Assembly (NCBI GenBank): GCA_025738555.1
Contig: JAOVFP010000016.1
Location: forward strand, 2,418,001-2,482,000
Reading direction: 5' to 3'
Source: Cyathus striatus
Lineage: Eukaryota > Basidiomycota > Agaricomycetes > Agaricales > Nidulariaceae
Length of the DNA: 64,000 bases
The notes beneath the pieces are model-generated. The model saw only the letters and a list, made by a program, of their open reading frames with translations. It was not told where the DNA came from and made no database searches. Positions within the stretch are counted from its first letter, which is position 1, and each line of letters begins with the position of its first letter. A program made the position numbers and the translations under genes. This document shows, piece after piece, positions 1-64,000 of the stretch.

Positions 1-791
1 CTGTTAAGAATTTCTTGAAGGAGCATCCTCCTCCATTTACGTCTACCCAGTTCAACAACAGCGGCACAGTATGTATTAGTTATATCTCCCTGTGAAAATA
101 GTAATGACCCATACTTTCAATAGGTCAGAGCCTTCCCAGATCTTTCGGCGAACGGGTAAGTGAAGATTACAAAACTGTGCGAGACGTAGTAACTAACTAG
201 TAACGTTACTAGGGCAAATTATGTCATTGGTAAAAACCTTATGAAAGACGGTTCATTGATGACTCTAACTGATTCCCCCTTAGGTATCGATGGAGAGTTT
301 AACCTCGTATTCGGAACATCAGCATCGTCTCCAGTAGTTGGCTCAATATTCACTGCAATTAATGATGCTCGCCTTGCCATCGGAAAGAAATCCATCGGCT
401 TCATTAATCCAGTGGTAAGTTAGTAGGTGAATGAACAATAGTGCGTTCTAATCTTCTACATAGATATACTCCCCGTTGTTCCAAGCTGCTTTCAACGATA
501 TCACGATGGGCGGAAATCAGGGATGTGGTAAGTTTATTTTTTATGCGTACCTGTTTACATTCCATATGCTAATCTGATTTCTAGGAACTCCTGGATTTAC
601 TGCGTACGTATGCATGGTCCTTTTTACTGACTTGGATTAACGAGACATTTATAATACAGCACTAAGGGTTGGGATCCTGTTACAGGTACGATAAACACCA
701 TTTTATTTCCAGTGAAATATTGACCTCGTTCACAGGCGTTGGTACACCAAATTTCGAGAAGCTTTTGGCTTTGTTCCTCCTCTTGCCTTGA
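1..791 (+). CDS. Sedolisin (S53) serine protease, C-terminal part; 5' end outside window
   Basis: This is the last part of a sedolisin/tripeptidyl-peptidase of family S53, an acid serine-carboxyl protease that fungi usually secrete. Translating short exons gives, in order, a segment ending in ...RAFPDLSANG (exon about 123-156), the catalytic-serine motif GTSASSP inside the exon at about 285-415, FINPV, a run starting YSPLFQAAFND, a GCGTPGFTA segment, KGWDPVTG and the end VGTPNFEKLLALF. GTSASSP with the following GxNPGCGTxGF..GWDPVTGxGTPNF block is the S53 signature, holding the nucleophilic Ser and the calcium-binding C-terminus. At least six exons are separated by introns of about 45-80 bases with GT..AG ends. 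The stop TGA is at 789-791. The catalytic Glu/Asp, propeptide and signal peptide would lie to the left of the window. Family assignment is secure; the exact exon borders are my reading. Confidence 0.88.
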
Positions 792-1340
792 GATTATCGG
801 GATTAAGGTTAACACTTCTTTCAAAAAGAATATAAATTTATTTATTGGTTCATTGTGGACTTGTATTTATAACTTTTGAATGGAGTAAGGTTGTTGTAGT
901 GAATATTCCGAATTCCCGATTCATGTAAGATGTCAACGAGACTCAAGTTATTTTTTTCGTGTTTGTGCCTTGTTCTTAGTGGCATTTAGTGTTGACCATT
1001 TCCGGTGACAGTAACTGAGAAACCAGTTACCTGGAAGTATACAGACCCATTTATATCGTAGATGAAGCTCTTCACCAAAATTTAGAATGTTTTAGTAGTA
1101 AAGCTACATTCAAGTTCGTTGTAGTAAGTATAGATTAAAGAAAAGGCTTTTTCTGATCGTAATTGCTAATTCTATATGATTGTTCTATTTTGAAACTTAT
1201 GGTTTCCGCTCTAATCGAAATGTTGGTACCGATACAAATGATAGAACGACTTGAAGTCTGTGCTCAGCCCCCAAATCCAAATCCTCGAGGTACACAGCCT
1301 GCGCGGACACCGTAGGGTTTCATAGTCCAGTAGAGTGGAT
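792..1340. other. Intergenic, AT-rich, no gene seen
   Basis: This stretch follows the protease stop codon. I see no frame with a recognisable protein and no RNA gene. It probably holds the 3' untranslated region and terminator of the protease. Confidence 0.5.
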
Positions 1341-1751
1341 TCATCTCACATCTAACGGGTGGTAACATAAGCAGCTTCTGGAAAGCATATCTCTGAGAGG
1401 AGGTAAACGGGCATTCGTCGATCCCCATAGATGTATTGAACGCGTTAAAATTGTCGGGTGCGCGTCCCGGCACGACATGTGGTTTGTGTTCTCTGTACCG
1501 TTTCCTTGGCGAACCTGCTCAGTACGTATAGGCGGAGGAATCCGATTCGGATTTGTACTTCAAGGAAGATGAAAGCGTGAGGGTCAGGCTGATAAGATAA
1601 CATACCTGAAGATAATTTTCTTTATCGCCGACCTTCGATAGAGGGTTGCTCCAGTGGCGTTACACGTGCGTTCAGAATCCATGGAAAAATAGAAATCGGC
1701 GGGTCGTCGATTCCTAATGGGCTCGTCAACGATGGCATGCTGTGCAGGCAT
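1341..1751 (-). CDS. Possible small two-exon gene, unknown function (120 aa)
   Basis: On the minus strand an ATG at 1751 opens an exon (1606-1751) beginning MPAQHAIVDEPIRN. It ends at a GTATGT donor. A 48-base intron (1558-1605) contains a CTGAC branch-point-like motif and ends in AAG. Exon 2 (1341-1557) stays open to a TGA at 1341-1343. Start, donor, branch site, acceptor and stop are all present, which is more than chance ORFs usually offer. The product is basic and soluble-looking, with no motif I recognise. A second overlapping minus-strand frame at 1264-1473 is also open, so this may instead be a decayed gene. Confidence is low; RNA-seq would decide. Confidence 0.3.
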
Positions 1752-4700
1752 ATCTTCTATGTTCCTTTCGCGTTCCTACGAGGTATTCGAGCCCTGTTGC
1801 TCCCTGCTTAATTTGTGCTTAATCCTTTCTTCGGCACCCACAGCAGAAGCTTGGCAAAGTAATATCAATGTTCAAGAAGTTCAAGGGCAGCCGTACCTCT
1901 AGGATCTTTCAGATTGCATAACTACTCATGTAATTACCTTTGGGAGTGTATTGAGCAGTAATACATGCTCTCGTTCATGTCACTTGCCAAGAGCAATATT
2001 TGTTCTATACGCGCGAAAGCTGTGCTAGTTTCCCAGGCGAAGTTTGAAGTCCTTCGATAATATTTCTCTATTTTGGAAATGCCAAGGATGTGAACCAATT
2101 TTAAACATTGAAGCTGAATGTGCGGTAGAGTGGTATGCTATCACATTCAAGGCAGTCATCTTGCGGGATATGTATTCTTTAAGCATGTGCTGAAAAATAC
2201 CAGTTATAGTCGAGAGCTTGTGAGTTTCCTAAAGTAGCGAATATATGTATGTCATATATTCTCTCCGAGACTTCATCTCACTCCACTAACCCACCGTTAT
2301 ACAGTATCTCTGCAATACCAATTTGTCTAGCTTAAAATAAGTATCCCGAACAGATGCTGAGCTACTTCACGTACTTATTGTGATCTTGGCTTGAGAATGA
2401 CCGGCGTATGCCTTGACATTCACTGGCATGGTCAATGTCGCGGTAGGGAACGCGTGCAACGCGAACCTTCTCGTTCACAATCCTCTATCCCCATTATACA
2501 TGCGTCCGGTTTATCGGTGCACGTCTCGAACAGAAGTTTCGGTGCCTTTGCAAACGCGAAGCACCTGCACGACAAAAAGTCCAAGTCAATGGCCCGGCAT
2601 TTAAATGGTTCACATACTAGGTATTCGCAAACGAAGTCTAAAGCCGCAGTTCATCTTCAATCACGAGCTTCTTGTTATTTCTTCTTGAGATGATTCTCGC
2701 ACTTGTCTCCACGTGGGGTTCCGCGAACGACGACAACGCATGCGCAATACGCATATGCCGCAGAAACTAGTGGTATTCTGCTTTGTATGGCTACGATATG
2801 TCTATGTAAACCGATGGTCGCATCCTCAAATGGCGGTGCAACGAGCGAGTGTCCTAGCATCTCCGGAAATGGACCACAGCTGACCATATGGTGTGAATAT
2901 AACTTGAACAAACCAACTTCCGAGAAGTAGGTCGCACGCATGATGGAAGCATCATAGATGCCTCACCATCAATTACACGCGCTATGTGAAACGAGCAGCC
3001 TATTTGTCATCTCAGCCTCCTATTACAAGATTCATTTACGGAGGTTATTGGAAGTGATGGAGTGGATCTTCACTTGCCACTGCCCAGGTGACGAGTATCC
3101 AGTTGTATTCAACGGAGAACGTGGGTAGAGAAGGCTAAATAAGCAAAACTTTGCGATGACGCTATGCGAACATTTTTATTTTGCAACTTACATGATCGCG
3201 AAGAATGAGAGGATATCAGTTATAATGGATATGAGTTTCTTGGTGATGAGAATTGAATCCGAAGACTTGGGCTATGCTTCGAATAACGTGGCTTTGGCGA
3301 CAACCGATCACAGTTAGAGAAGTCCACTACCTCTTTTACCTCAACAACTTGTGAATACCGCAGCGCTCTTCCTCGGCGGGCTTATTAGAACTCAAAAAGA
3401 TATTGGTACCAGCCTTCTTCATGTGTAGTTTATCTTAAGATGTGAAGAAATGCAAGTTCAACTCTATAGGATGGTGAAATTTCGGTGAAATAGAAAATTT
3501 ACATTCACTGCACCAGACCTTAGGTAAGAGAAAGAGAACAAGAACTTTGGAGTGGGTAGTAATACTTGTCCAAGCAATCTCAATGAAAGATAGACAAGGA
3601 AATTATGCCTTCTATCTGTACCACCGTCAGTTGGATTCCTAATAGCAAGTGCTAGAAAATTGGATTTTTTGTCAGTTCAAATTCAAAATATATAAGCATA
3701 TGCAGACGATTGTCTCGCAAATACCAAGAAGCTAAGGTGGAGTATACTTTTAGTATTCAATTGTAAGGATGTTCAGTGAATCATAAAAGAGTGCAGCGCA
3801 CTTTAAGTAAAATCAAGAAATCGGAAACGTCGTTAGAGTACTTAATTCGAACTACTTAAACAAACCAGCTCCACTCGGGTTCCGGCCGGCTTGGCTTGGT
3901 ATATTTCGGAATTTCCCGCCCGTTTGAGCTTCAACACTAGAAAGTACATGCTAATAATAAGTACAATTGAGCATTTCGCGCTACGTTTTTTGAGCGGCTT
4001 GATGGCAAGAAATCGAGGAAAAGAGTCTCAGGCTTCAAAGGATCTCTACCTCGCGCACTGCCTGTCCCCCTACCCTCAGTGCGCAGTGTTCAACATCTTC
4101 TAGTGCTGATCCTTTCCCCAGGAGATTCTAGATGGTATTTGGATAGCTATAGTTAAAGTCAAACAGTTTTGAATTATGTCTAGTGGAGGGGATTTCAATA
4201 CCTATATTTCCTCGATACTTTCAGGAAGCTCTTATGTTGTAGATATATGTGAGGTATATTATATTTCTTGTCACAAAGTTCGGCCTTTTCAACCCTTCCG
4301 CAATAATGCTAATTCGACGGGATTTGTGGTCGAGCTTTCGCGATTAGAAAGACGTTTCCGTAAATTACCAATATCGTTAGCACGTAAACCACATACTTTC
4401 CTACCATGGTCAAGAAAATTGAGAAGAATTTGTTGGGATCTTCACTTGCATTCTTGATGTAATCACGGAGAACAATCAGCACGGTTCTGAAGAGTATTAT
4501 TCGGAGGTTGACAGTAATAAACAGTGGGATAAGTACTCCAATAATGGTAAGCAGCTCATATCAGATAGCCAGCATGTTGAATTATCGGCGAATACTATTA
4601 AGAATAGCAAAATACATTGACAAGACTCGAATGCAGAAGTGCAGATCATAGCGATAGTAGCCTGTGGTAGACAAAGTGCCCAGAAACTTGTCAAGCGGGC

Positions 4701-7700
4701 TGCACGGGCCTCCATTTTTGCAACCTGTTGGAGAATAATCGCCAGCAGGGGGCTTTGAAATGCGTAATAGCAACATTGATCAGGTGTAGTGACTGCTGAA
4801 AGTTGGTTAAAATTATAGTGAACGCGACAGTAGCTAAATTGGCACGTTAGTACTAGTAGATAGGCACCGCGGCTCCGATGTATTTTTGGGTCTAAAAACG
4901 GCTAGTTAACAACATATCAGTTCAGATGAGGTGTGCAGAGAGCTCAGAAGCATTTGTATAGAGGGTCTAGCCTCAGGACCTTCAGGCAACGTTGTGTCAA
5001 TCCTTTGTCAAGGTCGACGTTGCTGAGAAAGAGGGTTACGTGGGTGCGGAGTCTGTATCATAAAGTCAGATTGAATCCCAGCCGTACACTTCCGATTCCA
5101 TCAGGGGATTTCTTCAGTGTTCTCACCTCGATTTTTTAATCACCGTATGAATTCTTATATATTCTGGAAATTTGATTGCACATACGCTGCCTCCTTTTGT
5201 CCGACAGCCCTCAGCCTCGATATTTCTACCTGTACGGCGCATAACACAACTATCCGGAGGTGGCGGATTCTCGTTGCCACTGTCTTTTACCAACGGTAAC
5301 ATAAGCCCAACATAAGCCTTCAATTTTGCTATTTGTTAGCTCCATAGATCCTCACGGTGAGTACGATTCTTACTCACTGGTATAATAGTATTCGGCATTT
5401 GAGAGCCACGTTTAAACTTGAAGGGGAAAGCGCTGATTGCTAAATATAACGGTGAATAGTAAGCACTTAATGGCTGTAAAAACCCCCTTGTCTGTTATCC
5501 CGGGCATTGTCGCATTATAACGTGCAAGGTATTGGCAAAACTATGTGTGGATGGACTATGAGTTGCTTTATGGTGTAAGATGCATTCATGAGGTGAGCGC
5601 TGTCTTTGAGCGGAGGGGAGTATACTTTTAAAAGCACATGGCTAGATCTCAAAGGGGAGTCAAAAGATTCGCAGATAGTACATCAGGGCCACCTTAATGT
5701 TATCACCGCACAATGATCCAGTATAACTGCAAAATGGGAACTAGTAACCTGCTGCCCTTGCCATGGCACCGACGACATATGTAAGCTTGATGTGGTGTCC
5801 CTATCTTCGTATTTTTATTCTCGTGTTCACGCCATCAGCCACTTACCAAATGCTTTTGTGTAACACCGACCTCTCTTTTAATCCGTAATCCGCACCTTGC
5901 CACCATCTCTTCTCCGTCTCGCCACTTCTAATGTACGTGATCCTCAAGGAAACGTGCACGAGTGTGAACCGAGGATCGTCGGGATGATATGCGTTTGCAG
6001 CTCTTCTGCATCGTCGCTGGCGGCTATTATTATAATTCACCGAATTCACCTTGTTTGTGTCTGATAACTGTGGTTCTCGCACTAAGTAGATGAACCCGTA
6101 GGAAAGCAATTATTCATATCAACGATGACAATCACCCGAGAGCGTTGGAGGTAAAGCTGAGCGGAATTATGGAGGAGTGCGATTGCTGCGCACATCTCAC
6201 TCCGCCTTGATGTCATCTCTATGAGAGGTAACGCTTCCTTCATTATACAGGTCCTCACTTGGATAGGAGGTTCCTGGGAACTGAAGCTGAAGCTCTGCAT
6301 TCTGCTGGGCGTTAGAATTTGTTTTGACGCCCATTCCTAAAACTCTTCGAATTCTTACTTCTTCGACATACATATTATTGCCCCCTTTGATCTATTCTTT
6401 TCATAGTACCTTCCTTCCTTCATGTCCTCGGATGATCCAAATAAACGAGATACAGTATATAAACGTGCCCACTGTGATATCATTATCATGACATAACAAA
6501 TCGTCGTACGTAGTTACGGTTTTCACTTGTGAATAACTACGTACTAATGGACTAACTTAACATGTGCAGAACACTCGAAGAAGATACTTTCTTGAGTCCA
6601 AACTCAATCTTGACTACTTGTTTGAACAGCTGACCATTTACGTGATAGAGGCGCCCGCTGCTAAGCTTATAGGACACTTCTCACTGGCGTACAGCACTGG
6701 CAGATGCGTAGCTGGTGACTGTAAACATATATTCTTCACTTTCCGCCGGGCAGCCGGTATCGAAACATATACGTATGTCTAAATTTAAGCTATGTCCTGG
6801 GAAAACTCATCAATCAGATAACTAAGACTCGCGACATGGAATTTTAATTACGAGCTCATTCATACATGTAGCGGAAGGTGAATGGTGACATGCCAGACAT
6901 ACTGTATGCTTGGACGTGAGAATTTGCCGAGCGAGAATACTAGCGGCAGACTGATTTTGAACGGCTACTTGACATTGCTGCCACCGTATCCTCACCGTGA
7001 ATGTGATCTTGAAGCACTTCACATTCAGGCCGATATGGAAATGTCAATGGATGTGACAAAAACGCAGTAGTACTAGAACAGTGCGTGCAGTGATAATGAG
7101 GAATTGAAGAAAGGAAGGACTTGAAGCGTAACAGCTGAATGGATTAAGTGAAATCTCGTAGTATGTATGTCATTATCGTTGTGAAAGGTACGCTGACATC
7201 CCGAAGACAGCGCTTCACGTCGTAGATGCCGTTGTTATTACAGACAAATAAAAATCAGCCACTTACAGTAAACGTGACGGTCTTAAAAAAATAATATCTA
7301 GTGCTCATATGTTATAAAATGCCATTTAACGTCTGCACTATAACTTGCCATTGTCAGTCATTTTTTATTCCGTCAGAACAGTAAGCATTATTAATTGCAA
7401 AATATGTTGTTTGACAGTCACTTCACTACAAGCGATTCGGTTTATTTGAAGGTGGTTCAGTATTTTAGTTCAAAATTTGAAATTCACAAAATTCAGGAAG
7501 TGTTTTGAATAAAACTAGTCAGCGCCGCTACGTATGTCCCTTCAAAGTGTATTTCAGACAAAAGGTTTTAACATTATCCTGTAGGCGTGTAATTTGGCAG
7601 CCTTCTCAGTGACGCTGTAATGGGTAAAGGTTCGACCCACCTCCTATCTTGTCCGGTGAGCGAGATCGAACGCCATCAGCATCCATCGTTAATTGCGACG

Positions 7701-9020
7701 AAGTGGCGGGGAGCTGAAATGAAATTAATTATGCACCCTTTTCTTAAACGTCCTTATTCACCACTACAAAACATAGATTCCGTCTCTGACCCTATAAGAT
7801 GATTATCTACCGTCACTGTAAATGGAAACGAAACGCGGGAGCAAGAAATTAAATTACGGACCAGTGATACGCTCTTCCCCTGTTTCCTTGTTGGCTCTGA
7901 TAGACTTGTTACCTTCAAATACAGATTCTGAGCGACCGAAAGGCGGATTATGATCGTCCTCGTAAAACTCGTAAGTATGTGGCAACAGAATGAAGTTGAA
8001 ATGAAATTAAGTGCCCTCTGACTCGGACTTACTAGGAATTACTCCTATGTAGTGCTTTAGGTAGCTTTAGGTACCATAGTATTTAAAGCATCTTGGAAAC
8101 GACTTCGAGATTGAAATTAAGACGTGATCGAGGATCGTCACGGATCCTTAGTTCCTCGGGTATAGTATTTGAAATTCAATCATAGATCTACCAAAGATTG
8201 CTAAAGGCATAATTGGTCAGCGAGGTTATTGATGTCATCCGTCCTACACAGTGAACGTCGAAACCACCGTTCAACAGCGTCCGTCCAACCTGCATGATTG
8301 CTTTAAATGTACATACCAACAGACAGTGAAATGTCATGTCCATCGTTTAGCGACATATTGAAGGGTAATGATATCATCAGCCTTCTTGGCGGAACAGTGC
8401 ACCCCGGGCCCCAGATTCGTTTCGCGAGCTCGACATTTCGATCGTGTTTCTTTGCTGGACTGCAGCCGCCTAATCATCTGATCGTGTCACTGTCACTGCG
8501 TCGCAAGAATAATTGCACAGCTCAACTGGCATAATTGGTGTCAGTGGCTAGCTGGTGTCTTGACGATGTGAGGCACCGTGTCGACAGTTGCAAGTGTAGC
8601 GAGCGACGAGTTTCACCACATAAAAAAAAGTACGACTTGACGATTACCTCTCATACCTCCTAAGCCGCTTGCTGCCCGTTTCAGGTATGTCGGGCCACGA
8701 ACTGCAACCCCTATAGAGCGGAGACGAAGAAGGTTGCGCAAATTTCATGCAGGGACTTGACAGGGCCTCTAAGATCGAAGAAAAAGCTGGCGGCCAATCC
8801 TTGATCTCTAATCTCCGAATAAAGCAGGTTAGAATACAAACGACGGAAGAAGACAATTCATCGTATGTTTTAATCCTCAACGGAGAATCTGACATTGAAA
8901 TAAGCTATATGAACCCAACTCCGAGGGTTCATGTACTCACGTAGCCCGTGATCCAACACACCCTCAACGTCAGTCCTCTACTTTCCGATCCGTACTCTCA
9001 CCTGGTATGGATATGTTAAA
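1752..9020. other. Gene-poor region, no supported gene
   Basis: About 7 kb of AT-rich DNA with frequent stops in all frames. Open frames of 60-100 codons occur on both strands (for example around 2391-2941, 4176-4457, 5843-6109 and 6564-6782). None contains a motif I recognise or a convincing chain of exons. No tRNA-like T-arm was found. The region may contain very old, unrecognisable transposon remains. Confidence 0.5.
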
Positions 9021-9374
9021 TTACCTACCGAGGCGGAAAACTTCCGGAGGTTCGTTTGTCTTAGACGGTCTTCCTAATTCTGTCAAAAAATAATCATGCT
9101 TCTCAAAACAGCTCCAATCGCGAATCCTGATGCTTGAGCCTTCACCACACACAAATACTCGTGCGGCTCCCATTGACACTTCTATTTCGGTTATGTTGCC
9201 ATTTATGATGTTCAAAAGTTCAGTTTCCGGTTTAGGGATGTCTTTCCTGCGCTGGAAGAGGACTATGTTCGGAGTGTGGGTAACAAATAACACGTGGAGC
9301 ACGGAGGTGTCATTGGACGGATTACCTTGTACTATGTACAGGTACTCTCCACTTGAACGTCTGGATATGAGCAA
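9021..9374 (-). CDS. Possible coding exon, unknown family
   Basis: This minus-strand frame stays open for 117 codons and reads like a folded protein: alternating hydrophobic strands such as EYLYIVQG, VLHVLFVTH and ARVFVCGEG separated by polar turns. It lacks an ATG at its upstream end, where a TGA lies just before. It ends close to a GTAGGT donor-like site near 9029-9034. Open frames continue on the same strand at 9381-9626 and 8644-8895, which suggests a decayed or multi-exon gene spanning about 8640-9630. I could not join the pieces in frame without uncertain splice sites. The family is unknown. Confidence 0.25.
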   Translation of the reverse strand: MLISRRSSGEYLYIVQGNPSNDTSVLHVLFVTHTPNIVLFQRRKDIPKPETELLNIINGNITEIEVSMGAARVFVCGEGSSIRIRDWSCFEKHDYFLTELGRPSKTNEPPEVFRLGR

Positions 9375-10019
9375 AAACCTTCACTTGACGGCCTGCCTCC
9401 CCGCTCCAGAGCGGTCTGTGTCGTACATACTTGGAAATTCTACATAACCAGAACGCAAGAGACGACATAACATTCCACGCAAGCTGTCATTATGCACAGG
9501 ATATGCGTCCAGAGTCGTCTCTGCCTTCCAAGTGTTCCATATGCCAAGGACATCCACATCCAAACTGTGGACCTGCGGATTTAACGATGCTTGAAATATG
9601 CATGTATGTAAACGCGAGTGCTGCAACGGAGGGGGGAAGCACTCAAATAGCGCAGCGCTGATGGTGGGGTTTTGATGTTCGGTGATAAGTACGCAGATGG
9701 ATATATTGGTGTGATATAATCGGTTTTGTTGATTATGTTAGAAGCTTACTTGAGGGTAAATTCGTTTGGTACCTTGTTGTGTTGTGTGCATGCCGGGTGC
9801 GGTGACGGTGACGGAATTGGGTGGGAAGTTTCGGAGTGGGTGATACATATGTATCGTCATACATGGATTTTTGAGGGTACCGGGCAAAAAGGTTTGCGTT
9901 TGCGCGCTTGTAGGCGGATGTAGGGGCAGGGCGTATGATGTGGGCGTTGAATGATGTGCCATGATGTGGTCTGGAAAGTAGCTGGTTCGCGCTGGATGGT
10001 GTCGATGCGCGTTTGCGCG

Positions 10020-10345
10020 GGTATAAGAGAACGTATTGCGCTGATAGCTCGAGTTGCAATGAATAGCTTTTACATTCTAGAGCTTGTCGTTCAGGTACTT
10101 TTGTATAATTGTACATATATGCATGGAGGGGTTGCGAAGGTAGAGAGAGCAATGTGGGAGATAGGGCGTGCGTTGCATTCTAGAGCTTGTCGGTTCAACA
10201 TTGTATAATATGCATGTGTGGACGTTGCGAAGGTAGAGAGAACATATTGCGCCCGCAGTTCGAGTATCACGGGAGGTTGGCATTCTAGAGTGATGACTGT
10301 GCATATGCAAAGTATGACGTTGCGAGGGTGGAGAAAAAACGTGAT
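10020..10345. repeat. Diverged tandem repeat, about 104 bp x 3
   Basis: The motif cattctagag recurs at 10073, 10176 and 10281, giving spacings of 103 and 105. Each copy continues into a gcatg-rich stretch and then ttgcgaaggtagagag (ttgcgagggtggag in the third). A related agagaac..attgcg box starts the copies. The copies differ by substitutions and small indels, so the array is old. No gene overlaps it convincingly. Confidence 0.7.
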
Positions 10346-12177
10346 ACTCGGCAAATGCGATGTGTCGGGATCGGGCAAGTCGAGTATCGACATTCACTTC
10401 TTCTCGCGTCGAAGATTTTTCATGCACGTAGCGATGAGCTTCGCTTGTCGTTACAGGCGACTCGACGCTCGTTGTGGTCTCATAGACGGTAGCAGTTGTC
10501 AGTAGGTAACCGCAGTGTTCCCGCAGTGTAACCGTAGGTACTCAAGAGCAGCGTATACATTGCACATGACTGTTTCACAGTGTGTGAGGTTGAAGCTTGT
10601 GAGAGCGAGGGTATTTGACGACGTTCGTAAGCGCTTAGGTATAGCTTGATCACGAGTAAGATGCAGCTCTGGTTGATAAGTCTATCCGAAGTGCATGCAT
10701 GAGCTTTTCGCGATTCCGAGAGAATAAGCCTGTTGGTGTCGGTATCTTCCAGCGAGAGGGGTAATGATAGCGATCGACGACAGGTTTGGACGGGGGAGAG
10801 GTAGGGAGAGGTACACCCTTTCAACCGCTTTCAGCCAGGCAACACTGATCACGATCGACTGTAGGCACGGAGAGGATGACGGGTGGTGGCACGGAGGTGC
10901 GGGTGATGCGTCGGATCGTTATGTTTTACGATGCTAGTTTTTGGGTGTGTGGGATAATTATAGTCGAGTACGAAATTGTTAGTAATAGTAAAAGTGTTGC
11001 AGAAGAGAGAGATCAGATGCCGAGGACAAAGCGGGCGTAGAGTGCTGGAAGGAAGGTACGGAGGCAGGAGCATTTTCGTGTCCGGGATGATAGCCTTTCC
11101 AGCTTGCTTTCAAACTTATCTTGGTGTAATTGAAGAGATATGAAGAGATGAATATGGAAAGTAGATGGTTTGTAGGCGCGCAAAGTTGATGTATATATGT
11201 GTATTAATTGATAATGAAAATGTCGCATGGAAGTAGAACCCGCTTCGAGTGGGCATGAAGAGGGAAATGATTTATCAATTTTGTGCATTCTTCGTCTTCG
11301 GCGGGGTTGGGGAAGAGACGATTAGACGTTTTGGGAAGTATGAATGGATGCATACGCCCACTGTAGAATACGGTACAAAACGTGGTATACGAGCACAATG
11401 AAATGGGCGGATTGCATTGTGCGGGAGAGGCAAGAATGGGAAGACCATGGCAACGACTGCAGATTGTGCGCTGTGCCGTACAATGAGCTCGAGGCTAAGG
11501 GTCGGGTCGGTATAGAGTAATGCGCAAGCGAAAGTCCGTATCAGCCGTGGTTTAGATGTTATGTAATCGGTCGGATGGCCGGATCGGTTCAGCCTCCTGG
11601 CTCGCATCTGTGACTAGCTTGGATTGCTAGCCTCGTGCCAGAGCGCGATTAACTGCGGTTCGGTTGGGTTTGCGAGCCTCGAGGCTCGCAATTGGCTGTG
11701 TGAGGGGAGGGTGGGAAAAGTGGGATCCTCGAGGCTGGCTATGGAAAATTTCTGGATTTTGAGGCGTGGTTCAGGGTGGGCGGGTGTACGGAGATAGGTG
11801 GTTGGGGATGGGGGGAGGGGAGAGGGAGAGGGCTTGAGCAAGCAAGCAAGACGCTAATTGGACATTGGGCGGACTGCCTGAAGGGAAGGGGGAGCAGAGG
11901 GGTTGCCATAGAAGACAGGCTCAGAGGGGGATTGAGTGTGGGGAGGACCGTGAGTGAGCAAGATGGATCCTGGATCTACGCCCGGGAGCAGGATCTAAGA
12001 TGAGATCTGGGGTTTATGTAAATGAACCATAAAATAATCAAAATAATAAATAAATATAATTTGTGATTGGAATGTATAGAAAGCACCCCGAATCGACTGG
12101 CAGAGAGCCATTTGCCCCCAGATCCCCCCGCTCCCTTAACATACCCCGCCCTCGTCATCCCCCGCATCCACAAGCTT
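10346..12177. other. Non-coding region upstream of the RRM-like gene
   Basis: The DNA is purine-rich on the plus strand, especially 11690-11960, with G-rich runs. The minus-strand open frames seen here are pyrimidine-biased complements without motifs. The last part, an A/T-rich stretch at about 12020-12065, immediately precedes the gene at 12178 and probably holds its promoter. Confidence 0.45.
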
Positions 12178-15100
12178 ATGACACACCCACACCAACCCAC
12201 CTACCCACAGCCAGCCCTCAGCGACCAAGACGACCCGCGCGATTACAGAATACACTCCTGGATATCAGACCAGGCGCGCTTTGCTGCCTCGCCTGAGCCC
12301 CGCACCATGAACCCCAGGTATCTCGATGGTCCCGAAGCAGACAGAGAACGCGCCGACTCCCCCGTCTTAGGATACGAGCTCAACAGACCGACGAAGGAGG
12401 ATGGACGAGATAAGGTACGCGTTTGGGTTCAGTCGTGTCTTGGCCTGGGCTAGCGTCTAACTTTTTTTCTGTGATAGCCTCTACCCGTGACCCCTCCTTT
12501 GACGCCCACCCCCACTCCACCGCTGCCTGTTGCCTCTGCCTCGGTGTCGACGTCATCGCCCACCGTGCAGACGCATACACAGTCGCAGAGCTACAGTGTC
12601 CCGCTACCACCGTCGTTCACCCGTCTGCCCATCCACCCCAAAGCACCCATCCCAGGACCAAAACCAGCCAACCACTCACCCTCGTCTTCCATCCACTCCC
12701 GCACGTCAGCGTCCTCGCTGCCCTATGCACACTCACTTACCATCCACACACGCACTTCGTCCCAGTCTTCGCTGTGCTCATCGCCCTCTGTGTCAAGGAG
12801 ACCATCACTGGCACGCCAGCCTTCTCTGCCTCTCCTGGGCGAGACCTCTGTTCTAGGTCTGCCCCCCCTCCCGCAATCTCCGCAACTGCAAATCCAACAA
12901 CATCAAGTGTTTGCCCGCTCAAGGAGTACGTCCCTCGCCTCCCTCTCGAGCTTGTACCATCTCCCTACGGGGTACGAGCCTACCTCTCCTCAACGTCGAC
13001 AGTCCCGCTTTCCAGCTTCGCAACTGCAGGCTAGTTTGTCCCAGTCCAGTCTCTCTGGTGTGCTTACTCCACCGAGTCTTGGCAGCGTGCGCGACGCGGT
13101 GTACATCGACTCAGAAGAGGTGCGCGAGAGGCTCGATGAGCTTCTTGCTGCCGCTGCCATTGATAAGCCCGAGTCAGTCGAGAGCTACCCTGGATACCTG
13201 GTAGACTCGTACGCTTCCAAGTCGACTGAGAGCACCGAGGAGGATTTGGGACAGCTCATTGACGTGCCTCCTATACAGGAGGTGTTGGAGATAACAAGCC
13301 CCGATGGAGAAGTCCTTGCATTCCCTGTGCCTCCTCTTTCTCCGCCGTTGACTCCGGGGTACTATCAGACCCCGTATGCCTCTTCCTCACAGATCTATTT
13401 GGGACCTGCCGTAGGGCCTAGCACGCCTCCAAGGCCGGCACCTGCGCCTCCCCTGGTGCTGGATGAAGACGATGAACTGTTCTTCCGCCCGAAAACAATT
13501 CACTCTGTCCTCCCTGTTCCCTCTTCCTCCACAGTGGAGAAGCTCCAACCTCCATCGGCGGACGAAAGGTCCCGATGGAGTATGAGCTCTTCCGTCGATG
13601 TGCCCATGCACCTCGGCAGGAAGGACGAAGAGGGGCGGCGGCGGAGCGTTAGCGTCGCCTCGATGCAGCGCAAGGAAAAGGAGAAGGAAGGGAAGCGGAA
13701 GAGGCTTGTTTCGTTCATCTCCCGGTTGGGAGGCGCGAAGGAGGAAGAAATGGTCGAGGAAGAGGAGGTCGTTGAGGGAAGAGCAATAGTGGAAGAGGTT
13801 CAGATGCCGCTTACGCCTGCTACCAGTTCCGAAGCGCATGTTGCGTCTTCGCAACCTTTAGAGGAAGAAGAGGAGGGTGAGGAAGAAGAAGACTGGGAAG
13901 AAGACCTATTGCTGGTGAAGCATATGTATACATATGCTTATCCTGTCCCCGATGTTGCTGATCTCGAGCTCGAGCCGGCTGTCGGTGCTAGCGCACCACC
14001 TTCCCGTACTTCCGTCCGGGAGAGTGTGGAAGTGAAACAGAAACGGTATCGCGCGAGTTTGGAGAGCGATGACGAGGATGAGGTTGTGCCTGTGAGGAGA
14101 GAAGAGTCTGCTGAGAGGAGGAGTACGGATGATTGGCGCCGTGGGTCCGTTGTGGGCTCTATCGCACCTCGATCGAGTCCTGCTTCGCCTGTAAAGAACA
14201 GGGTGCAGCCCCAGGGGAGACTGAGAAGCATGTCGAGCTTGAGTTCGTTGAATCTGGTTGGCCGGATGGTTAGCCAGGGCTATGCTTCACCTTCACCGTT
14301 CTCCCCTTCCTCTCCTCCTACACCCCTTCCTTCAGCCACGATGACGACTACGAAACCCACCTCGTCGTTGAGGACTTTTATCACGCGCATGGGGCTTGTT
14401 TCTGCTTCCTCTGCTCCGGCGCCTGTTGCTACTTCTATTGCGCTGCCTAGGAGGTCTTTGGTCCTCACCCAGTCCGAGGGTAAGCGCAAGTTGGTGATTA
14501 GTGGTGTGGAGGACGATGATGCGTACGATGCTGTGCGGAGGTGGTGTGAAGCGTTTGGAGAGGTACGCAAGTTCAGTCGGAAGAGGGAGGGGAAATCGGA
14601 TGGGCAGGTTGTGGTTGTGGACTTTAAGGAGAGGAGGGTGGCTGATATGGTAGGTCTCTTTCCTTATCTCTCTTTTTCTTTCATCTTTGCTTTGTGTTTC
14701 GCTTGCCTTTTCTTTCTTGGTGCGCTTTTGGTGGACAGCGGCGGGGGAGGTGTGGCGAGTGGGGGTGTCAATCACTCTTTTTTTCTTGTCTATCTCTTTA
14801 TATTCTCGCTCTTCATTCTTATAGACCTGGCTGAGGCAGTAGCCGCCTTCCGCTGTCTAGCCGCAGACACGTTGTCTGTGTGCTGTCGACGCCCATCTGC
14901 TATCTCTGTACTGCATGCCGGAGCAGGGTATGGGCTCGCATAGAGTCGTCGGCGGGCCGCATTTCCTCCGGCTTCTTTTCCCTTTACTCTCCCTCCCCAC
15001 GCATTTTATTTCTGTTATTTCTTTTTGATTACTGGGGATTTATTTGATTTTTCTTTGCTTTGCGGCTGGGGTGGTGGCGGCGGTTGTTACATCAACTTGC

Positions 15101-15372
15101 ATGCTCTTTCTTTCCCTCGTGCGAGAGGGAAATAGAGTTGCCCCGAGGATTACGAGTCCTCGTGTATCACCACATCAAGGCTTCCTGACTTCCCCTTCCC
15201 TTTGGCCTCGTCTTTTGCCTATTACTTACTTCGTGCTTGGGTGTTTTGTTTATTTGCTTTTTGCCATGATCTCATGCTGACGTATTTTTGAACTTAGGTG
15301 TGCCGCCTGCAGGCCCAGGTGCATATCAAAGGCGCTGGGAGTGTGAATCTCTCTTGGGTTTCGAAGAAGTAG
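12178..15372 (+). CDS. Large Ser/Pro-rich protein with C-terminal RRM-like domain (about 827 aa)
   Basis: Three exons join in frame: 12178-12414, 12478-14649 and 15298-15372. The introns are 63 bases (12415-12477) and an unusually long 648 bases (14650-15297). The start is the ATG of MTHPHQPTYP; open sequence extends upstream but has no ATG. The first 650 residues are disordered: Ser/Pro/Thr-rich, then basic KEKEKEGKRKR and several acidic Glu/Asp runs near residues 430-480. The last about 90 residues resemble an RNA-recognition fold: KLVISGV (beta 1), helix DAVRRWCEAFGEV, QVVVVDF (beta 3), helix RRVADMV, then, across the long intron, the end GAGSVNLSWVSKK. The second intron falls inside this domain, and splicing restores a sensible beta 4. 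A role in RNA binding is inferred from the fold only. The RNP aromatic residues are not classical, so an RRM-like protein-binding domain is also possible. Confidence 0.7.
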
Positions 15373-16908
15373 ATGATGCGCCCTGTGTCTGGACAGATAC
15401 AACCGCGACGAGGCCTCTGTTCACTTCATCCGATCTCTGCATCACTGTTCCGTCCTTGCACTGCTTCGTCCCTCCATCAGCATCATGATTCACAAGTTCT
15501 ATATCAGCATTGGCATCTTCCCACCACTCACCGTATAACCCACAATTCAACCTCTCACACGAACACTTACAACAACCCCTTTTCAATTCTTGCATCGCAG
15601 AACTCTTTTTCCACCCCTTGGCTTTCTCTCCATTTTGTTGACATTGCTCTAGCTTTGCTTCTCTCCTTTTTCGCAGTACTTAGATCTCGTTCTCACTTCC
15701 CCCCCCTCTTTCTTCGATCTCGACCTGTCTTTTCTCGCTATCGCTTTCGAGTGATTCTTTCTTTTTTCACTTTCTCTACTCTCTCTGGTCTTCAAATTGC
15801 AGCCCGCAGCCGAAGAAGTGGTTTGTTTATGATATCTAATCACCTCCGTACCGTACACGATCAACCCATCCAACCTCTCCCCCTTGGACGCAATCAAAAT
15901 AAAACTCGAACAAAACTCCTAATAGCAAGGGATTGTTGTTGTTTCATATAGACGGCGGGTTTTGCCAGTCAGTCTCCTCAGCAACTAATGCCCGCTAGGC
16001 ACCCGTCCTCATCATGTGGTGGGTGTATGGTTCACCCGCCCGACTTTGGATTTACCGCTTGGCCTGGGCCCGCTCGCTCGCTTGCTCCCGTCCCCATCCC
16101 AACTAAACCAACCAAACTACGACCTTGGAATGTCTCCTCCAGCTGACCCCTTCGAGCCTCGAGATGAGGGTTTTTGGCGATGGTTCCTGTCGTTTCGACG
16201 ACAGCGCCGGTGTCTTGATACCATGCGCGCCTTCCATCCCCTATTACTCCTCTTGGACTCATCACACACTCGTTGTCTTTTCTGTCTCGGTATCTCACTT
16301 GCATACGCTCGTTACGATCAACCACCACGCTCATTTATGCCCGTCCACCAGATCTAGAGGACATATCACGCTCGTTTCTCCACTCTCATCTGTGCCATAT
16401 CTGCATTTCCACACTCATTGTTATATCTCTCATTTATTGCATCCGGACTGTCAGCTACATTCCATGTTGTGCATTGTGTACTACCCCCTCCCGCACTGTA
16501 CCCTACCCTACCCCGCACTGTACTTCGACCACCCCACATCGTTGTATTCCACTCATTGCCTTGTACACACTTCTCGCCTTGTACACCTCCCTGCATTCCT
16601 TGTATATTGTGCCAGGCATCCCTCTTTTTGCGTCCAGTATTTATGTACGGTTAGGAGGCTTTCTTATCGAGTTTCGGGTGTACTGCACGGAACTTGAAGT
16701 TTGTTACATAGTTGAATCCTAGTAGAAAGTCAAAGTAGTTAATAAAAATGGGAAAATGTTCCATAAGTCGTTTATCTGTCTGTCTGTTTTGTTAAGTTTC
16801 GTTTCGTGTGCTAGATGATTTGATCCGCCTCTTCGGTTGCCCGATTTACTTTATCGTGGAGATTAGATTATGTTAGATTAAGATGACGGGCGGGCGGCGA
16901 GTATCTTG
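15373..16908. other. 3' untranslated/intergenic, pyrimidine-rich
   Basis: This is strongly C/T-rich DNA downstream of the RRM-like gene. Several plus-strand frames stay open here (15373-15951 and 16125-16697). Their translations are biased Ser/Leu/His/Phe strings expected from C/T-rich sequence, with no domain. I treat it as 3' UTR and spacer. Confidence 0.45.
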
Positions 16909-17464
16909 CTACGCTCTGTTTCTCAAACATTTCATCCACCATAGTTTGCCCGATCTTCTGTCGTACTCATTCTTGAAACTTGAGATACTTAGCTGAGGAG
17001 GACGAAAGCCGTACATATTACTATCTGCCCGACATTCATCCACTTCCGCAGCCACTTCGATCCCTTCGGACGTCATGTCGGACGCACCTACGATGAAACT
17101 CATTAACCCTATACCCTTCAGTGAGTATAGTGGGCTTAGCCCCCCAATTTTTATTCCGCGTAGATTCTAGAAGATACAAGGGACTCGAAGATGCCTTCTG
17201 ATCAGTTGAGATCAAGGTTGTATCAGTGGTGTAATATGTACCAACCCCAGCATCATACGGCGTCTTCACCTTAGCGACATGGAACCGGAACTCGTCTGCG
17301 GTCGTCTGCTCGTACTGGAGTTTCAAAATGGAAGGTTTGGCTCGCGTGGAGGGATCATCGCTCGCGCGCTATCAGTTCAGGAACGATATAACTCGCTGTG
17401 TACCCTATATACGTAGTTGTACCGTGGTCTGGAGTCGAGGCTTGTATAGTGCGGAGGTATCTTG
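16909..17464 (-). CDS. Small multi-exon gene, beta-rich protein of unknown function (possibly DUF6593-like)
   Basis: Exons read on the minus strand as 17413-about 17464, 17115-17368 and 16909-17063. The introns are 17369-17412 (44 bases, CTGAAC branch motif, ATAG end) and 17064-17114 (51 bases, GTATAG donor, CGAAG end). Splicing the second intron joins ...AKPTILTEG to IEVAAEVDE in frame and leads to a stop at 16909-16911. The protein alternates polar and hydrophobic short strands, including TTLIST, PLYLLES, PTILTEG and IEVAAEV. That order resembles the small beta-sandwich DUF6593 proteins common in mushrooms, but the match is from memory and weak. The start codon was not found: the first exon is open to about 17464 but has no ATG, so another upstream exon is likely. 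Confidence 0.45.
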
Positions 17465-20400
17465 TTGTTTTTTCGGCTTTATCTATTTTTTTGGTTTTTT
17501 GGAGGGTTTCGCCTGGTTTCGGGGTTGTGACCGTGGGGGTTGGTTAACGGTTGGTTGTAGGATTGGGCAGTTAGGCGCTACCATTCTATTATCGTGCGTG
17601 AGCACTATGGAGAAGATTCTGGAGATAAGTATACACCATAATTTCATGATATTTTTGAACTATACAAAGCTACGTAAGTGCAGTAAAGTTGTGAGGGAAA
17701 AGAAGTCTGCCATTGTGCCCCAGAAAGCGGGGCGGCTCCGCTGTTGCTAAGATCATCTGCTTCAAGTTCACAAGGGTTCACATAACTGTCAATGTCAGTG
17801 GCTTAAAGGGTGCCTTAGAGAGCGCATGGGTACAGACTGGTATATATTCCCTCATTGGGCGGGAACATATGGCGGGGCTGTTGCGCGGCTTGCGCCGCTC
17901 GCGTGCGCGTGGGAGTTCGGTATGGAAAAACCCGGTGCGGTAGCGGCGAGGTTCATCTGGTTCGGCCTTGGTTCGGCCTGGTTCACTCACTTCCTGACCC
18001 ATTTGCTTAGAACTTCGGGCACCTTTGCCGCTCCACTCGCTTTTCAGCGCTTTTCTTCAACAATCGAACGTTCAGCTGAACTGGTAACTTCACTGCTCCC
18101 TCCCTTACTGTCCCCACGCATCGTGAACTTCACTGCAGCCGACGCTTCTCACCGTCAGCAGCATATTGGGCTCTGATCACAATCGTGTCTTCTTGGATTG
18201 ACTTCAATAGAGATTCTTGCACATTAACTTTTATTGGAGACTTTAGCGGTAATCCCCCTTTCAGGTCACCAGCGACGTGTGCCATCTGCATACTCTGGAC
18301 TTATCACCGCACCCTGTCTGTTGAGGAAAGCTCTTGCCATACTCACTTGCTCATCTATAACGAAATGATTCAACGACGTACGTCTTGACTCTTGACATGC
18401 TCTTCGCTCGCGATTCTCCTCTCCAAATAGCCTTCGGGATCGTCTTAGATGCCGTATTACCCCCTTTGCCCATTTCCCAACATGACTACCCATCCAACGC
18501 ACACAGCCAACCCATTGCTACCTCTGTCTCTCACCAAGATAAGTGAGCTGTATCCGTCTGCAGAATCAAAACTCAAACCGCGGGGCGCTGCCGGACGACT
18601 CCATAAGGACTAGTATCTCCGACACTCGGATTCAAAGTCCACCGTAGGCTTTTTGTTGTTCAAATGTTCGCTGGCTGACCCTCTCGTAAACATAGGTAAG
18701 TCTGTTCACCCACCCTCTGTCAGCTATGTCGCGGATGTCAGTTCGGTGACGGGCGGGTAAACGACAGCGGGACCCGATCTTGTGCTACTGGAGCCTCTGT
18801 GAGAACACTTGTCAAGGCGTCTTCTAGCTCGGTGTGTTGAGTGAAGAACGAAGGTGATTTTTTGATTTGATCCTGCCATTTAGAAGTGAGAACTTCGAAC
18901 CTTTTGAAGATACCATGTGTTGGTCAGTTTATGATTTATTGAATTTGATAATCTACACTGGTTGATATATCACATGGACTGGGCGCACTTCGACTTCTCT
19001 CTGCGATGGTTTCTAGTTTTTTAGCTACCATGTTGAATGCCAATAGCGCGCGAGCGTGATATCATGGATGGTGGTTATACTGAACCTACTAACCTCTCCG
19101 GTTGACTCGCAGAACCTGTAATTAACCGTTGTTAGGGCAGGCATGGAATCTTCGCAGATAACTCCTCTCACAAACTCTCAGATTCATACAGGCATCTCCC
19201 GTTTATCAGCTTCTACATATCTTTTAATTTACTTCGTATCGCATCCGCCATTCCGGTCGCTAGGGGTTTAGCGACCATCCTACCGTACGGAGTAATCATC
19301 TGTAATCATCCCTATACGAAGGGGCGCGCGCAGCAAGTTGGTACACCTGAGCAAATCAGTTCAAGTGGAGTCTTTTGATAGATAGGAACCCCCTAAGCGG
19401 GACTCAAGTCATCAGAACTCATTTTTAGACTGTGAAAATGGACGAGTTCTGTGAATGGCACGTCATTGCCATAGGAGTTGGGTTAGAAGACGTTCGACGA
19501 TGTCAGAGACACATACCTACCGTATTTGTTTCCGCAATTTACTTGGAGACGGGCTATAATTATGCTTGTCGACGATCTACCTTCTTTTTTTCTTCCGTGG
19601 TTTGACAAAATTGAAACACGATCGAGATCAAGTACTATTTGTTCGATATGTTCAAGTTGTACCTGACGGTGGAAAGAAACCTCGTGGCATACCTACATTT
19701 TTTGTCGAGCATCAGGAAACATACGAACATCATATCTGGATACCATAAATAGTCGTGCTCAAAGGTCAAAATTCTAACGTACGTTCCATTCACGACCACT
19801 TTCAAAATCAAGTCCACTGGAGCAGCTTATACAACCTTCCTCAGTGCTTCTTCGCAATGTACCGTCCAACATATCGGCGGTACTTGTAACTCAATGTACA
19901 CTCAGAATCAGTCGTTGATTCAGAATACGTCCAACGTCTGATGAACGGACTCGGGTAAAAAAAGATCACTTGGTGACTGATCGGTTCAGCTGTTTCTGGG
20001 TTGGTATCTATTGGTATCTGGACTTGAATCAAGATTATAATTATGGGGGAGACGTTGAAAATAATCTAGGACTGGATGGGATTGCGAACTGAGCTGGATA
20101 GGGCACAGGGGACTGATTGGTTTATTTTTTTTGCTAATCGAAGGAAAATTCAACTTGAATAGGCCTTGATATAAGTATATTAAGTACAGCCCGAGAGCAA
20201 CTTACAGTAGTTACAATATTGACGTGCGTGTTCAGGTTTTAACCTTTTTGATTGGTACTTATTCTAGCAAAGTACTTATTAGGTTGGTGCGTAATTTTAT
20301 AACACTTTGTATTTCTGCTTGTCGTTAGGCTGGTCATATATCGAGGGTTCAACTGAAATACCGAATAGCTCGGGAAGTTTAGCATAAGAAACACAATTGG

Positions 20401-20921
20401 CCTACGTGCGAATTCAACTAGGATCTATCTCTCAAAATATACCAGTAGCCAGATACTATATGGACCATTCAATATTAATAGCTTTGAAATAGGTTTCATT
20501 CAGGAAGTTTTATTAATATATCAAGTACCCAGCTTTCTTAATCATATTATAATTGTACAAGGAAGATTAAATTATTGAATTCAGGAAATAATAAGACAAG
20601 TCGATGTACACCGCAAAAGACTCCTAAGTATATAGCACACTTATCCTTCATTGGTATTCACCATGGACAGCATTCATGCATAGGTAGGTGTTATTTTACG
20701 TAGAAGTGCTACTTGAGTGTGAATATTACCACGGAAAACGTTAGACTGGAATGCTTGACGTCAGATTATTATTGAAGAATATTGGCGTTATGAAAGAAAA
20801 GTGTATCGCCCTGCTCAAATTTCCTCCTCATGGCCGACCTCAACAGTTACCGTTGTTGGCGGACTCATCTAAACCTGCATCATAAGCGTTCTAATCTCAG
20901 CCTTCCGAGCGGAGAACGCTA
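17465..20921. other. Gap without a supported gene
   Basis: Short open frames occur on both strands (17713-17943, 18266-18502, and minus-strand frames at 19635-19817 and 19841-20032). None has a known motif or a clear splice chain. The last two are on one strand and close together, so a decayed gene near 19.6-20.0 kb is possible. The final 800 bases are AT-rich, as expected for the 3' flank of the F-box gene. Confidence 0.4.
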
Positions 20922-22507
20922 CTATTGTTCATCGGCACTGTCAGTGTCAGTGGCAGCATCTCCGTGAATCTCCAAGGCCATAGCAAAATCTACCTGCCAA
21001 TCACCATCGGCATCGTAAAATTCGTCCTGTAGTTCTTCAATCAACATATCATGACCCTCAGTCACGTAGTCTTCATCATCCATATACTCTTCATCGGGTT
21101 CACTAACTTCATCAGAAGAATCCGGATAATCTTCTAGACTTGTGTTCTCATGGGAGTCATGTTCCTCTAAATCCCTATCGTCTGGTGAGGAATATAGGTT
21201 ACGATTTGAATCTTTTACGAGATGACTCCAACCGTTCTCTTTGCTGTAAACGATTTCAGAGACCTGAAATTGCCACTCGATGACAAGAAGCGCAATGTCG
21301 TACGTGGAGCTCACATAAGGAGGGAGGTCGTGCATGAATAAGGCTGGGTCCAAGCGTCGCACATATTTCAAGTTTGGAAAATTAGACCAGTCAAAGCCGT
21401 CACGTAATTTCTTTCTGAGATATCTCATATCGGATGTGTGCATATCGATAATTTGAAGACTCTCGTGCTTGTAGGATGCCAGCACCGCCTCGAAATATTC
21501 ACCGATCACCAAGTGCTCTAACACAGGGCACACGGAAAGGTCGAGATATTCGGGTCCACCGAGTCCTATTTTGAAGTAGCGAAGCTTGCGTCCATAGGCT
21601 TTAAGTAATTCCATAAAACTGATCCGTCCTTTGTCCGGGTTCCTGCATTCATAATAACTAGAATATTCGCATATTACTGTTAACTGAAGAAGCGAAGGAA
21701 GATGAAGGGTATTCGGAAAACCTTCGAAAGTGGCAGTTCTCATGGTCCTATCAACATATAATTGAAGAGATACAACAGATGGGAAATTTAAGCTTCCGCC
21801 AGGAAGCAAATGAAAGTCGAAGTCGTCCTTTAAGACAATGTGCAACTCGGTAAGAGTATTCCGTAATGTATTCCAATACGTATCTGGAAAAGAGGAGATA
21901 ACTTCAACGTCGCAGCTGAATTTCATGAGCTTCTGCGGACTTGGGACTGGTATGGAGGCTATCAAATTTGGAGCAAAGTATTTTCCAGCTATGAAGATAA
22001 CATCGAGAGAAGTTAACTGGCTGCAGTATCGGTAGATTTCAGTCATGCTCTCAAAGCAGACATTCACCATATGACGGGGAAAATAGCAGTTGATGTGGAT
22101 GTGTTTTACGAATGCAGCCAAGGAAGGGCTGGCTAAGAGTGAAGATAGAAACGCTGGTACTTGTGTGCACCGTCTGAAGACGATGGTATCATAGAGCAAG
22201 GGAGTTCCAATATAGTACCATGTTTTGCAGACTGCAATGATAGACTTTTTCATTCGGATACTCCAATTCAAAGTAGAATCGGGGCAGCGAGAAAGAGATG
22301 GGTCGAACAAATACGCAGGCGGAAGCACATGTTCGAAGATGGTCCATAGAAGTTCTGGTGGCAGCACTTGCACTGGGGAAAGAACCATCGGTGGGTCTTG
22401 CAAGGAGAGAGCTTGTAATACGTGCTGCGTAAGTGTTTATCGTTATTATCGGGTGTTTATAAGCATATAAATCTAACTCAAATATGACAATAGCTCTCAT
22501 ACCTCCA
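20922..22507 (-). CDS. F-box protein with acidic C-terminus
   Basis: The main minus-strand exon (20922-22424) encodes about 500 residues. Near the N-terminus, LPPELLWTIFEHVLPP followed by SIIAVCKTWYYIGTPLLYDTI is the F-box helix pattern that binds Skp1 in SCF ubiquitin ligases. The middle has leucine-rich stretches (SLDVIFI, LRNTLTELHIVL, LQLYVD, CPVLEHLVIG), consistent with divergent LRRs for substrate binding. The last about 110 residues are very acidic (EEYMDDEDY, DTDSADEQ). Start choice: ATG-GAG at 22502-22507 followed by a 77-base intron (22425-22501, GTATGAG..ACGCAG) joins in frame as MEHVLQALSLQDPP. The alternative is the ATG at 22388 inside the main exon. Mushrooms carry hundreds of such F-box genes; the substrate is unknown. 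Confidence 0.82.
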
Positions 22508-22711
22508 TTACATAAAACAGCTTCTCCAAACACAATTCCTACTCGAAACGTCGATCCTTAAGGTAACTTTGGACTGTAGAGGTTTAACTTATGGAGGGAC
22601 CGGGACAATGCCGCGAAGTATCTGATTCAATTGATCAATCGATCACCGGTCACATGCACACTGGAGCTTGAAATTTCGGACTTCTCCGGAGCTTAGGGAA
22701 ACAAAAACATA

Positions 22712-22814
22712 CTCTCTGTCTGGGAGTCGAACCCAGCTTTCGCGCGACCGTATATGATCATCCTAATGTTGTCTACATGACAGGCGCGTGTACTAACCGA
22801 TATACTAACAGAGA
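22712..22814 (-). tRNA. tRNA-Asp (GTC) with 31-base intron
   Basis: Read on the minus strand, a perfect 7-bp acceptor stem (TCTCTGT with ACAGAGA) encloses a D arm (GTAT..GTAC), an anticodon arm CGCGC-CTGTCA...-GCGCG and a T arm CTGGG-TTCGACT-CCCAG. The discriminator is G. The anticodon is GTC, as for Asp. A 31-base insertion lies one base 3' of the anticodon, the standard position for nuclear tRNA introns removed by the tRNA splicing endonuclease. Mature length is 72 without CCA. A- and B-box promoter sequences are internal to the D and T arms. Confidence 0.93.
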
Positions 22815-24761
22815 TATGTGGATTAAAAACCTGCAGCACACCACTTATTAAAAGAAGCTAATACCAGAAAGGCTTTAATGACAGATACCTCTCATGAGGC
22901 TCCATGACTAGGTTCTCATAAATATAGTCCGGTTTATTTTATTCTTCTGGCAATAAAGCGTATCCTAAGTCTACTCCATAGCTTTATAGAATTGATTTGA
23001 CTGTGAACGATCAATGTATATTCAGGTGCAATTTTCAGTTAATGAGCATTTCTCTCAGCAAAGTTGTGTTACATACAACGGGAAGCGGGGAAGTCGCGTT
23101 AAAACTCGCGACTAAAATTAGCTTACTAGCTCCGGTTGGACGTGAGTGCTGAAGTTCTACTGTAACGGAGCTGTAAGCAAATCAAGTTGCACGGGATGCA
23201 TAGTACATTAGTCGCAAACCAGCTATGTACAAGGGTTTATCAATGACAAGACCTGCCGCCTGTTCTTGCTGCGGCACCATCATATATATTTTAGCTTGGA
23301 AAGCAATTGAATGGGTAGCTTTAGTAATGCTCTTCTGATTCATCTCAGGCTCGGACTACTGCTTCCTGGTATAACGCCATGGGGGTCAACTCTGGACAAT
23401 CGTATCGTCCCGGAACTTTCATCTGTTTTTTACTGTCTTTAAACATACTTATAGTGGGTTATACTGAGTTATATGAGAAATGCGGATTAGACGGCCCGCC
23501 GCTGTTACCAGGAAGTCCTTGCATTTCCGCCAGCTAATGATCTGATCCGACAACTATCTGCTCCCGGAATCCGAGTTCTAAAAATTCCAGTACTAGTTGT
23601 CTATACCAGGTCATATTTGCCATGGAACATTGAATGGGGCTAGACTTTTATGCCTTCCAGGATTATGTGAATTATTGAGACTTGAATCATTTTCATTGGC
23701 TAGAAGTAAGAGGGCTTTTGTAGTACAGAAATTACAATACAAGTACAAAATCTGGGAATTATCCACTGAGGATCAGCAATTAATGCAAAATTATTGTTAG
23801 GAAAGGGCCCGCTAGATTGTAGTATCGGAAATCTACAAGATGTAGTTTGGCTAAACTTGTATTTCCGGATGGGGTTGCACAGGTCCATGAAGCGCATCTC
23901 GTAATTGCAGACATAATCTAACTTCGTCATGACGAAATCACGATGTACTTTACAAAAGCTTCCAATTATCCACATGTCGCAAAGTACTTCTAACAACTTT
24001 CTGTTCAGTCGGTTGATTACGGATAGATATAGTGAACCTCCTGAGAAATGGATGAGACTTACTTTCCCGGGCTATATATCACATGAAGTTACTATTCAAT
24101 GATCAATAATGAATGTATGTGATCTTTTGTGAGTAGACCTCAAGAACTAGAAATTTGAAGATTTAGAGTAGACTGTAACGGCGTTACAATGAATTCATTA
24201 AAGACAGCTGTTGAAAGGAGGAACCAAACAAGGACCCACAGTGTCACAAAGACGGTATCGTGTGTGGTTCCGGGTCCGGGTCTTGCTAGCACTACGATTA
24301 TGAACCACTGCTGTGGCACTGACTCAATTGCTGTTGCCCTTTATCCACCATATCAGTGGCTCAAAATCGATCTCCTTGTTAGCTACCTAGCTTGTATGCA
24401 TCAGTCCCACCTTTCCTGCTCTCCAGTTCCCGTGCTGAACGTTGAAGATCTCCTATACTTCGAACCGCCATGATCTACCTGGTTTCTACCCCTGCAACTA
24501 CTGCGAAAGCTCAATCAGGTCGCCTTCCAAGTTGTGGACTACGGTGCCCTCCCTTGCAACTAGAGCAATGAAGAGATGAAAGAACGATTCTCTCAAGATA
24601 TTCAAACCATACAATAACGTTCACGACACAATTTGATATAATATATTCCAGGATTGATAGACATACAAGTGGATGAGTGGGTATTGTTACATGCTGAGAG
24701 CTACATATATATTCTTCAGGTGAGCACGTCAGTACACGGCGAAAGGATTACAATCTCTGCC
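22815..24761. other. Gap without a supported gene
   Basis: This is AT-rich DNA between the tRNA and the coiled-coil gene. Open frames at 23597-23800, 23700-23996 (minus) and 24189-24473 have no recognisable motif. The last 160 bases probably hold the 3' untranslated region of the minus-strand gene ending at 24762. Confidence 0.45.
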
Positions 24762-27700
24762 CTATCCAAATAGGCCAGGTGAATTTGTTCGTGTTAACAG
24801 TTCGTTCAGATTTCTTACAACCGCTCCCGCCCCTTCCTTCACTTTCTCCCTATCTTCTTCTACAACCTTGGACAACAACTTCGTCTCGAAGCGATCAGGA
24901 TGCCATCGTCGTATGTGATCCTTTATCCGATCTTTCAACGGCTTATCTTTGTCAGGCTGGTATTTGGAGTTGATGTATGCGCTGATACTGGTGTACGTTA
25001 TATCTTCCGCTGACGATGGTTTCTTGAGCATAGGCCACGGGAAGTCATACCAACGAAGTTCTTCAAGAGTAGGCAGTCTCGCCCAGACCCGCTCATGATA
25101 TTCGATGAGCTGCACAACATCATCTGCCGAGTGCTGTGACATCTTGGAGATCCTGGCCGCCTCAATTCTTTCCTGCTCTCTTCGGAACTGCTCGTGCCTC
25201 TTCTGATTCTGTTCCTCCTGGCGGCGTCTCCATTCAGCTTCAGACAACGGCGTGGACGCACTCGGTGAGGCACCTGTAGCAGAGGTACCATTGGCATTGA
25301 ATACACCTGAACTAGTAGACGAAGCTCTAGGTTTGGTAGTACCTGACCAGGCGGCTTGTCCAGCGTTGGCAGTGGACGCTCCACTTGCAGTGGTTGCTTT
25401 AGTGGACGTTGACCACGCGGAGCCGGTGCTGCTGGTTGACCAAGCAGAATTCCAAGTAGCAGTGCTACTCGCACTATTTCGGTCAGCGGAAATATTCGCA
25501 GATGAACTCCGTTGGGGGGTCTTTGTTGAACTAGTATTAGATGAATTGATGGCAGCAGACCAAGCAGCTTCGGGATCGAACGAATCGGGAAGTTTCCTCT
25601 CTGCCTTTCCCCGAGCCTCATCCTGTGCGCGCTTGAGCTCTTGTTCACGGGCAGCCTCCTGTTCGCGGCGAAACCGAGCCTCTCGGCTTTGCTTTTCCTG
25701 TGCATCCTTTGCCTGTCGTTCTTGTCGTTCCCGATTTTGCTCAAAACGGTTCCAGCTCTGCTCTGCTTTCTTCCGCTCCTCTTCTTCACGTTGGCGGTTG
25801 CGCTCAATTTCTTCCTCCTCCACCTTTCGCAACCTTTCCTTCTCTCTCTCCTCCTTCTCCTTTCGCAATTTCTCTCTCTCTCTCTCTTTCTCCTTTTCTT
25901 CCTCTAAACGCAATCTCTCCTCTTCATCCAAACGTACCCTTTCCTCCTCGTCGAAACGCAACCTTTCCTCTTCCTCTTCCTCATTCAACCGTAATCTTTC
26001 TTCCTCTTCCAAGCGTAAACGTTCACGTTCCTCCTCCATACGTAAACGCTCTTTCGCGCGCGCTCTCTTAGCGTCCGCCAACCTGTCCTGCTCCAAACGC
26101 AACATTTCGGCATCTGTCTCCGTATCCTCAGCATCTGGCTCTGTGTAACCTTTACGCCCCTTCTGCGGTTTCTTCTGCATAGCTTGTCTCTTGAGCTGTT
26201 CGGCCTGCTGGGCCAGCCTGTCCTCCCAGTGTTGCAACTCTTCCGCCCTCTTCCGCATCTCCTCTTCCAACTTTTTCACTGCCTCCTCTTTCCTTGACAC
26301 CTCTTTTTCTTTCCTCGTTATCTCCTCCTCAACGCGTCTGGTCTCTTCCTCTTTCTTTCTCGCTGCCTCCTCCTTCTGCCTCACTTCCTCCTCCTTCTGC
26401 CTTGCTTCCTCCACCCTTTTCCTCGCCTCTCTCTCTTTCTCACTCGCTTTCTGCTCCCTTAACTTCTGCTCTGCAGCCATCGCGCGAGATTCAGCCTCCT
26501 TTAAACGCGCCTCAGTCTCACTCTTGCGCATCTCTAACTGCTTCCGCCGAGCCTCTATAGCTTTCTTCTGTGCCTCCATCTCTTTCATCTGTGCCTCCGC
26601 CGTCTTCTTCTTAAGTGTATCCTCCATGAACATCAACTCCTCCTCTTCCTTCTGAAGGGTCTCCTCCTCGAGTCGATTTAATTCCTCATATTCGTCGTAA
26701 TCTTCGATATCAGAATCCACTTTCGGGGGCGGCTTTTTCCCACCGAACGCACGTTGTGCAGGAGAATCGACACGATCACCAATGTAAGATGACGGAGCCC
26801 ACATCGGCGGGTGAAATTGATTTGAGTATACACGAGGATGGTCGTGACGTGACTCTGACGGACGCCGACTGTTATTCCACTCCTTCCAGCTATCCATTAC
26901 AGGCTCATCAACAACAACATTAGGGGAGCGTCGAGGTACGGATATCGGATTACTTGCAGGGGAAGAATATAAGTGTCGAGAATACCCATCTGTTTCAAAA
27001 GGCAATGAGTTCCACAAACGAAAGAGTATGGAATACGATACTGACCATCATCATTACGACGTCTTTCTTCCTCTCTCTTATAAGACGACTGACGGGATGG
27101 CACAGGTCGTGAATTACCATATGCGTGATCCGGCGTTTCATCGAGCAGTGGACGGCGTCCATATACACGGGGATCATCATACATAGTTTCCTCGTCATAT
27201 TCGTCATCTGACCCATGGTCTCTGCGGGATCTCGATGCTGAAGGGGGAGTAGAATACCTTTCTGGTGGACGACTCGCAGACAACGGGCTGGCATTGTGAG
27301 GCGCAGCGTATCTCCCAGTTTGACGGTCAATATCTTCAGAGAAAGAAACGGATGGCTTTGAGGCTACACGACGTTGAGAATTCTCCGCCACGCCAGGCTG
27401 ATAAGGGCGTTCTTCATGTACTGCTCCGGAAGGCGAGCGAACGAAAGGTTGAGGCCCTGCAGTAGGAGGCCTGTCGTAATAGGCCTTAGGAAGAGGTCGA
27501 GGTGGAAGATCATCATCCAGAGAGTCGAGGTGTACTGGCTTTGGGTGGGGACGACGTTCCCCTGTGGGCCGGCTACTATCGCTATTGAGAGAAGCCTTTG
27601 AAGCGACCCTCCTTGGGGAAGACGTTCCTTGATAAGGATTTGAAGTAGGATAAGGACTTCCGGGTGATTTAATGGGTGAAGCTACGTAGTCTTCTGCATG

Positions 27701-29026
27701 ACGGACGTCTTCCCTCGACACCTTCGGCCGGACTTGCTTCTCGCGATCGCGTACATTGTCATGTGGACTCCAAGGCTTAGCACTCTCATTCTGTCTCTCC
27801 TCCCGTGGAAATCGACTAGAGTTGGCGGAAGTAATTTCAGGGCGCTCCGGGATCGTCTCAACGATGGAAGGCCGCCTACCAGCGGATCCGTTAGACTGCA
27901 GACTTGCCGTGCTATTCCGACGGACAGGGGTCACAGATGGTCTAGAGGTTGCTGCATCCTCCTCAGGTGTCACTGAAGGTTTCCAAATCGTAGGTATGGG
28001 TTTCGGAGGTGATCGAGCAGAGTTTCTTTCCGATATCGAACCTGACCGAGATGGAGGTTCGGTAGGCCTGAATTCAGTTTCCCGAATTGGCTTCATTTCC
28101 ATAGAAGGCCTTGGGCGCGGCTCGCGCCTCACCATCGGTTCATCTTCTGTATCGACCTCCGAATCATGTTCGGCGGAAGGTGGTGGGGCCCATGTCCGTG
28201 GAACAGGTGGCCGGCCCCCGCTCGACTTGCGTATTGATTGCCCGACGCTGGCCGTGAACTCATCTTTGTCTCGAGGAGGTGGTGCAGCGTTATCAGATGT
28301 GTAGCGAGGCTTCGTCGATTGATCGTACGTCCGCTGCAGGGGAGGTTCCTGGAGCTGCGGCGGAGGAGGTGCTACTGGTGCAGTCCGCTCGGCCGCAGCT
28401 CTTGATGCCGATGAGCTTGAAGTATGTCTGCGGTCCTCGGTGGGGCTACTTGACGGGCTTGCAGAAGGTCCAACCTCCGGTGCTGTGGGTCGTTTGATGT
28501 CCTGCGCTGGCGGTGCCTGCTGAACCCCAGCACCCTGTGCAGCCCGCTCAGCAGCAGCTCTTGATGCTGTCGAAGTGCGCCTACGTTCCTCGATAGGGCT
28601 CGTGGTTGGACTTGCAGAAGTACCACCCTGATTAGTGCGCTTAATTGTCTCCATGATATCCGTCTGCTCTTGTTGAAGAGCATGAGTCCATCCTGAACTA
28701 ATAGGTATCCCAGCGACCCAACGACGTTCATTCCTCTCGCGCTCCAATTCAGCATGATATGATTCTGTTGCAAGTTTGCGAACGTTCCGCATTATATGAG
28801 CATAGTCGGCTTTGAAGCGGTCGCGATCCTCGTCTGAGATACCCGGCTGTCGAAGACTTTTCTCCAAGTTATCCTTCGCATCCTTCACCATAGATTGAAG
28901 GCCCTCCTCAATACTCTGCTTCAGCTTGGCCTTCCATTCTTCGTCGGGCTCAATATCATGACCATCGGCGCGTTTAGGGAAATCCGGGGCACTTGATGTC
29001 GGTGCATATGCGGTCGCAGTTGACAT
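24762..29026 (-). CDS. Long charged coiled-coil protein with C-terminal J-like HPD region (1402 aa)
   Basis: Two exons, 27046-29026 and 24762-26989, are joined across a 56-base intron (donor GTCAGT, acceptor AACAG) that restores the frame as ...RRRNDDGYSRHLY. The ATG at 29024-29026 begins MSTATAYAPTSS. Residues about 1-660 are disordered and Ser/Pro/Arg-rich. About 760-1100 form a long Glu/Arg/Lys coiled coil (EEARQKEEEVRQKEE type heptads). About 1130-1240 are Ser/Thr/Trp-rich (AWSTSSTGSAWST). The last about 130 residues hold DFPWPMLKKPSS and then RIKDHIRRWHPDRFE, an HPD-bearing helix pair like J domains and the C-terminus of IkBL/NFKBIL1 proteins. If J-like, it could contact an Hsp70, but the domain is short and unproven. 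Rearranged pieces of this gene reappear at 59603-62665 on the other strand. Confidence 0.8.
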
Positions 29027-31828
29027 CGAAGGTGGGGAGACTCAGAGAAGATAAGTATAAGGAGTGCAGATCTTCTTGTAGAGTTGTACGGGGAAGAAGA
29101 ATGGTGGATGGTGGAAGTAGGGAGAGATTCGGGAGGAGGAGGTGAGCCGATGGTGTGCGAGCCCCTCTGTAATCAGCACGGTTCACGGGGATGCCCTGAA
29201 TGCCTCATGTTCAGTACACGCGTTCAAGAAGAATGTATTCGGTTGCATGTTGAGACTTACACTTTGAACGGTACCTTGCACCGAAGGTAAAGTCAGCGCT
29301 CGTGTCGCTGGTAACGTCGAGGTCGTGGGCGACGACGTAGAACGCGTAGTCCTGTTGTTGTGGGTTGTTGAGCCCAATGTACTGTAGACACTTTGCTACC
29401 CCCGGATCTTTACTTCCGATCGCTTATCTTATCACGTCTCTTTCACTAACCACCATCCTTGCAAAACTCAACTTGAACTACTGCTCTCAAATTTCAATTC
29501 TACTTCACCACAAAGCAAACATACTCATCAACGCCCACTGCAGCCTACCTCGCATCTAACTAGAACAGTCTAGTCGACACGAACAAGGCACTCGACAGAT
29601 AAACTCACTCCGCCCAATTTGAGCTTCTTCCTTCTCCTTCTTTAGTTCCCTACTCCTCTCTACGACGTATGGTGAGAAAACACATGGTCTCTGTCAAGCA
29701 CTACGCTCTCCTTACCTCTCCCCCCCACACCCACTTTCTATTGTATTCTGTGAGCTATATTCATCGTCGACGATAAGTCAACTGCTGTCAATCATTTGCA
29801 GACTCGGCTAGTACATAAAAGCTAATCTACTATATCGTATATCGTATGATATATACTATCATCCGGTGTCTGGAAAACTGCACAACACGCTTCGACACAT
29901 CGTGTTCCAGCAGATGTCGCCATGCACACACCAATCCAACCGCTACACCACGACTCGTCAGCGGATATCACTCTATTAGCACACGTAAAACTGCGCATCG
30001 TGCCTACACAATTTGGCTTCACGAACCCAGCGACATTGGTATGATATCATGAGAGGTGCGTCCGCATCGGATAGAATACATGGGTATACAGATGTGAAAT
30101 TCAAAGAAGAAAAGACACGCTGCATCAGCACAATCTCGGACGGGATAAGTCAAGAACACTGAAGAAAGAACCCAAGCTCACGAGACTGCATTCCCCCGCA
30201 TAGCGGTGCCAGTAGTAATTAATAAAATAACCATCGGAGTCGAGTGTTGCATGCTTGCTCACATGATGTGCACGGGTTGATGCTGACCTCGATCGTTGAT
30301 GGAAGCAAGATGGGAACCTCCGAAAGTTGAAGGTGTGGCATGGAAAAAGGAACTCGTGGATCGCCGGGCTTCAGAGAGATAATGTGCCATCGATAAGGTG
30401 GGTTCGACCAGTAGCAAGGAGAGTCTTCGAGGACGCCAGTTGCATCATATACCCACAGCAATTGAATATTACACTGGAGAGCATCCCATAAAAAGCACTG
30501 TGAATGTGGCATTTGGCATCGCCGCGGCCGGAACCAGATCGCAATGGATATCAGCCTCCAGGACGGTATCACATCCACTGTTCTTCTTCACCGACATACT
30601 CAGGAACATTCGCTGAAGGTTATGACAGTCCTAACATGAGCACGCTCGCACTGGAGCTTTAGTGATTCGTCGGAACAATAACCCAATAGGACTTGTTGAG
30701 TAGCATGTTTACAGAACGCGAGTGAAGCATTCGAAGAGCTATACCTGGAATCAGCAGCAAGCATCAGAGCAACGCGGCACTTCCTCATTAGGATCATAAG
30801 TACTGCGCCATAGTGCTAGAAAGCTACTAGCTAGCCAAAAACCTAGAAGGGAACGACAGAGGCACCAGCATTTCCGGTCGGATGGAAGATAAGAATCCAT
30901 AACGGAAGCAAGGCGCGACTGCGTAAAAAGCAAGAAGGATAATAGGACAGAGGAGGATCAGGAGGATCGATCAAGCAGCTGGCATTATAAAAGTACGTCT
31001 AGGACCGGATAAGATAGAGCGAGTGAGGAAGAAAGCTCTATCCGCAGACGTCGAAGAGGAGAATCGATGCACGTACAAAGACATGAAGAAGAAAGATGAG
31101 AAGAAAGGCAGCTTAAAAAGTAATCAGTAGGGAGAACTGTTTATATTAGAGCGTAAAACATCGAGGCTCACGCAAGGCCCGCGTCTTACGCCACCTATCG
31201 CACACAGCCGGTGATCAGGACATCGAGCTATCCAGAGAAGAGGTAGACACTTTCGATCGTGTATTGCGAGCTGGGGTAACGTTACTTGACAGAGGCAGCT
31301 GCCACAGGGACGGTAGATTCTTACGATCTGGAGCGAGGTTCGAGGTTGCGTGGGCTGAGCTAGATGAAGCTTCGAATACCATGCAGCGAGATTGCGAATA
31401 TGAACGTGAGTAGAGTACCCTACCGGCGGCGGGAAATAAAGTGTAGTTCTGCGATAATACAGGCCGCAGATTGCGAAGCTGAGTGCCGATAGCCGGGTTT
31501 CCTTCCGAAGGCAGCGTACCAGCTGAAGAGGCTTGCGAGTAAATCGCTGGCAGGCTAGGAAATGGTAGGTCTATAGCTGGGGACTGCGGGGTGTTGCTTA
31601 ATACTGCGCAGGAATAGACTGCAAGGGTGCAGAGAAGTCAACATTCTAGGGTATTGCTTTGATTGAAGACCAAAAACGACCGCAGCAGGGACGTCGTGAG
31701 ATTATGGCGAGACTCGTCAGAACAATTTGGGCGAAGAAAATGAGATGTACATGAGTACAAGGCGAGTATAGTTGTATGACGTTGACTGGAATCGGAGGTG
31801 GATAGGGCAGGAAAGATATATCCAAAGA
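29027..31828. other. Promoter side of the coiled-coil gene and gene-free DNA
   Basis: The first few hundred bases contain the 5' flank of the minus-strand gene, including pyrimidine/purine-biased tracts (about 29620-29720). Further right, open frames such as 30219-30578 (minus, 119 codons) have no motif. I see no RNA gene. Confidence 0.4.
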
Positions 31829-32050
31829 GGCCAACAACGAAGGTTGCTAACGGTAGACCCTACATGGGGAACACAAGATATTAAACCTTGCGTGTATCAT
31901 TCAATGAACTCGTTGAACAAAGATAAGCAGTGAAGGCAGGCCAACGAAGATTGCTAATAGCAGACCCTATATGAAGAGCATCAACAAGATATTGGGCCCT
32001 GCAAAGCATTCAATCGTGTCATTAAACGAAGATAAAGCAGTGAAGGCAGG
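31829..32050. repeat. Tandem duplication, two copies of 110 bp
   Basis: The block starting ggccaac..gaaggttgctaa at 31829 and ending gcagtgaaggca recurs at 31939 (ggccaacgaagattgcta) and again ends gcagtgaaggca before 32050. The copies align over their whole length with scattered substitutions (gtagaccctac vs cagaccctat; aagatattaaacc vs aagatattgggcc). It lies in gene-free DNA. Confidence 0.8.
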
Positions 32051-33650
32051 CTGGTCGCAGCCGAAGTCAAAAGTCTAGGGTCCTGCCATACATCACTCAA
32101 CGTTCAACAATCGCGATCACAACCTCAGAAGCTCAGGAAACGGGGGTAGTCAAAATGCCCTGCGCAGCGGTGTCAACTTCATATCTGTGCATCCGCGTAG
32201 CTGATCTCCCAGGATAAACAGACTCGTCAATGAAAAAGGGCACGACATAGCGGTGCGGTTTTCATTTTTAGCTCTGTTGAACGAGGCTGTGCCTCGAAAG
32301 ACAACACTAGGCTGTAGATCGAATAGAGTGAATTCGAGAGCAGTGGGAAGCTGGAACTCGAGCTGATGCCGCATAAAGGAGCAAAGAGACACGAGTGGTT
32401 TCGATCGGTGGTGCGTAAGCACAAAAATGATATCTGTAATGCGGTTGAAAGCGGTTCGGGCGCAATCCGACGATATCCGAAGCCTGCGTACAGGCGAAGA
32501 AAAATATTTCACTTGGAGGTACATAAGCGTGTTACGAGTTCTGGCCGCAATAGGGGATTCAGTCCCGATAGGAGACGACATGGGTGCAGACAGGGATGGA
32601 TAAACTACATTGAATTCAAACGAGCTATGATCGGAGCTGAAGAAGACCAGCGGCCAGCCGCGAGTAGGTGGAATGGGGGTCAGTACCACGTCCAGTACAA
32701 GGATACTGAATCACCATAAGGAGCTTTATCATTAAACAGGAGTGGCTTTTCGTGAGATGCGGCATATAGGGGCAGCCAGGCATTGTGCGGTTGGTGATAT
32801 CATCCGCTTCGATGGACGATAAGCGTAAGACGAGGCTGGTGAGCGATAATTGACAGGTACTAGCGGACTTTCGAGGATGCACTGCAGGTACACAGTTTTC
32901 ATAAAAGATTGAGAATAATTCATAGGAGAACGAGTGTATCTCCGTAGGAAGGGGAGTATACCAGTGCATTGCAGGTTCGTACGCGATTGACGGAAGACGA
33001 AGCGGTATTATTAATGACCAGCAGGAGTGGAGCGCGCCTATGCATCGATGATGGCGGCTAAGCTCGCTATATCCTGGCGAAGGTGTATAGATTTCACAGC
33101 GCGATGGGGGTGAAGGATATCCTAATAGGAGAGCTATCCAAGAAGGGATCCGATTGTAGGCAAACGGATATCGAGCGCCCGTCTCAGACACCGCAGCGAC
33201 CTGTGTAATTCATCGGAAACTCAGACTTTCCCCGCGAGCGCAAGAAATATCCCAGAAAGTAAGATGGTATACACGATCTGTGCAATACATCCGAAGCTCA
33301 GGCTTTCCCGTAGTGTTGGGAGGGGTGTGTAAAGCCGGATATCGAGCGCCGGCTGGAATATCCCCCGTGCAGCAGTGACTGTGATCGTAGGAATGCATTA
33401 CTGGAAATGTAGAGGGGATCGGAAACTGCGAAGTCGAAGTGCAGAAGCTGTTCCATCGCGTTCGCGAAGGCGCAAAGCAGGTATATCATTTCCATAGTGA
33501 GATGTAGGCGATCCTGATCGTTACGAAGTGACGTGGATCATTTAACATGAGACCAAAGTTATGTAGTAGCGGCGAGCGCAGATTGTGTCACCTATACCGC
33601 AAGAATAAACGCGAAAAGGAGGAGCAGGACATTACTGAAAATGCAAAAGG
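32051..33650. other. Gap with long but unsupported open frames
   Basis: Two minus-strand frames of 179 and 188 codons (32150-32689 and 32625-33191) stay open here. Their composition is Ser/Arg/Leu/Tyr-rich without a domain, and they overlap in different frames. The sequence shares short phrases (atcgagcgcc, cgcagcag) with the tandem repeats just downstream, so the openness may reflect repeat-derived composition and not coding. Confidence 0.4.
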
Positions 33651-34060
33651 GTATCGACGGATTATCGTACCACAACTGAAGTCGAAGGATAGAAGCCATT
33701 CTATCTTCGCGAAGCTGCAGTAGACAGGTTCGACTGTAACTGTTAACATTATCATCGAGCGCCAACGTCTCAAGTCTGGGGAGGGTATCGACGGATTATC
33801 GTACCACAACTAAAGTCAGTAGAAGCCATTCTACCTTCGCGAAGCCGCAGTAGACAAATTCGACTGTAGCTGAGTTGTTAACATTATGATCGAGCGCCAA
33901 CTTCTCCTATACAGCAACATCAAATCCCGGGAGCAAAATTGTCACTAGTAGCGCAACTAAAGTCGAAAAAGAAGCTGATCCATCTTCGCGAAGCCGCAGT
34001 AGACATCGAGAAGGGAGGTGTAGCTGTTAACATGCCATATCTCCTACACCGCAGCAGTAA
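33651..34060. repeat. Degenerate tandem repeat array, unit about 134-147 bp
   Basis: gtatcgacggattatcgtac starts at 33651 and at 33785 (period 134). Both copies go on through aagtc, gaagccattct, cttcgcgaag, gcagtagac, gttaacatta and atcgagcgccaac. A third, shorter copy starts near 33955 (aactaaagtcg, then tccatcttcgcgaagccgcagtagac, gctgttaacat). A weaker relic is at about 33421-33477. Function unknown; the unit contains the palindrome cttcgcgaag. Confidence 0.78.
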
Positions 34061-36119
34061 ACTCCGGGCGTACAGGGGTGGGGTGCAGTACTGATCGTGC
34101 AGAAGGCTATCAGTAGATTTGGCCACCGCGGAAGTTGCGTCTATCACTGGTTCATTTGTTAGGCCACGGTTCGTGGATGATGAGTGTATTGTGTGATGTA
34201 GGACTGAAAGTTCCTAAAGAGAGTGAGATCGTAGGTACCTGGAGATCTGGGGTAGGAGAAGGGTACATCGCGTAGAGAGCTGTGGCTGTCTGCACTTCAT
34301 ATCTGACGGTCCCTGAGAGTAGAGGCTATGCTTTATTGGAAAGCAGGTAGTCTGGACCTCTGGTATTGGAAGGGGATATAGGGGATATGTACCTGCTACG
34401 CATCTGATCAGAAATGCGGTATAGATCATGAGAAGAGAGTGAACAAACATAGGTTACTGGAGAGGTATACGAGTCCTCCATCATGATGTATAGTCTGCTC
34501 TATGATTCTATGATCAGGAATCCTGTGTAAAAAGTGAGAAGAAAGCGAACCTTGGTATACAGACTTTCGAGCAAATCATGATGTTGATAAGGGTGATTGA
34601 TTCATATATATTGATCAAGACTTCCATTGTTGGGTACGATGCGCAGGCGTATCACATTGGTTCATTGAACAACCGTCGTCAAAGTAGGGTCATTAGCACC
34701 CGATGGCTGGGACATCGTATTCATGAACACAGGAAAGAAATCGCCTAAGAAGATACGATGGACATGAAAGTTCCCCACACCGCAGCAGCATTATTCAAAT
34801 GACCACACGAGCAGGAGAGCGAAAGAGTTGATAGCAGATACTTATCGGCAGATTGTCGCCCCCCGCAACTATCCCGAACCGAAGCTATACCTTAATGTGT
34901 GGTTCTCTGATCAGGAAAGGTGTATAGATAACGGGGAAGGGGACGGAGCGTTTAGTACTTGATCTGGGGAAGTAGGAAAGGTGCTTCGGTATCTTCGTAG
35001 AAGGCTCCGAGGGGAATGTTCTACTGGGTTTGGATGAGGTGGAAATACGCTTGGACCTAGGACCTTGGTTTACCCCGTACTCAGCTAGTGCTGGTGCTAG
35101 TGTCAGTGGAGATAGACATTTAATGTGACATTGGATATGACATCGGGAGGAGTAAGACTCTGCGCGGCCGTATGTAGTTGCTATGCCAGTCATTGCGATA
35201 GCAAGGCGGAGGATGTCAGATCACCCGAAGGTGTAGCTATGAATCGCGGCCGATGAAGATATGTTTGAGGGATGTTAGATGTTGACGTTGGATTAACACC
35301 TCAGGGATGTGGTGAATTTGAATTTGAAACAGTAATGTTGCTGTTAGTGTTGGATGATGATGAAGCAGTTAATGTCGGTTATGATACGATTCGGAGTCGG
35401 GAGTCCGAAGATTAGGCAGCTGGAGTAGAGTAGAGTAGGATAGAGGTGCGGCTCTCCACTGCTATTATTATCGGGCTGAGCTAGCTAGCAGCTAGCATGA
35501 CTGGATTGTTAAGTATATGACGAAGACGGAGATGGTCCCGAATACGCAGAGGGTACAGGGTTCGCAGCAGCTTCCTTTGCGGGACAGGAGGATGATATAA
35601 TAAGACACAGGAGCGGGTGGACGCTTGATTTAATGTCGGCTATAGAAGATAGATTCTGGTTAGATCTGAGTATTTTGTACTAGCTCAAGTTCGCAGATGT
35701 ATGGAATTCAAAAAGCGTATGTCGCGTGGAATGGAGGGTCCATGTACCCACGCACATGAATCAGGAGAAAAGAAAATAATATCGTCAAGAGGGAGATGAA
35801 AGAGAGTAACCCTGCGCAGCATGGTTGATGACGAGCGGCTAATGGTCGGCCGGGGAGAACTAGGCAGTACGGAAAGAGACAAAAAACACAGGGACCTACA
35901 AAGAAAGCTGTTGTCGGTGTGTGGCGCGTGTTTCGTCGCGGAGGAATGGGAAAACAAGAAGAAAAAAGGACGGAATAGGGTATGTTGGGCGTAGGGCAGA
36001 GGGGAAGAGCCCACTCGTGTTTTTCATCAAAGGCTATGGACAGCTGGCAGCCAATCAGCGGAGGCGTAGCAGCTGCCCCCATCAACAGTCTCCGAGTCAG
36101 CCACTCCCAGCTTATTATC
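34061..36119. other. Gap upstream of the WGK-repeat gene
   Basis: This gene-free DNA carries scattered fragments of the upstream repeats (accgcagcag at about 34048 and 34780) and short microsatellite-like runs (agtagagtagagtagg near 35425). Minus-strand open frames of 100-138 codons at 34885-35193 and 35685-36124 have no motif. Confidence 0.4.
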
Positions 36120-36240
36120 ATCATCTCTCCATTTATCCCCTCTACACCCTTTTCTTTTCCTTCTCTCCCTCTAATCTATTCCTTCTTTCTTTTTCTCTAT
36201 ATCCCTCCCCCGTTCTATTCCCATCCCGAACCAACATTTT
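36120..36240 (+). promoter_or_regulatory. Pyrimidine-rich core promoter of the 36302 gene
   Basis: About 100 bases are almost pure C/T (cccttttcttttccttctct type), lying 60-180 bases before the ATG. CT-rich tracts just upstream of the transcription start are a known feature of highly expressed filamentous-fungal promoters. No clear TATA box is seen. Function is inferred from position and composition. Confidence 0.45.
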
Positions 36241-36301
36241 AAATAAATCATTGAAAATCAAATCATAAACCAACCCACTGCCCTGCCTGGCTCCTGCGCT
36301 C

Positions 36302-39300
36302 ATGTCGTCTGCCCGCATGCCCCAGTTCTCCCGGAACAACTCCTACTCCCACTACACGCAGACATACTCACAGACACAGGTCAGAGCCTTATGGCGCAAA
36401 TTCGAGCAGTCCTGGGTCCAACCCCGGTACGCCGCCATGCGCAAGAGGAAGGAGGACGTCGTCAAGGAGGAGGATCGTCTGTGGCGTGCCACTCCCGCCA
36501 AGAACCGCACACCCACCAAGGATCACCAAGCGACGAAGGAGAAGAAGCTGGGGGACATTGAGATGGACCACTACGTCTCTGCGAGGAAGGAATGGCTCCG
36601 TCTTGTGCAGGAGGCCAACCTAGGGGACGACGCTTGGGGAGACATGTCTGCCGAGGAGGAGGAAGCTATCAATAAAGCCCTTGGCGCGCATCTGCTGCCA
36701 GAGGACAGCCAGATCGAGCAAGGTGACCAACAAGATGCAATCCAGCATTCCTTACAGACAATGCACAACACAGCATCCTACGTCCAATCCCAACAACTCC
36801 AAGCGTCCACCTCCTCCCTCTCTTCCTCTACCTCCACGCAGCCCCCACAAACACCACAAACGCTCCAACCACCACCAACAGCAATGTCCTCCTCCAGCCG
36901 CGCAGCCAACTTTTCCAACAACAGCTACGAATTCGTCAACCCTGAGATGTTTGGCTCAGACGACGACGATGCCTTGTTTAAAATGGTACGTCCATCCATC
37001 CCTGCACGCCATAATGCACCACGTGCTGATGTGTATCTCTAGCCACCGAAAGAAATTATATCGGAAGACGAGGATATCGGGATTCCCCTGCGCGCCGGGT
37101 GGGGCACTGAGAGCAGTGGCTACACTACGACCTGGAGTATGTCTTCCTCCCGTGGTGGATCGACGCAGAGCTCGAATCAGGGCTCGCCCGAATTTGGTGG
37201 GGGCAATGTCCTGCCTCAGCCAGTGGCTTCTACTTCCGCCTTCTCTTCTTCCCTTCTACATTCGAGGGTATCGTCCGAGGACGCTCCGAAACGGAGCTCC
37301 AGCGGAGGATCACAAGAGCGAGATCAGAATCAACAGGAAAAACCCACCTCTTCAACCACAACCACAACCTCATCACTCACCATCGCAAAACAACGTATTC
37401 CAGGCCCATCCTATATCGGGCCCGTCCTAACCACCCTCTCCGAGCCCACAGACGAAGAATCCGAATTTGAAAAATTCAAAATGCAAATCCGCATTCAAAA
37501 AATTATAGAGTTCCACCAGGAAGCAGCGCGCGCCGGGATCAAGCTTGCGCTTGATATTCATAATGCGCATAAAGCCGCTTCGAGGGATTTGAAAGGAAAG
37601 TCGAGGGACGATGCGGTCAAGGTGGCTGAGCATGAGCGATTTATGCGTGAGTTGCAGGGTGTTAAGGAGGAGGAGAGGCGGAGGGTTGTTGGTGAGGAGA
37701 GGGAGCGTCGGAGGGCAGAGATTAAGAAGCGTGGGCGCGGGAGAGGGGAGAAGGGGGATAGTGGAGAAGCGTTGGAGGAGGGGGAATTTGAGGTTGATTT
37801 GGAGGCGCAGTTTGGGGTCGGTGAGATTGTGAGAGGTGTGCATGGTGCTAAGGCGTTTTCGCCGTCGGCTAGTGCTAGTGCTGCTGCGTCACCTACGGAA
37901 GAGAGGTTCCAGGATCCGTATAGCAATTCTTCATCGTTCTCGTCGTATATGGACCATGGGCATTGGGAGCCACCTCAACAAACGAAATCCTCCTCCCCTT
38001 CAGGCATGCAAACGCGCAACTCGATGCGTGTTCTTCCCCCCGTGCAACGGGACGAAGAGGAAGAAGAGTATGAGGGAGAGGAGGAAGAGATTCCAAGCGA
38101 TATTATGGCTGCTCTTGTTGCTGGTGGCGGACTGGAGACGCAACAAGATTGGCTATTCGGTTCTTCATCCACTTCCACGTCCACCTCTGCATCTGCTGCT
38201 TCTTCCATGGTTCCGTCTTTGGCCAGTTCGTTAGCTTCATTGACCAATTCAATCTTGGGCTCCAATACTACTTCGTCGAGCTCCTCGGCGGCAGCAGCTG
38301 CTGCTGCAGCGAAGAAAAAAGTCTCTACTCCCCCAGCGTTTTTGGACGATGTGGGCTGGGATAAAGGGAAGGCGAGAGAGAGCACTGGTGCGGGTGTTGC
38401 GGGCCTTGGTGCGTGGGGCGGGAGAGGGCAGGGTGTAGCTATGGCCTCGAAGGAGAGTGAGGGCGTGTGGGGGAAGAGTAATGCGCGGCTGGGGCAGACG
38501 AAGGCTCCGATTGCGCAGCAGGAGGAGGGCATGTGGGGGAGGGCGCAGAATGTACAGGAAAGTGAGGGGATGTGGGGGAAGTCGAAGGCGCAGCCTCAGC
38601 ATCAGCAGGAGGAAGGCGTGTGGGGTAAGTCGAAGGCGCAGTTGGCGCAGGTGATGGCGCAGACTTCTCAGGAAAGCGAAGGCGTGTGGGGGAAGACGAA
38701 GGCCCAGCTTGCGCAGTCGCAGGAGGAAGGAGTTTGGGGGAAGACCAAGGCGCAATTACTCTCTCAAGAACCCGAGGCTCCATGGGGAGAACCGAAGCGG
38801 GGAATTGTACATCCTCCCACCTCGGCGACACCCGTCCAGAGCGGATGGAAAAAACCAGGCACCGCGTCTGCTACGCCTGTTCAAAGTGGCTGGGCTGCGA
38901 AGGAGGGAAGGAGCACACCGTCCTTGTTTGGCGAGGCTGAAGATACTATTGCCTCCAAGCTCGGTATGAGGGGGCAGACTGCATCCGCAATGAAGGCTTC
39001 ATTTGCCAACAACAACCCTTTGCGAAAGGGCTCCCTTCTGGCCGATGAAACCCCCGTCATGGGCAAGATGACACCATCTGCCACTCCCTCTGCACCCATC
39101 CCCGTCACGAAACAGAAGATGTCCAAAAAGCAGCGCCAGCAAGCTATCAAAAAGGGATTCAACGTGGAAGACCTTGACGGAGAGGAAGAGGCTGAGCATG
39201 AAGGATACAAGTCCTCTGATTTGCTCTCTACGCCTCGTCCGTCTAAAGCGCCGTTCTTTGAGCAGTGGGATGAAGGGCCTTCCACTCCGCGCCCGTTCCA

Positions 39301-40426
39301 GGCCCGCGGGCTGTCGCAGGTACCGGAGCTTTCAGGGCGTCCTGAGCCGGTGCATCGTCCTAGCGGGTTGAGGAATGAGATTCCTGTTGCGACGCAGGCT
39401 AGCGAGAGTAGTGGAGAGTTCTGGATGCCTGGTACTGCGAAGGGTAACTGGGCGGAGCCGGAGCAGGCTGCGGCGGATATGTGGGCGCCTGCGGGGCCTG
39501 CTAAAGCTGCGAATGGTAACGGGAAGTTTTGGAATTCCATGTTGAAGGAAAAGACTGTGCCGACGCCGCAGGCAGGGACTCGTACTGTGGGACGCAAGTC
39601 GGCGTTTGAAGCCCCACAGGAATCTGCTACGCCTGCTAGTATGTTGAGGAAGGGCAAGGCGGTGAAGGGGAAGACTAAGCCTGTTATGGTTGAGGAGATC
39701 CCGGATGAGGAGGACGAGTCGTTTGATAATCTTCCGGTGGATTCTAGGTATATTCTGGAGCCTAAGCAACCTAAGCCGCAGGCGCCCCCTACTGCTTTTG
39801 ATAATATCATTTCGTACCAACCCGACAATGGCGAGGAAGAGGATGAGGAAGATGATGAAGAGGAGTACGATGACATGGGATGGAGCTCGAATGTGCCTAC
39901 CCCTTCAACTGCACGTACCTCTCCGCCAGAGGCTATCGATATTGACGGTGTCGACCCGCACTGGCTTGAGCAGGCTTCACGCAACTTGCAGACGACCAAT
40001 GCAAAGATGGAGAAGCTCTTTGGCGGGGCTGACTCAGGGACTGTGAAGGCCAAGCCGGCGCCGCCGCAGACGCGCTGGGGCACTTCGCTAGGTCATGCGC
40101 ATGATTCTTCATCCTCGTCCTCGTCGGCTTCTTCTCCGTTCTTCACTGATAGCGAACAGTACAAGTCGCCATTTGAGATGCTTGGGAATAAGCGGGCGGT
40201 TCCGACAAAGGCGCCTGAGCCACCCAAGATACCTACACCACCTAAAGCGGCGCCAAAGGTGTCTCCTGCGCCTCCTGCACCTGTACCTGCACCACCGGCT
40301 CCCGCACCAAAAGCTGCCGCTCAGGCAAGTACACCCATAGAGAAGGCCAAGGCACCCGTTAAGCCTGAGCCCGAGTCGAAGAAAAATAATAAACCTTCGA
40401 AAGGGAAGGGGAAAGGACGACGATAA
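36302..40426 (+). CDS. Large disordered protein with WGK tandem motif (1355 aa), function unknown
   Basis: Exon 1 (36302-36985, ATG of MSSARMPQFSRNN) and exon 2 (37043-40426) join in phase 0 over a 57-base intron (GTACGT..CTCTAG). The N-terminal about 140 residues are helical and charged (VRALWRKFEQSWVQPRYAAMRKRKEDVVKEEDRLW) and look folded. Most of the rest is low complexity: Ser runs, an Ala run, acidic blocks (EEDEEDDEEEYDD) and a Pro/Ala-rich tail ending in basic KPSKGKGKGRR. A helix at about residues 480-610 is Glu/Arg-rich. In the middle a motif E-x-E-G-(V/M)-W-G-K-(S/T)-K-A-Q recurs about six times. I do not recognise the family. The regular Trp-Gly motif and the basic tail would suit a scaffold or nucleic-acid-associated protein, but this is inference. 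Confidence 0.78.
38451..38795 (+). repeat. Intragenic repeat coding for the EEGVWGKxKAQ motif
   Basis: Within the 36302 gene a unit of about 17-23 codons is repeated: ESEGVWGKSNARL, QEEGMWGRAQN, ESEGMWGKSKAQ, QEEGVWGKSKAQLAQ, ESEGVWGKTKAQLAQ, QEEGVWGKTKAQL, with a decayed last copy EPEAPWGEPKR. Spacing alternates because the linkers differ. The W-G-K core is the best-conserved part. Confidence 0.85.
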
Positions 40427-41036
40427 ATTATTATGTTTATCTTCCTGCTGTTTTCATTTTTTGCTTTAGACATTTTTTCTCTTTTTGTATGTATATTTAG
40501 TTAGACTTGCTTTTCTAATCCAATTTGCTTTCCTTTTTATTTCTTTGTTTGCTTTGTGGTCGAAGGATTTCTGCTTTCTTTGGTTGTTGTCAAGACTTCG
40601 TCTGTGGGGAGCTGTGCTGGTGTGGGGTTGGGAGGGGCATGGGTTCCTGCTGGTCGATCTGATTCTGTTGTTTTTATATTCAAGCACTGTTTCGTTAACA
40701 ACGTGGAGGCGGCACTCGTTGTGATCGTATAGAGTATCGGCGTACGGCGAAATAGTGTACATATCACAATTGCTGTCAACTTTGCAAAACAAGTACATGT
40801 GAAATGAAGGTTAATGGGCGAATAGTGAGGGGACTTCGTAAGATTGCGTGTTGTGAGTGTTGGTTGAAGGTTCTGTCAGTAAGGATATCACCTGTGCTTC
40901 TGTCCCGAGTTGATAGGGTGGAGTCAGAATACTTATATTGCATGAAGAAGGCTATGATACAGGTGTTACTTGAGTAGAATATAATTGTGAGTGTAAATAT
41001 CTAAAATATGGTAATATGGAGATAAAAGGATACTTA
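40427..41036. other. 3' flank of the WGK gene
   Basis: T-rich sequence directly after the stop codon (attttttgctttagac, tttttctctttttgtatg) fits a 3' untranslated region and polyadenylation zone. No gene is seen in the rest. Confidence 0.5.
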
Positions 41037-41552
41037 GTGTGAGGAGGTTGTGGAATGACCAGCCGGGGTGCGTCGGGGAGGTCGAGAGGACCAACCTGAT
41101 ACTTATTGTTTTCTATAAGCGACGTCAAGAGGGAAGGAAGTGAGAGGGGATGGAGAGGGTGTATGTGCTCTGAAGGGACGTATTCTTCCACAAAAACTAG
41201 AGCTTTTACTCGAAGGAATAGAAAGGGAAAGAGATAGATGGAATGCATACAACACCCTCTCGCAGAGCTCCAGCAGCAACATCCACTTCCTCAGTCGTCC
41301 AAGGTGGCTGCCCTAGAAATGCAAACCAATAATGAAACTCGTATTCTTGAAGTCCGCCCGTCTTGCAGTCCTTGATAACAATCAAGCTTGCCGGGTAAGA
41401 TACATACGCCGGAAGAGACTCAGCGGAGGGCTTGAGCATGGAAAAACGATGGATCTGTGAATATTGTGGTATTGAAGGGGAGAAGGCTGGGGCAGATGGC
41501 TTGTGACTGGGTCAGGTTGATCAGCGGTTAGACAGGCCGTTTGTTTGGATCC
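41037..41552 (-). pseudogene. Decayed partial duplicate of ATG7 (5' flank plus exons 1, 3, 4, 5 fragments)
   Basis: Read on the minus strand, this block matches the functional ATG7 at 56335-57390 in the same order, with deletions. It starts in the ATG7 upstream flank (gatccaaacaaacggc in both), passes the position of the start codon, where the ATG and the following about 75 bases are lost, and picks up exon 1 as SAESLPAYVSY (ATG7: [11 protein letters not shown]). It then jumps to exon 3 ([18 protein letters not shown] against [18 protein letters not shown]), to the end of exon 4 (VPSEH) and through intron 4 into exon 5 (cccgacgcaccccgg against cccacacaccccgg). Intron 4 is retained but its GT donor reads AT. 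Retained intron and flank mean a DNA-level copy, not a retrocopy. It cannot encode an enzyme. Confidence 0.85.
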
Positions 41553-42695
41553 GAGAATGTTGGTAAACTCTGATGGCGGAGCCTTCATGCAGCCTGCAAT
41601 TTGTTGTACTTACGTATGAGTCTACACAAAGTCTATGTCCTTCACCCTAGCACTACTGACAGAAGCAACGCCCATTCAACAGCTTTCCTCGATCTACATA
41701 TTATAAAAATGGTGGTTTACTTGGAGGGTGCGCTGGAAGTAGTTTCGGTCACGGAGTCGTAGAGTGCAATTTCCAAACTGAAGTGAACTATTACATAACT
41801 TATTAAGCCTATGAGTCAAAGTTCGTGACGTCAAACTCACTAGTCAAATTACTTAGTCTACGGCGCTAAATATTTGTATACATAACCATGCTCAACCTCA
41901 CCTTGACCTCACTGAGGGTCACCTCTCTTTCAACTACAGCTGCAGCATGAATACGTTCTCTTTGTATACACTTAACGCACTCTCAATTCACAAGTAGGTC
42001 ATCCAGGATGCTATCTTCGCGGTACAAGTTACGCCTTGAGCTGCCTAAAGTGGGATCTCGATCTTTCTTATACAAAACTAAAATGTGACTTAAATCGTGC
42101 CTTCTCCATTCAGATTACCAAATATTCTCCGAAGACTTATCGTTACTTGTTATCTTCAAATATGTTTTTATAACATTAATACTACAGTTAATACGGTATC
42201 GCGACGGGGACCCGCTATCTTTTCTAACAAACTGAGCCCAAAGCAATAATCAGCACGACAATCTATGATCCTTGAGCTGTATGCGAGCCTCGTCTCTTCT
42301 ATGAGCCACCCTCAGTATTATCAATGGTGGGAAGATCGATGAGGACTTGGCCAAATAGGCTCGTTTTCGTACACGAGATTTTCATACGATGGAATCGTTG
42401 CTTTCTACTTGCTAGTGCCCTGAGAAAAGTGACTGACTCCCTGATACTTGTGCTACGGTCATATACAAAATGGGTAAATAAGTAACCCTTATTCTTACTA
42501 ATGGACGTCGTGTTGACTTGGCATTTTCAATCCGTTCCAAGGTGATTCACATTCTTAATGTGAAGCTTATATGGTTCTTTGTCAATCTGGCGATAATATC
42601 TTTCACCCTAATTCTGTCTCATTCACTCATTCAGTACATATGAACTTGTATATTAAAACAGAAAATAACACTGATTCCAGCCATGATTACACAAA
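41553..42695. other. Gap without a supported gene
   Basis: AT-rich DNA with no open frame of note lies between the ATG7 fragment and the small gene at 42696. No repeats or RNA genes were recognised. Confidence 0.5.
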
Positions 42696-43570
42696 ATGAT
42701 CCCCAACGCCCAACCCTCTTCAGCCTCTGCATCATCCTCCGCTACTTCTCACCCTCCTTCCACTACCCCTCACCCCCCCGCTGCTGCTGCGACATATCTT
42801 GACGATGCCATTTCTCACACCCCTTCTGCCACGGCATATCTTGACGCCACCACTCCTCACACCCCCACTACCACAACATATCCCGATGCCGCCACTCCTC
42901 ACCTACCCCCCGCCATTCTTCACACCCCCGTTGCAACGACATATCTGAATCCTGACGACACCACTCCTCACCCACCCACTGCCATTCCTCAGATCCCCGA
43001 TGTCACGATATACCCTGAACTACGCAATGTAATGGTATTTAAATCACTTACTAGTCCAAGTCAGAAAAACAAAAACATCAACATTGATATCGAGGTCGAA
43101 ACGACTGACGCAAATGTCCCTGAAAGGGTTCCCTATAAAATGCTTCAATTACTCAATGTACAGGATCCAGCAGAACAACAGAATTTCACAAATGCCAAAA
43201 AATATATGGATTTATTAGCCAAAGCAATCCAAGATGGACTTTTCGGGAACTTTAGGCTTAAAAATATTTCTATTTAGTGGGTATTTTTCTTTGGTTTTAC
43301 CTTGTAACAATGCTGATCAGTTGACAATACTGCAGTCGCTTAGTTCATGCGACGAGCACTGATATTGCAACCCGCATCACAACCGCCGATAGGCCTCACT
43401 TCAACTTGCATGTCAGACTCTACGAGTGCAAAGCTACTTACACCATGCATGCCTACGTCCGTCCTGAAAGCACCGTCATCCATATAGAAGATGCTGAAGA
43501 AGTAGCGGAATTGACCTATATTCAGGATAGGAAGATTATCGTAATCAAGAAGGCTGAGTGGGCAGTCTAA
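42696..43570 (+). CDS. Two-exon gene with Pro/Thr repeat N-terminus (271 aa), function unknown
   Basis: Exon 1 (42696-43276) and exon 2 (43336-43570) join over a 59-base intron (GTGGGT..CTGCAG). Splicing removes the in-frame TAG that would end exon 1 and reads ...KNISIYRLVHATST. The first about 110 residues are an imperfect repeat of a T-P-H-T-P-x-A-T-x-Y-L-D type unit, seen about five times. The rest looks folded: acidic INIDIEVETTD, helices (MLQLLNV, MDLLAKAIQDGLF) and beta-like VHIEDAEEV/IIVIKKAEW near the end. No family recognised. It is convergent with the kinase gene at 43905-45316. Confidence 0.6.
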
Positions 43571-43904
43571 TTTAAATATGATAATATAACGAGTTCTTGA
43601 ATGCTAATTAAGTACTTATCATCAATGTATTCTCTTGCTGTCCCAATGGCGGCCAGTGGAGTAGTCTGTGTGTGTGAAGAATGAGTTTAAGGCGAGGAGG
43701 TAACAGGTTGTCCCGGAGTTTTTGGTGATTCAAGTCCTGGAGAGTTTGTTAAATCGTGCTGCTTGTGGGGCCTTCAGTGGATCTGGTTACGGAGGTTAAT
43801 GTAGATATGCTAGCAGAGCGAAGTGAACTTCTCTGATCTTGGAGAGGCACCAAGCTGTATATACTACGTATTGAAAAAGAAAGTCATACATCTACACGAG
43901 CAAA

Positions 43905-45316
43905 TTAGACTACCCCAACGTGACGCCATTTCTGTCCACCTCCGCGTTCAATTCCTACTTCATTGTCAGCTGCCCTTTTATTTTTGTACCTCTTCTTGCT
44001 CTCTTTGCATCCACTAGGAACTTTTCTGCTAGAAACTTTGCTTTGTTTCCATTCACTGGGGATAAGTCGTACTACCTCTTCAGCATCAATCCTTTGCTCC
44101 GGCACATAGCAAAAGATTCTGTAAATGAGACTCCGAAACGCATTAACCTCTTCTACTCTGAAGCCCTTCTTATCTCTAATACCAATACCTACTATTGGCA
44201 CCATCCGGTTCGTTCCTCGATACACGCCATTTTCCAGGAAATATTCCGCACGTTCAGTCCACGCGGTCCACCACTTATCCGGAAGCCTTCCAAGAGTTTT
44301 AACCATCATCGGAATCATATCCTTCTCTTGATTGTAATTGGATCCGAACGGAGCATGTTTCTTGTTCAGAATCATGTATATAAGGACTCCGAGCGTCCAA
44401 ATATCCATAGACGGAGCAGGAGAAACGATATCGTGGAAGAGGATTTCGGGAGCGCGAAGCAAGAGAGGCATGTTAAAATTTAACGGCTTGTTGGACTGAT
44501 GATGTGAACTGCATAAGAACGACTCTCCAAAATCACAGATCTTGACATGAACGTTAGCAGAAGAGAGGCAAATTTCGATTACGGGATATCGGCAGTTTCG
44601 ATGATGAACTATCGTTGTAGGACGGTGTATGGAAGGGGGGACTGGATCGTCATTATTCCAATACTTGATGGGCTCAATCAATGGTTCTCCATATATACGA
44701 TTCAGCTCTGTAAGGGATGCGTTTTGAAGTTTAGAAGAGTAGAAAAGCACGTTTCTAAGGTGTAGATCTACAACGGAATATTGATAAATATTTAAGAGCG
44801 AGGTCTATACAAGAGTGATCACTTACCACCATGAATAATGCCGCACTTATGAAGATAAGCAACGCCAAGTGCAACCTGTGCAGCAAGTTTCTTGGTTACA
44901 TCCGGCGGAAAATGATCATGATTATTTCCATAGAAATCTTCGACCTTCTCGTTCAGATTTATACCAAGAATTTCAGTAACAATACAGTGATGCGTTCCAT
45001 TTGGTCCTTGAATTATGAATGTGTCGAATATGCGGATCACATGGTCCTTGCCAGGATGGGAGTCCCCTTTCTCCTGCTGCTGCTGAAGGTGTCGCGAGAT
45101 GGAGAGTTCAGAAGAGTTGGCGGATGAATTAGCAGAGAGAACTTTCAGAGAAGCAAAGCGTTTCAAAAGCAGATCTTCAACGAGCCATATCGTGCTGTAG
45201 CCTCCGAAGCCAAGCTTGTTGATGACGCGATAGCGGTCTTTGAATGTATCGCCGACATAAATGGGATGAAAACCGCCTACGTAGTAGTGCTCCGCACTAT
45301 CGAATGGAAGTCCCAT
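43905..45316 (-). CDS. SRPK-like protein kinase, paralogue 1 (450 aa)
   Basis: Two exons on the minus strand (44827-45316 and 43905-44767) are joined over a 59-base intron (GTAAGT..TTGTAG). The chosen start is the first ATG (MGLPFDSAEHYY). Kinase motifs are in order: glycine loop KLGFGGYSTIWLVED, ATP-binding Lys in ASLKVL, hinge after IVTEILG, catalytic loop IIHGGDLHLRNVLF, ICDFGES (DFG), LRAPEI (APE) and DIWTLGVLIY. The domain order and the wide insert between catalytic loop and DFG fit fungal SRPK-like kinases, which phosphorylate Ser/Arg-type proteins. The usual HRD is HGGD, so the Arg is missing. A basic C-terminal tail (SKKRYKNKRAA) is absent from the paralogue at 53114. The 6-kb transposon lies 200 bases upstream of its start codon. 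Confidence 0.88.
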
Positions 45317-45509
45317 TTGTAAGTTAGTGCGCAAACGTAGATAAAAGAGAGATGTTGAAGAGTGTTGCTGTTGCGAGTGGAGCGAAGGCTGGCCGAAGGT
45401 TGTTAATATATATGTAACATACCTGTAAATATGTACAAACTTCAGTCACCGAATCCCGACTCTTCAGAATGCATCACGTGATCCTTACAAATTTAAAGTC
45501 GAAAACGAA
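45317..45509 (-). promoter_or_regulatory. Remaining proximal promoter of SRPK-like kinase 1
   Basis: About 190 bases separate the kinase start codon from the transposon insertion. The segment gaaggttgttaatatata..atgtacaaac is also found upstream of kinase 2 (about 54516-54571), so it is an ancestral promoter segment shared by the pair. The insertion has pushed all more distal promoter DNA 6 kb away. Confidence 0.55.
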
Positions 45510-45518
45510 GCAGTGAAC
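45510..45518. repeat. Target-site duplication, left copy (9 bp)
   Basis: gcagtgaac at 45510-45518 directly precedes the left inverted repeat and is identical to 51564-51572, which follows the right inverted repeat. Confidence 0.92.
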
Positions 45519-45760
45519 TAGACCGGTAGCCGGTCGGTATCGTGACAAGTCACGTTATATGAACGATTGTATCGTATCGATATACCGACCGGTCCAACTG
45601 GTCAGATTTGAAGCGTCTGTCCCTTACGTCCCCAAAAATTTCCTTTTTTGGATTCTCGGCTCTCTCGCACATCGCGTTGACTCTTTCCGTTCTCCGTGCT
45701 CCTCTCCTCCCCCTCCTCCATTCTCCCCTCCTCCACTCTCCCCTCCTCCGCTCTCTCCTC
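45519..45760 (+). repeat. Left terminal inverted repeat (242 bp)
   Basis: It matches the reverse complement of 51322-51563 with only a few substitutions, at least some of them C/T (cgtgacaag left, catgacaag right). The outer part contains short internal palindromes (ccggtagccggtcgg; ataccgaccggtcc). The inner end is a C/T minisatellite of a ctcccctcctccact unit in 3-4 copies, ending ctctcctc. Homology stops exactly there. Confidence 0.93.
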
Positions 45761-45803
45761 TTATGTACTCTTCATTTGTTTACTACTACCAATTACTACT
45801 TCT

Positions 45804-48237
45804 ATGAGTCTCGTCAACCTCTCACTGCCTGAAATTCGAGCTCTTTCAACCATACAAGATGCAAAATCCCTAGTTGAGCAAGTTATTCCTATTGAGTGAA
45901 GACTACGCGATGAATTTTGGAGTGAGTACAACGAGAAACACATTATACATGGACTCAAAGCCTGTCTTTTGGTATTCGTGGCCTCAAATGGAGTGATAGT
46001 ACCTCAGGAGTTTCAGATGAAGGCGACGCTTGCCCTGTTGGCTGGAAAGGACTCTCTGGTGGATGTCGGTACAGGGTATGGCAAAACCCTGTGCATAATC
46101 TTGCCATGTCTACTTTTTCCAGAGGAGATTTCACTGGTCATCTCCCCTTTGAAGCGACTTCAAGCATTGCAGCTACTCGAGCTTCAGAAGTATCAAATCA
46201 CAGCAGTATCCATCAATGAAGATACACCGAAAGATGATGTACTTTGGAAGGTATGTATGACATGTACTCGTCTATACTTACTACATTTTGTTATAGGATA
46301 TTGAGAATGGACACTATACGGTGCTACTCGTGCAACCTGAGCAACTTTTTGTCTTCAATGGTCACTGGCCCAGACTGTCTCGACTTCTGAAGAAACAAGG
46401 GTTCTACTTGCGAATAAAACGTGTTCATGTTGATGAAGCACACATGATATATACTGCTGGTCTTCCTCATTATGGACTACCTGCATTTTGCCCTGCGTGG
46501 GGCCGCCTTGGTGACTTTCATATTCGCATTTCCAGCAAAACCATCTTTCAAGTGCTATCTGGTACACAGCCTCCTCATATCAAGAAAGTGATCATGGAAT
46601 CCCTTCATTTCCAGCCCTCGAAAATATCTTCCATCAAAATCTCAAGCAACTGCCCTAATATTTCTTATGCAATACATGAAGCACCACTTCCACTTTCTGA
46701 CCTTCGAAATCTTGACTTCCTCATTCCCTCTCCATACCCTGCTGGTTTCATACTGTGAAAATTAATTGTTTTTCATGATAGCATTCCATCAACACAAAAT
46801 GCAAGTGATCACATGAACAGCCTTCTCCCTTCAGACCTTCAGAACAAAGGGACTGTGCGGCACTACCACAGTGGCATGTCCACTGAGTACTTGAAAACCG
46901 TCTTTGAAGACTTTGCATCTCCTACCGGAACCTGTCGAATTTTACATGCAACGGAAGGAGCATCCACTGTGCGACTTTATAATTAAGTATATCAGACTTT
47001 GCTAAATAATTATACAGGGTTTGGATGTGCGTGATGTTTCAGCTGTCATACAATATGGCACACCATGGGATCTTCCTACATGTTTGCAAAGAGGTGGTCG
47101 ATGTGGCTGTGATGGAACAACAGAATCAATATTTCTTATTTTACATGAACCATGGGCGAAAGAAATTGATTTATCTGTGGCACAAATGATTGACAATTGT
47201 AGTGGGGTGGATATGTCAGATCCTGATAGACCGAACATTGGAATATTGTCTGACAAGTCAACAAAGCGAGATTGCACTGGAATCGGCATTCTAAATGCCA
47301 TTCAAAACTCCCATGAACATTGTTTAAGGCTTCTTTTTAATAAGGTGAATGGAGACGAATCTCCAGATGGTTGTTAAAATGATTTTGCTTAAGTTTATTT
47401 GTTGACAGTACTTCAGTATCATTTACAGGTCGTTTTTGTTGCAATAGTCCAGTGCATAACTCGGACAATTGCAAATTTTCATTCCATCACTTCTTTCCAA
47501 ATCAACTACTCTACAGTGACCTGGAATGCAAACTAGTGTACTATGGTGATCATGACGACCCTACTAGGCGACAGCTGGAGTCACATCGCAATGATCTCAA
47601 GAGAAAGCAATTTAACTCTCACCACCCCAAACCTCAACGCACCTCTTTAGTTTCCTGGCTTGTGGACTGGAGACATAGAACATGGAAATGTGATTCATTG
47701 TGCAGTGTTCGACCACCTGCTTTCATACTCAGTGATAAAGAGATTCATATGCTTGCACAAACAAATTCTGATGACATAATTTCACCAGAGTCTATAGGTA
47801 TCTTGCTTGAGAGGCCAGAGGAGTGGGTAAGCAAGTGGGCAATGAGTATTCATCAGTGCATTAGCAGCTTCGACCAAGAACTAGTGAAGATTACTGAAAG
47901 AGTTGCTATGGAGAAACAGCAACAGCGAAAGCGAGCCAAGATTGATGAACAGCAGCGACAATTAAAAGCCAACAAGAAGCTCTTTTTGGAAACATCAAAG
48001 AGGCATGAGGATGAAATTTCAAGTCAATTTGAAAATATTGATGCAGATACAGCTTGCAAGGAGTATCAGAAGAGGTTCTCTGAGTTTGTTGCTGAGATGC
48101 CTGTACAGTCAATTCAAGTGCAACACCAAGCTGCTTTTCAGCGTGAATCTGAAGACCTTCAGAAACAGGTGAAGGCACATCTGGAGAAGCTAAACCCAGA
48201 GGAGCTTAGACAGCTTAGACAACTCATGTTTGATTAA
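45804..48237 (+). pseudogene. RecQ-like DNA helicase of the transposon, interrupted by two TGA codons
   Basis: Four exons (45804-46250, 46297-46968, 47018-47369, 47417-48237) stay in one frame for 764 codons, apart from TGA at 45897-45899 and 46756-46758. RecQ motifs are in order: TGYGKT (Walker A), VISPLKRL (Ia), VDEAHMI (DEAH box), LSGTQPPH (III), KLIVFHDS (IV), ATEGAST-GLDVRDV (V) and QRGGRCGCDG (VI). Motif VI normally ends GRDG; here the arginine is Cys (codon 47108-47110). After it come Cys-containing segments (HCLRLLF, GRFCCNSP), as in the RecQ zinc-binding region. The last about 200 residues form a charged coiled coil ending ELRQLRQLMFD. Expanded families of such helicases are known in mushrooms. 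The intact ancestor would unwind DNA 3'-5' by ATP hydrolysis, in transposition or replication of the element (inference). Confidence 0.88.
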
Positions 48238-48297
48238 ATTCAAGTTTGTATATTATGGTAATAGCATGCAATTGAACAATTTATATTCCATATAATG

Positions 48298-51200
48298 CTA
48301 GCATTCCTGTGAAAGATTGGAAATGTCTATTGTATCTATCGCATTTCCTAATGTATCTTTATCAATGGTAAAGTCAGTAGGTTGTCCAGCCACAAATTTT
48401 CTGAATTTCATATTAAAGGTGTTCAATGTTGATGACTTGAGTTTTCGAGACCCCTCCTGAATGAGATCACATACAGCAATGACAGTTTCATTACCACTTC
48501 AGCTGTTCTTGAATATCTGTAAACCTTCTTCCTTTGATTTCTTCGCAACACGCCAAACTAAGTCACTTGTTTCGGCTTTGGAATGGTACCAGTTTCGGTG
48601 GGACAGCTCTGTAACTTCAGCAATCTTTTTCTTGATTTTGTTCAGTTCACTGATAGATGCCGATACATTTCCCAAAATATCCCATGTCGTCTCAACACCC
48701 TTTACTCTAATCAACTCCTTTATATATAATATAAGATGGAATATGCGGGTAAGACTTATTGGAGTTAAAACATACCTTTACCTGTCCCACTGTATGTTCC
48801 ATATTCAAATCTGTAGCCATCCAGTGACCCGGTTGCCCTGATAGATTAAAAAGAAGTGAATCACGCATAATGTTACTGTATATTATTTTTCATCAGAATA
48901 TCCAATATATTAAACTTCTAGAGATAAGTACTCACGCAAACACTGGAGTCCAGATGTATTTGAGGTTGATAAGAAGATGCAGAATTTCGGTGCAGTAATT
49001 GTTTCCCCCAGCAGCTCGAAACATCATTGCCAAGTGCATCAACATATCTTCAACTCTCCCAACATCACCATCTCAAATTGCTGTGACAGTTTCAAGAAGA
49101 TATAGTAGGTCACGTGTCATTAGCCTGGTGTTCTGACTTGTTTTATCCTTTTCTGGGTCCAAGTGGGATGAATAAATTGGTGGGGGGACTGTAGGTGTCT
49201 TCTTACTTCCAGCGGGCCCAGCTTTCTCAGTTTGCGGTAATAAAATATCATCAGCATCCAGTGGTGAGTCGTCATCAGAGAAACATGGTGGTAAGGGAGT
49301 GGCGAATTCATAGGTCTTCTGGTGTTGGATTTTTCTTCGCAAATGTGGTTAATGTATCACCATTGCGAGCACAAAGAATTTGTAACCCATTCAGCACAAG
49401 TCCTTCCAAAACCTGAATAAGGCTTGTGAGGAGCGTGTGATAGTCAGGCTTTTCACCAGACAGCCTTGACTTCTCCAACAGAGCAAAAAAGTACTGGAGC
49501 GATCCCTTTTGCCCAGTAGTCCCGCGATGAGTAGTGAGTAATGCCCTTGAAAGATTCAAACACAAATGGAATAGTCTGATGCCTATCTGGAAAACGAGCC
49601 GCTGGTGATAGGGATTGAGGTCTGAAGCTCGGAGGATCTGTCCAGAGCGAATTCGAGCATTGGTTAGCTGATCATTAATGGTAGGTATTGCATATTTCGA
49701 AAGTTCTTCTGGTGTTCGCTTAAGTAATGTAAGGTATATCTCATCGTGGTATGACAGATTCCCCTGGGTTGAGGCCTCTTCCGTTGTTGATATACGAAGT
49801 GGGAAGAACTCAGTTACTTGTTGGGCAGAGGTAGTGTGTCGCTGTTTATGCTGCAGAGAAGGACATGTTTCATACTGGCTGAAAGACTTTGAGTACTTGG
49901 TGAGTGTTCTGATAACATGAATTTGCATCTGAAAAAATAAAGATTCGCACTGGTCTTCGGTAGGTATAAGGTCCAGTTCAAATCTGAGACCATGGAGGCT
50001 AGCCTCTTGCATATGAGCCAGCATTGGACCTAGCAACATATCTTCTTGATTCACATGGTTAAGCTTGTATACGATTCCTAGTGTTCCGGAGGTAACTTTG
50101 CTTGGAGTAAGGGATCCACATTGTTCTACGAAAATTGAAGTGCTCATGTTGACGTTGTCATAGCAGAATGTATGAGGCCCTTCAGTTACAGACTTTGCGA
50201 TCATCATATGCTGATCTCCAAGCATCTTGACAGTATCCAGTATGGACTGATAACAAGGGCATAGTCCACAATGATGAATAGCCTCTATGGTTTGACGAGA
50301 GGCACCTGAAGCCCAGAGAAATAGTCCAAATTCTGCTATAAATCCGAGACACTTATTTGAGTGCTGATATAAAAGTTGCCGGGTTACCGTATTGCAAAGC
50401 TATTCGAAAATTAGCAGGGAGTATATATTTACAAGCATCGCAGGTTACTCACATATTCAGGAGATTTCTCAGTGTTCTTTTCACGCTGCCGTTTACTCTC
50501 TGCAGCTGAACGAAGAATTATTTGTGTGAATGGCGCTTCATTCTTGAAGTCAATGGAGTCTCTGCTGTCGATGTAGTCAGAGTCAATGTCTGCTAAACCT
50601 TTCATGCGAGTAAGATCATGCAGTCTATCCATTTCATCTGAAACAATATCTAAGACCGATTCGAGGCCAATTCCGTGTTTCAGCCATGTTTGAAGTCTTC
50701 GTTGTCCATCTTTTGAGAGGGCAATGGTATTCATGATATCAAAAAACTTCTCGCTACCATCCTTGTAGAAACGAGATCTGTAGAAGCTGTATTCGGTGTT
50801 ATTGTCGTCAAGGATGTGTTGGATGAGGTCAAATGGACCAATAGAATCTTCTTTCAAGATCTCCAGTGCAGCATTTACTTTCTCAGTGATGTTTTTTCTT
50901 GGTGCTCGTCTTTTGGGTGAATCAGGTGGTATTAGCTCATGCGGTGTGCTAAACAATCTTCTAGTACGACGTAGGCAGGCTAAAGGTGAACAAACCGGTT
51001 CTCCTGGTTCCCACTTGCCGGTGGTGGTGCATTTCCAATTTCCCTTCTGCCTATCCCATGTTTGCCTTTTCCCCCTCCTCTTCCTCCTTCCTTCCTTCTA
51101 TCTCATCCCTGAGCATGACCTGAGCTCCTTCTATCACTAGAAGAGTCGAAGCGAAAACGCTGTGTAGCTTGCCACTGTTCTGGTGGTTTGCTATTGGGCT

Positions 51201-51321
51201 GAATGTTGCATGGCTGGGTAACGTCACTGAGCACAACTTGTTGCTCATATGAGGCCAAACGAGGTCTTTTGCGCGAGGGCCTATGCTTGGGCAAGGAAGC
51301 AGTATCTTGATCCGAGGGCAT
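48298..51321 (-). pseudogene. DUF6589-domain protein of the transposon, with frameshifts and two TGA codons
   Basis: On the minus strand the ATG at 51319-51321 starts MPSDQDTASLPKHRPSRKR. The frame breaks near 51100 and resumes as WKCTTTGKWEPGEPVCSPLAC, a Cys-containing, possibly metal-binding N-terminus. Exons are about 50453-51321, 48936-50399, 48776-48875 and 48298-48717; introns are 53, 60 and 58 bases. Typical DUF6589 segments are seen: FGLFLWASGASRQTIEAIHHCG, HTFCYDNVNMS, SGTLGIVYKLN, VGRVEDMLMHLAMMFRAAGGNNY, LHLLINLKY, NIMRDSLLFNLSG..GHWMATDLNMEH and TSDLVWRVAKKS. Damage: a small frameshift near 49310-49320, TGA at 49073-49075 and TGA at 48499-48501, after which coding sequence continues to TAG at 48298-48300. 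The biochemical role of DUF6589 is not known to me. Its place in this element makes it a candidate transposase or accessory factor. Confidence 0.85.
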
Positions 51322-51563
51322 GAGGAGAGAGCGGAGGAGGGGAGAGTGGAGGAGGGGAGAATGGAGGAGGGGGAGGAGAGGAGCACGGAGAATGGAAAGA
51401 GTCAACGCGATGTGCGAGAGAGCCGAGAATCCAAAAAAGGAAATTTTTGGGGACATAAGGGACAGACGCTTCAAATCTGACCAGTTGGACCGGTCGGTAT
51501 ATTGATACGATACAATCGTTCATATAACGTGACTTGTCATGATACCGACCGGCTACTGGTCTA
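51322..51563 (-). repeat. Right terminal inverted repeat (242 bp)
   Basis: This is the inverted partner of 45519-45760. The C/T minisatellite lies immediately upstream of the DUF6589 start codon (51321), the same position relative to that gene as the left repeat has to the helicase. CT-rich tracts are typical of fungal core promoters, so the repeats probably drive both genes inward. Confidence 0.93.
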
Positions 51564-51572
51564 GCAGTGAAC
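51564..51572. repeat. Target-site duplication, right copy (9 bp)
   Basis: gcagtgaac, identical to 45510-45518. After it the sequence continues as the ancestral upstream region of kinase 1 (actgaatataca..ggcagagagtatt), which is also present upstream of kinase 2 (about 54925-55090). Confidence 0.92.
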
Positions 51573-51741
51573 ACTGAATATACAACAAGGCAGAGAGTAT
51601 TGCTTTGGCATTACTTATAAAAAGACAATCGATCAAAAGAGTAATGAAGTAGAGGTACATGAATAAAACTAATCCCGAGTTGTTAGCTTGTCATCAGCCG
51701 TAAGCAGTCTCCGTTCCGAGACTCAAGTACTTGCAATAGTA

Positions 51742-52261
51742 CTGTAGCCCCATTACGACCGATTGTTCAGTGACGCATAACGGTACCGGTCTGAACTGAA
51801 CAATTTTTCGATTTTTTACGCATCACAAGCTGGTTTGAACAAAGGTTCAGTGGAAATAAATAGGCCTATTTTCTCAAAATTTTCTCGATCATTTCAGTGC
51901 AATAGTACAATGTAAATTATCTGAAATAAGTACTCTAACACTCTTCCCAATATTGCAATGCGAAGTCTGGAGAGCTACTTAATTGAATGTCATAGTATTT
52001 AAATGTGAATCTAATTGCTTGAACCACTGTCAAGACTTTCTAAATAAGTGATTATGAGACAATACATCATTGTCTTCCTGTATGCAACCTGTATGGGCTA
52101 TGTATCATACAATGTCCCATTGTTCCAGTACTTCAGCAGGCCCTTATATCTTTGAACAAATTTAGCTAATGTCACGCACCAAATCGAGGTATGAACTGAA
52201 CAATGAACTAAACTTTAGTGTCACGCCAAAAAATCACGAACATTAGGTCGTAACGGTACAG
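51742..52261. mobile_element. MITE, 520 bp, TA target duplication (Tc1/mariner or Fot1-type ends)
   Basis: The ends are imperfect inverted repeats: CTGTAGCCCCATTACGACC at the left and, read inward, CTGTACCGTTACGACC at the right. Both are followed by a.TGTTC and a GTGACGC/GCGTGAC box. TA dinucleotides flank it at 51740-51741 and 52262-52263. In the paralogous unit at about 55055-55085 the flanking DNA (gagactcaag...ctttctcag) is continuous, which gives the empty site. No open frame of significance is inside, so it is non-autonomous. Short ACTGTA-type ends with TA duplication are usual for fungal Tc1/mariner/pogo elements. Confidence 0.78.
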
Positions 52262-52263
52262 TA

Positions 52264-53113
52264 ACTCTACTACCTTTCTCAGTGATGTCTATGTCTGTGC
52301 GGTGATTCAGAGATAGTAGATAACATTTTATCAAAGACAGAGTTCTTGAGACGGGATGCTGGTAGCCAGGATAGCTGGGGAGAACTTCGTCCAGAGGTGT
52401 GTAAGTCTCTCGTAGACCAACGCTCAGCCCAAGTGAAAGAGACAGATATTCCAAGTTTTACATTGCTACTGAGGTCTCTGTGAACAAAACATGACTTCTT
52501 TGTATTACTTATGTACGAGATCTTTCAATAAATTGTAAGGAGATACCATTTCCGGCGATCCTGTCTTCATTCCCTATTTCTTTCTTCGAAAGTTGTTCGA
52601 AAGTTGTTTTAAAGTTTTACATTCGACGATTATGAATGTCTACCGTCCTACGTTAAATACTGATATCAAGTATTTACTTCCATGTCACTTCATGTTCTTC
52701 GTGATTAGGAAATTCAAACGCAGTAATTGTGATAACACCTTAAACTTCGGAATTTCTATTCTGTGGGTTTTGTATATGTATTACTTTTACACGGTAATAG
52801 ACCTTCCTAAAACATGATGGGATTGGAAGTTCTGGAAATGTTCCGCTGCTCGCTGCTCACAGATGTGTAAACCTGCCACTCGATTCATTTAATTCCTAGC
52901 ATAAGAACAGTATTCTACTAGTCGTCGTCTTACAGTATCATCACTACACAGGAATCATACAATCACCACCTGTATGAGCGACTACAAAAGTCCCTCGCGG
53001 GTGAGAATCTTATTCCTATCACGTCCATCCCTACCTTACTGTAGCATAGGAGGCAATTGAAAGCGAAATCAGTCGCCGTAGTCGTTATTACTAATTCTGT
53101 GGCTGCACGCTCC
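52264..53113. other. Rest of the kinase-1 unit flank and spacer
   Basis: The first about 60 bases (ctttctcagtgatg..tctgtgcggtg) match the segment at 55070-55100 that includes the 3' end of the Ser/Thr-rich gene. They mark the edge of the duplicated kinase unit. The remainder is AT-rich without a supported gene, up to the 3' end of kinase 2. Confidence 0.55.
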
Positions 53114-54402
53114 TCAATTCCTGGCCACATCCTTCCAACTACTAGGAATGAGTCGTACTACCTCCTCGGCATCAACCCTTTCCTCTGGCGCATAGTTAAA
53201 CATCTCGTACAACAGACCCCCAAACGCACTGTCCTCTTCTACACTAAAACACTCCCTCCCTACGATACCAATACGTATATACGGCACCATCTGTTTCGTT
53301 GTTAGGCAAATGCCACTTTCTTGGAAGTATTCAGCACGCTCAGCCCAAGTGCTCCACCATTTATCTGGAAGCCTTCCAAGAATGACAACCATGCGTTGAA
53401 TCGCTTCCTTCTCTTTACCGAAATGCGATTCAAACGGAACATGCATTTCGTTCATAATCATGTACATAAGGACTCCAAGAGCCCAAATGTCCACCGAAGG
53501 AGCGGGATAAACCATATCGTGGAAGATAATTTCAGGAGCCTGAAACACGAAAGGCATATTAGATGTTAATGGCTTGTTGGACTGACGATATGGAGTGTAG
53601 AAGGACGATTCTCCGAAATCACAGATCTTGATGTGAATATCAGAAGAAAGGCAAATCTCGGCCATGAAAGGTTGGCGGCCTCGATGGGCTACCGTGGCAG
53701 GACGATGTATGGAAGGGGGAACTGGAGTCTTATCATTCCAATACTGGATGGGAAGAATCGGCGGTTCCCCATAAATACGGTTCAGCTCCGTGAGAGACGC
53801 GTTTTCGAACTCAGGAGAGTAGAAAAGCACGTTTCCAAGGTGTAGGTCTACAACAGAATATTGGTAAGTGCTTAAGAACGTGGTGTATAAAAGCTTAAAG
53901 ATAGCTTACCGCCATGAATAATGCCGCACTTATGAAGATACGCAACACCAAGCGCAACCTGTGCTGCGAGTCTCTTGGTCACATCCGGCGGGAACCTAAA
54001 ACGGTTTTTTCTATAGAATGCTTGTATGTCGTTCGCACTCAGATTTAAACCAAGGAGCTCAGTAACAATACAGTGGTGCGTTCCATTTGGTCCTTGAATT
54101 ATGAATGTGTCGAATATGCGGATCACATGGTCCTTGCCAGGATGGGAGTCCCATTGCGCTTGCTGCTGCTGAAGGTGTCGCGCGATGTCCAGTTCATAAG
54201 AAACGGCTGACGAGTGAGCAGAAAGCACTTTCATAGAAGCAAAGTGATTCATAACTAGGTCTTCAACGAGCCATACCGTGCTGTAGGCTCCGAAGCCAAG
54301 TTTGTTAATGACGCGGTAACGGTTGTTGAACTTGTCGCCGATGTTCATGGGATGAAACCCACCTACGTAGTAGTGGTCTGCACACTCCAATGGCAATCCC
54401 AT
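53114..54402 (-). CDS. SRPK-like protein kinase, paralogue 2 (408 aa)
   Basis: Two exons (53910-54402 and 53114-53847) are joined over a 62-base intron (GTAAGC..TTGTAG) at the same position as in paralogue 1. The ATG at 54400-54402 begins MGLPLECADHYY. Motifs: KLGFGAYSTVWLVED (glycine loop), ASMKVL (Lys), IIHGGDLHLGNVLF (catalytic loop, Arg of HRD missing), ICDFGES, FQAPEI and DIWALGVLMY. It is highly similar to 43905-45316 over its full length, including long identical runs such as DHVIRIFDTFIIQGPNGT. It lacks the basic C-terminal tail of paralogue 1 and ends SSWKDVARN. Both genes point the same way, so they arose by tandem duplication that included upstream DNA. Likely a Ser/Thr kinase; substrate unknown. 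Confidence 0.9.
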
Positions 54403-55084
54403 GCGTAAATTGATGCTTAATAGTATGTAAATTAAGAAGAGCTACGGTTGCAACGTTGAAGCTTAAGAGTACTAGTAAATACTTAAGTTAAGTAGTGTTG
54501 ATGCAGGAAGTGGGGCGAAGGTTAATATATATATACAATGTATATTATCTGTAGATAAACATGTACAAACTATTATGTCTGGTCCCGCCTCCGAGTCAGA
54601 GCCATTCACTTTTATATCGCTATTTAGTTGTCTATGAATCAATTATTTATAATAACAACATATGCATTTGATAAGCTACCAGCGGTTTCCTGTACATATT
54701 TATCTTGAACTATTATTTATTCCTATTACATGTCAAACCAATGTCAAACAGTGGTTGAAACTTGAAGTTCGGCGTTCAACCCTTTTCCCCAACACAACAT
54801 TCAACAGGTCTTCTTGGCAGAAGGGGCTGCTTCATACCGTGAACTAAATTCTAATAAATTTACAATACAAGCATTATATACGTGGTCATTAATGGAATAT
54901 GTATATTCTACTAGTAGCTACGCATGGCAGAGAGTATTGGATATAGCAAAGACAATTGATCAAAACGAAGTACTAGCGGGGTAGATATACATGAATAAAA
55001 ATAATCTGAGTTAGCTTGTCGTTAGTCGTAGTCTCCTTATCGAGACTCAAGTGCTTACGGTAAAACTATCTTTCTCAGTTGTAT
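54403..55084. other. Upstream region of kinase 2, paralogous to 45317-45518 plus 51573-52320
   Basis: It contains gaaggttaatatatata..catgtacaaac near 54516-54571 and the block ggcagagagtattgg..gacaattgatcaaaa..atgaataaaa from about 54925. The same blocks occur in the same order upstream of kinase 1, interrupted there by the transposon and the MITE. No gene is seen inside. Confidence 0.7.
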
Positions 55085-56104
55085 TTACGTCTGCGCGGTG
55101 GAAAGCCCACCAATGCGCTCCAGAAGGCTTGGGCCTGCTTGCGTGCGCTTTTTCTTGTTACGCCTTTGAGATTTGGAAAGCTTAGGAGGGCCAGATGGGT
55201 CACTGAGTTGTACGTTGAAGTTTGTGTTAGCCGTATATGTTGAAGCGGAATGTGTCTCTGGTGTAATATTAGATGGTTCAGATGGATTCACCGACGTCTC
55301 TATTTGGCCCAGAGTCAAAGATACAGGTGAGGGGCCGAGACCTACAGTGCTTGAAGTCGCTTCCCGATCAACTGGAAGACCGGAGATGTCCCCTTCGATA
55401 TCTGACAAAGAAAGCTGTGACTCGCGAAATAATGCATTCATTCTTGCGTTCGCTCGTCTTCTTCGTTGGTTGCGTTTTTGTGTCTCTGTACGAGACTTGG
55501 CATTTGCTGGGTCGGAGGTGTTGGAGGTGGAAGTTGAGGGTGCAGGATCGGGTTGAGCAACTCTGGTGAACGTGGAGGGGATATGAGATAGATCGGTATT
55601 GCCTGCTGGTACTTCAGGAACACTTTTGGTTGAGAAGTTTGTGGTTTCGTCTTCTATTACAGTTGAAGATGCTGTCATATTCTTCTGCATCTTGGCAAGG
55701 TGAGGAGACGGTAGAGGACAGCTACAAGTGTTGGAGGTCGAAGAAGATATAACAAGAGTTGTTCCCCGCGATTTTGAGCGAGTCTTTGTGGCATGCGACA
55801 AAACCTCATTGCTCGCAGTATCTTTGCACTCTTTCAGAGGTTGACTTTGAGAGTTTGGGTTTTGTTTCTCCAATTCGAAGATCCACGAGCCACTATGATC
55901 CAAGAATGGTACTGTCTGCGGGGGACGTGGTGTATTCTCGAACAATAACTGGATTTTGTCCTCTTCGTAGGGCTGGCCATTGGGATGTCCGGATTTCTCA
56001 TTCGCGAAGCATATAGGCTCAAAGTATCCTTCTTTGTTTATGAACTTGAATCTGGAATATCTCTTCGAGCTGCCATTATCCTCATGCGTTGAAAAATCGC
56101 TCAT
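55085..56104 (-). CDS. Ser/Thr-rich basic protein, function unknown (about 339 aa)
   Basis: One uninterrupted minus-strand frame. The first ATG is at 56102-56104 (MSDFSTHEDNGSSKRYSRF); open sequence upstream lacks an ATG. The N-terminal about 70 residues look folded (RYSRFKFINKEGYFEPICFANEKSG). The rest is Ser/Thr/Pro-rich and disordered, with two strongly basic stretches, KRNQRRRRANARMN and SKSQRRNKKKRTQ, that resemble nuclear-localisation or nucleic-acid-binding signals. No family recognised. It diverges from ATG7 (start 56464) with a 359-base shared intergenic region. Confidence 0.6.
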   Translation of the reverse strand: MSDFSTHEDNGSSKRYSRFKFINKEGYFEPICFANEKSGHPNGQPYEEDKIQLLFENTPRPPQTVPFLDHSGSWIFELEKQNPNSQSQPLKECKDTASNEVLSHATKTRSKSRGTTLVISSSTSNTCSCPLPSPHLAKMQKNMTASSTVIEDETTNFSTKSVPEVPAGNTDLSHIPSTFTRVAQPDPAPSTSTSNTSDPANAKSRTETQKRNQRRRRANARMNALFRESQLSLSDIEGDISGLPVDREATSSTVGLGPSPVSLTLGQIETSVNPSEPSNITPETHSASTYTANTNFNVQLSDPSGPPKLSKSQRRNKKKRTQAGPSLLERIGGLSTAQT

Positions 56105-56463
56105 CCCGTGTTTAGAGCCCGGGGTAGAAGAGATGAAGAGATACAAATTTGCGGTTCCTGCGGTCGCTGGAGCAGCAAAGGGTTATGAACTCGAAAACCG
56201 GAGTGTAACGGAAAGCAGGTGATTGAGTCATTCATTTGAGAAATGGTCTAGAGGTCCACTTTGTAAGTAAGGCTAGAGAATCGAGAACTAAAAGAGCGGG
56301 CGAGGACAGAGTGTTACATGTACCAATAACCCCTGATCCAAACAAACGGCAAAACCGGCAAAGTAATTATCGACGCGTCTAATCAGGTAACCGCGTCCGT
56401 TGCTGATCAACCCAACCCAATCAAGCCATCTTCCCCAACCTTCTTTCTCAACCCTATACCACC
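56105..56463. promoter_or_regulatory. Divergent promoter region of ATG7 and the Ser/Thr-rich gene
   Basis: This 359-base region lies between two start codons. The ATG7-proximal half, from about 56335 (gatccaaacaaacggc, ccttctttctc), was copied together with ATG7 exons to 41037-41552. The last bases before the ATG (ccctataccacc) give a good eukaryotic start context. Confidence 0.6.
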
Positions 56464-59028
56464 ATGCCCACAGTCGAATTCGCGCCATTTACCTCCCAAG
56501 TAGACCCAACCTTCTGGCATGCCCTAACAGACCTTAAAATCGACGTCCTCAAGCTTTCTGACGAGTCTCTTCCCGTGTATGCGTCGTACTCTGCGGGAAA
56601 GGTTATCAAGGACCGCGAGACGGGTGGTGAGGTTGAGTTGCCTGGGCGCATTGTGCTTGCGAAGGATGGGTTTTCGGATGATTTTAGGTTTGTCTTCTGT
56701 TACTGATACGAGAAAAGGGGGAAGACTGACGAGGATTAGGGTGCAGAATGGTGTGCGTGTTACCGGCACATTCAAGAACTTCAATACCATAGAGGACTTT
56801 AAGAATGCGGATAAGAAAGGGATGTTTAACGATGAGGCATCCAAGGTTCTCTCTTCCATTCGTTCCCGCAATTGCTTTTGCTGATGAAGAGTAGATATGG
56901 GACGCGATTCAAACGCGATCTACGAAATTGCTCAATCACTACCTACTGATAACTTTTGCGGATCTCAAGAAATACAAGTTTCATTATTGGTTTGCTTTCC
57001 CTGGGTTTGTGATGCGCCCTCCTTGGACGACTGAAGAAGTGATAGATGCTGCTGGTGCACTTGGAGAGGGTGTTGTATGTCCCCTCATTCTTCACCTCGG
57101 GTAGAACTGACCATATGTGGTAGTTATCGAGCATCCAAACACAACTCAAATCACAACCTGATCCGAACCCCGCTTTCTTCCTCGTTCGCACGACGCCTTC
57201 AGGTGAAACTTCCATAGCACCCGTGGAAGAATACGAGACGTTCTTCAAAGGTGTTCCTTCAGAACACGTACGCCCCCTTCCTCTCTCACTTTCTTTCTCC
57301 TAACCCACTTTTCAGCAAATAATATCCTTCCTAGACCCTTCAACCTCCCCCACACACCCCGGTTGGCCGCTCCGTAACCTCCTCACATACCTTCGCGCGC
57401 TCTACCCTTCCTCCACGGCTTCAGTCAGAGTGTTGGCATGGCGAGATTTAGAGAAGGTGGAGGGACCGGGAGAGTGGAGGAGTAAGTTCCTCGTGGTGTC
57501 TGCGCCTATTGAGGAGGCGAAGGAGGGGAGACCGGAGGCAGTGGGGTGGGGGGAGCGGACGGCAGGGAGGTTGGTTCCTAAGGTTGCCGATTTGGGGCCT
57601 ATGATGGATCCTAAGAGGTGGGGCTTCCTTTGCTTTTTGTCCGAAGAGGATCTCGTTGACGCGCGATTAGATTGGCTTCTCAGGCGGTAGATTTGAATCT
57701 CAAACTCATGCGCTGGCGCATTCTTCCTGATCTGCAACTTGAGAAGATGCAGAATACGAGGTGTTTACTCTTGGGTGCGGGAACGTTGGGGTGTTATGTC
57801 GCGAGGAGCTTAATGGTTTGTCAGGGTTCCCTCTCTGTTAGTGCACAAAACTAACCAACTACTGTATCCTTAGGCATGGGGCGTTCGGAAGATCACACTT
57901 GTCGATTCGGGTCGCGTGTCTTTCTCGAACCCTGTCAGGCAGCCGCTGTTCGAGTTCGAAGATTGTCTGGGGGGAGGGAAGCCCAAAGCAGAGAGTGCGG
58001 CTGAGGCGTTGAAGAGGGTCTATCCTGATATTGTACGTCATTTTGTTTCAGTTTGCTCTGTACTCGCTGACCTCACGCTCGCCCATGCAGGGCGCGACAG
58101 GCCACACCCTATCAATCCCAATGCCGGGGCACCCCATCCCTGCTGGCTCGGTAGCGCAGACAAAGAAAGACGTGGAGAAACTCGAAGCGCTCTTCGATGA
58201 ACATGATGCCGTGTTTTTGTTGATGGATTCTAGGGAGAGTCGGTGGTTGCCTAGTGTCCTGGGTAAAGCCAAGGGGAAGGTTCGTTTCTTCGTGTTGTAT
58301 TGGTGAAATTGAGATTGAGGTGTATGTAGATTGTGTTAAATGCTGCACTTGGATTCGATTCGTACCTCGTTATGCGCCATGGGCCGCGTGGGGGAGAGGA
58401 CAAGAAGGAGGAAGAGAGGTTGGGATGTTATTATTGCAATGATATTGTGGCTCCTACCGACGTACGTCACCCTTTATGCTCGTTCGAGTTCAGTATACTG
58501 ATATTGGGGATGGTGTGTAGAGTCTCACAGATAGGACACTCGACCAGATGTGTACTGTTACACGACCCGGATTGGCTCCTCTCGCTTCGGCGACAGCGGT
58601 AGAGATTTTGGCTTCGTTGGTCCAGCATCCTGATGGGTCAGTCTCTCCCTTTTTACCTCCTTTCAGTCTCGATTAATAAGAACTTCTGTAGAATAAACGC
58701 TGCTGCACCACCACCCAACGTGGATCTCAACTCTGATGCAGCAGAAAAGACTGCAGGGGTACTAGGCGTGGTACCTCACCAAGTGCGTGGGTTCCTCGCA
58801 CAGTTCAGGAGCATCAATCTCGTGGGGAGGGCGTATGATAAGTGTACGGGGTGTAGTGAGACCGTCTTGAAAGCGTACGAAACGCAAGGCTTCGATATGC
58901 TCTTGAAGGTGTTTAATGATCAGAAGTATCTTGAGCAGCTAACGGGGCTAGATAAGTTGTTTGATGAGAGCGAGGCGGCGATGGAGAGTGTGGATTGGGT
59001 GGAGGAGGGGGATGAGGATGATTTTTGA
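56464..59028 (+). CDS. ATG7: ATG7, E1-like activating enzyme of autophagy (677 aa, 11 exons)
   Basis: ATG7 activates the ubiquitin-like proteins Atg8 and Atg12 with ATP and passes them to Atg3 and Atg10, an essential step of autophagosome formation in the cytosol. Exons: 56464-56687, 56740-56845, 56895-57074, 57124-57267, 57316-57617, 57671-57815, 57874-58032, 58091-58279, 58330-58461, 58521-58636, 58692-59028; all ten introns are 48-59 bases and GT..AG. They sum to 2,034 bases in frame. The N-terminal part has [16 protein letters not shown] and [20 protein letters not shown]. The adenylation domain starts with the nucleotide-binding [30 protein letters not shown] sequence follows (here [14 protein letters not shown]). 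The catalytic cysteine is in [13 protein letters not shown]. The C-terminus ends in acidic EEGDEDDF. All key residues are present, so it should be functional. Confidence 0.95.
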
Positions 59029-59602
59029 GTGGGGGGTTACGGTTTTGACTTCATGATCATGATATTGGTTCTTTGGAATGCATTGCATGTGTATTTGTTA
59101 GTTAGTTACATAGATAGATACTCAATGGATATGGAGTTGCAGATTTTAATTGGTGCGTTGGTTTCTGGTGTAAGGAGATGGCAGCCTATGTCACGCCAGT
59201 CTGTTCAGTCACGCTTTTACCTGCACGCGACTTGACTTGCTCACTGATGCCGTAACTTGACTATCATATAACTCTACTTTCGACGATTCCCACGAATGGG
59301 TGACTGGTATGATATATGTTATATGTTATATGATGCATCGCTTTTGTACCATATTTATCTTCTGAAAACACTTCTTCCTCTGGCCAGCCCCCAATATTCT
59401 TCCATCCGAAATATGCGTCTCTTGATGCTTGGGACTTTGACGCGCGACGTGTGAAGGCTTATCTTACTTGGACTAATCATGGGTTCAAGATGGGTTCGAA
59501 TCATCAAGGCTTGCAGCTGTAAACCAGGACATCCCTCGAAGTTTACAACTACTCTTCCAGGCCAGAATCGATTATCTAGCTATTCTACTGCAGTAATCTT
59601 AA
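59029..59602. other. Spacer between ATG7 and the chimeric kinase gene
   Basis: About 570 bases hold the ATG7 3' flank and the promoter of the next gene. The microsatellite-like tatatgttatatgttatatg occurs near 59310. No open frame with a motif is seen. Confidence 0.5.
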
Positions 59603-62600
59603 ATGTCATATGCGACCATGCATAATGATGATACAACGCATCTCAAACCTATCATGACTGATGCTCGATCACCTATGAAACGCATACCTGCAATTTGGAC
59701 GCCCACTATCACACGCGAGGAGGATGCAGCAGCCTCCAAACCATCTTTATTTCCTACACACGGGAATAGAATGGCACGCGCGCGGTCGGCTGAGTCTTCC
59801 AGCAAGCTACCTTCCGTCTTTAAGATGACCCCGACGCGTAGTGAAACTGGCCCCACCACCTCTGAGTTCGAAGTAGGTGGCTGGCAATCAGCTCGCAGGA
59901 CTTCATTCGGTCATCCGAGTCTACCAAAGCCGGATGGATGGGGCTGCGATGTCGAATATGAATATGAGGATCGTCAGGCGCCCACATCACAAGACACCGA
60001 GAAGGAGTGGTTGTGGGGGGTGGAGGAGGTAAGAATTGAGCGCAACCGCCAACGCGAAGAAGAGTGGGGGGGGACCGGGCAGAGCTGGAACCGTTTTGAG
60101 CAAAATTGGGAACGACAAGAACGACAGGCGAGGGGTACGCGGAAAAGGCGAGGCCGAGAGGCGCAGGCAAAGGCAGAGAGGAAGCGTCCCGATTCGTTCG
60201 ATCCCGAAGCTCCTTGGTCTCCTACCATCAATTCATCTAATGCTAGTCCAACAAAGACCCCTCGACGGAATTCATCTGCGAATATTTCCGCTGACCGAAA
60301 TAGTACAAGCAGCACTGCTGCTTGGAATTCTGCTTGGTCAACCAGCAGCACCGGCTCCGCGTGGTCAACGTCCACTAAAGCAACCACCGCAAGAGGAGCG
60401 TCCACTGCCAATGCTGGACAGGCCGCCTGGTCAGGTTCTACCAAACCTAGAGCTTCATCTGTTAGTTCGGGTGCCCACCCAAAGCTAGTACACCTCGACT
60501 CTCTGGATGATGATCTTCCACCTCGACCTCTTCCTAAGGCCTATTACGACAGGCCTCCTGCTGCAGGGTCTCAACCTTTTGCTCGCTCGCCTTCCGGAGC
60601 AGTACACGAAGAACGCCCTTACTGGAATAACAGTCGGCGTCCGTCAGAGTCATGTCACGACCATCCTCATGTATACTTAAATCAATTTCACCCGCCATTG
60701 TGGGCTCCGTCATCTTACGTTGGTGATCATGTCGACTCCCCTGCACAACGTGCGTTCGGTGGGAACAAGCTACCCCCGAAAGTGGATTCTGATGTCGAAG
60801 ATTACGACGAATATGAGGAATTAAATCGACTCGATGAGGAGACCCTTCAGAAGGAAGAGGAGTTGATGTTCATGGAGGATACGCTTAAGAAGAAGACGGC
60901 GGAGGCACAGATGAAAGAGATGGAGGCGCAGAAGAAAGCTATAGAGGCTCGGCGGAAGCAGTTAGAGATGCGCAAGAGTGAGACTGAGGCGCGTTTAAGG
61001 GAGGCTGAATCTTGCGCGATGGCTGCAGAGCAGAAGTTAAGGGAGCAGAAAGCGAAAGAGAAAGAGAGAGAGGAGATGAAAAGGGCGGAGGAAGCAAGGC
61101 AAAAGGAGGAAGTGAGGCAGAAGGAGGAGGCAACCACTGCAAGTGGAGCGTCCACTGCCAATGCTGGACAAGCCGCCTGGTCAGGTTCTACCAAACCTAG
61201 AGCTTCATCTACTAGTTCAGGTGCATTCAATGCTACTGGTACCTCTGCTACAGGCGCCTCACCAAGTGCTTCCACGCCGTTGTCTGAAGCTGAATGCAGA
61301 CGCCGCCAGGAGGAACAGAATCAGAAGAGGTATGAGCAGTTCCGAAGAGAGCAGGAAAGAATTGAGGCGGCCAGGATCTCCAAGATGTCACAACACTCGG
61401 CGGACGATGTCGCGCAGCTCATCGAACATCATGAGCGGGTCTGGGCAAGACTGCATACTCTTGAAGAACTTCGCTGGTTTAACTTCCCGTGGCCTATGCT
61501 CAAGAAACCATCGTCAGCGGAAGATATTACGTACACTAGTATCAGCGCATACATCAACTCCAAATACCACCCCAACAAAGATAAGCCGTTGAAGGACAGG
61601 ATAAAGGATCACATACGAAGATGGCATCATGATCGCTTCGAGACGAGGTTGTTGTCGAAGGTTGTAGAAGAAGATAGGGAGAAAGTGAAGGAAGGGGCTG
61701 GAGCGGTTATAAGAAATCTCAACGAGCTATTAACACAAACACGTCCCTTTGTCTTAGGGTCAACGTCTTTGGAAGAGGAAGAGGAGAGATTGCGAAAGGA
61801 AGTGGAGCCGGAGAAAGAGAAAGAGGAGAAGAAGGAAAGAGTGCGAATGGAGAAGGAAGAGAGAGAGGAGAGGTTACGAAAGGTGGAAGAGGAAGATGAG
61901 GAACGGAAGAAAGCCGAACAGAACTGGAACCATTATGAGCAAAATCGAGAGCGACAAGAACGACAGCCAAAACAGTCAAAGGATGCACAGGAAAAGCAAA
62001 ACCGGGATACTCAGTTTCGCCGCGAACAGGAGGCTGCCCGTGAACAAGAGCTTAAGCGCCCACAGGATGAGGCTCGGGAAAAGGCAGAGAGGAAGCGTCC
62101 CGATTCGTTCGATCCCGAAGCTCCTTGGTCTCCTGCCATCAATTCATCTAATACTAGTTCAACAAAGACCCCTCAACGGAGTTCATCTGCGAATATTTCC
62201 GCTGACCGAAATAGTGCGAGTAGCACTGCTACTTGTAATTCTGCCTGGTCAACCAGCAGCACCGGCTCCGCGCGGTCAACGTCCACTAAAGCAACCACTG
62301 CAAGCGGAGTGTTCACTGCCAATGCTGGACAAGCCGCCTGGTCAGGTTTTACCAAACCTAGAGCTTCGTCTACTAGTTCAGGTGTATTCAATGCTACTGG
62401 TACCTCTGCTATAGGCGCCTCACCAAGTGCGTCTACGCCGTTGTCTGAAGCTGAATGCAGACGCCGCCAGGAGGAACAGAATCAGAAAAAGCAAGAGCAA
62501 TCCGAAGGGGAGCGGGAAGGAATTGAGGCTGCCAGACTCTCCAAGGGTCAAGCCACCTGGTCTAAAACCACCAAACCCAGGATCTCGTCTTCTAGTTCAG

Positions 62601-64000
62601 GTGTATTCAATGCTCATGGTACCTCTACCACAGGAGCCTCGCCGTTGTCCGAGGCCGAGTGGAGGCACCTCCAGGATGATATTGGGTTTGGTGTAGGTAC
62701 GCTAGACAATGAGACTGAAAAAGAAGAAAGAAGAGATTCTGGAGACACTGACTATGACTGGGATGAAGATCTTGCGGCAGATGAAAGCGATGTGTCCGCG
62801 GTACAGCGGTCCAAGTTACAGTGGTCTGAGCTAAGCAGAGAAAAGGATTCTCAACGACTTCACTTGAACAATGGAAGTGGAACAGGTGTCGGTGATGTTT
62901 TACTTAATGAAATAAATTGGAGAGGCTCCGATGAGTCGGACTTATTCTTGGATGCATTTGATGTTTTTAAGACCGTCTTTTCGGACAAAGTCAAGTATGG
63001 AAAGCTTCTACAACTTGAGAAGCCTACTGCACAGTCGCTTTTGGATGTAATGCAAACGGTGGGTGTTTTGATTTCATTAGCGAGGAAGTTATATTAGAAT
63101 TGATGAGAACACTGTTCATGATGCAGGTTCTGGATCATGCGATCACCAGTGCATTGGGTCCGAAGTTCGAAAAGCCGCTGTTGAAGGCCATGCTACGGTT
63201 ATCAAAACAATCTGCATTGTACCCTAGTTCTTACATTCTTACTGGAATAAAGCGGGACGCATATCCAGTTACAAGTGGATACTTCGGAGAGATATTCAAA
63301 GGCGAGATCAACGGCCGAAATTTAGCGCTTAAAGTTTTTAAACTTTACGCAAATGAGATGGATAAGATAAATGATTTGTTCAAGGCAAGAATCAATTTTT
63401 TGTTCATGATGAAGGCTCTAATTCACGGTACCGTGCTTAGGGATTCTACAAGGAAGCTATTCTGTGGCGATATTTAGTACACCCTAATCTATTGCCGTTC
63501 TATGGGATTTATCAACTGGGAGATACCGGTGGGAGGATATGTCTAGTGTCGCCCTGGATGTCCAACGGAAATATTTGTCAGTATCTCCGACGATACCCTG
63601 ACACAAACCGTCAACATTTGGTATGCGTTAGTTCATCCTGTCACGCCGTAGATAATAATGTACAGCTACAAAAGGTTATGGATATTGCCAGAGGAATTTC
63701 GTATCTTCACGGCAAGTCAATCGTACATGGTGACTTAAAGGGGGTAAGCTTCATCGCTGAGGCGTTGACCACAAGTTAACCATTTCTGTATTTTTTCTAG
63801 GCGAACGTACTCGTATCTGACAGCGGAGTAGCCTGTCTTGCGGACTTCGGACTTTCCTCTGTATACATTGACACGCCTTCATTGGCATGGGGCACCAACA
63901 ACAGCTCTGTGGGTAGATCGACAGGAACGCTCAGATGGCAGGCTCCAGAGCTCATTGGTCTCGAGGACTCTCCCCCTGTAAAAGGGACAACAGAAAGTGA
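59603..64000 (+). CDS. Chimeric protein: shuffled coiled-coil/J-region pieces fused to a TKL protein kinase; 3' end outside window
   Basis: Exon 1 (59603-63058) is open for over 1,150 codons. Its first about 1,020 residues are rearranged, repeated pieces of the gene at 24762-29026, with a J-like region that reads HHD and not HPD (61625-61633). Then comes a unique acidic stretch (SGDTDYDWDEDLAADESD) and a kinase N-flank (TAQSLLDVMQT). Exons 63127-63384, 63441-63620, 63666-63743 and 63801 onward encode the kinase: YFGEIFKGEI (glycine loop), LALKVF (Lys), FYKEAILWRYLVHPNLLPFYGI (helix C and beta 4), IVHGDLKGANVLV (catalytic loop, HGD), LADFGLSSV (DFG) and GTLRWQAPEL (APE). Introns are 68, 56, 45 and 57 bases; that at 63385-63440 has a GC donor. 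TKL kinases of this type are expanded in mushrooms. The end of the kinase domain lies beyond the edge. Confidence 0.82.
60031..62665 (+). repeat. Rearranged duplicated segments of the 24.7-29.0 kb gene
   Basis: Order in this gene, with approximate parent location on the minus strand: 60031-60472 (parent about 25310-25810), 60474-60621 (parent about 27395-27545), 60622-61130 (parent about 26390-26885), 61131-61741 (parent about 24790-25385), about 61770-62540 (parent about 25140-25910 again) and 62548-62665 (a third, more diverged copy of AWS.TTKPR..SSG). The segments are 75-95% alike by eye. Joints fall inside charged or Ser-rich low-complexity sequence, and the reading frame is kept at each joint. 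Confidence 0.85.

What the first reader, a model, noticed from the sequence alone, without database searches (positions are those of the whole stretch)
45519..51563. Complete TIR transposon encoding only a RecQ-like helicase and a DUF6589 protein
Seen: 242-bp inverted repeats, a perfect 9-bp target duplication, and two convergent genes filling the interior. Known: RecQ-like helicases and DUF6589 proteins are both numerous in mushroom genomes, usually annotated as unrelated host genes. Inference: both expansions could be cargo of one transposon superfamily, with DUF6589 as a possible new recombinase. This is the best candidate for an undescribed system in the window.
Basis: partly seen in the sequence, partly recalled or inferred. 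Interest (0 to 1): 0.88.

Follow-up and report, generated by a model that had tools for sequence, protein, structure and literature searches.

The report
Helicase-carrying mushroom DNA transposon
[quoted passage not shown] helicase-carrying transposons like it were already known.

Summary
A 6,045-bp element (45519-51563) has 242-bp inverted repeats (5 mismatches), a perfect 9-bp duplication and two convergent genes, RecQ-type helicase and DUF6589; both are broken by stops. In the same genome 13 of 13 fetched pairs of this repeat have perfect 9-bp duplications, and the four gene-bearing ones carry both genes. Of eight loci of other subfamilies, six have inverted repeats and five of these a 9-bp duplication. 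82 of 93 DUF6589 clusters have a convergent helicase within 5 kb, 1.8 expected. Both proteins co-diverge (r=0.95) and show dN/dS below 1. Two DUF6589 subfamilies conserve a D-D-E triad, and models of both match DDE transposases best (Hermes, P element). DUF6589 is thus most likely the transposase and the helicase its partner, not cargo. Helicase, 9-bp duplication and fungal host fit AcademH, a published lineage, so the system is probably not new. The new point is the role of DUF6589, a word found in no paper of the searched library. Homology to Academ transposases could not be tested.

The parts
45510..45518 (.). left target-site duplication GCAGTGAAC
45519..45760 (+). left terminal inverted repeat, 242 bp, begins TAGACCGGTAGCCGGTCGGTATC
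45813..48237 (+). RecQ-type SF2 helicase gene (DEAD + Helicase_C), four exon-like blocks at about 45813-46250, 46297-46965, 47018-47371, 47419-48237; at least two in-frame stops
   Evidence: family assignment on the L009 copy
48304..50950 (-). DUF6589 gene (PF20231), inferred DDE transposase; blocks at about 50950-50432, 50399-49311, 49204-48935, 48759-48304; at least one in-frame stop and a frame change
51051..51401 (-). open frame with a counterpart at the same place in L009, L010 and L011; likely 5' part of the DUF6589 gene, overlapping the inner end of the right repeat
   Evidence: query d0
51322..51563 (-). right terminal inverted repeat, 242 bp
51564..51572 (.). right target-site duplication GCAGTGAAC

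Best explanation
The element is a decayed copy of a cut-and-paste DNA transposon of the AcademH kind. SHOWN by sequence: long inverted repeats, 9-bp target duplications, a conserved convergent two-gene interior, related copies in the genome both with open genes and deleted, co-divergence and dN/dS below 1 for both genes, a conserved acidic triad, a DDE-like predicted fold. INFERRED: the DUF6589 protein is the transposase. It binds the long repeats, cuts at the element ends with an RNase H-like D-D-E site (D253, D417, E649 of P0002; D314, D486, E688 of P0124) and joins them to target strands 9 bases apart, which gives the 9-bp duplication. INFERRED and least certain: the RecQ-type helicase opens DNA at the long inverted ends or at the target, or clears the strand-transfer intermediate. 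Small copies that keep little but the ends are moved in trans.
Confidence: 0.82

Rival explanations
1. The same machine, but a separate, undescribed superfamily: DUF6589 is a DDE transposase not homologous to that of Academ, and its RecQ helicase and 9-bp duplication are convergent with AcademH.
For: The homology test could not be run; the word DUF6589 is in no paper of the searched library; end sequences differ among subfamilies (TAGACCGG, TAGTCTCG, CAGGCTCC, CAGTCTCC).
Against: Helicase type, duplication length, fungal host range and annotation as host genes all agree with what is printed about Academ/AcademH.
Confidence: 0.13
2. Passive carrier: the repeats belong to another transposon whose transposase acts in trans, and RecQ plus DUF6589 are captured host genes.
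For: The window copy has broken genes, and deleted copies with the same ends exist (L012-L020), so movement in trans does occur.
Against: No other transposase domain in the interior ORFs scanned (window, L009, part of L011); the pair is convergent in 82 of 93 clusters across subfamilies that are partly only 15-25% identical, and co-diverges; DDE-like fold.
Confidence: 0.03
3. KolobokH: a Kolobok-superfamily transposon with a RecQ helicase.
For: KolobokH is fungal and encodes RecQ (PMC9587614 passage).
Against: Kolobok makes TTAA duplications (passage); here they are 9 bp and not TTAA, and the helicase is a separate convergent gene, not downstream of the transposase domain.
Confidence: 0.01

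Closest known systems
AcademH DNA transposons (Kojima 2020, Mob DNA 11:15; known here only through other papers)
   Same: Encode a helicase; 9 or 10 bp duplications (PMC10045372 passage); reported from Basidiomycota, Ascomycota, Mucoromycota (PMC10799480 passage).
   Different: Homology of DUF6589 to the Academ transposase untested; gene order and end sequences of published AcademH not seen.
fungal Academ copies of PMC6416283 (2019)
   Same: Carry DEAD/DEAH and recQ_fam domains and are frequently annotated as host genes (passage).
   Different: The passage does not name DUF6589 or describe a second gene.
KolobokH
   Same: Fungal DDD/E transposon with RecQ helicase (passage).
   Different: TTAA duplication; [quoted passage not shown]
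hAT (Hermes) and P element transposases
   Same: Best structural neighbours of both DUF6589 models; a long helical stretch between second D and E in the models.
   Different: 7-10% identity; 9-bp instead of the hAT-usual 8-bp duplication (PMC12730594 passage); no helicase partner in them (recalled).

Membership tests
AcademH | element encodes a helicase | tested here: met
   RecQ-type helicase in 4 of 4 gene-bearing elements with these ends and in 8 of 8 other loci (in L061 below Pfam cut-off)
AcademH | 9 or 10 bp target-site duplications | tested here: met
   9 bp in 18 of 19 elements with paired inverted repeats
AcademH | DDD/E transposase | tested here: inconclusive
   conserved triad and DDE-like predicted fold; no chemistry tested, Foldseek alone not significant
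AcademH | transposase homologous to the Academ transposase | not testable with these tools
   I had no Academ sequence; defining paper not held
AcademX | nuclease (XPG, recalled) and 3-4 bp duplications | tested here: not met
   no XPG domain in scanned ORFs, duplications 9 bp
KolobokH | TTAA duplication | tested here: not met
   against the passage
hAT / P element | recognisable family transposase domain | tested here: not met
   Pfam finds only DUF6589 in the gene
Helitron | no inverted repeats, no duplication, Rep/PIF1-type helicase (recalled) | tested here: not met
   long inverted repeats and 9-bp duplications; helicase is RecQ-type

The most novel reading that the evidence does not exclude
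RecQ plus DUF6589 elements are a DDE transposon superfamily of their own, not Academ: an old two-gene machine, with several subfamilies in one mushroom genome that are only 15-25% identical to each other, in which a RecQ helicase has been a constant partner of the transposase throughout.
Probability: 0.13. Interest if true: 0.8.

Novelty: new member of a known kind. Interest (0 to 1): 0.52.

Why it matters
It gives a mechanistic reading to a Pfam domain of unknown function with 93 clusters in this one genome, and suggests that many mushroom genes named 'DNA 3'-5' helicase', 'II DNA helicase' or 'DUF6589 domain-containing protein' are transposon genes, which affects gene counts and claims of RecQ expansion. 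It also makes testable why a cut-and-paste transposase keeps a RecQ partner over deep divergence.

Tried and rejected
Passive-carrier reading: disfavoured. KolobokH, AcademX, Helitron: defining features not met. Precise empty site: a tandem kinase copy matches the left flank up to about 45325 (at 53905-54411) and the right flank from 51621 (at 54948-55056); no junction can be read. Relatives with XPG or helicase fused to DUF6589, which might tie it to Academ: none among the 120 listed of 148 hits; the organisms named there are, as far as I recognise them, all Agaricomycetes. PDB sequence search with the DUF6589 profile: no match. Foldseek: nothing significant. The first helicase query alone paired 28 of 93 DUF6589 clusters within 5 kb, three queries 58, five queries 82; the early low figures were a limit of the queries. 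Papers not held: PMC7165386 and its DOI, the DOI I recalled for Muszewska 2017, PMC3093488. 'Not in print' for DUF6589 rests (and, where it was one of five terms), an open-licence library.

Full report
OBSERVATION. The element spans 45519-51563 (6,045 bp). Its ends are inverted repeats of 242 bp with 5 mismatches, all transitions, flanked by a perfect 9-bp duplication GCAGTGAAC. The end sequence occurs twice in the window, never in 100 shuffles. Inside are two convergent genes: RecQ-type helicase on + and DUF6589 on -. This copy is dead as a coding unit: comparison with L009 shows two stops in helicase blocks and, in the DUF6589 gene, at least one stop plus a frame change; two further stops may lie in introns.

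SAME ENDS ELSEWHERE. The window's genome is held (107.45 Mb, 24 contigs). The left repeat gave 40 scored matches of 140 candidates. I saw 13 pairs in inverted orientation among them; all 13 (window and L009-L020) were examined and have a perfect 9-bp duplication, each a different sequence, and ends that begin TAGACCGG or TAGACCAG. Four carry genes over their whole length: the window, L009 (6,070 bp), L010 (7,147 bp), L011 (7,619 bp); all four have helicase and DUF6589, convergent. L009 has open frames in the blocks used; L010 has a stop in one helicase block and an interruption in the last, L011 several stops. L012 and L013 (about 3 kb) are deleted forms with 5' pieces of both genes; L014-L020 (1.0-1.3 kb) are mostly ends, of which L017-L019 keep a helicase exon piece. 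L021-L024 showed only one complete end and were not counted.

OTHER SUBFAMILIES. PF20231 gives 105 matches in this genome, 93 clusters. Eight loci chosen from other subfamilies were fetched with flanks. L055 and L056: repeats over 400 bp, ends TAGTCTCG, duplications AGACTAGAC and CTGTTAGAG. L059: ends CAGGCTCC, repeats 74% identical, duplication GTTACGCGA. L060 and L062: ends TAGTCTCG and CAGTCTCC, 9 bp, printed as 11 because two more flanking bases match the element's start. L057: repeats 99.7% identical but no duplication. L058, L061: no enclosing repeats found. So 6 of 8 have repeats and 5 of these 6 a 9-bp duplication; with the first family 18 of 19. All 8 have a convergent helicase-like gene (L055 and L058-L062, in L061 below Pfam cut-off; L056; L057). 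L061 and L062 count as clusters without helicase, which shows that unpaired cases were partly missed by distant queries.

PAIRING. With five helicase queries 82 of 93 DUF6589 clusters have a helicase within 5 kb and 86 within 10 kb, and each of these has a convergent one; random placement gives a mean of 1.78 and at most 9 in 1000 trials. One helicase cluster (C2:34621) lies next to a DUF6589 cluster in another orientation; that cluster also has a convergent one. From the helicase side 83 of 132 clusters are paired within 5 kb; what the other 49 are was not worked out, and fragments, host RecQ genes and subtelomeric RecQ genes are likely among them (inference). Other species: 79 of the 93 helicase hits carry a fungal organism name; 48 of these are in species with a named DUF6589 hit (60 named rows typed from the 120 listed of 236); 23 of the 48 lie on a contig of exactly the same length as a DUF6589 hit of that species, 18 species. 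Two pairs have consecutive gene numbers: EST38_g3858/EST38_g3859 and NMY22_g2074/NMY22_g2073.

CO-EVOLUTION. Identity matrices of DUF6589 and helicase for ten loci that I chose (window, L009, L011, L055, L057-L062) correlate with r=0.948; 0 of 5000 permutations reach it. NG86 dN/dS between copies is 0.27-0.41 for L055/L056 and L009/L010, and 0.08-0.18 for L009 against the window, where dS is saturated.

WHAT DUF6589 IS. 60 homologues: D253 60/60, D417 58/59, E649 59/59; other acidic columns are conserved too, so the triad is chosen with the fold in view. A second subfamily (60 sequences) has D314, D486, E688, each at least 90%; the profiles align over 738 columns, E 5e-68, and the three positions coincide. 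In a motif scan of 30 loci the first motif is found in 29; the full triple in 15, belonging to three groups, and not in the other 15. Models: mean pLDDT 86.0 and 87.9; first D in the first strand of the core, second D just after a later strand, E in a late helix behind a long helical stretch. VIA-align: the 13 best rows of model 1 and the 18 best rows of model 2 are all DDE transposases or RAG1; only Foldseek's own candidates were aligned (866 and 992 chains), and the alignment of the triad to Hermes residues was not shown. Foldseek itself is not significant. I take the fold as probable, not proven; catalysis is inferred.

THE HELICASE. DEAD and Helicase_C pass Pfam's cut-offs; best NCBIfam model recQ_fam, E 2e-35, under its cut-off; PDB neighbours WRN, BLM, RecQ. 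Its step in transposition is not shown by anything here.

KNOWN KIND. Papers were seen as passages only. PMC10045372: AcademH makes 9 or 10 bp, AcademX 3 or 4 bp duplications, linked to helicase and nuclease. PMC6416283: most fungal Academ copies contain recognisable domains such as DEAD/DEAH helicase and recQ_fam and are often annotated as host genes. PMC10799480: AcademH in three fungal phyla. PMC8290104: putative nonautonomous Academ insertions in a mushroom. PMC9587614: KolobokH has RecQ, Kolobok TTAA duplications. I therefore file the element as AcademH-like with the transposase homology untested. No paper in the library holds the word DUF6589, so its identification as transposase appears unwritten there; Repbase, which may hold such proteins, could not be searched.

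VERDICT. Real, well delimited, with many relatives in this genome; most of the novelty claimed is taken up by AcademH; the useful new point is the role of DUF6589 and its tight, old pairing with the helicase.

Noticed in passing
43908-45445 and 53117-54441 (-): Two protein-kinase-like gene copies (Pfam Pkinase), 72-86% identical in blocks, lie on either side of the element; the element sits upstream of the left one.
   Followed up: partly
24765-29041 (-) and 59603-63094 (+): Long paralogous open frames in inverted orientation, longest blocks 92-95% identical, no Pfam domain.
   Followed up: partly
G000 C1:8655508, C2:8305416, C2:34621: RecQ-family helicases within about 5-35 kb of contig ends; the first two are not near DUF6589. 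They recall the subtelomeric RecQ helicases of Agaricus bisporus var. burnettii (PMC7473861 passages).
   Followed up: no
L012:2554-3833, L013:2126-3398: The 3-kb deleted elements contain an extra internal inverted piece of the terminal repeat, so repeat ends are rearranged within them.
   Followed up: no
45519-45760 and 51322-51563: All five differences between the two repeats are G or C on the left against A or T on the right, as deamination of methylated DNA would give.
   Followed up: no
L057 (C13), C14:152327, C4:4218062: Very similar copies of one helicase-DUF6589 pair; the copy examined has 99.7% inverted repeats but no target duplication.
   Followed up: partly
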